Source: Candidatus Poribacteria bacterium (GTDB taxonomy: Bacteria; Poribacteria; WGA-4E; WGA-3G). From it: a DNA stretch of 54,887 bases. Where the stretch lies: assembly GCA_028820845.1 (NCBI GenBank), contig JAPPII010000007.1, positions 1 to 54,887 on the forward strand, read 5' to 3'. The notes below the pieces were generated by a model that was not told the DNA's origin, did not search any database, and saw only the letters and a list, made by a program, of their open reading frames with translations. The position numbers and the translations under genes are program-made. Every line of letters starts with the position of its first letter. Positions within the stretch are counted from its first letter, which is position 1. Below are positions 1 to 54,887 of this stretch, piece by piece.

Positions 1-43
1 ATCAAAGGAACCCTGATAAGCACTGCTTTACAATCACTTTTGA

Positions 44-187
44 GAAATATCAGTTGAGGATCAAGAAACGCATCATTCGCGTCGGAGTTTCCGTGAGGAA
101 TATCTCGCGTTTTTAGATCGTTTTGGGGTTGTGTATGATGAGAAGTATGTTTTTGATCCGGTTACTGATTCTTCACGTGAAAAATGA
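44..187 (+). pseudogene. C-terminal remnant of a REP-associated tyrosine (IS200-like) transposase
   Basis: The reading frame that stops at 185-187 encodes QETHHSRRSF, then FREEYLAFL, then YDEKYVFD. From memory this is the usual ending of Y1 (RAYT/IS200-like) transposases, where 'HH..xSF.EEY..FL...G..YDE.Y..D' closes the protein. In the same frame a stop at 41-43 cuts off everything upstream. Another frame of bases 3-50 reads like the preceding part, which suggests a frameshift around base 50. The catalytic HUH and tyrosine regions would lie upstream of the window, so only the tail can be judged. The two hairpins just downstream support a RAYT-plus-REP arrangement. The alternative is a chance frame, but the motif match is good over about 35 residues. 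Confidence 0.65.
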
Positions 188-208
188 TATATTCTATCAA
201 TAAACATA

Positions 209-225
209 GCACTCCGCTGGAGTGC
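209..225. repeat. REP-like hairpin, copy 1
   Basis: GCACTCC-GCT-GGAGTGC is a perfect 7 bp stem with a 3-base loop. It lies 22 bases after the transposase remnant. It shares the core CTCCGCTGGAG with the next hairpin. RAYT transposases are known to be flanked by such palindromes. Confidence 0.7.
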
Positions 226-254
226 GGGGCTTTGGATATTTTTCTATAGACATG

Positions 255-271
255 TTGCTCCGCTGGAGCAA
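255..271. repeat. REP-like hairpin, copy 2
   Basis: TTGCTCC-GCT-GGAGCAA is a perfect 7 bp stem with the same GCT loop and the same CTCCGCTGGAG core as copy 1, starting 46 bases after it. Different outer stem pairs kept in complement suggest that the structure itself is maintained. Confidence 0.7.
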
Positions 272-409
272 GGAGAATTTTGCTGGTGGAAGGGTAATAT
301 ATGTATAGCAGATCGGAGTGTGTAAGATTAGGTTTTGGATTTCCTTCCTACCCCTCAGAGAGATTCTATCTTTTGACAAAATACTACATATCCAGACAGA
401 AGATTCCAG

Positions 410-438
410 TTGAATTTTCGGATGAGTTAAGGTATTAT
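410..438 (+). promoter_or_regulatory. sigma70-like promoter for the GmrSD-like gene
   Basis: TTGAAT, a 17-base spacer and TATTAT lie about 50 bases upstream of the ATG at 490. The ribosome-binding site AAAGGAG precedes that ATG. Gap 188-489 otherwise holds only the two REP-like hairpins. A 62-codon frame at 301-489 has no recognisable product and contains the promoter, so I do not call it. Confidence 0.55.
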
Positions 439-489
439 ATAGTCATGATGACGAGATTTAACATAGCGAGGTTAAAGGAGATTTCTTAG

Positions 490-2745
490 ATGACGAAAAT
501 TAAGAGCCGAACTAAGACAATTCGGGAATTGTTGGCTAACACTAAATACTATCTGGATTATTACCAACGCGAGTACGTTTGGCAGTCTGAAAATGTGACT
601 GAGTTGATTGGAGATCTCACTGATGCCTTCTCAAGCAATTACAACCCCGAGGATACTCGTCAGAAAGTAAACGGTTATACTGATTACTTCCTCGGATCGA
701 TTATTATTTATGAAAAGGATGGGAATCGGTTCATTATTGATGGACAACAACGGCTTACAACATTAACTCTTCTTCTTATTTATCTGGACCGATGGCTTGA
801 GGAAGAAGGTGAAAAAAGCCATCTGTTTCCACTGATTTTTTCGGAAAATTACGGGAAAGAATCGTATAACCTTGATATTCCAGAGCGAGCATCTGTTATG
901 GATAGTCTCCGTTCTGATGATAATTTTTTTTCTATAAAAGGTCAGTCCGAGTCCATTCGGAACATTAAATTACGCTATAACGATATTAAAAATAACTTTA
1001 AACTCCCAAACAATCACGCACTTTTGCATTTTATTGATTGGTTGCTTGAAAAAGTTTGCTTGGTAGAAATAACAACTGAAGATGATGACAGTGCTTATAC
1101 GATCTTTGAAACGATGAATGATCGGGAACTATCACTTACCCCTACTGCGATGTTGCGAGGATATCTGCTATCAAACATTGAGGACTCCGAGTGTAGAAAT
1201 CACGCTATCATAACTTGGCGAAAGCAGGTGGAATCCCTACAGACTATAGGTAAAGAGGAAGATTCAGAGGCAATTAAAGCCTGGCTCCGCAGTCAGCACC
1301 TTGGCAGTGTTAGTGATTTTGAGCAGATCGGATCTGAATTTCATCGCTGGGTTCGTAACTATGGCAGTAAACTAGGTCTTATATCGAGCACTGCCTTCAC
1401 AGATTTTATTGAACGAGACTTCAAGTTTTATAGTGGTTGGTACTACCGCTTGCGAGAAGCGTCTAAGTCGATTGTTCCTAGATTTGAGCCTGTTTACTAT
1501 AATGCCCAGAACAGTTTCACACTCCAGTACCCAGTTTTATTGTCCCTATTACATATCAACGATACAGATGAAGAAATTCATAACAAAATATGGATTGGGG
1601 CAACCTTCCTTGATATTTTGATTCATCGTCGCATTTGGAATTTCAAGAGCACTGCTCAGAGAGAGATGGTTGACCTGATGTGCTCAATTATACCAAAGAT
1701 TCGGGGCAGTAGATGTGATGGATTGGCGGATGTATTATATACAATACTTCAAGCAGAAACCGAACCTTTTGTCAATAACAGTGGATTTAGTTGGCACGGT
1801 AGCAATAAACGTAAGACTCATCTAATTCTTGCCCGTATGATTGACTATGTAGAGGTTCAATCGGGGCAACCTTCGCTCTATCCAGAGTATATAAAAACCG
1901 GAAGCAATGGTTATGAAATAGAGCATATCTGGGCAAATCATCCGGAAAGTTACTTAGATGAATTTTCACATGAATTTGAGTTTGGAGAATATCGTAACCG
2001 TATTGGTGGTTTGCTCCTTCTGCCTAAGAAGAACAACGCTAGTTATGGTGATCTGCCATACGATGAAAAGTGTGAGCACTACATCAAGGAGAACTTACTT
2101 GCCCAGAGTCTTCATGAAAAAGCTTACCAAAACAACCCTGGTTTTAAGAAGTTCATTGAAAATAGCAGTATTTCCTTCTGTCCACATAGTAAATTCAAGA
2201 AGGCAGATCTGGATAAGTGCCAAAAACTCTATCTGCGAATTGCTGAAAGAATATGGAACTCAGAAAGGTTGAGGCTGCCCCATGGTCAGGAGCCTGATTG
2301 TGTTCCTGAGGAAGAAGGCGTGAATTCTAACCAACACAATAATGCTGTGTGGACATCAGAACAAATTAGGGATTTAGTCCCCCAAGAGCGTAGGGAATAC
2401 TATGAAACCCGCTATAAAAATAAAGTCGTAAGATTTTATATAAGGGTTGCAGAATTTCAGAATTTCATTCAAGAAAAGCAATGGGGTTCGGTTCTGACTC
2501 TCAAATTTCGGAGAGACTTCTGCGCCTTTTACGTTGGGAATAAACCTATATTTGGTGTTAACCTTTATGGTGCACCGCGATTTTGTATTTGGATAACAAA
2601 GGAAGAGGCAGAAGGATTTAGAAACCGATATGAGTTTGCAGCTTATTATCCAAACGCGACGTATGCTATTTATCCAGAAGATGCAACATTAGATAGCCTT
2701 TTCCCGATCCTTGAATTTGCCTATAAAAAACAATGGCGGAATTAA
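490..2745 (+). CDS. DUF262/DUF1524 (GmrSD-like) nuclease, candidate type IV restriction or anti-phage protein
   Basis: This 751-residue protein has the two-part GmrSD layout. The N-terminal DUF262 part shows YQREYVW (25-31) and the nucleotide-binding hallmark DGQQR (84-88). The DUF1524 nuclease part has an HNH-like EIEHIWANH (476-484; His479, Asn483 and His484 visible), followed by a conserved stretch with NNASYGDLPYDEK near 515. Family members (GmrSD, BrxU and relatives) cleave modified phage DNA with NTP use. This role is known for characterised members and inferred here. Residues from about 620 form an extra C-terminal domain with alternating beta and aromatic-rich segments, resembling small domains often appended to DUF262 proteins. 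The ATG at 490 has AAAGGAG 8 bases upstream. The gene is monocistronic and sits beside a transposase remnant, consistent with accessory DNA. It is more AT-rich than the following genes. Confidence 0.85.
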   Translation: MTKIKSRTKTIRELLANTKYYLDYYQREYVWQSENVTELIGDLTDAFSSNYNPEDTRQKVNGYTDYFLGSIIIYEKDGNRFIIDGQQRLTTLTLLLIYLDRWLEEEGEKSHLFPLIFSENYGKESYNLDIPERASVMDSLRSDDNFFSIKGQSESIRNIKLRYNDIKNNFKLPNNHALLHFIDWLLEKVCLVEITTEDDDSAYTIFETMNDRELSLTPTAMLRGYLLSNIEDSECRNHAIITWRKQVESLQTIGKEEDSEAIKAWLRSQHLGSVSDFEQIGSEFHRWVRNYGSKLGLISSTAFTDFIERDFKFYSGWYYRLREASKSIVPRFEPVYYNAQNSFTLQYPVLLSLLHINDTDEEIHNKIWIGATFLDILIHRRIWNFKSTAQREMVDLMCSIIPKIRGSRCDGLADVLYTILQAETEPFVNNSGFSWHGSNKRKTHLILARMIDYVEVQSGQPSLYPEYIKTGSNGYEIEHIWANHPESYLDEFSHEFEFGEYRNRIGGLLLLPKKNNASYGDLPYDEKCEHYIKENLLAQSLHEKAYQNNPGFKKFIENSSISFCPHSKFKKADLDKCQKLYLRIAERIWNSERLRLPHGQEPDCVPEEEGVNSNQHNNAVWTSEQIRDLVPQERREYYETRYKNKVVRFYIRVAEFQNFIQEKQWGSVLTLKFRRDFCAFYVGNKPIFGVNLYGAPRFCIWITKEEAEGFRNRYEFAAYYPNATYAIYPEDATLDSLFPILEFAYKKQWRN

Positions 2746-2788
2746 TGATGTTCTCACTATAGTCTGCCTGTTTTAATAATTCTTCAAA

Positions 2789-5700
2789 ATGCGACACATC
2801 AAACCCATCGTTTGGCTCATCTTTATCTTTTCCGGTGCCAGCGGACTTATCTATCAAGTCATCTGGATGCGGCAACTCACGCTCATTTTCGGAAGTACCG
2901 TCTTCGCAACCAGCACCGTCCTAACAGCATTTATGGCGGGACTCGCGCTCGGCAGTTTCTACTTCGGTCGAAAAATTGACGAAAGCGATCAGTCTCCATT
3001 GCGGATTTACGCCCTGTTGGAAGCCGGTATCGGTGCCTTCTGCCTCGTGTGGCCACTGATTTTATCGGTGCTCGGTGCCTTGTATGTGCTAATCCATCGC
3101 AACGTCACATCCGAATTCTATACGCTTTCGTTGATCCGGTTCGTATTGACCTGCGGAGTGATATTGATTCCTTCAACACTGATGGGCGGCACACTCCCCG
3201 TGCTAACCCGATTCTTTGTAAAAAGATTGGAACAACTCGGCACGAACATCGGGGTGCTGTATGCGCTCAACACATTCGGTGCTGTCATCGGAACCGTAGC
3301 AGCAGGCTTTTTCCTACTCGAAGCGTTCGGGATCCGATGGACACTCGGTATCGGTATCGCCATTAATTTCGCCGTAGCAGCGATTGCGTTGGTGTTGACG
3401 CAGCGAGTGTCAGGAACAGAAGATATCAGCAGTCAGCAATCAGCAATCAGCAATCAGCCAGAAGGCCTTGTGTCAGAAAGTAGGACGCAACTGCCACACG
3501 CTGAAAGTGAGCGTAGCGAACGCCCTAACAGCCATTTGGTATTATGGGCAATAGGTATCTCAGGGTTCTGTGCTTTGGCTTACGAAGTGCTCTGGACGCG
3601 TATTATGGTCTTCTTCCTCGGCAGTACGACCTATGCGTTTGCGACAATGCTGGCAGCATTTCTCTTCGGCATTGCACTTGGAAGTATCGTGCTTGCACGT
3701 TGGGTAGACCGGATGAAACAGCCTATCGCTGTTTTCGGGGTCGTTCAGCTCGGCATCGGACTTTTCGCACTTATCCTCATGCCGGCGTTTGAGGAGTTGT
3801 ACGGGATGACGCGTGCCTTCCAGTCTACCTTTGGTAGCAGCAGATTTTGGGCGTTCTTCTCCTGTTTCCTTGTGATGTGTCTTCCGACCTTCTTGATGGG
3901 TGCGAGTTTTCCGCTTGTGACGAAAATCTACACCGGCAGCGAACGTCAACTCGGTAGAAGCATCGGCAATGTCTACGCCGTTAATACAGTTGGAAGCATT
4001 TTCGGCGCATTTAGTGCTGGATTTATCCTGATTCCGCTTTTGGGTATCCGACCGAGTATCGTGCTAATGGTTGCGTTGAACACAGGTATCGGGTGTCTCC
4101 TTGTACTAAAAAGCGGGCAACGGACGAAAACCAGCGGCGCATTGCTACAGGGGGTAAGCATAGGCATGCCGATTCTCAACGCTGGGTTGGCTGTCATTCT
4201 GCTGCTTACGCTGAATCAACCGCTTTTCCTCAAGAGCGCGATTTTCAAGACGCAGCGTCCGGGCGATACACTCGTCGATTACAATGAGGAAGTGGACGCA
4301 ACGGTAACGACGCTGAAAGACGATGAAGGTGTCTACCGTCTCTATGTGGATACAAATCAGGCAGCAGATGCCTCGCGGTGGGACTCGCCATCGCACCGTG
4401 TTATTGCACATCTGCCGCTGTTATTGCATCCACGTCCGAAACGCGCACTTGTCGTCGGATTCGGTATGGGGCTAACTTCCTACTCAATCACACAACACGG
4501 GGTCCGAGTTGACGCGATAGAACTTTCCAAAGGCGTGATTTCGGCGGCACAGGAGCATTTCACACACGTCAATGGAAACGTGTTTGAAAGCCCACTGTTT
4601 GATTATAAAATCAACGATGGACGCAATCATATCCTAATGACAAAAACGAAATACGATATGATTTCCACAGGGATCATCCATCCGCTGGTCAGCGCAGGGA
4701 GTTCCAATATCTACACCGCCGACTTCTACCGCTTGTGCCGCCGCATTTTGAGCGAAGACGGCATCATGTGTCAGTGGGTGCCGCTCCATCGCTTGCCTGA
4801 GACACACTATAAGATGATTGTCCGTACCTTCGTTGAGGTGTTTCCACATACGACGCTCTGGTATAAATATACGCCTGACTTCGTAATCCTCATCGGCACA
4901 CAGGAACCCCTGCAGATTGATTACAAAAACTTTATCGCACGCGCACAGATAGCGAGTATAAGTGAAGGACTTGCTGCCGATGACTTAGATGGTCTGTCGC
5001 TACTTGACTCATTTATGATGGGACCGGAGACGGTCCGCAAATACGTAGGCGTTGGACCTGTCCACACAGACAACCGACCCCGACTGGAATTCTTCCGCGG
5101 GGCTGACCTCGCCGACACGACGACACAGAACGTCAAAGGGATGGTTGAGTATCGTGAACGCGTTCTCCCATACCTCACGAACTACGGTTCAACGCTCGCC
5201 GAGATGAAGAGCGTTAGAGAAAAACTTGATACCTACTTTAGAGCCACACACAGATTAATCCGTGGACAGATCGCTTATGCGAGCGCACAGTACCAAGATG
5301 CCGCAGAACTCATGAACCAAGCGGTCGAACTTAATCCGCTTGATGAAACAATTCGTTATAACTTTGGAGTCGTTTCAGGCTTAATTCGCGAAGGTGAACA
5401 GGAAGAGCTCCGGCAGATTGAACAACAAGTCCAGCAGGCAATGGCACAGAATCCTGACGACCTACAGGGACACCTCTATTTAGCGACTGTGTATGAAATG
5501 CAGGGTGAACTCGGAAAAGCGACAAGAGAACTTGAGGAATTTCTCAGAGGCGATCCAAGCAGATCCGATGTCTATTTACTCTTGGGTCCCTTATATGAAC
5601 GCCAAGAACGTTATAGAGAGGCACTCCGCACCTACGAACGGTTGGAACAGCAAGAACCTCGTTTGCCTGCGCCTATTTTTGCCGCAATGGCGCAGCTTCA

Positions 5701-5962
5701 CTTGCAGTTGGGAAATTTAGATGAATCCGAAAAATATGCAAAGAAAGGTATCGCTGTAGATGCCAGTTCATGGCGTTCCTACCTTACCCTCGGAAACGTT
5801 TACGCAGCGATGGACCAACCGGAAAAACAGATTGAAAATTACAATAACGCTTTGAGAGCACTCGATAAAAAAATTCTGAACGCTCCAGAGCCTGATGCGC
5901 TAAAGAGTGCTAAACAACAGATTCAAAATGAACTTGAACAACTAAAAACTGAAAATCACTAA
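2789..5962 (+). CDS. Fused multi-spanning membrane protein with spermidine-synthase-like domain and C-terminal TPRs
   Basis: The protein has 1057 residues. Residues 1-205 and about 250-480 are two MFS-like hydrophobic halves with about 12 membrane segments in all. Residues about 500-740 are a spermine/spermidine-synthase-like Rossmann domain: a glycine-rich ALVVGFGMGLTSY, an acidic 'IELS', and the ADFYRLCRRIL segment of the family. The place of the usual catalytic 'D(A/E)P' region reads YDMISTGII, so true aminopropyl transfer is doubtful. The tail from about 830 to 1050 holds tandem TPR-type helices. Similar fusions are common in Planctomycetes and related phyla and lack an assigned substrate. 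Between the two membrane halves (about 212-247) lies a low-complexity linker encoded by an intergenic-type repeat. No clear ribosome-binding site precedes the ATG. The gap to the upstream gene is 43 bases. Confidence 0.8.
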   Translation: MRHIKPIVWLIFIFSGASGLIYQVIWMRQLTLIFGSTVFATSTVLTAFMAGLALGSFYFGRKIDESDQSPLRIYALLEAGIGAFCLVWPLILSVLGALYVLIHRNVTSEFYTLSLIRFVLTCGVILIPSTLMGGTLPVLTRFFVKRLEQLGTNIGVLYALNTFGAVIGTVAAGFFLLEAFGIRWTLGIGIAINFAVAAIALVLTQRVSGTEDISSQQSAISNQPEGLVSESRTQLPHAESERSERPNSHLVLWAIGISGFCALAYEVLWTRIMVFFLGSTTYAFATMLAAFLFGIALGSIVLARWVDRMKQPIAVFGVVQLGIGLFALILMPAFEELYGMTRAFQSTFGSSRFWAFFSCFLVMCLPTFLMGASFPLVTKIYTGSERQLGRSIGNVYAVNTVGSIFGAFSAGFILIPLLGIRPSIVLMVALNTGIGCLLVLKSGQRTKTSGALLQGVSIGMPILNAGLAVILLLTLNQPLFLKSAIFKTQRPGDTLVDYNEEVDATVTTLKDDEGVYRLYVDTNQAADASRWDSPSHRVIAHLPLLLHPRPKRALVVGFGMGLTSYSITQHGVRVDAIELSKGVISAAQEHFTHVNGNVFESPLFDYKINDGRNHILMTKTKYDMISTGIIHPLVSAGSSNIYTADFYRLCRRILSEDGIMCQWVPLHRLPETHYKMIVRTFVEVFPHTTLWYKYTPDFVILIGTQEPLQIDYKNFIARAQIASISEGLAADDLDGLSLLDSFMMGPETVRKYVGVGPVHTDNRPRLEFFRGADLADTTTQNVKGMVEYRERVLPYLTNYGSTLAEMKSVREKLDTYFRATHRLIRGQIAYASAQYQDAAELMNQAVELNPLDETIRYNFGVVSGLIREGEQEELRQIEQQVQQAMAQNPDDLQGHLYLATVYEMQGELGKATRELEEFLRGDPSRSDVYLLLGPLYERQERYREALRTYERLEQQEPRLPAPIFAAMAQLHLQLGNLDESEKYAKKGIAVDASSWRSYLTLGNVYAAMDQPEKQIENYNNALRALDKKILNAPEPDALKSAKQQIQNELEQLKTENH
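3425..3533. repeat. Interspersed repeat inside a coding sequence
   Basis: Bases 3425-3459 are tandem CAATCAG/CAGTCAG units. Bases 3502-3522 are identical over 21 bases to 8266-8286, an intergenic repeat upstream of the Uma2 gene. The element stays in frame and encodes a Ser/Gln/Asn-rich loop between the two membrane halves of the host protein. Confidence 0.6.
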
Positions 5963-5976
5963 GATAGGAGGAATAG

Positions 5977-6079
5977 TTATTGGTTACCGGCTATCAGTTA
6001 TCGGTAACTTGCTTGTGGCAGCCCGTATGTTGTTTGCTACCACACGTTTTAACTGCTAACTGCTAACTACTAACTACCA
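5977..6079. repeat. Imperfect inverted repeat of CAGTTATC/GCTAACT units
   Basis: The left arm, near 5980-6007, contains CTATCAGTTATCGGTAA. The right arm, near 6047-6079, is AACTGCTAACTGCTAACTAC and continues. Its reverse complement matches the left arm imperfectly. It fills the gap between the TPR fusion gene and aspS. It has the same style as the elements at 8249-8304 and 17049-17180. Confidence 0.55.
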
Positions 6080-6089
6080 TAGACACATC

Positions 6090-8111
6090 ATGTCCCAAGA
6101 ACCTTCTTTAAAACGAACCCACTATTGCGGTGACCTACGTTTAGCAGACACGGGTACGCAAGTGAGTCTTAATGGCTGGGTTAAACGCCGTCGAGACCAC
6201 GGTGGGGTCATCTTCGTAGATCTACGCGACAGAACGGGTATCACACAAGTCGTCTTTGACCCGCAAATTGACGAAAAAGCACATGCTATCGCTGATGCGG
6301 TCAGAAGCGAATATGTTTTGCATGTCAGCGGCACCGTCCGTGAGCGCGAGCCGGGTGAACTCCTCTTCCACACAGATGGTACTTACCAAACAGAACTTGC
6401 CGATGGCAATCTGTCCCCAGCGTTCCGGGCGTTGTTCTCGGATGCTGATCCGAAATACACCCTTTCCGATGACATTGAAGTCTCAACACGAGAACCCAGT
6501 GTGCGCTGGCTGCTTACCGATACTGAAAATAATCGGACATATCACATCGCCAGTGAAGATATAGCGGGAGAAAACGGTATTAGCATTTATCAAGGCACTG
6601 TCAATCCTGAGCTTGACACAGGTGAGATCGAGCTCGCTGTTGACACTCTCAGCGTCTTGAATACCGCCAAAACACCGCCGTTCCCGGTTGAAGACGAGAT
6701 TGACGTGGCGGAAGACATTCGGATGCGGTATCGCTTCATCGATTTACGCCGTCCTGAGATGCAAGAGACGTTGGCGATGCGGCATAAAGCGGCACTCGCT
6801 GCGCGTAACTATATGAACGAACAGGGGTTCCTCGAAATCGAAACGCCTATCTTGATGAACAGTACGCCTGAGGGCGCGCGCGATGTCCTTGTTCCGAGTC
6901 GTCATTATCCGGGTAGATTCTATGCCCTCCCGCAATCGCCACAACAGTTCAAGCAGATTCTCATGATGAGTGGTGTTGATCGGTATTTTCAAATCGCGCG
7001 ATGCTTCCGTGATGAGGACACCCGAGCTGATCGGCAGCTGGAGTTCACGCAACTTGACCTTGAGATGTCATTCGCAGATGTAGACGATGTACTTGAGGTA
7101 ACCGAAGGGCTGATGAAACGCATCTTTGAGGACGCTGGGAATATCCCTGTCGAAATCCCGTTCCTACGGCTCCCCTACCACGAATCAATAGCACGCTTCG
7201 GAAATGACAAACCCGATACGCGGTTCGGTATGGAACTAACGGATGTCTCGGATGTCATGGCTGACTGTGATTTTCAGGTATTCACACGAACTTTGGAAAC
7301 AGGTGGACAGGTCAAAGCGATTGCTGCGCCGGGCGGGGCAGACTTCTCTCGAAAAGACATCGACGATCTAACAAAGTTTGTCGCTATCTACCGAGCGAAA
7401 GGTTTAGCGTGGGTTAAAGTCACACCAGACGGATTTTCCTCTGGTATCGTTAAGTTTTTCACAACAGAGCAACTGGAAACTGCGCAGGAGCGAACGGGTG
7501 CGAAGCCCGGTGACATCATGTTCTTTGTTGCTGACAAACCGAATATCGTTGCGGATGCGCTGGGTAATCTCCGCCTCCATCTTGGGAAACAGCTTAACCT
7601 TATTGATGAAACTCAATATAACTTCTTGTGGATTGTTGACTACCCGCTCTTTGAATGGAACGAGGAAGAGAATCGCTATGAACCCTTCCACCATTTGTTC
7701 ACTGCATGCACAGAAGCAACTTTACCGTTGTTAGACACGGACCCGGGGAATGTCCAAAGCCAACACTACGATCTCGTGTGTAACGGATATGAAATTTGTA
7801 GCGGGAGCGTCAGAATCCACCAATGGGATGTCCAACAGCAGGTTTTTGAAATTCTGGGGATTACACCCGAAGATGTCGAAAATCGGTTCGGATATTTCAT
7901 AGATGCTCTGGCGTATGGCACACCGCCGCATGCAGGGATCGCCCCCGGTTTAGACCGTATCGTTATGTTGATGCGCAACGAGGAAAACATCCGCGAAGTT
8001 ATCGCATTTCCGAAATCGCAACAAGGACTCTGCCCGCTTACGCACGCACCTTCTGTTGTATCGGATGCGCAGTTAGAGGAGTTGTCCATCCGCGTTGATG
8101 CAGACATCTGA
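6090..8111 (+). CDS. aspS: Aspartyl-tRNA synthetase with an inserted segment
   Basis: This class II synthetase charges tRNA-Asp (and possibly tRNA-Asn). The OB-fold anticodon domain starts at HYCGDLRL and includes NGWVKRRRDHGGVIFVDLRD. The catalytic core has motif 1 (FLEIETPIL with TPEGARD), motif 2 (CFRDEDTRADRQLEFTQLD) and motif 3 (GIAPGLDRIVMLM). All the usual bacterial landmarks, including the GAD-type insertion, are present. The length of 673 exceeds the roughly 590 typical of bacterial AspRS because of about 80 extra residues at about 88-168, inside the OB-fold region between 'SGTVRERE' and 'GTVNPELDTGEIE'. I do not recognise the insert. There is no ribosome-binding site at the ATG, but the N-terminus aligns well with the family. 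The stop is followed by a strong hairpin at 8171-8211. Confidence 0.96.
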   Translation: MSQEPSLKRTHYCGDLRLADTGTQVSLNGWVKRRRDHGGVIFVDLRDRTGITQVVFDPQIDEKAHAIADAVRSEYVLHVSGTVREREPGELLFHTDGTYQTELADGNLSPAFRALFSDADPKYTLSDDIEVSTREPSVRWLLTDTENNRTYHIASEDIAGENGISIYQGTVNPELDTGEIELAVDTLSVLNTAKTPPFPVEDEIDVAEDIRMRYRFIDLRRPEMQETLAMRHKAALAARNYMNEQGFLEIETPILMNSTPEGARDVLVPSRHYPGRFYALPQSPQQFKQILMMSGVDRYFQIARCFRDEDTRADRQLEFTQLDLEMSFADVDDVLEVTEGLMKRIFEDAGNIPVEIPFLRLPYHESIARFGNDKPDTRFGMELTDVSDVMADCDFQVFTRTLETGGQVKAIAAPGGADFSRKDIDDLTKFVAIYRAKGLAWVKVTPDGFSSGIVKFFTTEQLETAQERTGAKPGDIMFFVADKPNIVADALGNLRLHLGKQLNLIDETQYNFLWIVDYPLFEWNEEENRYEPFHHLFTACTEATLPLLDTDPGNVQSQHYDLVCNGYEICSGSVRIHQWDVQQQVFEILGITPEDVENRFGYFIDALAYGTPPHAGIAPGLDRIVMLMRNEENIREVIAFPKSQQGLCPLTHAPSVVSDAQLEELSIRVDADI

Positions 8112-8170
8112 GGCAACACCGTTATGGGTTGTCGGAAACCATCGCCTGAACTTGGACGCTTATGATTTTA

Positions 8171-8211
8171 AGATGGACCATGATTACCGGACGCCTAATC
8201 ATGGTCCATCT
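8171..8211. terminator. Strong 16 bp hairpin after aspS
   Basis: AGATGGACCATGATTA, a 9-base loop (CCGGACGCC) and TAATCATGGTCCATCT form a perfect 16 bp stem. There is no T-tract, so it may be a mobile palindrome or a processing/terminating structure rather than a classical intrinsic terminator. Confidence 0.55.
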
Positions 8212-8248
8212 GGTAATCTTATAAATCACAGTTCAGACTTCCTCTGAC

Positions 8249-8304
8249 GACCAATAACCAATAGTTGAAAGTGAGCGTAGCGAACGTCCTGATAACTGAT
8301 AACC
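8249..8304. repeat. Interspersed repeat upstream of the Uma2 gene
   Basis: CCAATAACCAATAGT opens the element, the 21-base block at 8266-8286 is identical to 3502-3522, and CCTGATAACTGATAACC closes it. It lies directly upstream of the ribosome-binding site for the gene at 8322. Confidence 0.6.
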
Positions 8305-8306
8305 TC

Positions 8307-8355
8307 TAAGGAGATAGAACGATGGAGAAAAACATAGGTGCTGCCCCAACACTCG
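8307..8355 (+). repeat. Translation-start cassette, copy 1 (Uma2 gene)
   Basis: AAGGAGATAGAACGATG plus the first codons, ending in NIGAAPTL, match 11431-11480 closely. Differences inside the shared NIGAAPTL codons are all synonymous. Confidence 0.6.
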
Positions 8356-9029
8356 TCTATCCCGAATCAGACGGTGAACCGATGGCAGAAACGGGAAGGC
8401 ATGTCAGAAGCCTTTTAGACATGATAGAAATGATAGATTGGCATTTCCGGGATGTCCCAGATGTACATGTATGCGGAAATATGTTCCTCTATTATGAAGA
8501 GGGCAACCCACGTAAAGTTATATCTCCGGATGTATTTATGGTGCGCGGGGTCTCAAAAAAAGACCTCCGGACGTATAAAACATGGGAACAGCAACCCTAT
8601 CTCGATTTCGTGCTGGAGTTGGCGAGCCCGAGTACGTTCACAAGAGATTTTGCTGAGAAGAAAACAATTTATGAGCAGATTTTACGGGTGAAGGAATACT
8701 ATATCTACGATCCCTATCATGAGATTCAACCCTCTTTCATAGGCTTTCGTCTTATAGAAGGTTCTTATGAAGAGATAGAATTTGTAGAGGGACGACTTCC
8801 GTCCGAGGTATTAGGGCTGGACTTGGGTGAACACGATGGCGTGCTGCGGCTATACGATCCGGTTGCGAGAGCGTGGTTGGGCCCCTCTCGAGAACGCCTA
8901 GCTGAAGCGGAAACGCGTGTGTCTGAAGCGGAAACGCGTATTGAGCAAGAAGCCCGCGCACGCCAAGCCGCGGAAGCCGAACTCGAAAAACTACGTGAAA
9001 CCCTCAAACGTTTGCAAACTTCTGAATAA
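8322..9029 (+). CDS. Uma2 family (DUF820) PD-(D/E)XK-type protein with coiled-coil tail
   Basis: The 235 residues match the Uma2 family: YPESDGEPMAET near the N-terminus, ISPDVFMVRGV, then LDFVLELASPSTFTRDF with a downstream EKKTIYEQIL and YYIYDPY. In this family the Asp, the Glu of the 'LELASPS' strand and the following Lys are the restriction-endonuclease-fold active-site positions. The biochemical role is not established, and the family is strongly multicopy in Cyanobacteria and in Poribacteria-like genomes. Residues from about 190 are a charged Ala/Glu-rich coiled coil with repeated 'AEAETRVSEAETR'-like units. The ribosome-binding site is AAGGAG, 8 bases before the ATG. The leader and the first 11 codons resemble those of the gene at 11447. 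Confidence 0.85.
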   Translation: MEKNIGAAPTLVYPESDGEPMAETGRHVRSLLDMIEMIDWHFRDVPDVHVCGNMFLYYEEGNPRKVISPDVFMVRGVSKKDLRTYKTWEQQPYLDFVLELASPSTFTRDFAEKKTIYEQILRVKEYYIYDPYHEIQPSFIGFRLIEGSYEEIEFVEGRLPSEVLGLDLGEHDGVLRLYDPVARAWLGPSRERLAEAETRVSEAETRIEQEARARQAAEAELEKLRETLKRLQTSE

Positions 9030-9144
9030 TAACATCTGCAAAAACTACCACAGGTCACATAAAGGATTGGCAGAACAACTTGAAATCGTACCAACGTGAA
9101 TCAGTATGAAATCAGGAAACATCATCTCAAGGAGATCTAATCCA

Positions 9145-11412
9145 ATGCAATCAACCAAAACACCCTCTATTTTCGCTGTTGTCCCTATACTCTGTGCTTT
9201 AATTTTCTGGGTTCCACTGAACACGTCGGCACAAACCGTTAACGTCCCGGATGCTAATCTTCGCGAGGCGATTAACGAGGCACTCGGCAAAGCACCCAAC
9301 GCCCAGATTACAGCCGATGAGATGGCGACGTTGCGGGAACTTCGCGCTGTGAGTATGGAGATTAAAAACTTGACAGGTCTTGAAACCGCAGTAAATCTGG
9401 AGAGATTAAATCTTGACAACAATTTAATATCTGACATATCACCTCTGGCGGAATTGATGAGACTGCGTCGCTTAGATTTGGAGGAGAATCTGATAACTGA
9501 TCTCTCGCCGCTTGAAGGATTGATCAGCCTGGAGGATCTACATCTTGGGCCTAATTTAGTAAGCGATATCTCATCGCTTGCAGGATTAATCAACTTGAGA
9601 CATATAAGACTCCATCATAACGCGATAACCGATTTATCTCCCCTCGCAGGGTTGACAAAACTGGAAACGATAGGGATGAGTCATAATCCCCTGGCAGACC
9701 TCTCGCCTCTTAGTGGATTAACGAACTTGCATAACTTTCACGGATGGGGCACGCCTATAGTGAACCTTGCTGCCATAGCGAAATTGCCAAAACTTAGAGA
9801 GATAAATGTGTGTGGTGGCGAGATATCGGATATCTCTGCTTTAGTCGATGCCAAGGGTTTAAAACATCTTTACCTTCCCGGTAACGGGGTCTCGGATCTG
9901 TCTCCCTTGGCGGAGCTAACAAATTTGACACACCTCAGTTTTGAACATAACGAGGTTTCGGATCTATCTCCGCTTGAAGGACTGAGCAACTTGACATGGA
10001 TAAACCTCCATGACAATGCCATATCGGACGTATCTCCGCTCGCGGCAACAACTAACTTAAGATGGTTAGATATAAGTCAAAATAGGATAACGGACGTATC
10101 CTCTCTTGCCTTTTTACCCAACTTGACATGGATGGGGCTTACCGAGAATCCAATAGCGGATACATCCAGTTTAGAAAGATTTGCCACGACAACAACCATC
10201 TCTTACTCGGATTTCGTTAATTCCGCTTTCCCAGAAGCCGGTCCCAAAATAGAGGGACCTTGGTTATGGGCGATCGTGCCGGGGGCGGGTACTGGCAACA
10301 CAGATCTGCTGGCAAAAGCGAGTGGCGGGGCAGCAACGGAGGTAAAGGTCGCTACGTTTGGCGCAACCGAAGATAAACCTGTTGGAAGTGGCAAATGGAA
10401 GGCACACAACCTCGCGCCAACCGGCGGGGATAATCTCAATGAAATGACAGATGCCCTCGGTTGGGGGTCGGGTTCGGAGATATATGACCACGTCGTTTAC
10501 GGCTCCCTCACCTTCAATGCACCGCGACAGCAGGACACAACAATGCTCGTCGGCAGCGATGATGGAGTCAAGGTCTGGCTCAACGGCGAGGTCGTTCACT
10601 ACAATCCCGTGACTCGGGGTGCCGGTGATTACCAAGATGCATTTCCTGTCACATTGAAAAAAGGACCCAACGTCCTATTGGTCGCCGTTGACAATCGTGG
10701 ACATGGGGGCTTCAGCGGTTTCTTCGGATTCGCAAAAGATGCCGACTATACAGTAAACCCAATCGGGAAGAAAATTACAATCCGAGTGCCTGCATGGGAC
10801 GTGAACAGAGATGGCAGGACAGACATCCTCGATCTCATTATGGTGGGGCAAGACTTCGGAAAAGCGCAGTCCGCTAACACACGTACAGACGTAAATAAAG
10901 ATGGAAAACGAAATATTGCAGACCTCGTCCTCGTTGCGCAACACCTCGGTGAAATCAGTGGTGTTGCTGCACCTGCTATGCTCACACGGCGCAATTTGAA
11001 GGTGGATCCAGCAATAGTCCAAACCTGGATAGCACAAGCGAAACTGGAAGATGATGGTTCACTCGTCTTCCAACAAGGCATAGCGAATCTCCAGCAGCTC
11101 TTGGCGTTGTTAGCTCCCGAAAGCACAATGTTATTGGCGAATTATCCCAATCCATTCAATCCGGAAACGTGGATACCCTATCAACTTGCCGAACCCAACG
11201 CAGTCACGTTGCAAATCTATGCAGTCAATGGCGAGTTGGTTCGGACTTTGGATGTGGGGCATCAGCCCGCAGGACGCTATCAGAATCGGAGCCAAGCGGC
11301 GTATTGGGATGGCAAAAATGAAGTCGGCGAATCTGTGGCAAGCGGTGTCTATTTCTATAAGCTCATTGCAGGCGACTTCGCTGCTACCCGAAAAATGCTG
11401 ATAAGGAAATAG
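9145..11412 (+). CDS. Secreted leucine-rich-repeat protein with dockerin-like module and T9SS/FlgD-type C-terminal domain
   Basis: I start at 9145 (MQSTKTPSIF), 10 bases after AAGGAG, rather than at the ATG at 9106. A signal peptide follows, ending near TSAQ. Residues about 55-345 are internalin-type 22-residue LRRs ('ISDLSPLAGLTNL'-like units). About 370-538 is a beta-rich PA14/lectin-like module (FGATEDKPVGSGKWK, MLVGSDDGVKVWLNGE). About 550-605 is a duplicated EF-hand, dockerin-like (DVNRDGRTDILDL and DVNKDGKRNIADLVLV). Residues 665-755 are a FlgD-Ig/T9SS type A-like domain starting LANYPNPFNPETWIPYQL and ending ATRKMLIRK. Taken together this is a cell-surface or secreted adhesion or scaffold protein; the ligand is unknown. 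The next gene is a paralogue over its LRR, PA14-like and C-terminal parts, 34 bases downstream. Confidence 0.85.
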   Translation: MQSTKTPSIFAVVPILCALIFWVPLNTSAQTVNVPDANLREAINEALGKAPNAQITADEMATLRELRAVSMEIKNLTGLETAVNLERLNLDNNLISDISPLAELMRLRRLDLEENLITDLSPLEGLISLEDLHLGPNLVSDISSLAGLINLRHIRLHHNAITDLSPLAGLTKLETIGMSHNPLADLSPLSGLTNLHNFHGWGTPIVNLAAIAKLPKLREINVCGGEISDISALVDAKGLKHLYLPGNGVSDLSPLAELTNLTHLSFEHNEVSDLSPLEGLSNLTWINLHDNAISDVSPLAATTNLRWLDISQNRITDVSSLAFLPNLTWMGLTENPIADTSSLERFATTTTISYSDFVNSAFPEAGPKIEGPWLWAIVPGAGTGNTDLLAKASGGAATEVKVATFGATEDKPVGSGKWKAHNLAPTGGDNLNEMTDALGWGSGSEIYDHVVYGSLTFNAPRQQDTTMLVGSDDGVKVWLNGEVVHYNPVTRGAGDYQDAFPVTLKKGPNVLLVAVDNRGHGGFSGFFGFAKDADYTVNPIGKKITIRVPAWDVNRDGRTDILDLIMVGQDFGKAQSANTRTDVNKDGKRNIADLVLVAQHLGEISGVAAPAMLTRRNLKVDPAIVQTWIAQAKLEDDGSLVFQQGIANLQQLLALLAPESTMLLANYPNPFNPETWIPYQLAEPNAVTLQIYAVNGELVRTLDVGHQPAGRYQNRSQAAYWDGKNEVGESVASGVYFYKLIAGDFAATRKMLIRK

Positions 11413-11430
11413 CCCGCAACCAACAACCCT

Positions 11431-11480
11431 TAAAGGAGATAGCACGATGCAACAAAATATAGGAGCTGCTCCGACACTTG
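11431..11480 (+). repeat. Translation-start cassette, copy 2 (haem/LRR gene)
   Basis: AAAGGAGATAGCACGATG and the codons through NIGAAPTL match 8307-8355. In copy 2 the cassette precedes a second Met (11495) that begins a normal signal peptide, MNKVCCYAIILALIGFG. Confidence 0.6.
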
Positions 11481-14400
11481 AGAACAACACAACAATGAAC
11501 AAGGTTTGCTGCTATGCAATCATCTTAGCCCTCATCGGATTCGGATTTGGAACAGCAGACGCACAACAAAATATTGCACAACAAACTTATGCGATCTTTC
11601 AACAAAACTGCCTCAACTGCCACGGCCCTCACGGTGCCTTTACAGAGCAAATCGTTATTGACTCCGCAAGCGGTTTGGTTAATTCAGGGGCGGTTGTACC
11701 AGGAAACCCTGTTGGATCTGAACTCTATACCCGGCTCCTTGAAACCGATCCCGCGAAACGGATGCCCCTCGGTGGACAACTTTCGGCTGACGCGATTGTG
11801 ACAATCGGCAACTGGATTCAGGCAGGTGCCCCGACGTGGGAAATCCAGCACGATGTCAACTTCATCTCTACCGACACCATGCTCACGGTAATACAGAACC
11901 ATCTCGGAGGACTAGATGCCTTTGATCGTCCCTTCACACGCTATTTTACCATGACCCATCTCTACAACGCCGGCGAAGGCCCCGAGGCACTTCGCGCCTA
12001 TCAAGTCGCCCTCTCGAAACTCGTCAATAGTCTCTCCTGGGGATTCCAGATTATCAACCCCGAACCCATTGACGCAGCTGAGACGATTTTCTACATTGAC
12101 CTGCGAAACTATGAATGGGATACCCGCGAAGCATGGCCGCAGATGGAAGCTGTCTATCCATATCTGATTGATTTTGATGAAACTACGCAGGCGACTCTCT
12201 ATAGCAAACTCACACACCTTCGGCAAGAAATGAACTGTGAAGTGCCGTTCGTCTATGCCGATTGGTTTCTCGCGACTGCTTCCCTACCTCCCCTCTACCA
12301 CGACATCCTCGCACTCCCTGAAACCGAGCAGGAATTAGAACGAGAACTCCGCATAGATGTTGATCGGAATCTCCAAAGTGCCCCAGGGGTGCGCGTCTGG
12401 CGTGCCGGCACCAACGATTCAGGTGTCTCGAATCACAACAGGGTTGTAGAACGCCACACGTCTCCGTATGGTGCGTATTGGAAGAGCCACGACTTTGCGG
12501 GGAGTGCGGGTGCGCAGAATATCTTCACGCATCCGTTGTCTTTTCAACGCGATGGGGGTGAAGTGATCTTCAATCTGCCGAATGGGTTACAGGCATACTA
12601 CATTGCGGACGGTTTCGGGAATCGTATAGATGTTGCGCCGACGGAGATTGTCTCGAATCCTGCGGCGAGCGATCCAGCAGTGCGTAATGGTTTGTCGTGT
12701 ATCGGGTGCCACACGGAGGGTATGAAAGATTTTGCAGATGGTGTGCGTTCTGTGATAGAGCAAACAGTGTCTCCGGTTTACGATAAGGATCACGCCTTAC
12801 GTTTGTATGTAGAAAACGAAGTGATGGGTGTGCTTGTTGCTCAGGACACGTTGCGTTACAAGGCTGCGTTGGAAGCGACGGGTGGTGTGTTTGGGGGTAT
12901 TGAACCCGTGCATCGGTTCTATGAAGAATTTCATGGACCTATTGAAGCTGCGTACGCTGCTGCTGCCGTCGGTTTAGAAACAGAAATCTTCCTCTCGGAA
13001 ATTGCGGAGAAGTCAAGTTTACAGCGTTTGGGTTTGACAGGACTGCTGAGCGGTGGAAATGTGAAACGCGATGCGTGGACAGCGCAATTTCCTGGCATAA
13101 TTTCAGCGTTGAATTCTCCAGATATGACGGACACTCCTAATCCAGACAATGATGTCGGGCCGGGCCCCATATTTTCTGGGCTCATCCCTGACCCGAACCT
13201 TCGCGCAGCTATCGCAGAGAGGCTTGGCAAAGCACCCGCTGCGCTTACGGAGACCGACCTCACAAGGTTAACTGAGATTGTAGCGGATGAAAAGGGCATC
13301 CGCGATCTGACCGGGCTTGAACATGCAATCCGGCTGGAACGGATAGAATTCCGCCACAATGCAATATCCGACTTATCCCCATTGGCAGGATTGGTGCGTC
13401 TGGATAATATCAAACTGCGTGGGAATAAGATAACGGATGTCTCTCCACTTGCAGGGTTGATCAACGTAGATTGGCTCGGACTTGAGGAGAACGCAATCAC
13501 GGATTTATCACCCTTGAAAGGATTGGTGAAACTCAACGGCATCGGGATTGAAGGCAATCCGGTGACAGATGTCTCCGCCCTCGCCGGCATGATCAGTTTA
13601 GAAGGTATTGTTGCTTGGAACACGGCTATCACGGATTTCTCTGCGTTGGCGAAGTTACCGAGGTTTCAGTGGATAGAGCTCAGCGGCAGTTCAATCTCGG
13701 AACTTCCCTCGCTGACCGGATTGAAAAGACTCAGGCGTTTAGAAATCAATCACACGTATATCTCGGATATTTCGGGACTCGCGGAGGTACCGCAGTTAAC
13801 ATCGCTCACACTCCACGATAATCAGATAACGGATGTGTCGCCGTTAGCGAATTTAAAAAACTTGACAAATCTCAACCTGAGCCACAATATTATTTCAGAT
13901 GTGTCGCCATTAGCAGGATTAACCAAATTAGAACGCATAGATCTCAGGAACAACGCCATATCTGACTTTTCGCCTTTGGAGGGGTTACCGATAATAATCT
14001 CTATGCGTACGTCGGGTAATCCAGGTACTGCTCTACGAGGGGGACCGAAAATAACGGGACCCTGGTTATGGATTTTTATCCCTGACATACAACATGAAAA
14101 TTTTCGGAACGCAGATTTGCTTGCACGTGTTAGTGGTGGCGATGTAACTGAGTTAAAGATTGCTAGTGATGGTGCAACAGAAGGCAAATCTGTCGGTGAG
14201 CATGTTTGGACCCCTCACAAACTTTCTCCGTCAGTTGGTACTGAAAACATCAATAGCATGCTGAAGGCACTTGGTATCTCAAAAGGCGATGGCGGGAACC
14301 TAACTTACGGTTCGCTCACCTTGAATTCACCACGAGAACAGCAGACAAAAATGTTTGCTGGTAGTGATGATAGCCACAAAATTTGGCTCAATGGGGAGTT

Positions 14401-15331
14401 AGTTAGCGAGAAGTATAATGCTTGGACCGGCGATTACCAGCAATCCTTTCCTGTCACGCTGAAAGAGGGAAAAAACGTTCTGTTGGTAGCTGTTTATGAT
14501 TATGGTGGTGGATGGTCTGGCCATTTTGGATTTGCACCTGATGCTGAGTATACCGTTATCCCGCCAGGGAGCCGCTTTACTTTATCCACAGCATTGACAC
14601 AACTGAAGAAAAGTGACACCTTCATCGTCCGCCTTAACGCCGCAAACATCACCGATTTAGCCGGGTGGCAAACCGATATTGCTTTTGACCCCGCGCTCCT
14701 GAAAGCGAACAACGTCAGTGAGGGCAACTTTCTGAAGCAAGGCAACGGCCGCACCTTCTTCCGGAAAGGCACAATTAAGAATAGGCAAGGGAGAATCACT
14801 GGCATACAAGCGGCACGAATCTCCAAAGGGGGAGTTGCTGGCGAAGGCAACCTCCTATCTGTGAGTTTTACAGCACTCGCAAACGGACAGGGGCGCGTGG
14901 TACTCCGCAACTTCCGAGCAGGTAACAGTGCCGGTGAGACGATCTCAGCTACAGCACCAGATGTAATGGTTACTGTCGGCAATACCCCCGCCGCACCTGT
15001 CTTGCTACCGGATGAGACCGCATTACTCGCAAATTATCCGAATCCCTTCAACCCAGAAACGTGGATACCCTATCAACTCGCGGAACCCGCCAAAGTCACA
15101 TTATACATTTATGCCACGAATGGTGCCTTGGTGCGAAGGTTGGATTTGGGGCATCAAGCCGCGGGGCTCTATCAATACCGGAGCCGTGCAGCCTATTGGG
15201 ATGGTAGGAACGAAGTCGGTGAACCCGTTGCAAGTGGAATCTATTTCTATACATTGTCCACAGAGTCCACACGCGACTCCGTTACCGCTGGCGACTTCAC
15301 TGCTACAAGAAAAATGTTAATAAGGAAGTAA
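11447..15331 (+). CDS. Secreted haem-binding, leucine-rich-repeat, cohesin-like protein with T9SS/FlgD-type C-terminus
   Basis: The protein has 1294 residues. Residues 1-16 are the shared start cassette. A signal peptide begins at Met17. CLNCH near 55-59 lies in a planctomycete-type cytochrome c domain (with KRMPLGG and WIQAGAP), and a second CxxCH, CIGCH, lies near 418. Residues about 580-860 are internalin-type LRRs, 870-1035 a PA14/lectin-like module, and 1042-1178 a cohesin-like beta domain (LNAANITDLAGWQTDIAFDP, ending VMVTV). From 1193 a YPNPFNPETWIPYQL sorting-type domain runs to the end (RKMLIRK). Two haem c sites imply an extracytoplasmic redox role; the cohesin/LRR part implies binding. 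No substrate can be assigned. The ribosome-binding site AAAGGAG supports 11447; 11495 is the likely ancestral start. The cohesin-like domain beside a dockerin-bearing neighbour suggests the two products may interact. Confidence 0.85.
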   Translation: MQQNIGAAPTLENNTTMNKVCCYAIILALIGFGFGTADAQQNIAQQTYAIFQQNCLNCHGPHGAFTEQIVIDSASGLVNSGAVVPGNPVGSELYTRLLETDPAKRMPLGGQLSADAIVTIGNWIQAGAPTWEIQHDVNFISTDTMLTVIQNHLGGLDAFDRPFTRYFTMTHLYNAGEGPEALRAYQVALSKLVNSLSWGFQIINPEPIDAAETIFYIDLRNYEWDTREAWPQMEAVYPYLIDFDETTQATLYSKLTHLRQEMNCEVPFVYADWFLATASLPPLYHDILALPETEQELERELRIDVDRNLQSAPGVRVWRAGTNDSGVSNHNRVVERHTSPYGAYWKSHDFAGSAGAQNIFTHPLSFQRDGGEVIFNLPNGLQAYYIADGFGNRIDVAPTEIVSNPAASDPAVRNGLSCIGCHTEGMKDFADGVRSVIEQTVSPVYDKDHALRLYVENEVMGVLVAQDTLRYKAALEATGGVFGGIEPVHRFYEEFHGPIEAAYAAAAVGLETEIFLSEIAEKSSLQRLGLTGLLSGGNVKRDAWTAQFPGIISALNSPDMTDTPNPDNDVGPGPIFSGLIPDPNLRAAIAERLGKAPAALTETDLTRLTEIVADEKGIRDLTGLEHAIRLERIEFRHNAISDLSPLAGLVRLDNIKLRGNKITDVSPLAGLINVDWLGLEENAITDLSPLKGLVKLNGIGIEGNPVTDVSALAGMISLEGIVAWNTAITDFSALAKLPRFQWIELSGSSISELPSLTGLKRLRRLEINHTYISDISGLAEVPQLTSLTLHDNQITDVSPLANLKNLTNLNLSHNIISDVSPLAGLTKLERIDLRNNAISDFSPLEGLPIIISMRTSGNPGTALRGGPKITGPWLWIFIPDIQHENFRNADLLARVSGGDVTELKIASDGATEGKSVGEHVWTPHKLSPSVGTENINSMLKALGISKGDGGNLTYGSLTLNSPREQQTKMFAGSDDSHKIWLNGELVSEKYNAWTGDYQQSFPVTLKEGKNVLLVAVYDYGGGWSGHFGFAPDAEYTVIPPGSRFTLSTALTQLKKSDTFIVRLNAANITDLAGWQTDIAFDPALLKANNVSEGNFLKQGNGRTFFRKGTIKNRQGRITGIQAARISKGGVAGEGNLLSVSFTALANGQGRVVLRNFRAGNSAGETISATAPDVMVTVGNTPAAPVLLPDETALLANYPNPFNPETWIPYQLAEPAKVTLYIYATNGALVRRLDLGHQAAGLYQYRSRAAYWDGRNEVGEPVASGIYFYTLSTESTRDSVTAGDFTATRKMLIRK

Positions 15332-15460
15332 ATTTTCAAAGCGATTTAATAAGAGAGGGCGAAGGCTGGAAGGCTGGAAGGTTGGGTGCCCCAATCTGCT
15401 ACCCTTCCCTTACTTCCATCCCTCATCTTCGTTCCCCTTTAGGAGGATAGATAACAACTT

Positions 15461-17047
15461 ATGAATGAAAACGAAAGTAAACCGAAGGTCAGTCTCGGAC
15501 TGCTTTACGGCATCGTCATCGCAATCGTTGCCGGTGCACTCATCGGAGGGTTCGCACCAAATTTGGCAATCCACACAACAATTCTCGGTGAAATATTCTT
15601 GAACCTACTGATGATGATCGTCGTTCCGCTGGTCGTCTTGTCCATGATTGTCGGGATAACCAATTTAGGGGATATCCGCAACATCGGCTCTATCGGTGGG
15701 CGCACTGTCCTCTACTACATGGCAACAACCGCGATTTCCGTTCTCATCGGCATAGTTCTCGTCAACATCATCACACCAGGGAAAGGGTTATCACAAGGTG
15801 AAGAACGACCCGAGCTGACTTACACACTTTCTGGTCCTGAAATGCTCACGCTTGAGATGAGCGGAGAATTTAATCGCACCTATAACAATAAATATGTCAT
15901 CACCCTCGTTGACCAGAACATACAAGGCGAAGTCAAATCGATTTCTGGGACAACAGCCATAGTAGAAGCGTGGCACCCCTTAGCCACGGATGCCCGTTAC
16001 GTTACAACAGAAGGTGGTGAACGCCTGTTATTCGTTGATGGACGGCTTGTAACAATAGAACCCCGAAATACCGGGACAGGCATTAACATCAGTTTGCCGA
16101 TCGCTACCAGAGTCTCCGGCAAAATGGAACGGACTATGGGCAGCACTATCAAAGAGGTATTCCTCGGCAACGAAGAAACCGGCAAAGAAGGGATGATACC
16201 TTCAAACGTCTTCAAGGCAATGGTACATACCGATATCCTGCCGCTCATCTTTTTCTCGCTCCTCATCGGTGCCGCCCTGTCTACGCTCGGTGAATTTGGC
16301 AAACCTATCATCACTGTGATTTCGGGACTCAATGAAGCCGTCATGAAGCTCGTCCACTGGATAATGTATGTTGCACCGTTCGGCATTTTCGGCTTAATTG
16401 CCGGCAGGATTGGTGAAGCAAAGGGATTCGCAGGTTTCTGGCCCGAACTCGTCGCCGTGAGTAAGTACAGTGCCACAGTCGTACTTGGACTCGGCGTACA
16501 CGGTATTATCGTTTTGCCCCTGCTCTTGCTGCTGCTCGGACGTAGAAATCCGCTCAACTACTTCAGAGGCATGGCAACAGCCTTACTAAACGCTTTCTCA
16601 ACAGCGAGTTCCAGCGCATCCCTACCCTTAACAATGGAAGGCGTTGAGAATCAAAACGGAGTCTCCAGACGCACCTCCAGTTTTGTCCTGCCTTTGGGCG
16701 CAACCATTAACATGGACGGCACCGCGCTCTATGAGGCAGTCGCTGTCATGTTTATCGCTCAGGTCTATGCGATTTCTATGGACCCAGCACAACAAATCGT
16801 TGTCGTGCTGACGGCGACCCTCGCGGCTATCGGGGCAGCGGGGATCCCAGAAGCGGGGCTCGTCACCATGGTTATTGTGCTCAGAGCCGTTGACCTCCCC
16901 GTTGAAGGGATAACGCTTATTCTCTCCATTGACTGGCTCCTGGATCGTTTCCGAACCACAATTAACGTTTGGGGCGACAGCATCGGCGCAGGTGTAATTG
17001 AAAGGTATGAATCCGCTGATTCCACCGAAGCACCGGCAACAACGTAG
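15461..17047 (+). CDS. Dicarboxylate/amino acid:cation symporter (DAACS family) with large 3-4 loop insertion
   Basis: A cation-coupled importer of the GltP/DctA type in the inner membrane. The C-terminal signature GATINMDGTALYEAVAVMFIAQ and the serine-rich hairpin AFSTASSSASLPLT mark the transport core. Length is 528 residues against about 420-440 for bacterial relatives. The excess is at about 112-225, between membrane segments 3 and 4, where a hydrophilic, beta-predicted segment (KYVITLVDQNIQGEVKS, RLLFVDGRLVTIE) is inserted before IPSNVFKAMVHTDILPLIF. The insert is probably extracytoplasmic, by analogy with GltPh topology. The ATG at 15461 follows AGGAGG. Gap 15332-15460 contains short GGAAGGCT repeats (about 15363-15385) and nothing else I recognise. 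Substrate (glutamate, aspartate, succinate) cannot be told. Confidence 0.9.
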   Translation: MNENESKPKVSLGLLYGIVIAIVAGALIGGFAPNLAIHTTILGEIFLNLLMMIVVPLVVLSMIVGITNLGDIRNIGSIGGRTVLYYMATTAISVLIGIVLVNIITPGKGLSQGEERPELTYTLSGPEMLTLEMSGEFNRTYNNKYVITLVDQNIQGEVKSISGTTAIVEAWHPLATDARYVTTEGGERLLFVDGRLVTIEPRNTGTGINISLPIATRVSGKMERTMGSTIKEVFLGNEETGKEGMIPSNVFKAMVHTDILPLIFFSLLIGAALSTLGEFGKPIITVISGLNEAVMKLVHWIMYVAPFGIFGLIAGRIGEAKGFAGFWPELVAVSKYSATVVLGLGVHGIIVLPLLLLLLGRRNPLNYFRGMATALLNAFSTASSSASLPLTMEGVENQNGVSRRTSSFVLPLGATINMDGTALYEAVAVMFIAQVYAISMDPAQQIVVVLTATLAAIGAAGIPEAGLVTMVIVLRAVDLPVEGITLILSIDWLLDRFRTTINVWGDSIGAGVIERYESADSTEAPATT

Positions 17048-17048
17048 C

Positions 17049-17180
17049 TATTGGTAATCAGTTATCGGTTTTCAGTGAAAGAGGAACTCTGTAACAATTC
17101 ATAGCCTCTGGGGACTCCAAACTTGAGTAGATTGTTACAAAAACACCTCTTAACTGACAACTGATAACTGACAACTAATC
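17049..17180. repeat. 132 bp inverted-repeat element
   Basis: The arms pair over several blocks. Bases 17051-17076 (GGTAATCAGTTATCGG and on) face 17152-17180 (ACTGACAACTGATAACTGAC and on). AAGAGG near 17079-17084 faces CCTCTT near 17146-17151. GTAACAAT at 17091-17098 faces ATTGTTAC at 17131-17138. This nested pairing makes one long imperfect hairpin filling the whole gap between two transporter genes, with the layout of a small non-autonomous mobile element or structured repeat. No coding sequence is visible in it. Confidence 0.65.
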
Positions 17181-17184
17181 AAAT

Positions 17185-19395
17185 ATGAATACGCAAAACG
17201 CACCGAACCCACAACTATCACCAATCTTTTCAGCATCTATTCTCGCAATTATCAGTGTTGTGTTTGCCGCAGGGTGGATAGCGTTCGCTTATTACAAAAG
17301 CAACGCAGACGATAGCAATCGGATACTGTTGTTACATCCGATAGTCCCTATCCTCCTGATTGTGCTGCTCACACGCATTTACCGCTGGATCGACATAAAG
17401 AGCATCATCATTTTGGAAATCCTAATGATAGGTGTATGGCTGTTTGTGCGCCTCTTGGGTGCATTGACCCCTTTCATTTTAGGATTCGGTTTTGCCTATA
17501 TTTTCAGGTTTCTCTGGAACGCACTCCCCTTTAAAAAGGAGTATCAACGTGCTATTGCTACGGTGTTGATTCTCGTCATCTGTGGAGGCGCGCTTTTCTA
17601 CACCGGCAGACAGGTGAGTAGACAAGCCAGACAAATGGGCACTGGGTTAATCAAATTTTATCACGAAACCGTTTTGCCTTATGTCAATGGAGAGACCTTT
17701 AGAGCTCTCACAATCGGTATTAATCCGATTGTTGCCGACGAAGAAAAACGGCAAGTAGAAACCTTCTATGTTGCTACAAACCACGGGGTTTACAGCGTTC
17801 CAGTGGATGCTAAAGATGCCGCTGCCCGTGTCGGCATTACAAACGGCGAGCTTCTCGGCAAACAGATACATGCTCTGACAACCAGCAGAAATATTATCTA
17901 TGCTGGCACTACAAAAGGTTTATACAGATATTATAAAGTCCTACCCCGCGGCGGGATTGAAGTGATTCGGACGGATGGAAGCGTTCGGAGAATTCAATCG
18001 CAAACATGGCACAAGGTGGAAGGCACGCCTTTTGATACCGCAACCATCCAAGCTGTCAATACACCGCATTGGAATAGTGCCCACATCTACGTTGGAACAC
18101 AAAACCGACTTTACATAAGCAATGATTCCGGACGGACTTGGCGTGAAGTTGAACCTATTATTTATGACGAAAGATCTATCGTCAGTATCACCTCTATTGA
18201 GGATAGCGATGGTAGCAGAATAACTTATGTCGCCAGCACACCGCAGCCTGATCCAGAATCCTTGATGCCCATAGAAACGACGATACATTGGCACCTGGAA
18301 GGGACATCTCTTGGTTGGGAGCCACTGCCACCGATACCCCAAATCGTTTACACACTTGCAGTCGTAGAACCAACGGAAAGAGATCTCAGTGCTAACGCTC
18401 GCGCTGAACTATACGCTGGCACACCCGAGGGTCTCTATGCCTGGAATCGACTTGATGGTTGGCAAAAAGTAGGAGGCACAACAGGAAATGTACTCTTAGC
18501 ATCTGCTCCTTCAGGACTATACGCCGGAGATTCGACCGTTATCCGACATCGTATCGAATCGACCGCTCGATGGAAACCGTTTGCTGTAAATAAGAAAGGT
18601 ATTACCGATACCTATAGAGACGAGCCAATTGTACAGCAGATTCGAGCGTATCTTACCGAACGGATACCGACAATTGCCCAAACGGGCGGGGTAGCGGTTC
18701 GGTGGATTTCAGGATTCGTCAGATCGATTGCTTTTAGTTTCGGTGGATTTCTGGCAACACTGTTGCTCGCATTCGTTGTTTTTATTTATGCGAATCAATC
18801 GTTTGATAACTATTTTCATGATTTGGTCTCGCTGCTACCTGAGCAGCGGCGTGATACCGTCAAGAGTTATCTACGTGAGATTGATAAAAATCTCCAACAG
18901 TTCTTGAAAGGACAGGTCACAGTTATCGCTATTATTTCAGCAATTTCCTGTATTGCATATAGTGTTGTTGGTGTCCCCTTCGCGCTTGTTGTCGGTCTAC
19001 TTGCCGGCATCTGTAATGCGATACCGACCTTTGGTCCCTTTATTGGCGGCGGTTTCGCACTTTTGGCAATGTTGATGGGATTGGCAGCTGGGGATTTTAG
19101 TCTCGTTGAATTTCTTGTGCGTTCCGCAGTTGTCGTGGGAGTTGTTCTCGGTGTCCAAACTATTGACAACTCACTGGTCTCGCCTAAAGTCATGAGCGAT
19201 GCTGTCGATGTTGATCCTTTACTTATTATGTTCGCCGTGATTGTTGGGGCAACGGTCCTCGGTTTTTGGGGAGTGTTACTTGCAATTCCTATTATTGTTG
19301 TGATAAAATCCATTATCGCCGTTTCGCGAACATTCGCAACAGATCAATCCATCGAAAGCCGGTCTGCAGAAGCCGATGCGTTGGAGGAAAACTAA
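17185..19395 (+). CDS. AI-2E family transporter with an inserted beta-propeller-like sensor region
   Basis: The 736 residues contain the AI-2E (PF01594-type) fold. N-terminal membrane helices span 1-150. The conserved C-terminal half (from about 490) holds LLLAFVVFIYANQSF, FLKGQVTVIAIISAI, LLAGICNAIPTFGPFIGGG and QTIDNSLVSPKVMSDAVDVDPL. The family exports small molecules or ions; named members export AI-2 or act as Na+/H+ antiporters, so the substrate is open. Residues about 165-470 are not part of the family. They form repeats of the type YVATNHGVYSV, IYAGTTKGLYRY, IYVGTQNRLYISNDSGRTW (an Asp-box) and YAGTPEGLYAW, typical of BNR/two-component-regulator-type beta-propellers. The insert replaces the extracytoplasmic helical region. 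It has no clear ribosome-binding site, and its stop overlaps the start of der (TAATG), indicating translational coupling. Confidence 0.88.
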   Translation: MNTQNAPNPQLSPIFSASILAIISVVFAAGWIAFAYYKSNADDSNRILLLHPIVPILLIVLLTRIYRWIDIKSIIILEILMIGVWLFVRLLGALTPFILGFGFAYIFRFLWNALPFKKEYQRAIATVLILVICGGALFYTGRQVSRQARQMGTGLIKFYHETVLPYVNGETFRALTIGINPIVADEEKRQVETFYVATNHGVYSVPVDAKDAAARVGITNGELLGKQIHALTTSRNIIYAGTTKGLYRYYKVLPRGGIEVIRTDGSVRRIQSQTWHKVEGTPFDTATIQAVNTPHWNSAHIYVGTQNRLYISNDSGRTWREVEPIIYDERSIVSITSIEDSDGSRITYVASTPQPDPESLMPIETTIHWHLEGTSLGWEPLPPIPQIVYTLAVVEPTERDLSANARAELYAGTPEGLYAWNRLDGWQKVGGTTGNVLLASAPSGLYAGDSTVIRHRIESTARWKPFAVNKKGITDTYRDEPIVQQIRAYLTERIPTIAQTGGVAVRWISGFVRSIAFSFGGFLATLLLAFVVFIYANQSFDNYFHDLVSLLPEQRRDTVKSYLREIDKNLQQFLKGQVTVIAIISAISCIAYSVVGVPFALVVGLLAGICNAIPTFGPFIGGGFALLAMLMGLAAGDFSLVEFLVRSAVVVGVVLGVQTIDNSLVSPKVMSDAVDVDPLLIMFAVIVGATVLGFWGVLLAIPIIVVIKSIIAVSRTFATDQSIESRSAEADALEEN

Positions 19396-20810
19396 TGGAA
19401 ACCGGACATCCAATTGTCGCAATTGTCGGCAGGCCCAATGTCGGAAAATCTTCGCTCTTCAATAGAATCACTGCATCTGCCCCCGTACGCCCGAAACAGA
19501 TACGCACCGATTTTGAAGGCAATGGGGACGAGACACTGCAGCCGGTCAGACCGCGAAATACCAAAAAATCGCGTAAATTTGCTGTCGTTCATGATACACC
19601 CGGCGTAACGCGCGATAGGAACTACGCCGATGTTGAATGGAACGATCGGACCTTTACGATTGTTGATACTGGCGGTTTAGATGTCGATCCAAATGACCGT
19701 CTTATTGACAACGTCCAATTACAAGTAGATACTGCTTTGGATGAAGCAAGTCTCGTCCTGTTCGTTGTTGATGCGCGAACCGGTATTATGCCACACGATA
19801 TAACTGTCGCTAATAAACTCAGAACCGCTGGTAAACCTATTTTCCTTGTTGTCAACAAGGTGGATAGTGATCGGTTTCGCAATGAGGCGGCGGAGTTTTA
19901 CGCACTCGGATTCTCTGAACCGACGTGGACATCGTGTGTCCAGAACGATGGAATTCGGGAACTCCTTGATCGGGTGGTAGAGGAGCTGCCCGATACTGCC
20001 GCAACGTCGGACAGCGCATCTGCCGCTATGAAAATCGCAATCGTTGGTAGACCGAATGTCGGAAAATCTTCGCTTATCAATAACTTGTTAGGGGAAGAGC
20101 GAATGATTGTAGACGACCGACCCGGAACGACGCGAGATGCCGTAAATATTCGGATCGTTCACGACAACATTCCCTTTGAGGTCGTTGATACTGCCGGAAT
20201 GCGGCGGAAATCGGTTATTAAAGATGAACTCGAATCCGTAACCGTCCAGCGCGCAATACACAGCATCCGCCAAAGCGATATTGCTGTCCTCGTACTTGAC
20301 GTAACCCAGGAGATCGCACAACAGGATAAGACAATCGCCAATTTCATCGAACGCCAGGGGAAAGCTTCAGTTTTAGTGTTGAACAAATGGGACCTGGTTG
20401 AAAAGGATAACACAACGCATCCCGCATTTATGGATAGAATAGATGCCCAGCTCCCACAACTTCATTATGTACCACGGGTTTTCGTTTCTGCGCTTACAGG
20501 GCAACGTGTTACCCATATATTGGAGATAGCACTTGAGGTCTATCGCGAGTACTGCACCCGGATCCCGACCCCCGACCTTAATCAGCTCCTCCTTGAATTA
20601 CGGACTGCGCATCCCCCACCACGGGTCAAGGGGGTCCGACCTGCACTCAAATATATCACACAAGTGGAGATCACGCCCCCGACCTTTCTCATATTTGGGC
20701 GGAACCTACATCGGATACGTCCACCGTACGAGGCGTACCTTGCCAACAATATTCGGGCGGAATTCGGATTCAACGGTACACCCATACGCATCTTTTATCG
20801 CCAATCGTAA
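19395..20810 (+). CDS. der: Ribosome biogenesis GTPase Der (EngA)
   Basis: Der has two tandem GTPase domains and a KH-like domain and matures the 50S subunit. Domain 1 has GRPNVGKSS (12-20), DTPGVTRDR, DTGG and NKVD; domain 2 has GRPNVGKSSLINNLLGE, DRPGTTRDA, DTAGMRRKS and NKWD. The KH-like end reads ITQVEITPPTFLIF and EFGFNGTPIRIFYR. The start is the ATG at 19395, preceded by TTGGAGGAAAAC and overlapping the upstream stop. An earlier in-frame start at 19266 lies inside the upstream gene and gives no family similarity. Compared with E. coli Der there is an extra segment of about 35 residues (27-62) between the P-loop helix and switch I, rich in Arg/Pro/Lys. Length 471. Confidence 0.95.
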   Translation: METGHPIVAIVGRPNVGKSSLFNRITASAPVRPKQIRTDFEGNGDETLQPVRPRNTKKSRKFAVVHDTPGVTRDRNYADVEWNDRTFTIVDTGGLDVDPNDRLIDNVQLQVDTALDEASLVLFVVDARTGIMPHDITVANKLRTAGKPIFLVVNKVDSDRFRNEAAEFYALGFSEPTWTSCVQNDGIRELLDRVVEELPDTAATSDSASAAMKIAIVGRPNVGKSSLINNLLGEERMIVDDRPGTTRDAVNIRIVHDNIPFEVVDTAGMRRKSVIKDELESVTVQRAIHSIRQSDIAVLVLDVTQEIAQQDKTIANFIERQGKASVLVLNKWDLVEKDNTTHPAFMDRIDAQLPQLHYVPRVFVSALTGQRVTHILEIALEVYREYCTRIPTPDLNQLLLELRTAHPPPRVKGVRPALKYITQVEITPPTFLIFGRNLHRIRPPYEAYLANNIRAEFGFNGTPIRIFYRQS

Positions 20811-20821
20811 GGAGGGAAATC

Positions 20822-21796
20822 TTGGCACAATTTAAAGTTTTCATCACACGACCTATACCAGAAGAAATCCGAGCGAAAATAGCCGCAGAATGTGAAGTCG
20901 ATATGTGGCATACGAGCGCAATTCTACCGCCTATTGCTGAAAAGATTCCGCCCCTTGATGGGCTAATGACCTATGGGCACGAACCCGTCTCACCAGAGAT
21001 GATCGCTACTTCCCCGAACCTCAAAGTTATCTCTGTCGTTGGAGTGGGTTATGATCATGTCCATGTTGAGGCTTGTAGAGAGAGAGGGATTGCGGTCGGG
21101 CATACACCCGGTGTTCTTAGCGATACGACTGCGGATATGACGATGGCACTCCTGCTCGCCGCATCGCGAAATATCGTTCCAGCGGATAAACACGTTCAGA
21201 CCAAACAGTGGCTATACTACGATCCGAATATCCTCTGGGGATACGATGTACATCATGCAACAATCGGTATTGTCGGGATGGGACGCATCGGTTATGCCGT
21301 CGCAAAGCGCGCGCTGGCTTTTGACATGCGGGTCCTCTATTACAAACGCGAACGCAGACACGATTGGGAGGAAGAACTCGATATAGAATATGTTGACATG
21401 GAACAACTCCTTCGAAACTCCGATTTCATAACACTCCACGTTCCTTTGACGGAAGAGACGACTCACATGATTGGCAAAGCCGAACTTGCGTTGATGAAAA
21501 GCACCGCAATCCTTGTGAACATTGCCAGAGGACCTGTTGTCGATCACTATGCGTTATATGATGCCCTCACAGAAGGTCAGATTGCAGGTGCTGCGCTTGA
21601 CGTAACGGAACCGGAACCCCTTAACACTGACCATCCGCTTCTCGGTTTAGGTAACGTTATTATAGCACCCCATCTCGGCAGTGCTACTATTCAAACACGG
21701 ATGAAAATGATGACGATGGCAATGGAGAATCTGCTCGCTGGGTTGAGGAAGGAACGCTTGCCTTATGCAGCACTGCAGCCAAAATTTGCCCAATAG
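20822..21796 (+). CDS. D-isomer-specific 2-hydroxyacid dehydrogenase (glyoxylate/hydroxypyruvate reductase-like)
   Basis: A 324-residue NAD(P)-dependent oxidoreductase that reduces 2-oxoacids to D-2-hydroxyacids. Visible features: VVGVGYDHVHVEACRERGI in the catalytic half; the nucleotide-binding GIVGMGRIGYAVAKRA; the catalytic arginine region NIARGPVVDHYALYDAL; ALDVTEPEP; and the catalytic histidine in APHLGSAT. The start is TTG at 20822, with AAGGAGG 5 bases upstream. The gap from der is 11 bases, so the two are likely co-transcribed. Substrate cannot be fixed from sequence; glyoxylate or hydroxypyruvate is the usual activity of this subgroup. Confidence 0.92.
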   Translation: MAQFKVFITRPIPEEIRAKIAAECEVDMWHTSAILPPIAEKIPPLDGLMTYGHEPVSPEMIATSPNLKVISVVGVGYDHVHVEACRERGIAVGHTPGVLSDTTADMTMALLLAASRNIVPADKHVQTKQWLYYDPNILWGYDVHHATIGIVGMGRIGYAVAKRALAFDMRVLYYKRERRHDWEEELDIEYVDMEQLLRNSDFITLHVPLTEETTHMIGKAELALMKSTAILVNIARGPVVDHYALYDALTEGQIAGAALDVTEPEPLNTDHPLLGLGNVIIAPHLGSATIQTRMKMMTMAMENLLAGLRKERLPYAALQPKFAQ

Positions 21797-21865
21797 CCGA
21801 AATCTCCAAATCACGGTTTCTAAAGAAAGCATTTATCCACACAATTATCCGGTAAAGGAGAGAAA

Positions 21866-23191
21866 ATGCTACTTGAAAAGTTATTTCAGTTGAAAGAGGT
21901 CGGCACCTCAGTGAGACGTGAACTGATCGCAGGGCTCACGAATTTTATGACGATCTCGTATATAATCTTCTTTCAACCCACACTGCTTTCATTGGCTGGC
22001 ATGGACTATGGGGCCGTTATGGTGGCAACCTGTGTATCCAGTGCAATCGCATCGTTCGCTATGGGATTGCTGACGAATTACCCGGTCGTCTTAGCACCCG
22101 GCATGGGGCTTAACGCCTATTTCGTCTTCGACGTTTGTCAAGGTTTAAACTTACCCTGGCAGGAGGCACTCGGCATCGTCTTCATATCGGGAGTGTTGTT
22201 TTTCATCCTTTCGTTCGTCGGAATTCGTGAAGCTATTATGAATGCCATTCCCCCCTCGCTCCAGAATGCAATCGCCATCGGGATTGGACTCTTCATCGCC
22301 TTCATCGGTTTGCAGTGGAGCGGTATTATTACAAAGCATCCCGCTACATTTATAACCCGCGGTGATCTTTTATCCGCCCCTGTGTTGCTGTCGCTTTTCG
22401 GGGTCGCCGTAACATTAACCCTCATGGCGCGTCGAATACGAGGGGCGATTCTCATCGGTATCCTTGTCACTGCTGCCATCGGCCTGATCTTCGGTCTTAC
22501 TAAGTATGACGGGGTCGCCGCAGCTCCACCCGCTATCGCCCCTACTTTCTTTAAACTGCAACTCCCGAATATCTTTGATAAGTTAGACCTGATTTCTGTG
22601 ATCTTCGTCTTCTTCGCGATTGATATGTTCGATACTATCGGTACCCTAACGGCTATCGGCTACAGAGCGGAATTGATTGAGAAAGGACGACTTGTGAAAG
22701 CCAGACATGCCCTTTTGGCGGATGCTGGCAGTACTGTGGGCGGTGCTTTACTCGGCACTTCAACTGTTACCTGCTACATTGAGAGCACAACAGGGATTGC
22801 TGTAGGTGGACGAACGGGACTCACCCCCGTCTTTACAGGAATTTTTATGCTCCTGTCTCTCGTTCTTTTTCCGCTTGTTAAAATTGTGGGCGGTGAATAC
22901 GTGTATCAGGGAATCCAACTTCATCCAATTATCGCCCCAGCACTTATTGTCGTCGGCGGATTGATGCTCAGAGATGTCAACCAGATTGATTGGGAAGACA
23001 TCACGGAATCGATCCCCGCTTTCCTAACGATAATAATGATGCCACTTTCTTTCAGCATTACGGACGGCATCGGCTTCGGACTCGTCTCCTTAGCGTTTCT
23101 CAAATTGGTGACAGGACGTGGAAAAGAGGTAAATCCGGTCATCTACTACTTCGCGCTCTTCTTCATCGCGTGTTACATCGGAGATCTGTAG
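21866..23191 (+). CDS. NCS2 family (AzgA-like) purine permease
   Basis: A 441-residue inner-membrane proton symporter for adenine, guanine or hypoxanthine, by family. It opens with EKLFQLKEVGTSVRRELIAGLTNFMTISYIIF, quoted here only as its start, and contains TNYPVVLAPGMGLNAYF, LQNAIAIGIGLFIAFIGLQ, FFAIDMFDTIGTLTAIG and STVTCYIESTTGIAVGGRTG, all AzgA-subgroup hallmarks. Twelve or so hydrophobic segments are visible. The ribosome-binding site is AAAGGAG, 7 bases upstream. No purine riboswitch fits in the 69-base gap before it. A strong hairpin follows at 23215-23245. Confidence 0.93.
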   Translation: MLLEKLFQLKEVGTSVRRELIAGLTNFMTISYIIFFQPTLLSLAGMDYGAVMVATCVSSAIASFAMGLLTNYPVVLAPGMGLNAYFVFDVCQGLNLPWQEALGIVFISGVLFFILSFVGIREAIMNAIPPSLQNAIAIGIGLFIAFIGLQWSGIITKHPATFITRGDLLSAPVLLSLFGVAVTLTLMARRIRGAILIGILVTAAIGLIFGLTKYDGVAAAPPAIAPTFFKLQLPNIFDKLDLISVIFVFFAIDMFDTIGTLTAIGYRAELIEKGRLVKARHALLADAGSTVGGALLGTSTVTCYIESTTGIAVGGRTGLTPVFTGIFMLLSLVLFPLVKIVGGEYVYQGIQLHPIIAPALIVVGGLMLRDVNQIDWEDITESIPAFLTIIMMPLSFSITDGIGFGLVSLAFLKLVTGRGKEVNPVIYYFALFFIACYIGDL

Positions 23192-23214
23192 AAGGGGATT
23201 GTAGTCCGTATCCT

Positions 23215-23245
23215 TCATCGGCAGGGCTTCCAGCCCTGCCGATGA
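23215..23245. terminator. 13 bp GC-rich hairpin after the purine permease
   Basis: TCATCGGCAGGGC-TTCCA-GCCCTGCCGATGA is a perfect 13 bp stem with a 5-base loop, 23 bases after the permease stop. There is no T-run; it may act as a terminator or be an interspersed palindrome. Confidence 0.6.
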
Positions 23246-23314
23246 CCAGTCAGTTCCGGGTTCTAACCGCACCAAATCAAACTTATCGTCTTCTGCTCCA
23301 GCATCCGAAAAATC

Positions 23315-23343
23315 TTGAACTCTCTCAATACATTGTGTATAAT
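23315..23343 (+). promoter_or_regulatory. sigma70-like promoter for the alpha-CTD-like gene
   Basis: TTGAAC, a 17-base spacer and TATAAT lie upstream of the ATG at 23383. The predicted transcript leader is about 33 bases. Confidence 0.7.
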
Positions 23344-23382
23344 TTGCACAAACCTTATATTCTTGCTACATGGAGACTTCAA

Positions 23383-24081
23383 ATGAAACAGCCCAAACTC
23401 GTCGTTGGATACCTTATGGACGACGAACTATCTGTCAAATCTGTTACGATTTCAAAGTCCCTCGATTGGCTCACACGGGTGGAGATCGAAGACCTTGTGG
23501 AGTTTTTTGGGGGATTACTCGAATTGATCACACAAATTTCAGAGGGAAAAGAAGATAGTGAGTCCCTTCAGGTTTTCCTCGCCCTTTGGCGAGAAGTTGC
23601 TTTAGAAGTGAGTGATATGGAGGACGAAGATCGCGAAACATTCTGGAAAACACTGACCGATTCTATCGAAAGAGCGATGAACACTGCCGGACAGAGTATC
23701 CTTGTAGGTTTTGATGAAGACGACGAAGACGAATTGGATTCCCCTTGGATAGATATTATTGATCGGCAACCTGAACGAAGAGGAATAATGCATCATTCAC
23801 CTTACGGGGAACCGGTTGTGGCTGATGTGACAGAAGAAGAACGCGACCACTACTTAGCCCAACCGATCTCTGAACTTGGCCTGTCTACCCGAGCTCACAA
23901 CTGTCTTATACGGGAAAATATCAACACTATACGAGAACTCGTCGTAAAAATGGATTGGGAATTGTTACAATACAACCACTTCGGACAGGGCTCGCTACGC
24001 GATGTTAAAGAGGGGCTCGCCAACATGGGACTTTCTCTCGGAATGGACCTGAACGATGAAGACTACGAAGCTGATGAGTAA
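23383..24081 (+). CDS. Protein with a C-terminal RNA polymerase alpha-CTD-like helix-hairpin-helix domain
   Basis: I start at the ATG at 23383 (MKQPKLVVGYLMDDE), just after the promoter. The long upstream extension of this frame overlaps the permease gene and the hairpin. The product has 232 residues. Residues about 1-130 are a helical domain I do not recognise; 100-150 are very acidic (DEDDEDELDSP). Residues about 163-228 closely resemble the RpoA C-terminal domain: PISELGLSTRAHNCLIREN, INTIRELV, FGQGSLRDVKEGLANMGLSL. In RpoA this fold binds UP-element DNA and activators. Here it is detached from polymerase assembly domains. The acidic N-terminus suggests a protein-protein contact. A role as transcription modulator is inference; a similar helix-hairpin-helix fold also occurs in non-transcription proteins. 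Confidence 0.75.
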   Translation: MKQPKLVVGYLMDDELSVKSVTISKSLDWLTRVEIEDLVEFFGGLLELITQISEGKEDSESLQVFLALWREVALEVSDMEDEDRETFWKTLTDSIERAMNTAGQSILVGFDEDDEDELDSPWIDIIDRQPERRGIMHHSPYGEPVVADVTEEERDHYLAQPISELGLSTRAHNCLIRENINTIRELVVKMDWELLQYNHFGQGSLRDVKEGLANMGLSLGMDLNDEDYEADE

Positions 24082-24126
24082 GGAAAGGATAAACATAGAT
24101 GCTCAATAGAACCTTGTTCCCGCCTA

Positions 24127-24167
24127 TCCTGCAAATCCGCTAATCCCGTAAATCCTGATTCAGACAG
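24127..24167. repeat. AAATCCTGATTC-type interspersed repeat, copy 1
   Basis: A run of CCTGCAAATCCGC, TAATCCCGTAAATCC and TGATTCAGACAG built from near-repeats of 'AAATCC(T/C)G'. A related copy lies at 25362-25399, ending in CTGATTCTGACAG. There is no coding potential. Confidence 0.45.
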
Positions 24168-24193
24168 TATAAACCTAAGCCCTTCCTATAAAA

Positions 24194-24304
24194 TTTCAGA
24201 GTAAGTTTCCGAGAACCCTACTCTAAAAACCACCTAAAACCCAGTCACAGTGTGGGGTTACGACTCTTTCTCAAATCTCTTACTTTTTCAGATTTACTCT
24301 GAAA
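24194..24304. repeat. 111 bp region bounded by 11 bp perfect inverted repeats
   Basis: TTTCAGAGTAA at 24194-24204 and TTACTCTGAAA at 24294-24304 face each other. The inner part holds ACTCT/AGAGT echoes but no frame. The layout is MITE-like, or a long-range hairpin in the 3' flank of the reverse PhyH gene. Confidence 0.4.
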
Positions 24305-24324
24305 GACTCTGAAAAGCGAGTTAT

Positions 24325-25197
24325 CTACCCCCGCCAACCCACATCAATACTCGTATACCCGTGCGTGTATTGGTGCAAATGTGATGGTAAATCCGCTAAA
24401 AATTGCTTGCCTTCAGCTGGAATCTCCCATGGAATATCAATGTGATGCTCCCGCCGTCGAAAACCGATCGCACACGACAACCGAATCTCATCAATCTGAT
24501 TCGGAAATGCGCCGTGATACGTCCGATGCGCAAATACAATCATATCCCCAGGGTGCGTAAACAGCGGTACCAATCCAGGAATATCGAACCCAGTGTATGC
24601 CTTTTCTTCTTCACCCTCCTTGTAGAAGGAGCGTCTATCCGCCGTCATCTTGAAACCTTCAGGTCCCTCCCAACTTTCCACGTGAGAGTCTTCAATCACA
24701 CACAGACCACCGTGCTCCGGACGAGAACCCGTCAAATAGAACCATTTGCCCGACGGCCAGAGTCCACGGTTCAGCACATCCCCTGAGTTCTTGGGTGTAT
24801 CCGTTGAAAACCCACACCAATCAGTGTGCCATGAAACCGGTTGGGATCCGGGCATCCGAATGATAGCAGCAGACCGGTGAACGGTCATTTCGTCTGTGCC
24901 GATGAGATGGCGATGGATTTTCATAAACGGTTTGTATCCGAGTAGCTGCCAAGCCCCCGGTCCAGACTCAATCCAAGCGTGTCGGGTCCGACTCTCTCCC
25001 GGATTCAGTTCTCTTTTTGGATCTGTACCGTCAAAGACGGCTTGTTTTAAACCATCAACTAACTCAGGTGATAAAACATCTTTGATAATCGCAAAGCCAT
25101 GTGCCTCCAGACATTCAGACATGAGAGGGAGCTGGTCGATCCCAAATTCGTAGGTATAACCAAGTTCAGGTTTCTGAACCTCCAAATATTCTTTCAT
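24325..25197 (-). CDS. Phytanoyl-CoA dioxygenase (PhyH) family protein
   Basis: A 290-residue Fe(II)/2-oxoglutarate-dependent oxygenase. The iron triad is visible as His124-x-Asp126 (SWHTDWCGF) and a distal His228 in AHRTYHGAF; the 2-oxoglutarate-binding arginine is probably Arg239 (EIRLSC). Family members hydroxylate small organic molecules; the substrate is unknown here, and the family is greatly expanded in sponge-associated and Poribacteria-type genomes. It is divergent from the PhyH gene at 25555, and the two share little beyond the motifs. A promoter reading leftward lies at 25282-25310. Confidence 0.88.
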   Translation of the reverse strand: MKEYLEVQKPELGYTYEFGIDQLPLMSECLEAHGFAIIKDVLSPELVDGLKQAVFDGTDPKRELNPGESRTRHAWIESGPGAWQLLGYKPFMKIHRHLIGTDEMTVHRSAAIIRMPGSQPVSWHTDWCGFSTDTPKNSGDVLNRGLWPSGKWFYLTGSRPEHGGLCVIEDSHVESWEGPEGFKMTADRRSFYKEGEEEKAYTGFDIPGLVPLFTHPGDMIVFAHRTYHGAFPNQIDEIRLSCAIGFRRREHHIDIPWEIPAEGKQFLADLPSHLHQYTHGYTSIDVGWRG

Positions 25198-25243
25198 AGG
25201 TCAATCCTCAAATATTTTGTTGGAAATATCCGTCGCGTCGTAT

Positions 25244-25263
25244 GCGAGGTTACCCAACCTCGC
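25244..25263. repeat. Intergenic hairpin
   Basis: GCGAGGTT-ACCC-AACCTCGC is a perfect 8 bp stem in the leader of the reverse PhyH gene, between its promoter and start codon. On the opposite strand its core reads GGTTGGGTAACC, close to the GGTTGGGAAACC core of the hairpin at 26469. Confidence 0.55.
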
Positions 25264-25281
25264 TGGTTCACTGATACTTTG

Positions 25282-25310
25282 ATTTTAGCAACTATACACT
25301 GTTGGGTCAA
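25282..25310 (-). promoter_or_regulatory. sigma70-like promoter for the reverse PhyH gene
   Basis: On the minus strand TTGACC (25310-25305), a 17-base spacer and TAAAAT (25287-25282). The predicted leader of about 80 bases carries the hairpin at 25244-25263. Confidence 0.6.
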
Positions 25311-25361
25311 TGACATTTTTTAGGAAATCCAGTCGTCAATATAAAAAGGCAACCATAATTC

Positions 25362-25399
25362 TACAAATCCTAAAATCTTATAACTCCTGATTCTGACAG
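25362..25399. repeat. AAATCCTGATTC-type interspersed repeat, copy 2
   Basis: ACAAATCCTAAAATCTTATA followed by ACTCCTGATTCTGACAG; related to 24127-24167. It lies between the two divergent promoters in gap 25198-25554. Confidence 0.4.
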
Positions 25400-25417
25400 C
25401 CCGAATACCTTATATCC

Positions 25418-25446
25418 TTGCACTAATTGCCAACTTTTGTTAAAAT
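25418..25446 (+). promoter_or_regulatory. sigma70-like promoter for the forward PhyH gene
   Basis: TTGCAC, a 17-base spacer and TAAAAT, about 110 bases before the ATG at 25555. With 25282-25310 this explains the divergent layout. The rest of gap 25198-25554 shows only the hairpin and repeat listed separately. Confidence 0.5.
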
Positions 25447-25554
25447 ATTGCAACTGAGATTTGGACGACATCACAAGGCAGAGATAGCGTTTATATCTCG
25501 TCAACGGTGCTATTAAATTTTAGGCAAAGGTTGTTTGATATGCGGAGGAAAATA

Positions 25555-26457
25555 ATGGCAAAAACCGTCTTTTTAGGAGAACATGAACTCACCTTCCCCG
25601 GTCCACACCTCGGTGTGCTTCGGGACTGCAATGACATCCTTGACTCAACAGAAGGTTTACACCAACGGATAGCAGAGGACGGATATTTACTCGTTCGCGG
25701 TTTAATAGATAAAGAAAAGATTATCGCGGGGCGGCGTGCTATCCTTGAATACGCCGATGGCAACGGTAAAGATGACGTTTTCAAGTCCGGCACCGACATT
25801 ATGGAGGCGTTTGCCGGTGATGGGAGTCCCGGACGGACGATGGGCACACCCGCTGTTACACATCATCCGGATGTCCAGGCAGTCTTGGAAGGCGATGAAC
25901 TTTTCAAATTCTTCCGAACCTTTTTCGATGGTGATACCCGAACCTTTGACTACAAATGGCTCCGCTTTATTCGCCCTACCGTCTGGTCGGGACCGCATTT
26001 CGATTTCGTCTATATGGGGCGCGGGTCAGCGCAGCTCCATACCTGTTGGGTGCCTTTCGGGGATGTCCCCGCAACTATGGGAACGTTAACGGTGTTGGTC
26101 GGTTCGCACAATCTCCCGAGTTTCGCACCCATTCGGGATACCTATGGAAGAACAGATGTAGATCGGGACGGGACACCGGGGCATTTCGGACGTGACCCGA
26201 TGGAGATTAGCGATAAATATGGCGGTGAGTGGCAGACTGCCGATTTCGAGATGGGGGATGTCATTGTCTTCACGATGCACACCATGCACACCTCTACGAA
26301 AAACCTTTCTGACCGATGGCGCATTAGTTGTGACATCCGTTTCCAACCCGCAGAAGATCCAATTGATGAGCGATGGGTCGGCAAAAACCCAATTTCGCAC
26401 ACAGGCAGTCAGAAGATTTCGTTTGAAGAAGCAAAAAAGCAGTGGGGATTGGAATAG
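25555..26457 (+). CDS. Phytanoyl-CoA dioxygenase (PhyH) family protein
   Basis: A 300-residue Fe(II)/2-oxoglutarate oxygenase. Ligands: His148-x-Asp150 in SGPHFDFVYMG, a distal histidine in MHTMHTSTKN (His242 or His245), and Arg254/Arg256 in DRWRISCDIRF. I chose the ATG at 25555 because GCGGAGGAAA lies just upstream; an earlier in-frame start at 25507 lacks one. The N-terminal 35 residues are a short extension before the helical HQRIAEDGYLLVRG segment. Substrate unknown. It converges on the aminotransferase gene, with a hairpin between them. Confidence 0.88.
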   Translation: MAKTVFLGEHELTFPGPHLGVLRDCNDILDSTEGLHQRIAEDGYLLVRGLIDKEKIIAGRRAILEYADGNGKDDVFKSGTDIMEAFAGDGSPGRTMGTPAVTHHPDVQAVLEGDELFKFFRTFFDGDTRTFDYKWLRFIRPTVWSGPHFDFVYMGRGSAQLHTCWVPFGDVPATMGTLTVLVGSHNLPSFAPIRDTYGRTDVDRDGTPGHFGRDPMEISDKYGGEWQTADFEMGDVIVFTMHTMHTSTKNLSDRWRISCDIRFQPAEDPIDERWVGKNPISHTGSQKISFEEAKKQWGLE

Positions 26458-26468
26458 AAACAGTTCCG

Positions 26469-26490
26469 GGTGCGGTTGGGAAACCGCACC
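26469..26490. terminator. Bidirectional hairpin between convergent genes
   Basis: GGTGCGGTT-GGGA-AACCGCACC is a 9 bp perfect stem 12 bases after the forward stop and 30 bases after the reverse stop. It lacks a T-tract and may be an interspersed palindrome recruited as a terminator. Confidence 0.5.
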
Positions 26491-26519
26491 TACAGGAAGA
26501 ATACAAGTATGGAATAACT

Positions 26520-27695
26520 TTAACCAAACAATGCCCGTCGAATTTGACGCACCGCCTGACGAATCCGATCTTCATTCTCCACGAGTGCGATCCGAATATA
26601 ACCTTCTCCGTTATGTCCGAATCCCGAACCCGGAGAAACACAGACTTCCGCCTCATTAAGAAGTTTCGTCGCGAAGTCCATAGAGGAGAGATGCCGCCAC
26701 GCTTCTGGTAGAGGTGCCCAGACGAACATAGAAGCCTGCGGTTTTGGAACCTTCCAGCCAATCCGGTTTAACCCTTCGACAAGCACATCCCGACGTTTTT
26801 GATAGACCGCAGCATTTTCCATTACCGTATCTGCCGGTGTACGGAGTGCCATGATCCCAGCAACCTGAATCGGCGCGAAAATCCCGTAATCGTAATATCC
26901 TTTAATCCGAGCCAGTGCTTCAATGATCTCGCGATTGCCAACTGCAAACCCACATCGCCATCCCGCCATATTGTAGGATTTAGACAGCGAGAAAAATTCG
27001 ATACCGACATCCTTCGCCCCTTTTGCTTGTAAGAAACTTGGGGCTTTGTAACCGTCAAAAACGATGTCCGCATAAGCCAAATCGTGAATTACCACGATCT
27101 CTTGACGCTTCGCGAACGCAACAATCTCCTCAAAGAATCCAAGGTCAACCACGGCACCCGTCGGGTTATGCGGGAAGCTTAAGATGAGTACCTTCGGTCT
27201 TGGCCAAATATCGCGTGTGATTTCCGTAAGCGACGGAATAAAAGCGTTCTCTTCAGTGAGCGGAATACTCACAACGCTACCACCTGCAAGCACAACGCTG
27301 TACATGTGGATTGGGAACGTTGGGTTCGGCACCATCGCCAAATCGCCTTCGTCAATTAAGGCTAATGCGAGGTGCCCCAGACCTTCTTTAGTTCCGATCA
27401 CAGAGATGGCTTCTTCATGCGGGTTAATGTGAACACCGAACCGGCGTTCATAATGCCAACTGACCTCCCGACGGAGATTAAAAATGCCCCGCGAAGCGGA
27501 GTAACGGTGGTTCCGAAGTTCCTGTGCTGCTTCAGTCAATTTATCAATGATAGGTTGCGGGGTCGGCTGATTTGGGTTTCCCATCCCCAAGTCAATAATA
27601 TCTATCCCCAGTTGTCGGCGTTCATGCGTGAGTTGTTTGAGTTTGCCAAGCATGTAAGGTGGGAGTCGATTTAAGCGTTTTGAATAGATATTCAT
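26520..27695 (-). CDS. Class I/II PLP-dependent aminotransferase (AlaC/LL-DAP aminotransferase-like)
   Basis: A 391-residue fold-type I aminotransferase. IIDLGMGNPNQPTP near the N-terminus, SFPHNPTGAVVD, DLAYADIVFDG and the PLP lysine Lys239 in SLSKSYNMAGWRCGF are all present, as is the C-terminal arginine region GEGYIRIALVEN. The opening 'YSKRLNRLPPYMLGKLKQL' resembles AlaC-type alanine/glutamate-pyruvate transaminases and aspartate/LL-diaminopimelate aminotransferases. Substrate preference cannot be separated by eye. It lies 56 bases downstream of the sulfatase gene on the same strand. Confidence 0.9.
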   Translation of the reverse strand: MNIYSKRLNRLPPYMLGKLKQLTHERRQLGIDIIDLGMGNPNQPTPQPIIDKLTEAAQELRNHRYSASRGIFNLRREVSWHYERRFGVHINPHEEAISVIGTKEGLGHLALALIDEGDLAMVPNPTFPIHMYSVVLAGGSVVSIPLTEENAFIPSLTEITRDIWPRPKVLILSFPHNPTGAVVDLGFFEEIVAFAKRQEIVVIHDLAYADIVFDGYKAPSFLQAKGAKDVGIEFFSLSKSYNMAGWRCGFAVGNREIIEALARIKGYYDYGIFAPIQVAGIMALRTPADTVMENAAVYQKRRDVLVEGLNRIGWKVPKPQASMFVWAPLPEAWRHLSSMDFATKLLNEAEVCVSPGSGFGHNGEGYIRIALVENEDRIRQAVRQIRRALFG

Positions 27696-27751
27696 TGTTC
27701 CGAAATCCTGGATTTTTTAGATTGTATTAATGAATTTTATTTTTTTCTGTT

Positions 27752-29176
27752 CTATCTGCCATGCTCCCAATATGTCCGTAAACGTTCACCCCAATTCGAT
27801 ATGATCCGTTTCGGACTTGGATGCACAATTTGTCGCCTGTGAAGTTTGGCTTTTTGGATCAGTAGTTTATCTCTACAAATTTTAACGTCTTTACTGTAGA
27901 TCGCGTTTCCTACTAAATTTTCCATCTCGCCGGGGTCATTCTGCCGGTCAAACAACTGTGCAAGCCCAAGTTGTTCAGCATCGGGTCCTGGCGGCGAGAA
28001 ATCTTCTTCCGGTTTTGGTTTATACTCTGTAACGTATTTATACCGTTCACTGACAATTGCGCGTCCCCAATAATTGCTCTCTATATAGGCGTAATCGCGC
28101 CAAGGGACATCTTTTCCTTCCACAATCGGACGGACGCTCATGCCTTGTACCTGTTCAGGCATATCAACATCTGCGTAATCACAGACAGTGGGAAATAGGT
28201 CAACACCTGAAACAAAATGCGTCTTGTTAAGTTGGTTTTTGTCTATAGCAATACCGTCGCTCAAACACGCCACAATGAATGGAACCCGTATGCTTTCTTC
28301 GTAAAGCGTGAATTTTTGGAACATCTGATGACTGCCACACGCCTCACCGTGATCTGCACTGAAGATAATGAGCGTATTTTCGTGCAAGCCCGTTGCTCGC
28401 AGCAGGGCCAGAACCCTTCCGATCTCAGCGTCAACTTTTTCAATGAATCTGTAATAATTCCATCTCAGATAACGCCAATGGGGTTCGTCCCAATCGCGAA
28501 TACCTTTAAGAATAGCGGCGTGAATAAGCGCGTCATCAACTCTTCGACAGACTCGGTGCAGCACTGTCTCCCGTTCATCATAGGCAAAGTTTTCAGGGAG
28601 CGGTGGCAAAGCATCTTCCGAAACAATTCCTTGCTCTACTGGATTAGGAATTCGTTTTTCCTCGTGATTGTGCAGGTATTCGCATACGTCATGCGGATCG
28701 ACGTAACCGATCTGAAGATAAAATGGTTCGTCAGCGTCGTAGTTCGTCAAAAAGTCGGCAACCGCATGTGTGGATGCTGAATCGTAATACGCAGCACCTC
28801 CTGCACCAATATCTCGCTGTCCATAATAAAGCACCTGAAAACTCTCGCGAACATCTCTACCGGGTACATGCCACTTCCCACAGTGGAATGCTCTATAACC
28901 GCCTTCGCTCAGGACCTGTCCTAAATCCCGGATTTCTGGGTGCAGAGATCCGCCGTTGAACGGCACCCCCGTTTCTGAAGTATATAAACCTGTTGCCCAA
29001 CTCGAACGCGCAGCAGCACACACCGGATCCGTACAGAACGACCGCTGAAACGAGGTTCCATTCCGGTGAAGTTCATCTATATTCGGTGTCTGGAGATATG
29101 GATTTCCGTAAGCCGAGAGTGCGTCCCACGAATGCTGATCGGTGTTAATAAAAAGGATATTGGGACGTTTGCTCAT
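27752..29176 (-). CDS. Sulfatase (formylglycine type I)
   Basis: A 474-residue alkaline-phosphatase-superfamily sulfatase that hydrolyses sulfate esters. NILFINTDQHSWDALSAYG carries the metal-binding Asp/Gln. The signature DPVCAAARSSWATG gives Cys53-x-Ala-x-Arg57, where Cys53 would be converted to formylglycine by a sulfatase-maturing enzyme not found in this window. IIFSADHGEACGSH supplies a second metal site. No signal peptide is visible, so the enzyme looks cytoplasmic or uses another export route. The upstream gene ends 5 bases before the start, so the two are coupled. Substrate unknown, though many such enzymes act on sulfated polysaccharides. Confidence 0.92.
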   Translation of the reverse strand: MSKRPNILFINTDQHSWDALSAYGNPYLQTPNIDELHRNGTSFQRSFCTDPVCAAARSSWATGLYTSETGVPFNGGSLHPEIRDLGQVLSEGGYRAFHCGKWHVPGRDVRESFQVLYYGQRDIGAGGAAYYDSASTHAVADFLTNYDADEPFYLQIGYVDPHDVCEYLHNHEEKRIPNPVEQGIVSEDALPPLPENFAYDERETVLHRVCRRVDDALIHAAILKGIRDWDEPHWRYLRWNYYRFIEKVDAEIGRVLALLRATGLHENTLIIFSADHGEACGSHQMFQKFTLYEESIRVPFIVACLSDGIAIDKNQLNKTHFVSGVDLFPTVCDYADVDMPEQVQGMSVRPIVEGKDVPWRDYAYIESNYWGRAIVSERYKYVTEYKPKPEEDFSPPGPDAEQLGLAQLFDRQNDPGEMENLVGNAIYSKDVKICRDKLLIQKAKLHRRQIVHPSPKRIISNWGERLRTYWEHGR

Positions 29177-29181
29177 CTCGC

Positions 29182-29967
29182 TTACCCCATTTTCTCCTTG
29201 AGCACCAACGTCTCGAAAGTGCTTGAAGCAATTGCAACGTTCCCGTATGCATCAAGCCACCAATATGAAGGCAGAAGCCCAATACCGTAGAGGGAATACC
29301 CATTGAGCGGAATGGGGGTCTCTATTGATTCAAGAAAGCCGAGTCTGCTTTTCAGTCTGAGTTGCTCCAGATCTTCCAGCACCGCAATCTCCAGACTGCC
29401 ATCTGATGTTTGAATTGTTTGCACAAGTGCGGGAATTACATCAAAAAGTGCCCAATCGCACGTCAGTTTGACCTCTGCTGCCACCGTTCCAGCACTGACC
29501 TCAGTGCCATTGATGCGAAGTTTCACCTCTTTGTTTACAGTTAGGTGACCATCGCAAGTTGCTCGGGAATATGCATCGCGCCCCCTATTGCGGGCATCAA
29601 CCTGCCAACTGTCCGTGAGTGGGCGGTAAGGTTCATCGTTACAACGGAATTGTAACCGTAGATTTTCACCGCTCGTCGTATTCTCATATTTGACGGAGTA
29701 GTGCCAGAGATTGTTATTGGCTTTGCTCCGCTCGATGATAGCCGTCCCAATACTCAGTTGTCCCTCAGTATCGTCTCTACTATAGCCACGCCAATAATTC
29801 GGTAGGATATTGTAAACGTGCCGGACAGTCTGTCCTGCATCTGTCTGACGCGCACCGGCTTCTGGAGTATATCCACGAAGTGTGCTAATCAATTCCTGAG
29901 CAAATTGCGGATTTTGCGCACCGTAATTATAGTCAAACGACCAGTGCAGCGGATTGCCATCATTCAT
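29182..29967 (-). CDS. Hypothetical protein between nfi and the sulfatase
   Basis: 261 residues, no family recognised. It opens MNDGNPLHWSFDYNYGAQN and is rich in beta-type segments with many aromatic residues (SVKYENTTSGENLRLQFRC, EVKLRINGTEVSAG, YSLYGIGLLPSYWWLD). There is no signal peptide and there are no membrane segments. Cys positions are few and unpaired. Its start is 4 bases after the nfi stop and its stop is 5 bases before the sulfatase start, so it belongs to that transcript. A link to sulfatase substrate recognition is only a guess from position. Confidence 0.7.
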   Translation of the reverse strand: MNDGNPLHWSFDYNYGAQNPQFAQELISTLRGYTPEAGARQTDAGQTVRHVYNILPNYWRGYSRDDTEGQLSIGTAIIERSKANNNLWHYSVKYENTTSGENLRLQFRCNDEPYRPLTDSWQVDARNRGRDAYSRATCDGHLTVNKEVKLRINGTEVSAGTVAAEVKLTCDWALFDVIPALVQTIQTSDGSLEIAVLEDLEQLRLKSRLGFLESIETPIPLNGYSLYGIGLLPSYWWLDAYGNVAIASSTFETLVLKEKMG

Positions 29968-29971
29968 GATG

Positions 29972-30652
29972 TTAAAACAGTAGTGTATTTTGAGGAGTTT
30001 TACCGGATGCGGCGTTGTGCGCGTGGCGGGTTGTCTCAGGCAAACGGTAGCCTCGACAACAAGCCAATGTCAATGTACGTGCTGAATCCAGAGATATCCG
30101 ATGTCCTACGGATACGTAAACTACCCGAACGTTTGTGCGAGTCCGAACAACGGCACCAATCACCTCTCCTTTATCAACGAGGTGGGTGTAAGCACCCTGT
30201 TCTGGTCCCGGTTCTTCGTATCGTCCCCAGAGCCGGGATTTTGCACACCCAATCGTCGGTTTATCCAAAATTAGTCCCAGATGCGATGCCAGCCCGAACC
30301 GTCGCGGGTGTGCGATACCTTGTCCATCAACTATCACCAAATCTGGTTCCGTTTGCAACCGATCGAATGCTGTCAGAAGTGGGGGAACCTCACGAAAGGA
30401 CAACAACCCGGGTATATAAGGAAAACGAACAGCGCACTCTGCCACCTCGCTATCCACCACCTGTAATCCGGGAAAACTGAGGACTACCACAGACGCGAGC
30501 GCGATGTCCTTTTTCAGTCCGATGTCTACCCCAGCAACGGTGTTAATTGTTCCAAACCGGTCTGTCGCAATCACTTCTCTGCGAAGCCTATTTTGAATTT
30601 CCCGTGCTTCTTCAGGTGTAACATCCCATGAATGGAGGGAGCGATACTGCAT
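29972..30652 (-). CDS. nfi: Endonuclease V (deoxyinosine 3'-endonuclease)
   Basis: A 226-residue nuclease that nicks DNA one base 3' of deoxyinosine, in repair of deaminated adenine. Conserved blocks: VAGVDIGLK (first catalytic Asp), FPYIPGLLSFREVPPLL (catalytic Glu and wedge region), IVDGQGIAHPRRFGLASHLG (catalytic Asp with PR-x-G), and PTIGCAKSRLWG. The length agrees with bacterial Nfi. It leads the tight cluster with the unknown protein and the sulfatase. Two bases of the usual 'GVDVSF' are changed to GVDIGL, as often seen outside Proteobacteria. Confidence 0.93.
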   Translation of the reverse strand: MQYRSLHSWDVTPEEAREIQNRLRREVIATDRFGTINTVAGVDIGLKKDIALASVVVLSFPGLQVVDSEVAECAVRFPYIPGLLSFREVPPLLTAFDRLQTEPDLVIVDGQGIAHPRRFGLASHLGLILDKPTIGCAKSRLWGRYEEPGPEQGAYTHLVDKGEVIGAVVRTRTNVRVVYVSVGHRISLDSARTLTLACCRGYRLPETTRHAHNAASGKTPQNTLLF

Positions 30653-30810
30653 ATCTGCCGCTGTTCGTTTTAATGTAAACTTCGTCCTGTCTTACAATAT
30701 CTTGAGCATCTGGAACCAGAGCATAGATTCCCTCTCAAGTGCTCAACGAAATTATAACACAAAAAACTTCAATTGTCAAGCCATTCGGCGTAATATCAAC
30801 ACCGATAGTT

Positions 30811-30963
30811 TTATTTTTTCGGTGTTGTCTTTTCTACTTCAAGTGCATTGGGTTTCGCAATATGTCGGATACCTGCAAAAAATGCGGAGAGCACCAGATA
30901 ACCACCGCCAATGCCGATAAGGGCACCCAAACCACCTATAATAATTTCTATACCGTTAAACAT
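30811..30963 (-). CDS. 50-residue single-span membrane protein
   Basis: A short reverse frame: MFNGIEIIIGGLGALIGIGG, then GYLVLSAFFAGIRHI, then a Lys-ended hydrophilic tail. GAGGAG lies 8 bases upstream of the ATG (minus strand). One glycine-rich transmembrane helix (about 4-31) and a charged tail of about 16 residues are visible. No family is recognised. The nearest downstream gene is nfi, 158 bases away. Good codon composition, a strong ribosome-binding site and a fully hydrophobic helix argue that it is real. Confidence 0.6.
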   Translation of the reverse strand: MFNGIEIIIGGLGALIGIGGGYLVLSAFFAGIRHIAKPNALEVEKTTPKK

Positions 30964-30982
30964 AATGAGTTCTCCTCACTAT

Positions 30983-31009
30983 AAAATTTCTATAATGAAA
31001 AATTTCTAT
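30983..31009. repeat. Direct repeat upstream of the small membrane protein gene
   Basis: AAAATTTCTAT occurs at 30983-30993 and again at 30999-31009, 16 bases apart. On the minus strand this is ATAGAAATTTT twice. It could be an operator or an AT-rich promoter region for the gene ending at 30811. Confidence 0.35.
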
Positions 31010-31360
31010 GATGACCCGCTATGAATTTCCGATATTTTCAATTTAAGCCTGTCACCGAAAATATTGATAAAATAAACGGAAGTATCTGATAATCGGTTTC
31101 AGGTTTATTGTATGAATGCTTACAAAATGATTATTGCAAAAACCATGCCATCACAAAAACGCCAAAATTATGCTAAAATTCGGCAGCAATGTATATTATT
31201 TGACGCAATAAGACGATAATGGAAAGAAAAATGTGGTAAAATCAAAACACCTAACTGTAATTTTGTTAGCGGGGAATCTTAAATCAAACCCGCAAATCCT
31301 GTCTCTATTGTGCATATTTAGATACACAGATCTATAGTTGCGAGGAAGTGAACAAGCCTG
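31010..31360. other. Non-coding, AT-rich gap
   Basis: No gene, no convincing promoter and no strong hairpin recognised. It contains scattered TAAAAT-like hexamers (near 31172 and 31236) and a fragment CCCGCAAATCCTGTC (about 31288-31302) that recalls the AAATCCTG repeats at 24127 and 25362. It separates two reverse-strand units. Confidence 0.5.
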
Positions 31361-32185
31361 TTATTCCTTATGGATGGCTTTAGAGGGATTTCGGTCAAGC
31401 ATGGCGAGAATACTGGAAGGCACGAGATGTTTAATGGCTTCATCTCGTGCCAGCAATTCACGTGCTTCTGTTGAGGACATATAGGCATAAGTATCTGGTA
31501 AGAGAAGACTTGATACGTAAGAAGTATATCGGCGAATCTCTGGTTGTGTCATGAATGACTCTATGGTTTTGATACCTGCTGCTGCCCGATTTGCAACAAT
31601 AAAGCGAGCTGAGATAAACAACTCCTGCAATTCCGCGTGGAAGTTTGTATAGTATTTCGGGTCGAAGATTCTTACTAAGGTATCGTAGCCGACGATAAAG
31701 TGGAACTCAGTCTCGGATGGAAAAATGGCTTTTAAAGCAATAACCTTGTCAATATATCTGCCATGACTTGATACACCAACAGAAAACCTTTGGTGATCGA
31801 TCGCATATTTCTTGAGCGTGACGAGTCTTGCTGCAAGTGGCAAACCGAATATATCTTTATCTACATTCGCTTTCGCAAGGAGTAAGAGGACTTCATCCAA
31901 TTGGTACTTCGTGAGTGTATCCTCTATCATTCGAACATGTGCAAGTGTCAACGGGTTAAAGGATCCTGAAAAGATTCCCAGTTTTTTGGTTTCGCGCGAC
32001 GGAAGTGCAGCGCGGTGAATAAAATCTATCTGCGGGGGAGCAGACGGATCTAACCCCTTAAAAAGTTCAACGAACCACTCATAATCGGGGTGGCGTTTAC
32101 ATTCTTGTGTCAAGAGATTCAATAGTGTCTCCGCCATTTGTTCCGTAGTCCTGCTCACCTTGTGAAAGGCTTTGCTGGCAACCAA
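31361..32185 (-). CDS. Nicotinate-nucleotide adenylyltransferase-like (NadD-type) nucleotidyltransferase
   Basis: 274 residues. From about residue 72, KLGIFSGSFNPLTLAHVRMIE gives the HxGH-type nucleotidyltransferase site in the variant 'TLAH'. VGYDTLVRIFDPKYY and SSTEARELLARDE are the other family blocks. NadD joins nicotinate mononucleotide and ATP in NAD synthesis. The protein has about 70 extra N-terminal residues before the fold and departs from typical NadD in the middle, so a related adenylyl- or cytidylyltransferase is possible. It is last in a four-gene reverse operon, 5 bases after mazG. Confidence 0.75.
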   Translation of the reverse strand: MVASKAFHKVSRTTEQMAETLLNLLTQECKRHPDYEWFVELFKGLDPSAPPQIDFIHRAALPSRETKKLGIFSGSFNPLTLAHVRMIEDTLTKYQLDEVLLLLAKANVDKDIFGLPLAARLVTLKKYAIDHQRFSVGVSSHGRYIDKVIALKAIFPSETEFHFIVGYDTLVRIFDPKYYTNFHAELQELFISARFIVANRAAAGIKTIESFMTQPEIRRYTSYVSSLLLPDTYAYMSSTEARELLARDEAIKHLVPSSILAMLDRNPSKAIHKE

Positions 32186-32190
32186 CAGAG

Positions 32191-32982
32191 TTAGCCAGCA
32201 TCGATTTCCGCTTTTTTGGCTTCTTCCCAGATTGCATCTAAACGCTCTAAGTCTTGCGATTCAAAGTTTGTGCCACGGCGTTCTAATTCTGCTTCCATCC
32301 ATTTAAAGCGCGTTACAAATTTCCGGTTCGCCTGCCGTAATGTCTCTTCAGCTTGAAGATCCATAAAACGACATAGATTAACAATAGCAAATAACAGATC
32401 ACCGAGTTCCATCGCAACTGCTTCTGAACCCTCTGTGTTGATACTAACTTTGACTTCATCAAGTTCTTCTTCAACCTTAGCAATTACATCAGCGAGTTCT
32501 TCCCAATCGAAACCGACGCGCGCAGCTCGACTCTGTATCTTCTGAGCACGAAGTAGTGTCGGCATTGCATTCGGAATTCCGTCAAGCACTGATTCCCGAT
32601 CCGAATAGCCTGCTTCTTGGCGTTTGATTGCCTCCCAGTTTTTTACAACCTCTTCTGAGTTCTCAACATTGACATCACCGAAGACGTGCGGATGCCGTCG
32701 GATAAGTTTTTCTGTTAAGGTTTCAATCACGGCGTAGATGTCGAAGTTCTCGTGTTCCGCTGCAATTTGTGCTTGGAGCATAATATTCAAGAGCAGATCC
32801 CCCAGTTCCTCTTTCAGTTTACTCGGATCGCCTGTATCAATCGCTTCAAGCGTTTCGTAGGTTTCCTCAATAAGCGTCGATTTCAGGGTCTCATGTGTCT
32901 GCTCTCGATCCCATGGACACCCATTTTCGCTTCTTAAGGTGGCTATGACCCCGACAAGTTCCTTGAATAAATCTTTTGACAT
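32191..32982 (-). CDS. mazG: Nucleoside triphosphate pyrophosphohydrolase MazG
   Basis: 263 residues, the length of tandem-domain MazG. Domain 1: GCPWDREQTHETLKSTLIEE with EETYE and the following ELGDLLLNIMLQAQIA (ExxE...ExxD metal site). Domain 2: KVEEELDEVK and ELGDLLFAIVNLCRF. YSDRESVLDGIPNAMPTLL separates them. The enzyme hydrolyses (d)NTPs to NMP and PPi, house-cleaning damaged nucleotides. It is 11 bases after the esterase gene and 5 bases before the NadD-like gene. Confidence 0.95.
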   Translation of the reverse strand: MSKDLFKELVGVIATLRSENGCPWDREQTHETLKSTLIEETYETLEAIDTGDPSKLKEELGDLLLNIMLQAQIAAEHENFDIYAVIETLTEKLIRRHPHVFGDVNVENSEEVVKNWEAIKRQEAGYSDRESVLDGIPNAMPTLLRAQKIQSRAARVGFDWEELADVIAKVEEELDEVKVSINTEGSEAVAMELGDLLFAIVNLCRFMDLQAEETLRQANRKFVTRFKWMEAELERRGTNFESQDLERLDAIWEEAKKAEIDAG

Positions 32983-32993
32983 ATAAATCTCCT

Positions 32994-34244
32994 TTATTTT
33001 ACCCCTATTTTATTTTTCAATGCCTTCATACGTTTCTCTACTTCTGAATAGCGTTCCGCTTCTGTGAAATAGGTGAGATAGAGTTTATACAGCTGCAAGG
33101 CGCGCGTGTAGTTTTTCTGTATTTCTGCCGCGCGTGCACGTTCCTCTAATGCATCTGCTTTCGCATTCAGCAGTTCATAAAGGACTTGCGCTGCCCGTTC
33201 TGCGAAGATACTCCCATTATATGTTTCACGGAGACTTCCTAACGCCTTAACCAATTCGGCATAAGATTTTTTATCTGCCGTCTCTTTTATCAGATTGAGT
33301 TTTGCTTCCGCTTCTGTAGCGAGTCGTTCCGCTGCTTTCTTTGCACGGCGGCACAGTATTGTATCAGGCAAAATCTCCGCAATTTGGCCGTAAAGCCTGA
33401 AAGCTTCACCCATCCTGTCCTCCGTTTCAGCAGTTTCCGCCATCTTGCACCCAGATTCAACCTGTTTTGTTGGTCCATGCGCGATCAGCCATTCTCGGAT
33501 TCTTGTTTTTCTCAACCACTCTGAAGAGAGTTTATGGGTTTCATCTGTCCATGCCTCAAATGTCACATCAGCCCCCCACTCTCGATAAATCTCTGAGGCA
33601 CGTTTGGCGCGCCGATAATGCGGATCATCGAGTGCTCCGACACCAAAAAGGATAGGATGTCCTTGAATCAGCGTTGGCGGCGGTGGATTCCTATCCACAT
33701 CGCGCCTGCCTGCCCCAAGGACAAGCCTCCCCGCTAACCGACCTAACAATTGTTCGCCTAAAACTGTTGTCGAATACCCACCTTGGCTGTAGCCCCCCAT
33801 AAAAATGTAGTCTGTAGCAATGTTCAACCGTGTTGAAAGCAATGTCAGAACTTCCTCAAAGAAGCGTATATCAGCGGCGGTTGCGTCAGGACTAAGCCCC
33901 TTATAGTAAGCGTCAGTCGCGTAGTTCATACCCACAACGATAAATTCTCCTCCTTTTGTTATCTTTTTCAACATCCAGGTCGTTGCTTTTCCACCCCAAC
34001 CGTGGTAATAAAAAATAATAGGAAAAGGACGTTTGTCTGTATAATCGACGGGAACGTAAACCAGAAACGTCTTTTCAGTCTCTGGGGCTGTTATACGGAC
34101 TTCCGTGCCGGGTAACAGTTCGGGTATATCAGCAGCAAGATCACTACAGAGCAAGAACAGTAGAAGGGCACTGAAACACACCATCCGCGTACCATAGTAA
34201 CAACATGAATCGCTATTAGAATAGAGAGGGAGACGTATTTTCAT
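32994..34244 (-). CDS. Secreted alpha/beta-hydrolase (esterase/PHB-depolymerase-like) with helical tail
   Basis: 416 residues. A signal-like hydrophobic segment (MVCFSALLLFLLCSDLAA) precedes a strand-rich part. IIFYYHGWGGKATTW resembles an oxyanion-hole region, and IFMGGYSQGGYST is the nucleophile elbow (G-x-S-x-G). VGALDDPHYRRA and TDETHKLSSEW could supply the acid and histidine of a catalytic triad. Residues about 265-416 are helical repeats of TPR or coiled-coil type with many Ala/Glu/Lys. Its start overlaps the upstream stop by four bases (ATGA), so the genes are translationally coupled. Substrate unknown. Confidence 0.75.
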   Translation of the reverse strand: MKIRLPLYSNSDSCCYYGTRMVCFSALLLFLLCSDLAADIPELLPGTEVRITAPETEKTFLVYVPVDYTDKRPFPIIFYYHGWGGKATTWMLKKITKGGEFIVVGMNYATDAYYKGLSPDATAADIRFFEEVLTLLSTRLNIATDYIFMGGYSQGGYSTTVLGEQLLGRLAGRLVLGAGRRDVDRNPPPPTLIQGHPILFGVGALDDPHYRRAKRASEIYREWGADVTFEAWTDETHKLSSEWLRKTRIREWLIAHGPTKQVESGCKMAETAETEDRMGEAFRLYGQIAEILPDTILCRRAKKAAERLATEAEAKLNLIKETADKKSYAELVKALGSLRETYNGSIFAERAAQVLYELLNAKADALEERARAAEIQKNYTRALQLYKLYLTYFTEAERYSEVEKRMKALKNKIGVK

Positions 34245-34942
34245 GCGTCTGTGCCGTTCTCCTGAAGTGTTTCTAATTGAATAATCAGTTGACCGAGTTG
34301 TAATCCCAGCAATAGCGTATAGATTTGCATTAGGAGTGTAACCTGTCCTTCAGTCGGCAAATCGCTGGCATGAATCACAGCAAGCAATCTATCGGCACGC
34401 TCACGCACTTGTGCCGCTTTGTCCACATCGTCTTCTACTGTTTCTGGTGTGCTTTCTTTGATAAACTGCCAAATTCGATCTTGGATTTCGAGGGTGTAAT
34501 TTTTTGCCATCGCAGTCCGCGCCCGCTTCGCAGAGTCCACCCAGATCGTATTTGCCTTCCAATTGAGCATAAAGGCTACGCTGTTGATGAGTACATCACG
34601 GAGGCTATCTTCACCAGAGAGGAGTTCTTCAATATTGGTAATCCCTTCTGCTTCTGCCGAGAAGGTTCGGACCCGCGTATATTCCTTCATATTTTTCAAC
34701 ATCAATTCGTTTTCAGCGATGAGATGCCAAAAATCCGCACTCGTTGAGAGCAGCACCTCCACACGATTGCAAACCGCACTCGGCATTTGTGTGCGGATAC
34801 AGGAATAGTGGAGCCTGTGAAGTTGACTCCGAAAGTCTTGCAAACTCTCAGTCGTTTGCAGCGTTGATGCGTGGGCGATATGTGGGAGGAGTTCTCCGCG
34901 AATCTGGTCTAACAGTGCAGGAATCGTACGTTCAGCGTTCAT
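34241..34942 (-). CDS. Hypothetical helical protein
   Basis: About 233 residues from the ATG at 34942; an in-frame TTG at 34981 would add 13 residues, and neither start has a strong ribosome-binding site. The protein is almost wholly alpha-helical by composition (LLDQIRGELLPHIAHAS, EELLSGEDSLRDVLINS, LLMQIYTLLLGLQLGQLIIQ). It has no signal peptide and no recognised motif. It is the first gene of the operon with the esterase, mazG and the NadD-like gene, driven by the promoter at 35068-35096. Confidence 0.65.
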   Translation of the reverse strand: MNAERTIPALLDQIRGELLPHIAHASTLQTTESLQDFRSQLHRLHYSCIRTQMPSAVCNRVEVLLSTSADFWHLIAENELMLKNMKEYTRVRTFSAEAEGITNIEELLSGEDSLRDVLINSVAFMLNWKANTIWVDSAKRARTAMAKNYTLEIQDRIWQFIKESTPETVEDDVDKAAQVRERADRLLAVIHASDLPTEGQVTLLMQIYTLLLGLQLGQLIIQLETLQENGTDA

Positions 34943-35067
34943 ATTGTTTGGTATGCTCTCAATCTCGAATTTTTTATTCAACCCTACAGCAAGAAGTGTT
35001 TTGCTTGGGTATTTCCACCAAGATTTGGAAATCCCTTCTACAGGGGAACTGAATGACCCTGCTTAAT

Positions 35068-35096
35068 AGCTTAACAGGTTTCCGCTAAAAAGTCAA
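35068..35096 (-). promoter_or_regulatory. Leftward promoter of the mazG operon
   Basis: Minus strand TTGACT (35096-35091), a 17-base spacer and TAAGCT (35073-35068). Its -35 box abuts the forward -35 box with one base between (AGTCAA-C-TTGACA). Confidence 0.5.
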
Positions 35097-35097
35097 C

Positions 35098-35127
35098 TTG
35101 ACAATTGGGCATGAGGTACGCTAAAAT
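35098..35127 (+). promoter_or_regulatory. Rightward promoter of the thioredoxin-fold/epimerase operon
   Basis: Consensus TTGACA, an 18-base spacer and TAAAAT, about 35 bases before the start at 35162. Confidence 0.65.
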
Positions 35128-35161
35128 ACCGATAAGAAATACAGGGGACAAGTGAACTACT

Positions 35162-35722
35162 ATGAAACGGTTTATCGCTGCAGTCATCAGTATTGCTTTC
35201 TTTGGGACATTCGCGAGTTTTGCTGACGAAAAAACTGAAACAGCCCCCCCGAAAGTGGGGGATAAGGCACCGGATTTCGTGCTCCAAGATATTGAGGAAA
35301 AGGAACACCGTCTGAAAAAACTTCAGGGCAAGATCGTTTTCCTCATGATGGGCAACCGGAAGATTCGGAAGGAAAGTAACAAATGGGCGGAGGCGTTCCA
35401 GAACGATTACCGAGAGAACGCACAGGTTACCCCTTACCTCATTGCTGACATGCGAAGCGTCCCGAGGTTCATACCCAAAAGTTTTATCAGGGGACAACTG
35501 GAGAAAGATCCACCGCCTGCGAAACTCTTACTGGATTGGAAAGGTGAAGTGCATAAGCGGTATCGGACGGAAGAAGAGAAACCGACGCTCTATCTGATCT
35601 CACAGGAAGGGACGATCATATTCCACGAAAAAGCAGATTTCAATCCCGAAATTTACGCCGAACTTAAAAAGCAAATCGGCAAACTTTTAGCGATAGATGA
35701 AAGTGAAGGGGAAGGAAAATAA
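35162..35722 (+). CDS. Exported thioredoxin-fold (peroxiredoxin/YtfJ-like) protein without cysteine
   Basis: 186 residues with a signal peptide ending near ASFAD. VGDKAPDFVLQDIEEKEHRL and KLQGKIVFLMMGN match the entry of AhpC/TSA or TlpA-like domains, and PTLYLISQEGTIIFHEKADF the conserved proline and following strand. There is not one Cys in the whole protein, so it cannot act as peroxidase or disulfide enzyme by the usual chemistry. YtfJ-type periplasmic proteins are a possible relative. The epimerase gene follows 2 bases downstream. Confidence 0.75.
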   Translation: MKRFIAAVISIAFFGTFASFADEKTETAPPKVGDKAPDFVLQDIEEKEHRLKKLQGKIVFLMMGNRKIRKESNKWAEAFQNDYRENAQVTPYLIADMRSVPRFIPKSFIRGQLEKDPPPAKLLLDWKGEVHKRYRTEEEKPTLYLISQEGTIIFHEKADFNPEIYAELKKQIGKLLAIDESEGEGK

Positions 35723-35724
35723 CT

Positions 35725-36696
35725 ATGAAACATCTCGTCACCGGTTGTGCTGGATTCATCGGGTGGAGGGTAACAGAGCTTTTGCTTGAGGCGGGACATA
35801 CTGTTGTAGGGATTGATAATATAAATACCTCTTATGATACACAAGTAAAGCACTGGCGGCTTAAGCAACTCGAAGGTACTCCCAATTTTCATTTTCACCA
35901 TTCTGACATCTGCGATCAGGACGCACTGCGGGCAATATTTGATGCGACGTATGATGCTATTATCAACCTTGCTGCACGCGCCGGTGTACGGCATTCTGTC
36001 GAAGATCCCTGGGTATATGTTGACACAAATATAACCGGCACGCTGAATCTGCTGGAGTTATGCCGCGAGTTTGAAGTCAAAAAATTTATACTGGCATCGA
36101 CATCAAGTCTTTACGGATCAGATAACCCGCTTCCGTTTAGTGAGGAGATGAATACAGATGGACCCTTGTCTCCTTACGCCGCTTCAAAGAAGGGGGCTGA
36201 AGCGATCTGCCATAGTTATCACCATCTCTACGGCATCGACATGACAATCTTCCGTTTTTTCACCGTCTATGGTCCCGCTGGTAGACCCGATATGAGCGCA
36301 TTTCGCTTTGTACATTGGATTAGTGAAGGAAAACCGGTTATTGTTTATGGCGATGGTAAAGAGTCTTCTCGAGATTATACCTATCTTGATGATGTTGCAA
36401 GGGGTGTGATCGCAGGATTGAAACCGCTCAAGTATGAAGTGATTAACCTCGGTTCGGATAGCCCTATTGTACTTATTGATACGATACGATTGATAGAGGA
36501 GCTCGTTGGTAAGAAAGCGAACCTCTCGCATCAACCCTTTCATCCAGCAGATGCTCGCGCCACATGGGCGAACATCCGAAAAGCAGAGGAACTCTTGGGG
36601 TGGCGACCACAAGTCACTTTTCGAGAGGGGATTACTGCACTTGTCGAGTGGTATCAGGCGAATCGAGAGTGGGCGAAGAACATCGCAACAGACTAA
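35725..36696 (+). CDS. NAD-dependent sugar-nucleotide epimerase/dehydratase (SDR family)
   Basis: 323 residues with the extended-SDR layout. TGCAGFIGWRV is the GxxGxxG NAD site near the N-terminus. NLAARAGVRHSVEDPWVYVDTN and STSSLYG are core blocks. YAASKKGAE holds the YxxxK pair. FRFFTVYGPAGRPDMSAFRF is typical of UDP-glucuronate 4-epimerases and dTDP-glucose 4,6-dehydratase relatives, as is SRDYTYLDDVARG. It acts in nucleotide-sugar supply for surface polysaccharides, by family. The ribosome-binding site GGGGAAGGA lies at the end of the previous gene. The 3' end overlaps the convergent gene at 36693 by 4 bases. Confidence 0.92.
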   Translation: MKHLVTGCAGFIGWRVTELLLEAGHTVVGIDNINTSYDTQVKHWRLKQLEGTPNFHFHHSDICDQDALRAIFDATYDAIINLAARAGVRHSVEDPWVYVDTNITGTLNLLELCREFEVKKFILASTSSLYGSDNPLPFSEEMNTDGPLSPYAASKKGAEAICHSYHHLYGIDMTIFRFFTVYGPAGRPDMSAFRFVHWISEGKPVIVYGDGKESSRDYTYLDDVARGVIAGLKPLKYEVINLGSDSPIVLIDTIRLIEELVGKKANLSHQPFHPADARATWANIRKAEELLGWRPQVTFREGITALVEWYQANREWAKNIATD

Positions 36697-37415
36697 GCCG
36701 CTATTAGGAGCTTAACTGCCTTTTCCAAAGCACCCGCGTCTACTTTTATCTTTGCTATTTCTGCCTCGCGTTGCACATAATTCAGTGTATGTTCCGCACT
36801 CATCGGTGCTGCGATGTCCTGAACAATCTTATGGAGGCGTTTCACATCAGCCTTCTTGATGCCGGTCTGTGCTTCTACGCGAGTGTGTAGCGCGGCGGGT
36901 GATTCTGGCTTTTCAGTAGGGGTCTCGCGCTTGGAACGGGTGCGGCTGGTTTTAGGTTTCCGGGTCCCCGATGAAGCAGAAGCTGTTTTAGATTGGCGGG
37001 TCGGTTTGCGAGATGCCTTCTGTTTGGAAGACGAAATCTTTCCTGCTTCAAGTGATTTGATACCACACTCCTTACACACCTTTGCTGTGGTATCCGCTAA
37101 AGTCATCGTTACGATTAATTCACTGATCGCACCGCAGAGATCGCATTCAGAAAGGTCTTCAATGCTCGTGAGGATCTCTGCATGGATTACCAACATTTTT
37201 TCTTTATCGGTTTTGGTTTGCTTTTCCTTCTGACAGAGTGCTATCAGTTTCTGTGCTGCTTTCTCGATTGTCTCTAAATGTCCCATCTTTTCCCCAACTG
37301 CGTAGGCGCGGTTTCTAACCTTGCCAATCCGCGCTGTCCAGTTAATGCTGGTATCCACCTTAGAACCATCTACGAACGAAGTTGCAAGAGAATGGAGCGC
37401 CGGCATCCTGTCCAA
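36693..37415 (-). CDS. Zinc-ribbon protein with basic histone-H1-like linker, unknown function
   Basis: 240 residues. The frame opens with TTG directly after the citramalate synthase stop; GAGG lies 8 bases upstream inside that gene, supporting this start over the ATG at 37406. Cys91/Cys94 (CDLC) and Cys114/Cys117 (CKEC) form a CxxC-x19-CxxC zinc ribbon. Residues about 128-170 are a Lys/Arg/Ser/Thr/Pro-rich linker like histone-H1 or nucleoid proteins. The C-terminal 70 residues form a small helical domain (AALHTRVEAQTGIKKADVKRL). DNA or RNA binding is inferred from the basic linker and ribbon. No family name is offered. Confidence 0.65.
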   Translation of the reverse strand: MDRMPALHSLATSFVDGSKVDTSINWTARIGKVRNRAYAVGEKMGHLETIEKAAQKLIALCQKEKQTKTDKEKMLVIHAEILTSIEDLSECDLCGAISELIVTMTLADTTAKVCKECGIKSLEAGKISSSKQKASRKPTRQSKTASASSGTRKPKTSRTRSKRETPTEKPESPAALHTRVEAQTGIKKADVKRLHKIVQDIAAPMSAEHTLNYVQREAEIAKIKVDAGALEKAVKLLIAA

Positions 37416-39002
37416 TTACTTCGCCTCTGACGAGGCGATGGTATTTTTATCTTTATAAAGCTTATATTCAAAACTATCTATCAGTGCTTCACAACTTGCA
37501 GAGATAATATTTTCTGAGACACCAACAGTTCTCCAACTCCGTTCTCCATCACTCGCCTCAATAAGCACCCGAACCTTGGAACCCGTCCCCGCTTTGGTAT
37601 CCAATACTCGGACCTTATAATCTATGAGTCGAACTGTTTGCAAGGCGGGATAAAACTGTTCCAGTGCCTTTCGGAGTGCTGTGTCAAGTGCGTTGACGGG
37701 ACCATCGCCATCAGCAGCAGTGTGTGCTGTCAAACCGTCTGGCGTTGCGACCTTTACTGTTGCTTCGGAGCGCATGGCAAAATCGCTGAATTGTTCAATA
37801 ATCACCCGAAAACCGACAGGATCGAAAAAGGATTCGTGTCCGTTAAATACCTTATGCGTCAGCAGCTCAAACGACGCTTCAGCGGCTTCATACTGATAGC
37901 CTTCTTGTTCTGCTGCTTTCAGTCGCTTGAAGAGTTCCAGCACCTGTGGTGAATTTTTGTCGTAATCTGGGTACTCCTTCTCAATCTTTTTCATGATCGT
38001 GCCGCGTCCTGCTTGATCAGATACGAGAATCCGTTGCGTATTGCCGACACTTTCCGGGACGATATGTTCATAAGTGAGGCGGTTTTTGCGGATGGCATCT
38101 GTATGCAAGCCACCTTTGTGGGCAAAGGCGGAGCGACCCACATACGGCTGGCGTTCGTCGTGAGGGAGATTTGCTAATTCACTAATTAACCGCGAAACTT
38201 CTGTTAACCCTTGCAGCTGCGTATCGCTTATACATTCTATTCCGAGTTTGAGTTGGATTGTCGGAATAATAGAGGCGAGATTTGCATTTCCGCACCGTTC
38301 ACCGTAGCCGTTGAATGTGCCTTGTACATGGGTTGCACCTGCTTGCACAGCCAGTACGGAGTTCGCTGCACCCATGCCAGCATCGTTGTGTGTATGAATA
38401 CCAACCGGTAGCGACAACTCGGAGAGCACAGTTGCTACGCCTTCTTGAATTTCTAACGGCAGTCTACCGCCATTGGTATCACAGAGGACGAGGCAGCTCG
38501 CGCCACCTATTGCAGCTGCACGTAATGTCTCTATGGCATATTCAGCATCGTCTGCGTAACCATCGAAAAAGTGCTCCGCATCGTAAATCACTTCGCGACC
38601 GTTCTCTACAAGGTAGCGAACGGAATTCTCAATCAATTCCAAGTTCTCCTCTGGTGTTACCCGCAGAACGTCGGTTGCATGGAGTCGCCAACTTTTCCCA
38701 AAGATTGTGATAGTCCTTGCGCCGGTATCCAGTAGTGCAGATAGATTCGGATCGGTTTCGGGGGTATACGTAGGATAGTACGTGCTACCAAACGGCACAA
38801 TCGTCGCCGTTTCTAATGTCATATTTTTGGCGCGTCTGAAAAATTCTATGTCTTTTGGATTGGAACCCGGGTAGCCTCCTTCAATATAGCGGATACCTAA
38901 TTTATCGAGTGCTTCTATGATGATGAGTTTATCTTCAACAGAAAACGCGACGCCTTCTGCTTGGCTGCCATCCCTGAGTGTTGTATCGTAAAATTCAACC
39001 AT
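37416..39002 (-). CDS. cimA: Citramalate synthase (isopropylmalate/homocitrate synthase family)
   Basis: Condenses pyruvate and acetyl-CoA to citramalate, the first step of the threonine-independent isoleucine route. VEFYDTTLRDGSQAEGVAFS holds the catalytic Arg and metal Asp. GGYPGSNPKDIEFF, CDTNGGRLPLEIQ and HTHNDAGMGAANSVLAV (metal His pair) follow, with GTFNGYGERCGNANLASIIP. The C-terminal part (from about 400) is a LeuA-type regulatory dimer domain. Product length is 528 from the ATG at 39002. A TTG at 39053 would add 17 basic residues; its GGGG motif is too close to it. A minus-strand promoter lies at 39135-39163. Confidence 0.92.
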   Translation of the reverse strand: MVEFYDTTLRDGSQAEGVAFSVEDKLIIIEALDKLGIRYIEGGYPGSNPKDIEFFRRAKNMTLETATIVPFGSTYYPTYTPETDPNLSALLDTGARTITIFGKSWRLHATDVLRVTPEENLELIENSVRYLVENGREVIYDAEHFFDGYADDAEYAIETLRAAAIGGASCLVLCDTNGGRLPLEIQEGVATVLSELSLPVGIHTHNDAGMGAANSVLAVQAGATHVQGTFNGYGERCGNANLASIIPTIQLKLGIECISDTQLQGLTEVSRLISELANLPHDERQPYVGRSAFAHKGGLHTDAIRKNRLTYEHIVPESVGNTQRILVSDQAGRGTIMKKIEKEYPDYDKNSPQVLELFKRLKAAEQEGYQYEAAEASFELLTHKVFNGHESFFDPVGFRVIIEQFSDFAMRSEATVKVATPDGLTAHTAADGDGPVNALDTALRKALEQFYPALQTVRLIDYKVRVLDTKAGTGSKVRVLIEASDGERSWRTVGVSENIISASCEALIDSFEYKLYKDKNTIASSEAK

Positions 39003-39134
39003 AATGCTTTTCACAATAAGTTTTGGCTTACGCTTTTGCGTATGGGCTTGCAAGCTTCCCCTCTATAACGCCAAAATTCGGTGTCTCCTTTTTGTGTGTT
39101 TCTGTCGTTTTGCCTGTCCAATTCGCCTACTAAT

Positions 39135-39163
39135 ATTCTATCACATTTCGGGAAAAAAGTCAA
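39135..39163 (-). promoter_or_regulatory. sigma70-like promoter of cimA
   Basis: Minus strand TTGACT (39163-39158), a 17-base spacer and TAGAAT (39140-39135). It leaves a leader of about 125 bases to the ATG at 39002. Confidence 0.65.
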
Positions 39164-39214
39164 ATTTTACTTGTGTTTTGCGTAGTATCAATCACGCCCG
39201 ATGTGCTTTGTGTT

Positions 39215-39242
39215 TTGATAATTCGTTCAATTGTGATATTAT
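39215..39242 (+). promoter_or_regulatory. Promoter of the DacB-like gene, probably giving a leaderless transcript
   Basis: TTGATA, a 16-base spacer and TATTAT. The -10 box ends only 8 bases before the ATG at 39251, so the predicted start of transcription falls at or just before the start codon. There is no ribosome-binding site there. Confidence 0.5.
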
Positions 39243-39250
39243 TAAAACCC

Positions 39251-40519
39251 ATGAGAACCTATATTATTTTATTCGTTTGCCTCGCGTTGTTGCTATCAGG
39301 TTGCGGGATATTCGCTACCAAGTCGGTTCAAACCGAATCGTCAACGACCTCTGTAGATCCGATCAAAAAACTACAAGCTGATATTGATGCCGTCTTGCAG
39401 GACACCTTGTTTACGACCGCCAGCATCGGCATCAAAGTGGTTGCTGTTGAGACAGGCGAAGTGATCTACGGAAAGAACACACGTAAACTACATCACCCTG
39501 CTTCTACAACAAAACTCTTCACAGCGGCAACGGCTTTGGCAAAATTAGGAGCAGACTACCGGTTTGAAACAACAGTCTACATTGATGCAGATATAAGCGA
39601 CGGAATTGCTAACAATATCTATCTCAAGGGCAAAGCAGATCCGGTGCTTCAGCGTAATGATATAGTTAAATTAGGCGACGCACTTTTGCAAACTGGTATC
39701 CAATCCGTCCGCGGTAAAATCGTCATTGACGAGACATATTTAGACCGGGTGCCAGAGGGACCAGGATGGATGTGGGATGACAGACCGCTTATAATCAGTG
39801 CTTTAAGTATCCGGGAAATTGAACCCGATACGAACACATGGAATAGAGCATACGCGTGTGGACATCTTCTGAAAACTGCACTTATTGAGAGAGGCGTTAG
39901 CGTGGCAGGGGAGGTGGTCTCTGGAACAGTTCCATCAGATGCGCAGGTTGTTGATAAACATCTATCGCCACCGCTCGCTGATATTCTCAAATTAATGAAC
40001 AAACCCAGCGATAATTGGATCGCCGAATTGATTTTCAAAACAATCGGTGCTGAAGTGGTTGGCGAACCGGGAACATGGCAGAAAGGAAGGCAAGTTGTCA
40101 CTGAATTCCTAAGTGAAATCATGGATGACCCACCAGCACATCGATTCGTTGACGGTTCTGGACTCTCTCGGTATAATCTCCTCAATGCCGAGTTACTCAC
40201 GAACCTGCTCATTTATATGTATCAGAATTTTGAGTTAATGCCAGAGTATCTGTCATCGTTACCAATTGCTGGCGTTGATGGCACTTTAAAAAATCGGATG
40301 CAGGGAGTGTCTGCTGACAAGGTATTGCGTGCGAAGACGGGAACATTGAGTGGGGTTTCGGCACTTGCCGGTTATACCGTCACGGCGGACGATGAAGTCT
40401 TTGCGTTCGGCATTCTCATTAGCCACTATGTCGGTCTACCAGCAGTTGCACGGGGTATTCAAGATAAAATTGGGAATTATCTGACTGGGTTTGGTCGTCG
40501 TCCAGAGGAAATAAAATAA
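39251..40519 (+). CDS. dacB: D-alanyl-D-alanine carboxypeptidase/endopeptidase, lipoprotein (PBP4/DacB family)
   Basis: A 422-residue peptidoglycan-processing serine peptidase of the S13 family. MRTYIILFVCLALLLSGCGI is a lipoprotein signal with lipobox LSGC, so the protein should be anchored in a membrane. Catalytic motifs: SxxK as Ser85-Thr-Thr-Lys88 (HPASTTKLF), SxN as Ser253-Asp-Asn255 (NKPSDNW), and KTG as Lys362-Thr-Gly (RAKTGTLSG). It is somewhat short for PBP4, whose domain inserts vary. I start at 39251 because the lipoprotein signal begins there; the in-frame extension to 39173 contains the promoter. Confidence 0.9.
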   Translation: MRTYIILFVCLALLLSGCGIFATKSVQTESSTTSVDPIKKLQADIDAVLQDTLFTTASIGIKVVAVETGEVIYGKNTRKLHHPASTTKLFTAATALAKLGADYRFETTVYIDADISDGIANNIYLKGKADPVLQRNDIVKLGDALLQTGIQSVRGKIVIDETYLDRVPEGPGWMWDDRPLIISALSIREIEPDTNTWNRAYACGHLLKTALIERGVSVAGEVVSGTVPSDAQVVDKHLSPPLADILKLMNKPSDNWIAELIFKTIGAEVVGEPGTWQKGRQVVTEFLSEIMDDPPAHRFVDGSGLSRYNLLNAELLTNLLIYMYQNFELMPEYLSSLPIAGVDGTLKNRMQGVSADKVLRAKTGTLSGVSALAGYTVTADDEVFAFGILISHYVGLPAVARGIQDKIGNYLTGFGRRPEEIK

Positions 40520-40617
40520 AGCCACGCTTGGACTTGCCATCTCAAATTACAGCAGGTGTGATAAAACCACGCCTGAGTGAGAAAGTGTTGAAAGTATTTG
40601 CTATCTAATTCTATACC

Positions 40618-41397
40618 TCAATCAAACCGAGACGTAATATCTGGCGGTGGTTCTCCTACAGCAGACTTACCATCTTTCAACAACGGTTCCGCATTTCCCC
40701 ACAAACGACTCCCGTCATGCGACAGAAGCGGCTCCGCAGAATACTGTGCAAGATACGCACGTCGCAAATTATTCGTGTAGTTCGTCCCGCTACAATGGAA
40801 ATTGATACTCGTGAACGCCACAATGCTTCCCGCAGGCACGATAGCAGGTACACCCTTTTCCGGTCCGAAGTAACCCACCATATCGTTGCTGCCCTCTTCA
40901 CGGATATGCTTTACCCACGAGCGGATACCGATACGCGAAAACGGCATCACGTAGACCGTTCCATTCTCTTCAGACATATCGTCAAGCGCACACCAACAGG
41001 TCAGGTATGGCTTGTGGTCGGGGTAGCCAACGTAACCAGAGTCCTGATGCCAACTGAACTTCATCCCCGCTTCCGCGCCTTTGACGACATACTGTTCCCA
41101 GAAGAGATATGCGGTATCTCCTAAAGTCGCACGACAGACTTCCGCCATCAGGTTGCTGAACAAAAATTCACGAAGTTTCGGCTGTTTCCTAAAGCAGTTT
41201 GAGACGAAATACCGTTTGTTGCGATGATTGATGCCGAGGACATCTGTATCCTGACGATCCATCTCAGCGTCCATTTGGCTCATAAAGGTTCCGCACTCAC
41301 CGCGGAGCAGTTCCAGCAGTGAATCTGGGATAACGTTTTCTAAAATGCAATAGCCTTCCTCTTGGAATTGCTGTTTCTGTTCATCAGTTATCTTCAT
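40618..41397 (-). CDS. Phytanoyl-CoA dioxygenase (PhyH) family protein
   Basis: A 259-residue Fe(II)/2-oxoglutarate oxygenase. His117-x-Asp119 (SWHQDSGY) and His201 (INFHCSGTN) are the iron ligands; Arg212 or Arg213 follows in NLRRAYLAQYS. The opening DEQKQQFQEEGYCILENVIP is typical of the family. Third copy in the window; it differs in length and loop sequences from the other two, so the three probably act on different small molecules. Substrate unknown. Confidence 0.88.
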   Translation of the reverse strand: MKITDEQKQQFQEEGYCILENVIPDSLLELLRGECGTFMSQMDAEMDRQDTDVLGINHRNKRYFVSNCFRKQPKLREFLFSNLMAEVCRATLGDTAYLFWEQYVVKGAEAGMKFSWHQDSGYVGYPDHKPYLTCWCALDDMSEENGTVYVMPFSRIGIRSWVKHIREEGSNDMVGYFGPEKGVPAIVPAGSIVAFTSINFHCSGTNYTNNLRRAYLAQYSAEPLLSHDGSRLWGNAEPLLKDGKSAVGEPPPDITSRFD

Positions 41398-41438
41398 ATT
41401 TTTAATTACAGTTTCTGTTCTGCTAATTTTAGGTTTGG

Positions 41439-41505
41439 TTCGTAGTAGTGCGATTTATCGCACGTCTCAATATTAACAACGGGCAATGAATTGCCCTACT
41501 ACGAA
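41439..41505. repeat. 67 bp structured repeat: two hairpins inside an outer inverted repeat
   Basis: The outer arms TTCGTAGTA (41439-41447) and TACTACGAA (41497-41505) pair perfectly. Inside are GTGCGA-TTTA-TCGCAC (41448-41463) and GGGCAA-TGAA-TTGCCC (41481-41496). This would fold into a three-way junction on either strand. It fills the gap between the PhyH gene and the sulfite-oxidase-like gene. Confidence 0.7.
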
Positions 41506-41554
41506 CAGAATTTCGCTCTAATTTTAAACTGGACCAAGCACTACAAAAAGACTT

Positions 41555-42691
41555 CTATTCGATATTGACTTGGCGGACGACCTGACCGTGACTCTCCCAA
41601 TAGGTGTGTTTTCCAGTGATGTAGTCAGAATCGGCTGCGGGTTGGATGTTTCCTGCTGTGTCAATCGCTCTGGAGACAACAGTATGCTCACCTTTTGGTG
41701 GATTGTTCCAATTGAGATGCCAGATTTTCCATGCGAATTCGGCATCCTCTTCCGGGTCTATGGTTGCCTTTTGCCATGCCCCGCCATCAATGCTCACTTC
41801 AACAGTTTCAATAGGCGCGCCCCATGCCGCGCCGTAGATGCGGTATTTGTCGCCGATACGCGTTACCTTTGCTGCCAACGATTTCAGTTTTGTTCTACCA
41901 ACGGAAGTCTCCATCCAGACTGATTCACCGTCAGGACGTTTTTCTTCACGTATCGTGACATAATCGCGGCCCATGAATCTGCCCATGAATCGAGTGTCTC
42001 GGATCTCGATGCGTTTGAGCCATTTAACGCAGGCGATGCCGTACCAACCCGGCGTGATGAGACGGAGCGGTGCCCCATTTGGATGTGGTAGCGGTTCACC
42101 GTTCATCTCATAGCAGAGAAGGTTCGTGTCTTGTAACGCATCTTCAACTGACATACTCCGAGCAAAGTTCTGACGCATCTTTATATCCCGTCGTTCCTCT
42201 TCTCCGGCATCTTGTCCAACAAAGATAACTTCAATACCGTTTTCTCGGATACCGGCTTCCTCGAGGATCGGTGCGAGCGATGTTCCTCCCCATTTCGCAT
42301 TGCCAATGCCACCTGTGAATGTCGGAAATCCGTGGTTGCCGGAGCATTCCAATGTGAAAGTTACGTCCTGCTTCGGGCGCGCTTTGATGTCCTCAATCGT
42401 GAGCGTTAGCGGATTCTCGACCAAACCGCTCACTTCAAGTCTCCACGTCTCAAGATTGACTTCGGGTTTGCCGTAATGTGAGACATTGAAGAATTCATCG
42501 TTCGGTGTGATGAAGGCATCGAATTCGTTCCAATCCAGCAGACCGCGTTGTGAAGGTGGTTCCGGCGGCTGATCAGCGAACGGGATAAGTATTTCACCTT
42601 CACGACGTGGAAAGGCATAAACTGCCCATGGGCTCAGCAGCAATCCAGTGAGAGTTAAACCGCTTTGTCGTAAAAAATCTCTACGCTCCAT
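41555..42691 (-). CDS. Tat-exported sulfite-oxidase-like molybdopterin oxidoreductase
   Basis: 378 residues. MERRDFLRQSGLTLTGLLLS is a twin-arginine signal (RRDFL). The molybdopterin-binding domain contains TFTLECSGNHGFP with the Mo-ligating Cys116, PHPNGAPLRLITPGWYG and VKWLKRIEI. The C-terminal half, from about 265, is a Mo-co dimerisation (Ig-like) domain (YGAAWGAPIETVEVSIDGGAW, RAIDTAGNIQ). By family it oxidises sulfite or a similar substrate in the periplasm; no haem domain is present. The ribosome-binding site is GAGGAGG. It lies 52 bases after the exported superoxide dismutase gene. Confidence 0.9.
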   Translation of the reverse strand: MERRDFLRQSGLTLTGLLLSPWAVYAFPRREGEILIPFADQPPEPPSQRGLLDWNEFDAFITPNDEFFNVSHYGKPEVNLETWRLEVSGLVENPLTLTIEDIKARPKQDVTFTLECSGNHGFPTFTGGIGNAKWGGTSLAPILEEAGIRENGIEVIFVGQDAGEEERRDIKMRQNFARSMSVEDALQDTNLLCYEMNGEPLPHPNGAPLRLITPGWYGIACVKWLKRIEIRDTRFMGRFMGRDYVTIREEKRPDGESVWMETSVGRTKLKSLAAKVTRIGDKYRIYGAAWGAPIETVEVSIDGGAWQKATIDPEEDAEFAWKIWHLNWNNPPKGEHTVVSRAIDTAGNIQPAADSDYITGKHTYWESHGQVVRQVNIE

Positions 42692-42743
42692 ATTGCCTCC
42701 TCATCCTGCCGATAGGTACAGTCTTTGACGGCGTTATGCTTCG

Positions 42744-43454
42744 CTATCCGTTCATCGCTGCGAGATAGTTGGTGTTCACCTGTTCCCAATTGATGAGATT
42801 CAGCCAGGCGTCAACGTAGTCAGCACGACGGTTCTGGTAATTGAGATAGTAAGCGTGTTCCCAAACATCGAGACCGAGAATAGGGGTGTGTCCCTTCATC
42901 AGCGGACTATCCTGATTTGATGTTGAGTAGATTTGCAACTTCTTATTTTCATCAACAACAAGCCATGCCCATCCGGATCCGAAATGGGTCTTCGCTGCTT
43001 TCGTGAACATTTCCCTTCCATCATCAATTGAGCCAAAGGTGGATTGAATGGCTTCGGCAATTTTTTTTATCGGGCCACCACCGCCGTTGGGTTTCATGAT
43101 GCTCCAGAAAAGCGTGTGATTCGCGTGTCCACCGCCGCTATTGATAACGGCTTGGCGGATGTGTTCCGGTACTCTATTGATGTTACGCAGCATTCCCTCA
43201 AGTGTCGTATGCATCAAATCGTGACTCTGTGCGACTGCCGCGTTCAGTTTATTGACATAGCCTTGGTGGTGTTTTCCGTGATGGATTTCCATCGTGCGTT
43301 TGTCAATATGGGGTTCAAGCGCATCATACGCGTAGGGGAGTGATGGTAATTTCTGACCCATGTGGTGGTCGGCGTATACACGCAGCGGACTGTTCGCGAG
43401 AAGAATTCCCGCCAGTGCGGTGCTTCCCTGAAGTAAAAAATTTCTACGATTCAT
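42744..43454 (-). CDS. sod: Tat-exported Fe/Mn superoxide dismutase
   Basis: 236 residues from the ATG at 43454, which has AAGGAG upstream. An extension to 43544 has no support and covers the promoter. [20 protein letters not shown] is a twin-arginine signal, so the enzyme is extracytoplasmic. Metal ligands: His58 (MEIHHGKHH), His113 ([11 protein letters not shown]), and Asp196 and His200 ([12 protein letters not shown]). It dismutates superoxide. Metal choice is not certain by eye. Exported Fe/Mn enzymes are less common than exported CuZn ones. Confidence 0.93.
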
Positions 43455-43489
43455 GAATGCGTTCTCCTTGCCCTGCTGTTTTGGGTAGC

Positions 43490-43519
43490 ATTTTAGCAGA
43501 AGTCGTAGGTTTATGTCAA
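43490..43519 (-). promoter_or_regulatory. Promoter of the sod-sulfite oxidase pair
   Basis: Minus strand TTGACA (43519-43514), an 18-base spacer and TAAAAT (43495-43490), about 36 bases before the sod ATG. Confidence 0.65.
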
Positions 43520-43627
43520 CGGAAAATTCAGTTGATTTTGGCAACTGGATATGGTATCGTGATTATGGCAGGCAAAGATAACAAAACTCTTGTATAGTGA
43601 GAATCAGAGATACAATCATTAAAAAAA

Positions 43628-44530
43628 ATGGATACCTTCCACATCCTTGCACTTGATGGTGGTGGCACTCGTGGCATATACACTGCCCAATTTCTCGCCA
43701 AAATTGAACAGGCTCTTCAGAGACCGATCAAAACCTGTTTCGACCTCATCGCTGGCACAAGCACAGGGGCAATCATTGCTGGTGCCGCGGTCTCCGGTAT
43801 TCCGATGCAAGATATTGTCGAACTGTTCGAGACCGAAACGCCCCATATCTTCCGCAGAAGGTGGTATCGTATTCCGTTGTTTCTCAGCAAATATCCAAGC
43901 AAGAGACTGGCGCAAATCCTCGCTGCACACCTACCCGCAACATCCCTCAACGAAATAGAAACGCCGCTGATGATAACAAGTTCGGAGATTTCCAAAAGTG
44001 AGATTCACATCTTCAGATCGAATTATGGAAGTCGCGATTCGGAGATCGCTCCTGCAGACAAAGAAGTGAGTTTGAGGGACGCTGTTCTAGCCTCGTGCGC
44101 TGCGCCGACATTTTTTGCCCCAAAATCCTTAGATAACTCCTTGTTAGCGGATGGTGGACTCTGGGCAAATAACCCCTCTACAATTGCGCTTGTTGAGGCA
44201 CTCTCAACGTTTGAAAAAGACACACGAGAAATTAGAATGCTATCCCTTGGGACAGGACATTCCGTGAATATGTATCGCGATAGACGCGGTTGGGGGTTCC
44301 TTACAGGGTGGGGCGGTGCGAAGTTGACATCTTACGTAATGACCCTGCAATCGCAGGCATCTGCAAATATGGTCCAACTGCTGCTGAAGCAGAATTACCT
44401 ACGCATCAACGCAGAAATCGATTTTTGGGAATTGGATACCCTTACGCAGTTAGACAACCTCAAGGCTCTTGCCGAGCATGATTTTGAGAAACACGCCGAA
44501 GGAATTGAGGCATTCTTTCAGCGTGTGTAG
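43628..44530 (+). CDS. Patatin-like phospholipase (CapV-like)
   Basis: 300 residues. FHILALDGGGTRGIYTAQFL holds the oxyanion DGGGxRG loop. Ser45 lies in the nucleophile motif GTSTG, and Asp175 in ADGGLWANNP completes the Ser-Asp dyad. The layout is that of bacterial patatins such as CapV, which hydrolyse membrane lipids. CapV-type enzymes serve CBASS when next to a cyclic-nucleotide cyclase, but no cyclase is present here, so general lipid turnover is at least as likely. No ribosome-binding site precedes the ATG. A TATAGT at 43593 lacks a good -35. Convergent with the desaturase gene. Confidence 0.9.
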   Translation: MDTFHILALDGGGTRGIYTAQFLAKIEQALQRPIKTCFDLIAGTSTGAIIAGAAVSGIPMQDIVELFETETPHIFRRRWYRIPLFLSKYPSKRLAQILAAHLPATSLNEIETPLMITSSEISKSEIHIFRSNYGSRDSEIAPADKEVSLRDAVLASCAAPTFFAPKSLDNSLLADGGLWANNPSTIALVEALSTFEKDTREIRMLSLGTGHSVNMYRDRRGWGFLTGWGGAKLTSYVMTLQSQASANMVQLLLKQNYLRINAEIDFWELDTLTQLDNLKALAEHDFEKHAEGIEAFFQRV

Positions 44531-44552
44531 TGATGAAATTCAATTCCTGTCT

Positions 44553-45725
44553 TTACATCGCATTCGCTTCTTGAACTAACCAAACCGAAATGGATTCGAT
44601 AATAATTTGATGTGCACGTTCAACAACTGGATTTAACGACGGTATATGGGCAAACATTTTTTGTGCTTTGTGTTTCAGGTCTGTTGGTGCTGGTAGCTCA
44701 GGAATTTTTAACTCTCTGAGAAACTTCTCAACTTCCGTCTGACCGATACGAGCACGTTTACGAAGTTCTTCAAGCTTTGACGAGTGCGACCATGTTGTCA
44801 AGAGTGTTTTCCCGATCTGTTCAGTTGAAAAACTTGCTGCCAATTGTTGTGCAGCTTTTTCAACAACAGCGAAGGATAGCTTGCGTTTACCCGCAACCAC
44901 ATGTGCCGGAGGCAAGCGTAGACCCCAAACAATCCTAAAAATCGACAAAACTTTCAAGATATAATATGTGACATCAATTTGCCACCAGTGAAAGCCTTGT
45001 GGTGTCGCGCTCGGGAAGTGATGATGGTTGTTATGCCATCCCTCACCGAGTGTAATGATAGCAAGCAGTAAGTTGTTACGAGAGTGATCGCCAGTAACAT
45101 ACGCTTGTTTACCGTGAATATGGGCAAGCGAATTAATCGTGAAGGTTCCATGAAAAAGCAAGACTGTACTCAGGAAGAACCCTACGAAAAGACCCGACCA
45201 ACCCGCAAGCAGCCAGACGCAAACCCCTAATACGAAGGGTGGGAGTCTTTCCCACTTTTCAAGCCAAGCGAGTTCAGGATATTTCTGAAAGTCCTTAATT
45301 AAGTGATAGTCTGCAGGCAGTCCACGTTTGGAGAATATCCAAAGGACGTGGGAATACCAAAATCCGTGTTTAACGGGGGAGTGTACATCTTGGTCCGTGT
45401 CAGAGTACTTATGGTGTAAGCGATGTTTCGCTGCCCACCATAGGACACCTCGTTGTGCTGAACTCTGACCCAAAAATGCGAGAAAAAATTGAAATATGCG
45501 ACTGGTTTTGAATGAACGGTGAGAGAAGTATCGGTGAAATCCCGCTGTGATTCCGAACATCCGAATAACGTACAAGGCACCGCATATAATCCAATCTATG
45601 GGTTGAACGTCTACCCAGATAATTCCAAAACACGCGAGGTGCATCAGTATGAAAGGTATAACTCGGGGGTGAACAATGTCCTCCTTATCGACAGGACTCG
45701 AATTTTTTGGTTCTATATAAGACAC
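44553..45725 (-). CDS. Acyl-CoA/fatty acid desaturase (delta-9 type)
   Basis: I start at a GTG at 45725, preceded by AGAAAGGAA. The frame can be extended to 45926, but that overlaps the gene at 45784 and gives no family similarity. The 390-residue membrane-bound diiron desaturase has three histidine boxes: HRYFSH, HRLHH and HNNHHH (EGWHNNHHHFPSATPQG). WWAAKHRLHH and GFWYSHVLWIF also match stearoyl-CoA desaturases. Several membrane segments are visible. A C-terminal helical extension of about 110 residues (from AGKRKLSFAVVEKAAQQ) is not part of the catalytic fold. It introduces a double bond into acyl chains. Confidence 0.87.
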   Translation of the reverse strand: MSYIEPKNSSPVDKEDIVHPRVIPFILMHLACFGIIWVDVQPIDWIICGALYVIRMFGITAGFHRYFSHRSFKTSRIFQFFLAFLGQSSAQRGVLWWAAKHRLHHKYSDTDQDVHSPVKHGFWYSHVLWIFSKRGLPADYHLIKDFQKYPELAWLEKWERLPPFVLGVCVWLLAGWSGLFVGFFLSTVLLFHGTFTINSLAHIHGKQAYVTGDHSRNNLLLAIITLGEGWHNNHHHFPSATPQGFHWWQIDVTYYILKVLSIFRIVWGLRLPPAHVVAGKRKLSFAVVEKAAQQLAASFSTEQIGKTLLTTWSHSSKLEELRKRARIGQTEVEKFLRELKIPELPAPTDLKHKAQKMFAHIPSLNPVVERAHQIIIESISVWLVQEANAM

Positions 45726-45783
45726 TATAATTGTGTTCCTTTCTTCATTAGAATTTTTAGTATGTGCATAGGTGGACACAAAC

Positions 45784-46008
45784 TCAGATTGCCGAGTTAT
45801 CAATTCCCATCTTTTTGACCCGATTGGCTTTAATATCAGCCCGAACTTTACGCGCAAGTTGGGCAAGTTTATCTTGAGATTCAGCAAAAGCCTTATCCCA
45901 TAACCGTTCATCTTCGAGTTCTTCAAGAATCACAGCAGCAATAGTGTCCTGTTTTTCTGGCGGCAATTTATAAACCTCGGTAAGCACTTTTTCAAGGAGT
46001 TGGGTCAT
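45784..46008 (-). CDS. Small antitoxin-like protein
   Basis: 74 residues, opening MTQLLEKVLTEVYKLPPEKQ, then DTIAAVILEELEDERLWDKAFAESQ. This resembles small helical proteins often encoded before RelE/ParE-type toxins. No toxin frame follows here; the next gene is the desaturase. It may be an orphan antitoxin. The ATG has GGTGG about 8 bases upstream (minus strand). Confidence 0.65.
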   Translation of the reverse strand: MTQLLEKVLTEVYKLPPEKQDTIAAVILEELEDERLWDKAFAESQDKLAQLARKVRADIKANRVKKMGIDNSAI

Positions 46009-46029
46009 GATTGTTCCACCTTATTAACG

Positions 46030-46059
46030 ATAAGGCGAGGCACAGAGACCTCGCCTTAT
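46030..46059 (-). terminator. Hairpin downstream of pckG
   Basis: ATAAGGCGAGG-(8 bases)-CCTCGCCTTAT is a perfect 11 bp stem just past the pckG stop. No T-run on the minus strand. It could equally be an interspersed palindrome. Confidence 0.5.
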
Positions 46060-46078
46060 AAGTTCAAATGTTTCAGTC

Positions 46079-47872
46079 TTACTGCTTCTCACGCAAACGA
46101 GCCTCTAACGCAGCCAATTCATCAAATAACGCTTTCGGCAATTTCTCACCAAAACGTTCGTAATGCTCGCGAATCAACGCAATTTCCTTGAGCCATTCTT
46201 CGACATCAACGTTCAGCAGTTCTTCCATCTCTTGGTCTGTTACGTCCAAACCGCTGATGTCAATCGCATTGGGGGCAGGGGTATAACCGATAGGCGTTTC
46301 AACGGCTTCGCCGTTTCCAGAGACGCGTTCCACGATCCACTTAAGCACACGGCTGTTTTCACCGAAGCCGGGCCAGAGCCAACCACCATCGGCATCTTTA
46401 CGGAACCAATTCACATAAAAGATTTTCGGGAGTTTGCTGGTATCCGTGCTTTTGCCCATTTCCAGCCAGTGTGTGAAGTAATCTCCCATATTGTAGCCAC
46501 AGAACGGCAGCATCGCCATTGGGTCGCGTCGGAGTTCACCGACCGTTCCGGCAGCAGCTGCGGTGCGTTCGGAGGAAGCGATAGAGCCGATGAAAGTCCC
46601 GTGTTGCCAATCAAAGGCTTCAAATACGAGCGGGACTGTATTGGCGCGTCGTCCGCCAAAAAGAATCGCTGAGATTGGTACACCGTTCGGATTTTCCCAG
46701 TTTGGGTCAATGATGGGGCATTGTGCAGCAGGGGTTGTATAGCGTGAATTCGGGTGTGCGGCTGTCTTCTCGTCACCGGGATGCCACTCTTCACCGAGCC
46801 AACTCGTCAGCGTTTCAGGGGTCTCTTCACTTTTCTCTTCCCACCAGACATCTCCGTCTTCTGTAAGTGCAGCGTTGGTGAAAATTGAGTTTGAGGCGAG
46901 TGTGTGCATCGCGTTTGGATTCGTATCCATGGATGTGCCGGGTGCAACCCCGAAAAAGCCTGCTTCTGGGTTGATTGCATAGAGCCGACCATCTTCACCG
47001 AATTTCATCCAAGCAATGTCGTCCCCGATCGTCTCCGCTTTCCAACCTGGGATGGTCGGCGTAAGCATTGCGAGGTTCGTTTTGCCACAAGCACTCGGAA
47101 ACGCCGCTGCGATGTAAGTCTTCTCACCTTCTGGACTGGTTAATCCCAAAATAAGCATGTGTTCTGCCATCCATCCGTCATTTTTCGCCATAATGGAGGC
47201 GATACGGAGGGCATAGCATTTTTTGCCGAGCAGGGCGTTTCCACCGTAGCCGCTGCCGTAGGACCAGATGGAGCGTTCTTCGGGAAAGTGCACAATATAT
47301 TTGTTATCGGGATCACAGGGCCAAACGACATCATCTTGTCCGGGTTCAAGCGGCATGCCAACGGAATGTAGACACGGCACAAAGTCGCCATCTTCACCAA
47401 GCACATCAAGGACAGCACTGCCCATGCGGGTCATAATCCGCATATTGACAACGACGTAGGGCGAATCGCTAATTTCAACGCCGATGTGTGAAATCGGTGA
47501 ACCGAGGGGTCCCATGCTGAACGGCACGACGTACATTGTTCTGCCCCTCATACAACCTTTGAAAAGTCCTTTGAGAGTAGCTTTCATGTCATCTGGATCG
47601 TGCCAATTGTTGGTCGGACCCGCTTCGAGTGGGTTCTTCGCACAGATAAATGTTCTGTCTTCAACGCGTGCGACATCGGCAGGGCTGGAACGCGCAAGGT
47701 AACTGCCCGGACGCTTTTTCGGATCTAAGCGTACAAAAGTGCCATTTTGGACTAATTCTTCACAGAGGCGATCATTTTCTTCCTGAGATCCATCACACCA
47801 ATAGATAGCGTCAGGTTGGCAGAGTTCTGCTGCTTCTTCAACCCAACGTTGTAACTTCTTGTTTTTGGTCAT
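46079..47872 (-). CDS. pckG: Phosphoenolpyruvate carboxykinase (GTP)
   Basis: 597 residues, standard for the GTP-dependent enzyme that makes PEP from oxaloacetate in gluconeogenesis. Landmarks: [34 protein letters not shown], the P-loop with its reactive Cys262 in [13 protein letters not shown] (258-270), [18 protein letters not shown] and [15 protein letters not shown] preceded by GGAGGTTTAA. Promoter at 47919-47947. Single-gene unit followed by a hairpin. Confidence 0.97.
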
Positions 47873-47918
47873 TTAAACCTCCAATTGTTGTGAACATCTA
47901 TTATTATTGCTCCTATAT

Positions 47919-47947
47919 ATTTTACAACAATTTTCCCCACTTCGCAA
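47919..47947 (-). promoter_or_regulatory. Promoter of pckG
   Basis: Minus strand TTGCGA (47947-47942), a 17-base spacer and TAAAAT (47924-47919), about 45 bases before the ATG. Confidence 0.55.
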
Positions 47948-47989
47948 ATTAAATGCCAAAACGCCCCATAAGTTGTGTTTCTATGCCGG

Positions 47990-49891
47990 TCAAAATGACG
48001 CACCTAAACTGACGTGAATTTTTCCTCTCAACAAGGAATCCCCTGCGGCGAGTCCATAGTTCAGTCGTAAGATACCGCCTCTGGATTCAAGCCTCGCACC
48101 GAATCCGTAACCAACTCGAAGTCTGTCGAAAACGGAAGGGGTCTCCATCAAGGTTACAGCCCCTAAATCCGTAAAAACGAAAATCTGGGAGTCAGGTCCG
48201 ACAAGATACCGATATTCAATATTCGCGTAAACGCGGCGCGGTCCAGAAAACCAGTCTTCATCATATCCACGCAATGTGGTTGCACCGCCAAGGTAGAAGA
48301 GTTCGGTTGGCGGAATATTAACACCCCATGCCGCAGCACCGTGGAGTTCAACGGCTACCGTCTGTTTCCGCCACGTTGGGAAGTATTGTTGGAGAGAGAG
48401 CCACGCCTTTCGGAGCCGAAAATCACTCCGAGACACCTCAAAGGCGATGCTGTCGCGCCGACCCCGCGTCGGGTTGAGAAAATAATCGCGGGTATCGCGG
48501 GTCAACCGGAATGTGAGGCTATATTTTGTTCCACTATAGGGTTGGAGTTCGGTTGACGGTGTAGTAATTGGAGATTGAGCTTCAAGAGGTGTCAGTGTTG
48601 TCGGGGGCAGCCCTGTGTTTGGGACATTGATCTGCTTATATCCTAACGTCAGGGCACCTTCAAAGACGCGTCCGAAGTTAGTAATCGCACTTATGCTGCT
48701 GGAACGCTCTTCAGCGACTGTTCCGCTGTCATTAGGTGGGAAACCCGTAAATTGCTCTCGATCAAGACGCTGCTGTTTGAGTTGTCCGTAGTCTATGCCG
48801 ATGGTTACCGGTTTGCCGAATACCCAGGGTTCAGCATAACTAATTCTGAAGATTCTAAGCAGACCAGATTTCCAATAGAGATTGAACTGTCTACCTGTTC
48901 CTAACAGATTCGTTTCGTTGGCTTCGAGTATACCTGTAAGTTGTGGTGCCGCGTCAACTTCGGCATCTGGGGGCGCGTATCCAACAACACCACTCAGTCG
49001 TCCAGTTTTTGCTTCGGTGACTTGGGCGTGAAAATTAATCTTGTCGGCTGTTTCACCTGCCTCCAGCACATTCGGGCTAATCTGATAGAAATATCCTAAA
49101 TTGCGCAATCGGCGATAACTCGTGTCAATATTGCGTTGATCAAAACATTGGTTAGGCTTCACTGGAATTTCTCGAAGGACGACTTCTGTTTTCGTTTTCT
49201 GGAGACCACTCACTTTGACCTTACCAATCTGAATTTGCGAGCCTTCACGGATATGCAATTGAAAGTCAACAGTAGCCGTTTCTTGCGAAAGTTCGATGTC
49301 TTTGGGTTCGATTTCAACCTTTGGATAGCCATGTTCACTATATAGGGTCTGGACGCGCTCGATGCCGCGTGTGAGTGCCGCTTCTGTAAAAAGTTTGCCC
49401 TGCTTTAAACCGAGTTCATCACGAATTTCATCTTCTGAAAAACGCTGGTTTCCCGTAAGTTTCAATGTTCCTATTCGGATCTGTCTACTTTCAACAATTT
49501 TTACCGTAATTGACACATCTGTTTCGCTTTCCGAGATCGGTGAAACAGTTGGGGTTATCTTGGCGAACACAAACCCGTCTGTCCGGTATGTATCAAGGAT
49601 ACGTTCAAACCCTTCTCTGATTTCTGTCTGGGAGTACGCTTTTTCTGCCTGCCACTCGAATAGGGTTGTTAATCTTTTCTCATTTAAGTGCTTGTTGCCA
49701 TCAAAACGGAGTTGACGAATATAATAGTGCGGTTCGGTTGTGTTGTTCTCTGCCTCGTTATTAGCAGTTGCCTTTTCCGAACCACTCTGTTCTGTGTCGT
49801 CAGCACTGTGTAGTAATTCAGGAGTTCCGATCACACAGAGAAGTAGACTAGCGAGGAGTATAAGGCGTTGTGGAAGTCGGTGTTTGTACAT
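47990..49891 (-). CDS. Omp85-family outer-membrane protein (BamA/TamA-like)
   Basis: 633 residues with a signal peptide (LILLASLLLCVIGTPELLHS). Three POTRA repeats follow, at about 53-130 (YIRQLRFDGNKHLNEKRL), 130-212 (IRIGTLKLTGNQRFSEDEI) and 213-292 (IQIGKVKVSGLQKTKTEVV). From about 295 to the end is a 16-strand-type barrel (Bac_surface_Ag), closing on GGATTLRGYDEDWFSGPRR, where RGY is the L6 'VRGF/Y' hallmark. Three POTRAs and this length are nearer TamA-like than the five-POTRA BamA. It inserts outer-membrane proteins or translocates substrates, by family. Its presence shows a double-membrane cell. Confidence 0.9.
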   Translation of the reverse strand: MYKHRLPQRLILLASLLLCVIGTPELLHSADDTEQSGSEKATANNEAENNTTEPHYYIRQLRFDGNKHLNEKRLTTLFEWQAEKAYSQTEIREGFERILDTYRTDGFVFAKITPTVSPISESETDVSITVKIVESRQIRIGTLKLTGNQRFSEDEIRDELGLKQGKLFTEAALTRGIERVQTLYSEHGYPKVEIEPKDIELSQETATVDFQLHIREGSQIQIGKVKVSGLQKTKTEVVLREIPVKPNQCFDQRNIDTSYRRLRNLGYFYQISPNVLEAGETADKINFHAQVTEAKTGRLSGVVGYAPPDAEVDAAPQLTGILEANETNLLGTGRQFNLYWKSGLLRIFRISYAEPWVFGKPVTIGIDYGQLKQQRLDREQFTGFPPNDSGTVAEERSSSISAITNFGRVFEGALTLGYKQINVPNTGLPPTTLTPLEAQSPITTPSTELQPYSGTKYSLTFRLTRDTRDYFLNPTRGRRDSIAFEVSRSDFRLRKAWLSLQQYFPTWRKQTVAVELHGAAAWGVNIPPTELFYLGGATTLRGYDEDWFSGPRRVYANIEYRYLVGPDSQIFVFTDLGAVTLMETPSVFDRLRVGYGFGARLESRGGILRLNYGLAAGDSLLRGKIHVSLGASF

Positions 49892-49928
49892 CTATCGTCC
49901 CCATTAACCTGTCCCGTATCGTGAAAAT

Positions 49929-49958
49929 ATTTTAGCATGTACGGTATAGTGAAAGCAA
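49929..49958 (-). promoter_or_regulatory. Promoter of the Omp85 gene
   Basis: Minus strand TTGCTT (49958-49953), an 18-base spacer and TAAAAT (49934-49929), about 38 bases before the ATG at 49891. Confidence 0.5.
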
Positions 49959-50028
49959 ATTACTATGGTGTGCGAAATTTGTTGAGAACCGAACATTAGA
50001 GGCTTCTAAAAATCTAAAAAAGAAAAAT

Positions 50029-50057
50029 TTGATAAAAATTGGAAAATGTGATATAAT
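50029..50057 (+). promoter_or_regulatory. Near-consensus promoter of the radical SAM gene
   Basis: TTGATA, a 17-base spacer and TATAAT. The leader is about 80 bases, with no riboswitch-sized structure. Confidence 0.75.
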
Positions 50058-50145
50058 ATTGTTTGGATTGATTAGATTAACAATTTATTCAAAAAAAATT
50101 GGCAATACGTATGATGATATACCCACGCAGGAGTACACATAGACT

Positions 50146-52152
50146 ATGCCAAATGCACTATTTATTTATCCGAAGTTCCCTCCATCGTATTGGGGGTTTA
50201 AATACGCTTTAGATTTTCTTGGTAAAGAATCCTCAATGCCGCCGCTTGGGTTGCTAACGATCGCCGGCATGTTTCCCAAGAACTATAACTTAAAGGTTGT
50301 AGATCTTAATATTGAGCCACTCACCGATGCACATATTCAGTGGGCAGATGTTGCCTTGACATCGACGATGATTGTTCAAAAAGCGTCGCTTTACGAAGTG
50401 GCAGAACGTTGCAACCGAGCAGGAGTCCCGATTATTTCAGGAGGTCCACATCCTACCTCCTATTACGATAATATTAAAGAGGAAACCGACGCTACGATCA
50501 ACCATTTTCTCTTCGGTGAAGTAGAGGAGATTTTTGAGGACTTTTTGACCGATTTTGAGAGCGGTGCCGCGAAAGAGGTCTATCGCGAAACCCGAAAACC
50601 TGATATTACGAAAACCCCGTTGCCGCGTTACGACCTTATTGATGTCAACTCCTACGGATCAATGGCACTCCAGTTCTCGCGAGGTTGTCCCTTCAATTGC
50701 GAATTCTGTGATATTACAAAATTATTTGGGCGTGTCCCACGCACGAAAAGTAATGAACAGATGCTTGCTGAGTTTGAAATGCTCTATAAACTCGGATGGA
50801 AAGGGGCAATGTTTGTCGTTGACGACAACTTTATCGGTAACAAACGCGACGCTATGCGCCTACTTCCGGCTGTTAACAAATGGCAAGAAGAACGACAATT
50901 CCCCTTCTCACTTTATACCGAAGCCAGCGTGAACCTCGTTGAAATCCCTGAAATGCTCGATGCAATGAGTGACGCAGGTTTTAACATGGTGTTCCTCGGC
51001 ATTGAAAGCCCTAATGACGATGCGCTGATTAGTACCTCTAAAGGGCAAAACACGAGCAAACAGGAAGATGCCGGTAGCTACTTATTGCGTGCTGTCAGAG
51101 AGATACAGAGCAAAGGGATGGAGGTTACGGGTGGCTTCATCATCGGGCTTGATGGTGATACTGAGTTTGATTCGCATATCCGGTTTATTCAAGAAGCCGG
51201 TATTCCGATGGCGATGGCAGGTTTGCTTACCGCTCTAAAGGAGACGGACCTCTGGCACCGATTAAAACGTGAAGATCGGTTGCTTGGGGAGTCCAGCGGA
51301 AACCAGACCGACATGACCCTTAATTTTGTGCCGGAAATGCCGCGCAATAAGCTTCTTAGGGAATATCGGCGGGTTGTTTCGACGCTCTACGATCCGACCT
51401 TGAAGAACTATTTTGCTCGGTGTTTGAAGTTACTGGAGTATATGCCTAAAACCCACAATAATGTCAGAGCAATCGATAATATGGCGGAAATTCGCGCATT
51501 TTTCCGGTCAATCCAAAAGCAACTCTTCTCGAAGCAAGGTCTGGAGTATGCACGATTTTTGATGAAAGTGTTGAAAGACTATCGTCCTATGTTCCCAGAA
51601 GCTGTCCGATTGGCAATTATGGGCTACCACCTTGAGAAAATAACACGTCATACTGTTGCTGTTGAAGACTTCAGAAACTTCTTGGCACATGAAATGGAGA
51701 CCTTTAAAGAGAGAATTTCGCAGCTTACACAGGTGCCAGACGAGTGGATGCATGAGATGCAAAGCTATTCGCGGCAACTTTTTGCCCGTGTTAAGAAAGA
51801 GTATAATGCGATTCACGAGGATTTTCGCTATGCTGCACAGAGCGCACTCACCGGTTTCCAAGAGTCGATGTTCAAGGAGTACTTAGAGGCGGAACTCAGG
51901 GCTTTCAAGGATGCTGCTGGGGCTTTCGCGAAAGAACAAAGCGAGCGTCTCGGTGAATTGCAAGTGTATGTCCATAGGCTCCTTGCCCGTGTTCGCGCGC
52001 AACATGCGCAGCTCTACGATAGTTTCAGACATCACACCGACGATTTGGGTCGCCATACCCAAGAGGCATTTGATGCTTTCCGTGAGTCCATCGCACGGCA
52101 TTTAGAACAACTCTTCGGCTCCGTCCCCGTGCAAATTGAAGGTCTGACTTAA
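50146..52152 (+). CDS. B12-binding radical SAM protein (DUF4070, HpnP-like) with amphipathic helical tail
   Basis: 668 residues. Residues 1-150 are a cobalamin-binding-type fold (ESSMPPLGLLTIAGMFP, ISGGPHPTSY). The radical SAM core has Cys181, Cys185 and Cys188 (RGCPFNCEFCDI), which bind the 4Fe-4S cluster. GGFIIGLDGDTEFD and the following PMAMAGLLTALKETDLWHRL match DUF4070 enzymes such as the hopanoid C-2 methylase HpnP. Methylation of a hopanoid or other lipid is a family-level guess. The last 170 residues are long amphipathic helices containing an internal repeat: 'YSRQLFARVKKEYN..HEDFR' and 'YVHRLLARVRAQHAQLYDSFR', apolipoprotein-like. The double ECF ATPase follows 7 bases on. Promoter at 50029. 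Confidence 0.85.
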   Translation: MPNALFIYPKFPPSYWGFKYALDFLGKESSMPPLGLLTIAGMFPKNYNLKVVDLNIEPLTDAHIQWADVALTSTMIVQKASLYEVAERCNRAGVPIISGGPHPTSYYDNIKEETDATINHFLFGEVEEIFEDFLTDFESGAAKEVYRETRKPDITKTPLPRYDLIDVNSYGSMALQFSRGCPFNCEFCDITKLFGRVPRTKSNEQMLAEFEMLYKLGWKGAMFVVDDNFIGNKRDAMRLLPAVNKWQEERQFPFSLYTEASVNLVEIPEMLDAMSDAGFNMVFLGIESPNDDALISTSKGQNTSKQEDAGSYLLRAVREIQSKGMEVTGGFIIGLDGDTEFDSHIRFIQEAGIPMAMAGLLTALKETDLWHRLKREDRLLGESSGNQTDMTLNFVPEMPRNKLLREYRRVVSTLYDPTLKNYFARCLKLLEYMPKTHNNVRAIDNMAEIRAFFRSIQKQLFSKQGLEYARFLMKVLKDYRPMFPEAVRLAIMGYHLEKITRHTVAVEDFRNFLAHEMETFKERISQLTQVPDEWMHEMQSYSRQLFARVKKEYNAIHEDFRYAAQSALTGFQESMFKEYLEAELRAFKDAAGAFAKEQSERLGELQVYVHRLLARVRAQHAQLYDSFRHHTDDLGRHTQEAFDAFRESIARHLEQLFGSVPVQIEGLT

Positions 52153-52159
52153 TGAAACC

Positions 52160-53683
52160 ATGGCATCTATTGAGGTAGAAAACCTCGGTTTCACGTATCC
52201 GAGTCGCCAAATCCGCACACTGCGGGGCATTACCACCCGTGTCCTTTCCGGGGCGTTTGTGCTGCTAACGGGTCCAACAGGATGCGGCAAGTCCACATTG
52301 CTGAGGACACTCAACGGTTTAATCCCACACGCTTCGGCAGGAACACTCACTGGAAGGGTCCTTCTCAAGGGAAAGAATCTCGCTGCCCAACCCCTCGCCA
52401 CTACATGCCAACAGGTCGCACTCCTCTTCCAAGACCCTGAAGATCAACTCTTTTGCACTTTAGTTGAAGATGAGATTGCCTTTGGACTCGAAAATCTCGG
52501 TTTCTCGTCCGAGGAGATTCAAGAACGAATTGCTATCGCCTTAGAACAGGTGGGTCTGTCTGATTTCCAGAATCGGGAAATCTCATCGCTCTCAGGCGGT
52601 CAAAAACAGCGTATTGCCCTCGCTGCTATCTGTGCAATGCAACCCCAAGTCCTGCTTCTTGATGAACCTACCAGCCATCTCGATCCACAGGCAACACGCG
52701 ACATTCTCGATATCGTCGCGAAACTTAATAAAGAGATGGGAATAACCGTCATCTTAGCGACCCATCGAACTAAGGAAGTCGCGCCGCTGTGCGATCATGT
52801 ATGGCTAATGGATCAAGGACAACTCGTTCTTGATTTACCCAGAGTGGAAGCGTTTAAGGATTTCTCGCCGTATCAGCGTTTGGGTGTGCAAGTGCCTGTT
52901 GATAGGGAAACTGCGTCTGATACCCAACCATCCCGTCGGACAACTTCTATCGTTTCACCCTCAAAAAACTTTAGTCTGAGCGTCAATGAACTCTATTTTC
53001 GCTATCCAAATACCGATACAGATGCGGTGCAAGGAATCTCCTGTGAAGCGCAACACGGGGAGGTCTTCGCAATTATGGGCGCGAATGGGTCCGGTAAGAC
53101 AACCTTAATTCATCTCATTGCAGGTTTGCTGCGTCCATCGGCGGGGGAGGTGGCGATTGCTGGAAAGCCGCGAAAACGTATGAAACTCCATCAATTGGCT
53201 GGCGAAGTCGGGATCGTGTTTCAGAATCCAGATTTACTTCTACAGGCGAAGACCGTTCGCGATGAAGTCGCATTCGGTCCAAAAAATCTAAAGTTTTCAA
53301 GAAAGACACTTGAAGATCGGGTTAATCAAACAATCAGACGCTTCGACCTAACAGATATCGATTCAGAGGCACCGTATGCCTTGTCGCGAGGACAGCGTCA
53401 GCGCACTGCTGTCGCGGCAAATTTTTCGCTACGTCCACATATTTTTCTCCTTGATGAACCTACTACCGGTCAGGATGCACAACATCTCTATCAGTTGATG
53501 GATGAGCTCTGCAATGAAATCCGACGCGAGCATAAAGCCCTCATTTTCGCAACCCACGATACCGATCTCACCTTGAGATATGCCAACCGGGTCCTCTTGC
53601 TACGTGATGGACAGGTAATTTTTGATGGCAGCCCAGATACTGCCTTCAAGAACCCTGAACTCTTAGGGCAAGCCTCGCTATGA
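52160..53683 (+). CDS. ECF-type ABC transporter ATPase, two fused nucleotide-binding domains
   Basis: 507 residues, both halves complete. Half 1: Walker A GPTGCGKST, Q-loop LFQDPEDQLF, signature LSGGQKQRIALAA, Walker B VLLLDEPTSHLD. Half 2: Walker A GANGSGKTT, LIHLIAGLLRPSAG, signature in the variant SRGQRQRTAVAA, Walker B IFLLDEPTTGQD. The 'FQ(D/N)PED/DL' Q-loops are typical of EcfA/CbiO, which energise vitamin or metal uptake. No EcfT or S component is encoded nearby in the window. It lies 7 bases after the cobalamin-dependent radical SAM gene, without an obvious ribosome-binding site, so translational coupling is likely. Confidence 0.9.
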   Translation: MASIEVENLGFTYPSRQIRTLRGITTRVLSGAFVLLTGPTGCGKSTLLRTLNGLIPHASAGTLTGRVLLKGKNLAAQPLATTCQQVALLFQDPEDQLFCTLVEDEIAFGLENLGFSSEEIQERIAIALEQVGLSDFQNREISSLSGGQKQRIALAAICAMQPQVLLLDEPTSHLDPQATRDILDIVAKLNKEMGITVILATHRTKEVAPLCDHVWLMDQGQLVLDLPRVEAFKDFSPYQRLGVQVPVDRETASDTQPSRRTTSIVSPSKNFSLSVNELYFRYPNTDTDAVQGISCEAQHGEVFAIMGANGSGKTTLIHLIAGLLRPSAGEVAIAGKPRKRMKLHQLAGEVGIVFQNPDLLLQAKTVRDEVAFGPKNLKFSRKTLEDRVNQTIRRFDLTDIDSEAPYALSRGQRQRTAVAANFSLRPHIFLLDEPTTGQDAQHLYQLMDELCNEIRREHKALIFATHDTDLTLRYANRVLLLRDGQVIFDGSPDTAFKNPELLGQASL

Positions 53684-53745
53684 TGCACTTCGCCCTGGGG
53701 GACAGCCATTAAAGGAGTGAATCTTTTGCTCTTTTGCACCTAAAC

Positions 53746-53774
53746 TTGATAGTTTTTATCAAATGTGTTATATT
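53746..53774 (+). promoter_or_regulatory. Promoter of the MNT-HEPN gene
   Basis: TTGATA, a 17-base spacer and TATATT, with AAAGGAGGG about 9 bases beyond the -10. The leader would be only about 15 bases. Confidence 0.65.
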
Positions 53775-53795
53775 TCATCTCAAAGGAGGGTTTGC

Positions 53796-54575
53796 ATGGT
53801 CACCCAACAGGAGATTCAGGCCACTTGTGATGACATCGTGCGAGAATTCGCACCGCTACAAGTAATTCTCTTTGGCTCCTATGCGTATGGGACTCCCACG
53901 GAAGACTCAGATGTAGACCTACTTGTCGTGATGGATATTCCGAAATCGGAATTTCGCAACAAGGCGATAGAGATCCGACAGCGTATCTCATACCACTTTG
54001 GTCTGGATCTCTTAGTTCGTTCACCGAAAGAAATTGCGTATCGTGTATCATATAATGATTGGTTTCTCCGCGAGATCGCTGAAAAAGGCAAAGTGCTTCA
54101 TGGTGCCGATGCCAACTGCACTATCAAAAATCTACAAGACATGCATTACGGAGCGAATATTCTCAGAAAGGAAAAGGATTGCATGAATCCATTGACGCTG
54201 GAATGGATAGAGAAGGCTGAAAATGATTACGCTGCTGTCCAGCAGCTCCTGTTGGGATCAAATCCGCTGCATGATATTATCTGTTTCCATGCTCAGCAGT
54301 GTATTGAAAAATATCTCAAGGCATGGTTGCAGGAAGCGAATGTTCCTGTTCCGAGAACGCATAACCTTGAAGAATTGCTGGCGTTGATTATACCTACCTT
54401 GCCTGCTTGGTGCGATTGGCAACCTGACTTCAAGATAATCACGGAGTACGCGGTGGAATCTCGCTATCCCGGACCTTCAAGAACAGCAGAGAATACACAG
54501 CATGCAACACATATATGTAATGAGGTGCGTCAAGCCGTTCGCAGGCAGCTGAGACTTTCCGGTTCTGTTGATTGA
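53796..54575 (+). CDS. Single-chain MNT nucleotidyltransferase-HEPN protein
   Basis: 259 residues from the ATG at 53796, which has AAAGGAGGG 5 bases upstream. The N-terminal half is a minimal nucleotidyltransferase: VILFGSYAYGTPTEDSDVDLLVV gives the GSxxxG and DxD site. From about residue 130 (MNPLTLEWIEKAENDYAAVQ) it is a HEPN domain: CFHAQQCIEKYLKAWL, HNLEELLAL, EYAVESRYPG. In MNT-HEPN toxin-antitoxin pairs (HepT/MntA) these are separate genes, the MNT adenylylating the HEPN RNase. Here they share one frame. An internal ATG at 54184 with AAGGAAAAGG upstream could still release the HEPN half. Fused MNT-HEPN proteins are also known in archaea and cyanobacteria, so function as a toxin is uncertain. 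Confidence 0.88.
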   Translation: MVTQQEIQATCDDIVREFAPLQVILFGSYAYGTPTEDSDVDLLVVMDIPKSEFRNKAIEIRQRISYHFGLDLLVRSPKEIAYRVSYNDWFLREIAEKGKVLHGADANCTIKNLQDMHYGANILRKEKDCMNPLTLEWIEKAENDYAAVQQLLLGSNPLHDIICFHAQQCIEKYLKAWLQEANVPVPRTHNLEELLALIIPTLPAWCDWQPDFKIITEYAVESRYPGPSRTAENTQHATHICNEVRQAVRRQLRLSGSVD

Positions 54576-54619
54576 TTTGAAAAACAGAACCGTCCGGACC
54601 TCAGTACCTCACGAATAAT

Positions 54620-54648
54620 TTGACTTTTGGCGGTAAGTAGAGTATAAT
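54620..54648 (+). promoter_or_regulatory. Near-consensus promoter of the terminal secreted-protein gene
   Basis: TTGACT, a 17-base spacer and TATAAT, 36 bases before the start at 54685, which has AAGGAG. Confidence 0.75.
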
Positions 54649-54684
54649 TCGGGTTGTAACCCATTTTCATTAAGGAGAAATTGA

Positions 54685-54887
54685 ATGAAAATAAGTTCAA
54701 TATTTCATGTTTTGGCTTTTTTTTGGTATTACTGATATTCAGTATGCCTTTGGTTTCCCGCGCCCAAGAGAATTCTGTGCAGGTTGAAGCTATGACCGCT
54801 GCCGAATCAGACGCGAATCAAAGTGTTAATAGACTGACATTTATCAAAGTTGTGGTCCGACTACTAAAAGCGTTGCCTAAGAGCGTA
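54685..54887 (+). pseudogene. Partial secreted-protein gene with a frameshift in a poly-T tract
   Basis: AAGGAG and a good promoter precede MKISSIFHVLAFFW and an early stop (TGA at 54733-54735). Moving by one base after the run of eight T (54717-54724) gives a continuous frame, LVLLIFSMPLVSRAQENSVQ and on, to the window edge: a classic signal peptide ending at SRAQE. With nine T the frame would be whole. So this is a one-base deletion, a homopolymer sequencing error, or slippage-controlled expression. The gene runs off the window and its function is unknown. Confidence 0.6.

What the first reader, a model, noticed from the sequence alone, without database searches (positions are those of the whole stretch)
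3425..3533. Intergenic repeat inserted in frame inside a membrane protein
A 21-base block identical to the intergenic repeat at 8266-8286, along with CAATCAG tandem units, codes for the linker between the two membrane halves. This shows a repeat element being turned into protein sequence.
Basis: seen in the sequence. Interest (0 to 1): 0.55.

Follow-up and report, generated by a model that had tools for sequence, protein, structure and literature searches.

The report
Palindromic repeats replacing protein interdomain linkers
In a genus of sponge-associated bacteria, short palindromic repeats that normally sit between genes also lie in frame inside many unrelated genes, where they become the flexible linkers between protein domains and are swapped quickly from species to species.

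Summary
The linker of a fused MFS/spermidine-synthase protein (window 3423-3533, 37 codons) is one copy of a Poribacteria repeat family whose intergenic copies are palindromes: TCAG-heptad arm, variable core, CTGA-heptad arm. Of 35 same-genus orthologues, 20 have a slowly evolving repeat-free linker and 15 element-type linkers, scattered on the gene tree (10 changes; single clade rejected, p-AU 6e-5). In five carriers the flanks still match the repeat-free relative best or tie for best, so the element is gained and swapped at this spot, not inherited once or imported with long flanks.

The same peptide lies in frame in other genes across the genus (80 of 146 tblastn matches in stop-free frames of at least 250 aa); a related peptide matched 0 of 44 other genomes of the class. 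Hosts include MutL, RNase J, RecD2, BamA-like and TamB-like proteins and a diacylglycerol kinase; where I could check, inserts lie between domains. It works like Rickettsia palindromic elements, but no common descent is claimed. The carrying enzyme is unknown, and the focal copy itself no longer folds as a hairpin.

The parts
2789..5962 (+). Host ORF, 1057 aa: fused MFS/spermidine synthase with C-terminal TPRs
3423..3533 (+). Element-derived linker, 111 nt = 37 codons, in place of the repeat-free linker of other species; boundaries from comparison with type-A orthologues
3425..3459 (+). Left arm: TCAG heptads ((A/G)TCAGCA)n
3460..3501 (+). Core (..TTGTGTCAG...CTGCCACACG), related to intergenic cores TTGTGG...CCACAACG
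3502..3533 (+). Right arm with the 21-mer (3502-3522) and CCCTAACAGCC; G012 has plain (CAACCAA) heptads here
5975..6079 (.). Intergenic element just after the host gene; the gap is much shorter in G012 and G023 (with an arm-like remnant); same-species G060 has it with one extra heptad
8250..8305 (.). Intergenic part-element carrying the identical 21-mer, upstream of the ORF at 8322
17045..17180 (.). Complete intergenic element (AAAGAGG-type core), z -6.9, no open frame; in G012 the same gap holds a different repeat

Best explanation
The linker is a copy of a small palindromic repeat family of one Poribacteria genus, probably non-autonomous and mobile. A typical copy is about 70-140 nt: TCAG heptads, a variable core, CTGA heptads. 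Most copies sit between genes. Copies that can be read through, with CCGA or CCAA instead of CTGA in the one heptad whose TGA would be in frame, also occur inside genes, nearly always read in the same frame. They survive in disordered interdomain linkers, where they replace the older linker. Once repeat sequence is present it turns over fast, by renewed insertion, by ectopic gene conversion or template switching between copies, and by heptad slippage. Shown: anatomy, in-frame copies in unrelated genes, repeated origin at one site, linker-confined exchange, restriction to the genus in the genomes searched. Inferred: mobility, mechanism of movement, translation of the peptide, near-neutrality for the host protein.
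For: Heptad arrays of 3 or more units: 38 in 820 kb against 1-2 in each of 5 shuffles, 33 of 38 intergenic in an 89% coding sample. Element-type linkers in 15 of 35 orthologues, 10 changes, one clade rejected p-AU 6.15e-5. Flanks: G035, G034, G011, G016 and G019 are closest to, or tied for closest with, their repeat-free relative in the 25 codons on each side. Repeat-free linkers track the gene (Mantel r 0.69); element linkers hardly do (r 0.27; G012/G023 gene distance 0.045, linker distance 0.52). A 75-nt DNA probe matched 38 of 38 genus genomes; of 30 loci inspected 16 lie in sense open frames of 188-1024 codons with the same peptide, 2 of them the focal gene. Peptide tblastn: 80 of 146 matches and, with a second peptide, 38 of 65 in stop-free frames of at least 250 aa; the second peptide matched 29 of 38 genus genomes and 0 of 44 others. 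Hosts and positions. MutL: element in G000 and G060, not in 18 other linkers extracted. DAGK linker: same swapping in 30 genomes.
Against: The focal linker does not fold as a palindrome (z -0.5; the other element linkers of this gene mostly near 0, with G010 -3.0 and G016 -1.8). The older linker is missing, so no clean insertion with target-site duplication was seen in a gene. The four Y1 transposase genes found lack flanking heptad arms apart from chance-level pairs at one locus. 43 of 146 and 22 of 65 peptide matches contain stops. The stop-avoidance contrast (0 of 21 coding against 37 of 62 non-coding) is partly built into the definition of coding. Many coding copies were found with queries made from coding copies, so their share of the family is overestimated.
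Confidence: 0.8

Rival explanations
1. Simple heptamer slippage inside a low-complexity linker; the resemblance to intergenic repeats is convergence.
For: Linkers tolerate length change; G060 has one more heptad than G000 in an intergenic copy; period 7 is the commonest tandem period in the sample.
Against: Non-heptad cores are shared between the linker and other loci, opposite arms occur in the right order, a 21-mer is identical to an intergenic one, and the same peptide appears in unrelated genes.
Confidence: 0.06
2. One old domesticated linker allele that spreads between species by homologous recombination.
For: Similar cores occur in distant clades (G007, G016, G014; G009, G023, G034).
Against: In five isolated cases the 25 codons on either side group with, or tie with, the species' repeat-free relative; the same element sits in many other genes, and in MutL only in one species of those compared.
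Confidence: 0.12
3. The insert is a selected functional module (for example a regulatory or binding linker) spread by selection rather than as a tolerated repeat.
For: Same peptide in one frame in many proteins; repeated gains at the same sites.
Against: Hosts share no function (MutL, RNase J, RecD2, BamA-like, kinases); cores are exchanged freely and 20 of 35 orthologues do without; usually only one frame is open, which alone explains the shared peptide.
Confidence: 0.1
4. Assembly or binning artefact.
For: G014's contigs end at or inside the element, showing that it disturbs assembly.
Against: Same-species assembly G060 carries the same linker and the same MutL insert; genomes in one contig (G010) or three contigs (G018) show element linkers.
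Confidence: 0.02

Closest known systems
Rickettsia palindromic elements (RPE); seen as passages in PMC10969869; Ogata 2000 and 2002 not read
   Same: Roughly 100-150 bp palindromic repeats found in frame in unrelated genes, each coding a conserved peptide, with non-coding copies too
   Different: Different phylum; arms are heptad arrays; inserts replace linkers and are swapped repeatedly at one site; several cores in one frame; genomes of 4-7 Mb; no homology to RPE families tested
TAACTGA direct repeats of Beggiatoaceae, Cyanobacteria and Bacteroidetes (MacGregor 2015, PMC4679880; abstract, passages, sections 15 and 24 read)
   Same: Same heptamer (TAACTGA) in intergenic direct repeats; a few lie inside ORFs
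   Different: Poribacteria are not mentioned (0 occurrences). That paper describes arrays of one orientation with a single inverted case, and ORF copies mostly at protein ends, internal ones in reverse orientation; here both arms flank a core and lie between domains
REP/BIME palindromes and bacterial MITEs such as QMITE (PMC5896051 passages; PMC3733652 listing only)
   Same: Short, abundant, mainly intergenic, hairpin-forming, occasionally in frame
   Different: No RAYT-like gene with matching ends found; heptad arms; far more use as internal protein sequence than the isolated QMITE cases

Membership tests
Rickettsia palindromic element (RPE) | Copies in frame inside unrelated protein-coding genes | tested here: met
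Rickettsia palindromic element (RPE) | Conserved peptide read from one frame | tested here: met
   16 of 16 sense ORF copies among 30 loci found by DNA search; one copy, L228, is open on the opposite strand
Rickettsia palindromic element (RPE) | Palindromic fold kept in coding copies (family level) | tested here: met
   21 coding copies median z -2.75, 12 below -2; 62 non-coding -2.97; p 0.55
Rickettsia palindromic element (RPE) | Palindromic fold kept in the coding copy (this window's copy) | tested here: not met
   z -0.5
Rickettsia palindromic element (RPE) | Sequence homology to the RPE families of Rickettsia | not tested
   no Rickettsia element was fetched or compared; claimed only as 'works like'
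TAACTGA direct-repeat family | Intergenic tandem TAACTGA-like heptamers | tested here: met
TAACTGA direct-repeat family | Direct repeats of one orientation without an inverted partner | tested here: not met
   paired left and right arms around a core
MITE of a known transposase | Target-site duplication and a transposase with matching ends | tested here: inconclusive
   no clean empty gene site; four Y1_Tnp loci lack matching arms apart from chance-level pairs at L204; other transposase families not examined

The most novel reading that the evidence does not exclude
Interdomain linkers of this genus are a shared, constantly renewed compartment. A genomic pool of read-through-compatible palindromes overwrites disordered linkers by template switching or ectopic conversion, at the same sites in many species and in many genes, including DNA repair and outer-membrane assembly proteins. 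It is a general system of linker replacement by repeats, not a set of isolated insertions.
Probability: 0.35. Interest if true: 0.82.

Novelty: new variant of a known kind. Interest (0 to 1): 0.68.

Why it matters
In-frame palindromic elements are known mainly from Rickettsia, whose genomes are reduced (recalled). Here the same kind of process runs in genomes of 4-7 Mb of another phylum, with dozens of sequenced relatives that show before and after states. That makes an old question directly testable: how often non-coding repeats become protein, where proteins tolerate it, and how fast such sequence turns over. It also warns that these linkers should not be used as phylogenetic markers.

Tried and rejected
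RAYT/IS200-type carrier: four Y1_Tnp genes, no convincing matching arms. Insertion with a clean empty site in a gene: not seen; both the focal linker and MutL look like replacements. Shared 21-mer in other phyla: of the 80 loci listed from 102 stretches 45 are titled Poribacteria; I read 18 of the other 35 and only the Chloroflexi locus L058 has comparable arms. Structure prediction was not run: its rule admits only window proteins and loci of certain tools, and a single-sequence model of 1057 aa would be weak. Literature: the searches for Poribacteria with palindromic, with MITE/repeat terms, with heptamer terms and with transposable element listed nothing that describes this; subscription journals are mostly not held.

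Full report
Check. The 21-mer is exact at 3502-3522 and 8266-8286 and does not occur in shuffles; the heptamer array is at 3425-3458. Both lie in ORF 2789-5962, a fused MFS/spermidine synthase with TPRs. In the genome the 20-mer has six places with at most one mismatch; the four outside the window have right-arm heptads around the 20-mer, three of them with a left TCAG arm as well.

What the repeat is. In an 820-kb sample of the genome (14%), arrays of at least three heptad units number 38, against 1-2 in each of five shuffles; 33 are intergenic although open frames cover 89%. In a 453-kb part of that sample CTGA and TCAG words show a spacing peak at 7 nt. Paired arrays form elements with a TCAG arm, a core (TTGTGG...CCACAACG or AAAGAGG...CCTCTTTAA) and a CTGA arm. 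Three intergenic copies folded with z -2.6, -3.7 and -6.9 and had no open frame. Record titles of loci sharing the 20-mer identify the relatives as Candidatus Poribacteria (45 of 80 listed loci).

The focal linker. Among 60 related genomes all have the gene. In 35 same-genus orthologues with a complete linker, 20 have a repeat-free linker and 15 an element-type one; G014, split by contig ends at the element, and same-species G060 also carry it. On a tree built without the linker, the state changes at least 10 times, hardly fewer than with shuffled labels (mean 11.7; 22% of 300 shuffles at or below 10), and holding the element carriers as one clade is rejected (p-AU 6.15e-5). Five isolated carriers (G035, G034, G011, G016, G019) have flanks of 25 codons on each side nearest to, or tied for nearest with, their repeat-free relative, so exchange is confined to the linker. 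Repeat-free linkers diverge with the gene (r 0.69); element linkers do so weakly (r 0.27) and differ wholesale between close relatives. I read the repeat-free linker as ancestral; this is inference from its homology across the genus.

Other genes. A 75-nt probe from the G016 linker matched 38 of 38 genus genomes. Of the 30 loci fetched, 16 lie in sense open frames of 188 to 1024 codons, all with the same peptide (two are the focal gene itself); L206 is the focal gene cut by a contig end; L228 is open on the opposite strand (333 codons); 12 are non-coding. tblastn with a composite peptide gave 146 matches: 80 in stop-free frames of at least 250 aa, 43 with stops, 23 short. A second peptide gave 65 matches: 38, 22 and 5; it matched 29 of 38 genus genomes and 0 of 44 other genomes of the class. 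In the window's own genome in-frame copies were read in a TamB-like protein, an unassigned 1298-aa protein and MutL, and an arm alone in a PSCyt1/PSD1 protein. Inserts lie between Pfam domains in MutL (375-409; domains end 327 and start 446), RNase J (491-527; 419 and 534), RecD2 (306-334; 242 and 388) and DAG kinase (138-161; 126 and 168). BamA-like, BatA/VWA and propeller proteins also carry copies; those were not tested for domain borders.

Two further sites with before and after states. MutL: of 22 loci given, 20 linkers were extracted (G023 and G035 failed the anchor); only G000 and G060 carry the element. DAG kinase: of 30 linkers three are element-free, ten carry a further module (RNEMEGGSTE), and the rest carry heptad or GGATGGAAG-type sequence.

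Coding adaptation. Twenty-one coding copies of one subtype are all in one frame; the one heptad that could give an in-frame TGA is CTGA in 0 of 21 against 37 of 62 non-coding copies (p 3e-7). That contrast is partly by definition, since coding means an open frame. Coding copies fold as well as non-coding ones (median z -2.75 against -2.97, p 0.55). The focal linker does not (z -0.5), so I read it as a decayed copy.

Mobility. Between G000 and G012 intergenic elements differ in presence or kind (5975-6079; 17045-17180), and G060 differs by one heptad. No carrier enzyme was found.

Comparison. It works like Rickettsia palindromic elements (passages in PMC10969869) and uses the heptamer of MacGregor's TAACTGA repeats (PMC4679880). 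Homology to the Rickettsia families was not tested, so I do not call it an RPE.

Noticed in passing
window 3502-3522; L055, L062, L078, L083 and others: The 21-mer is one version of a cassette CTGAAAG-[hairpin]-CCGTACTGA. Stems vary (GGTTTTC/GAAAACC, GGTTGC/GCAACC, GGGGC/GCCCC) but the loop is mostly GNA, often as GCGNAGC, which I recall as an unusually stable DNA mini-hairpin; this hints at a single-stranded DNA step.
   Followed up: partly
L017, L027, L180 (near 5730), G012 counterpart of window 17045-17180, DAG kinase linkers: A second repeat type (GGATGGAAG...CTTCCATCC) is also found in frame in the same linkers and in intergenic gaps.
   Followed up: no
DAG kinase linkers L327, L328, L330-L333, L339, L340, L345, L346: A third in-frame module coding RNEMEGGSTE sits next to or inside the heptad element in 10 of 30 genomes.
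   Followed up: no
L058 (Chloroflexi MAG): The 20-mer is flanked by TCAG/CTGA-type arms similar to those in Poribacteria, outside that phylum.
   Followed up: no
L186 and L185 (G014 contig ends): Both contigs end at the linker, one of them inside the element, so the repeat breaks assemblies.
   Followed up: no
window 8146-8236: A 41-nt-arm inverted repeat (76% complementary, 9-nt loop) downstream of the ORF 6090-8111 (an aspartyl-tRNA-synthetase-like protein by recall); possibly a terminator or another repeat.
   Followed up: no
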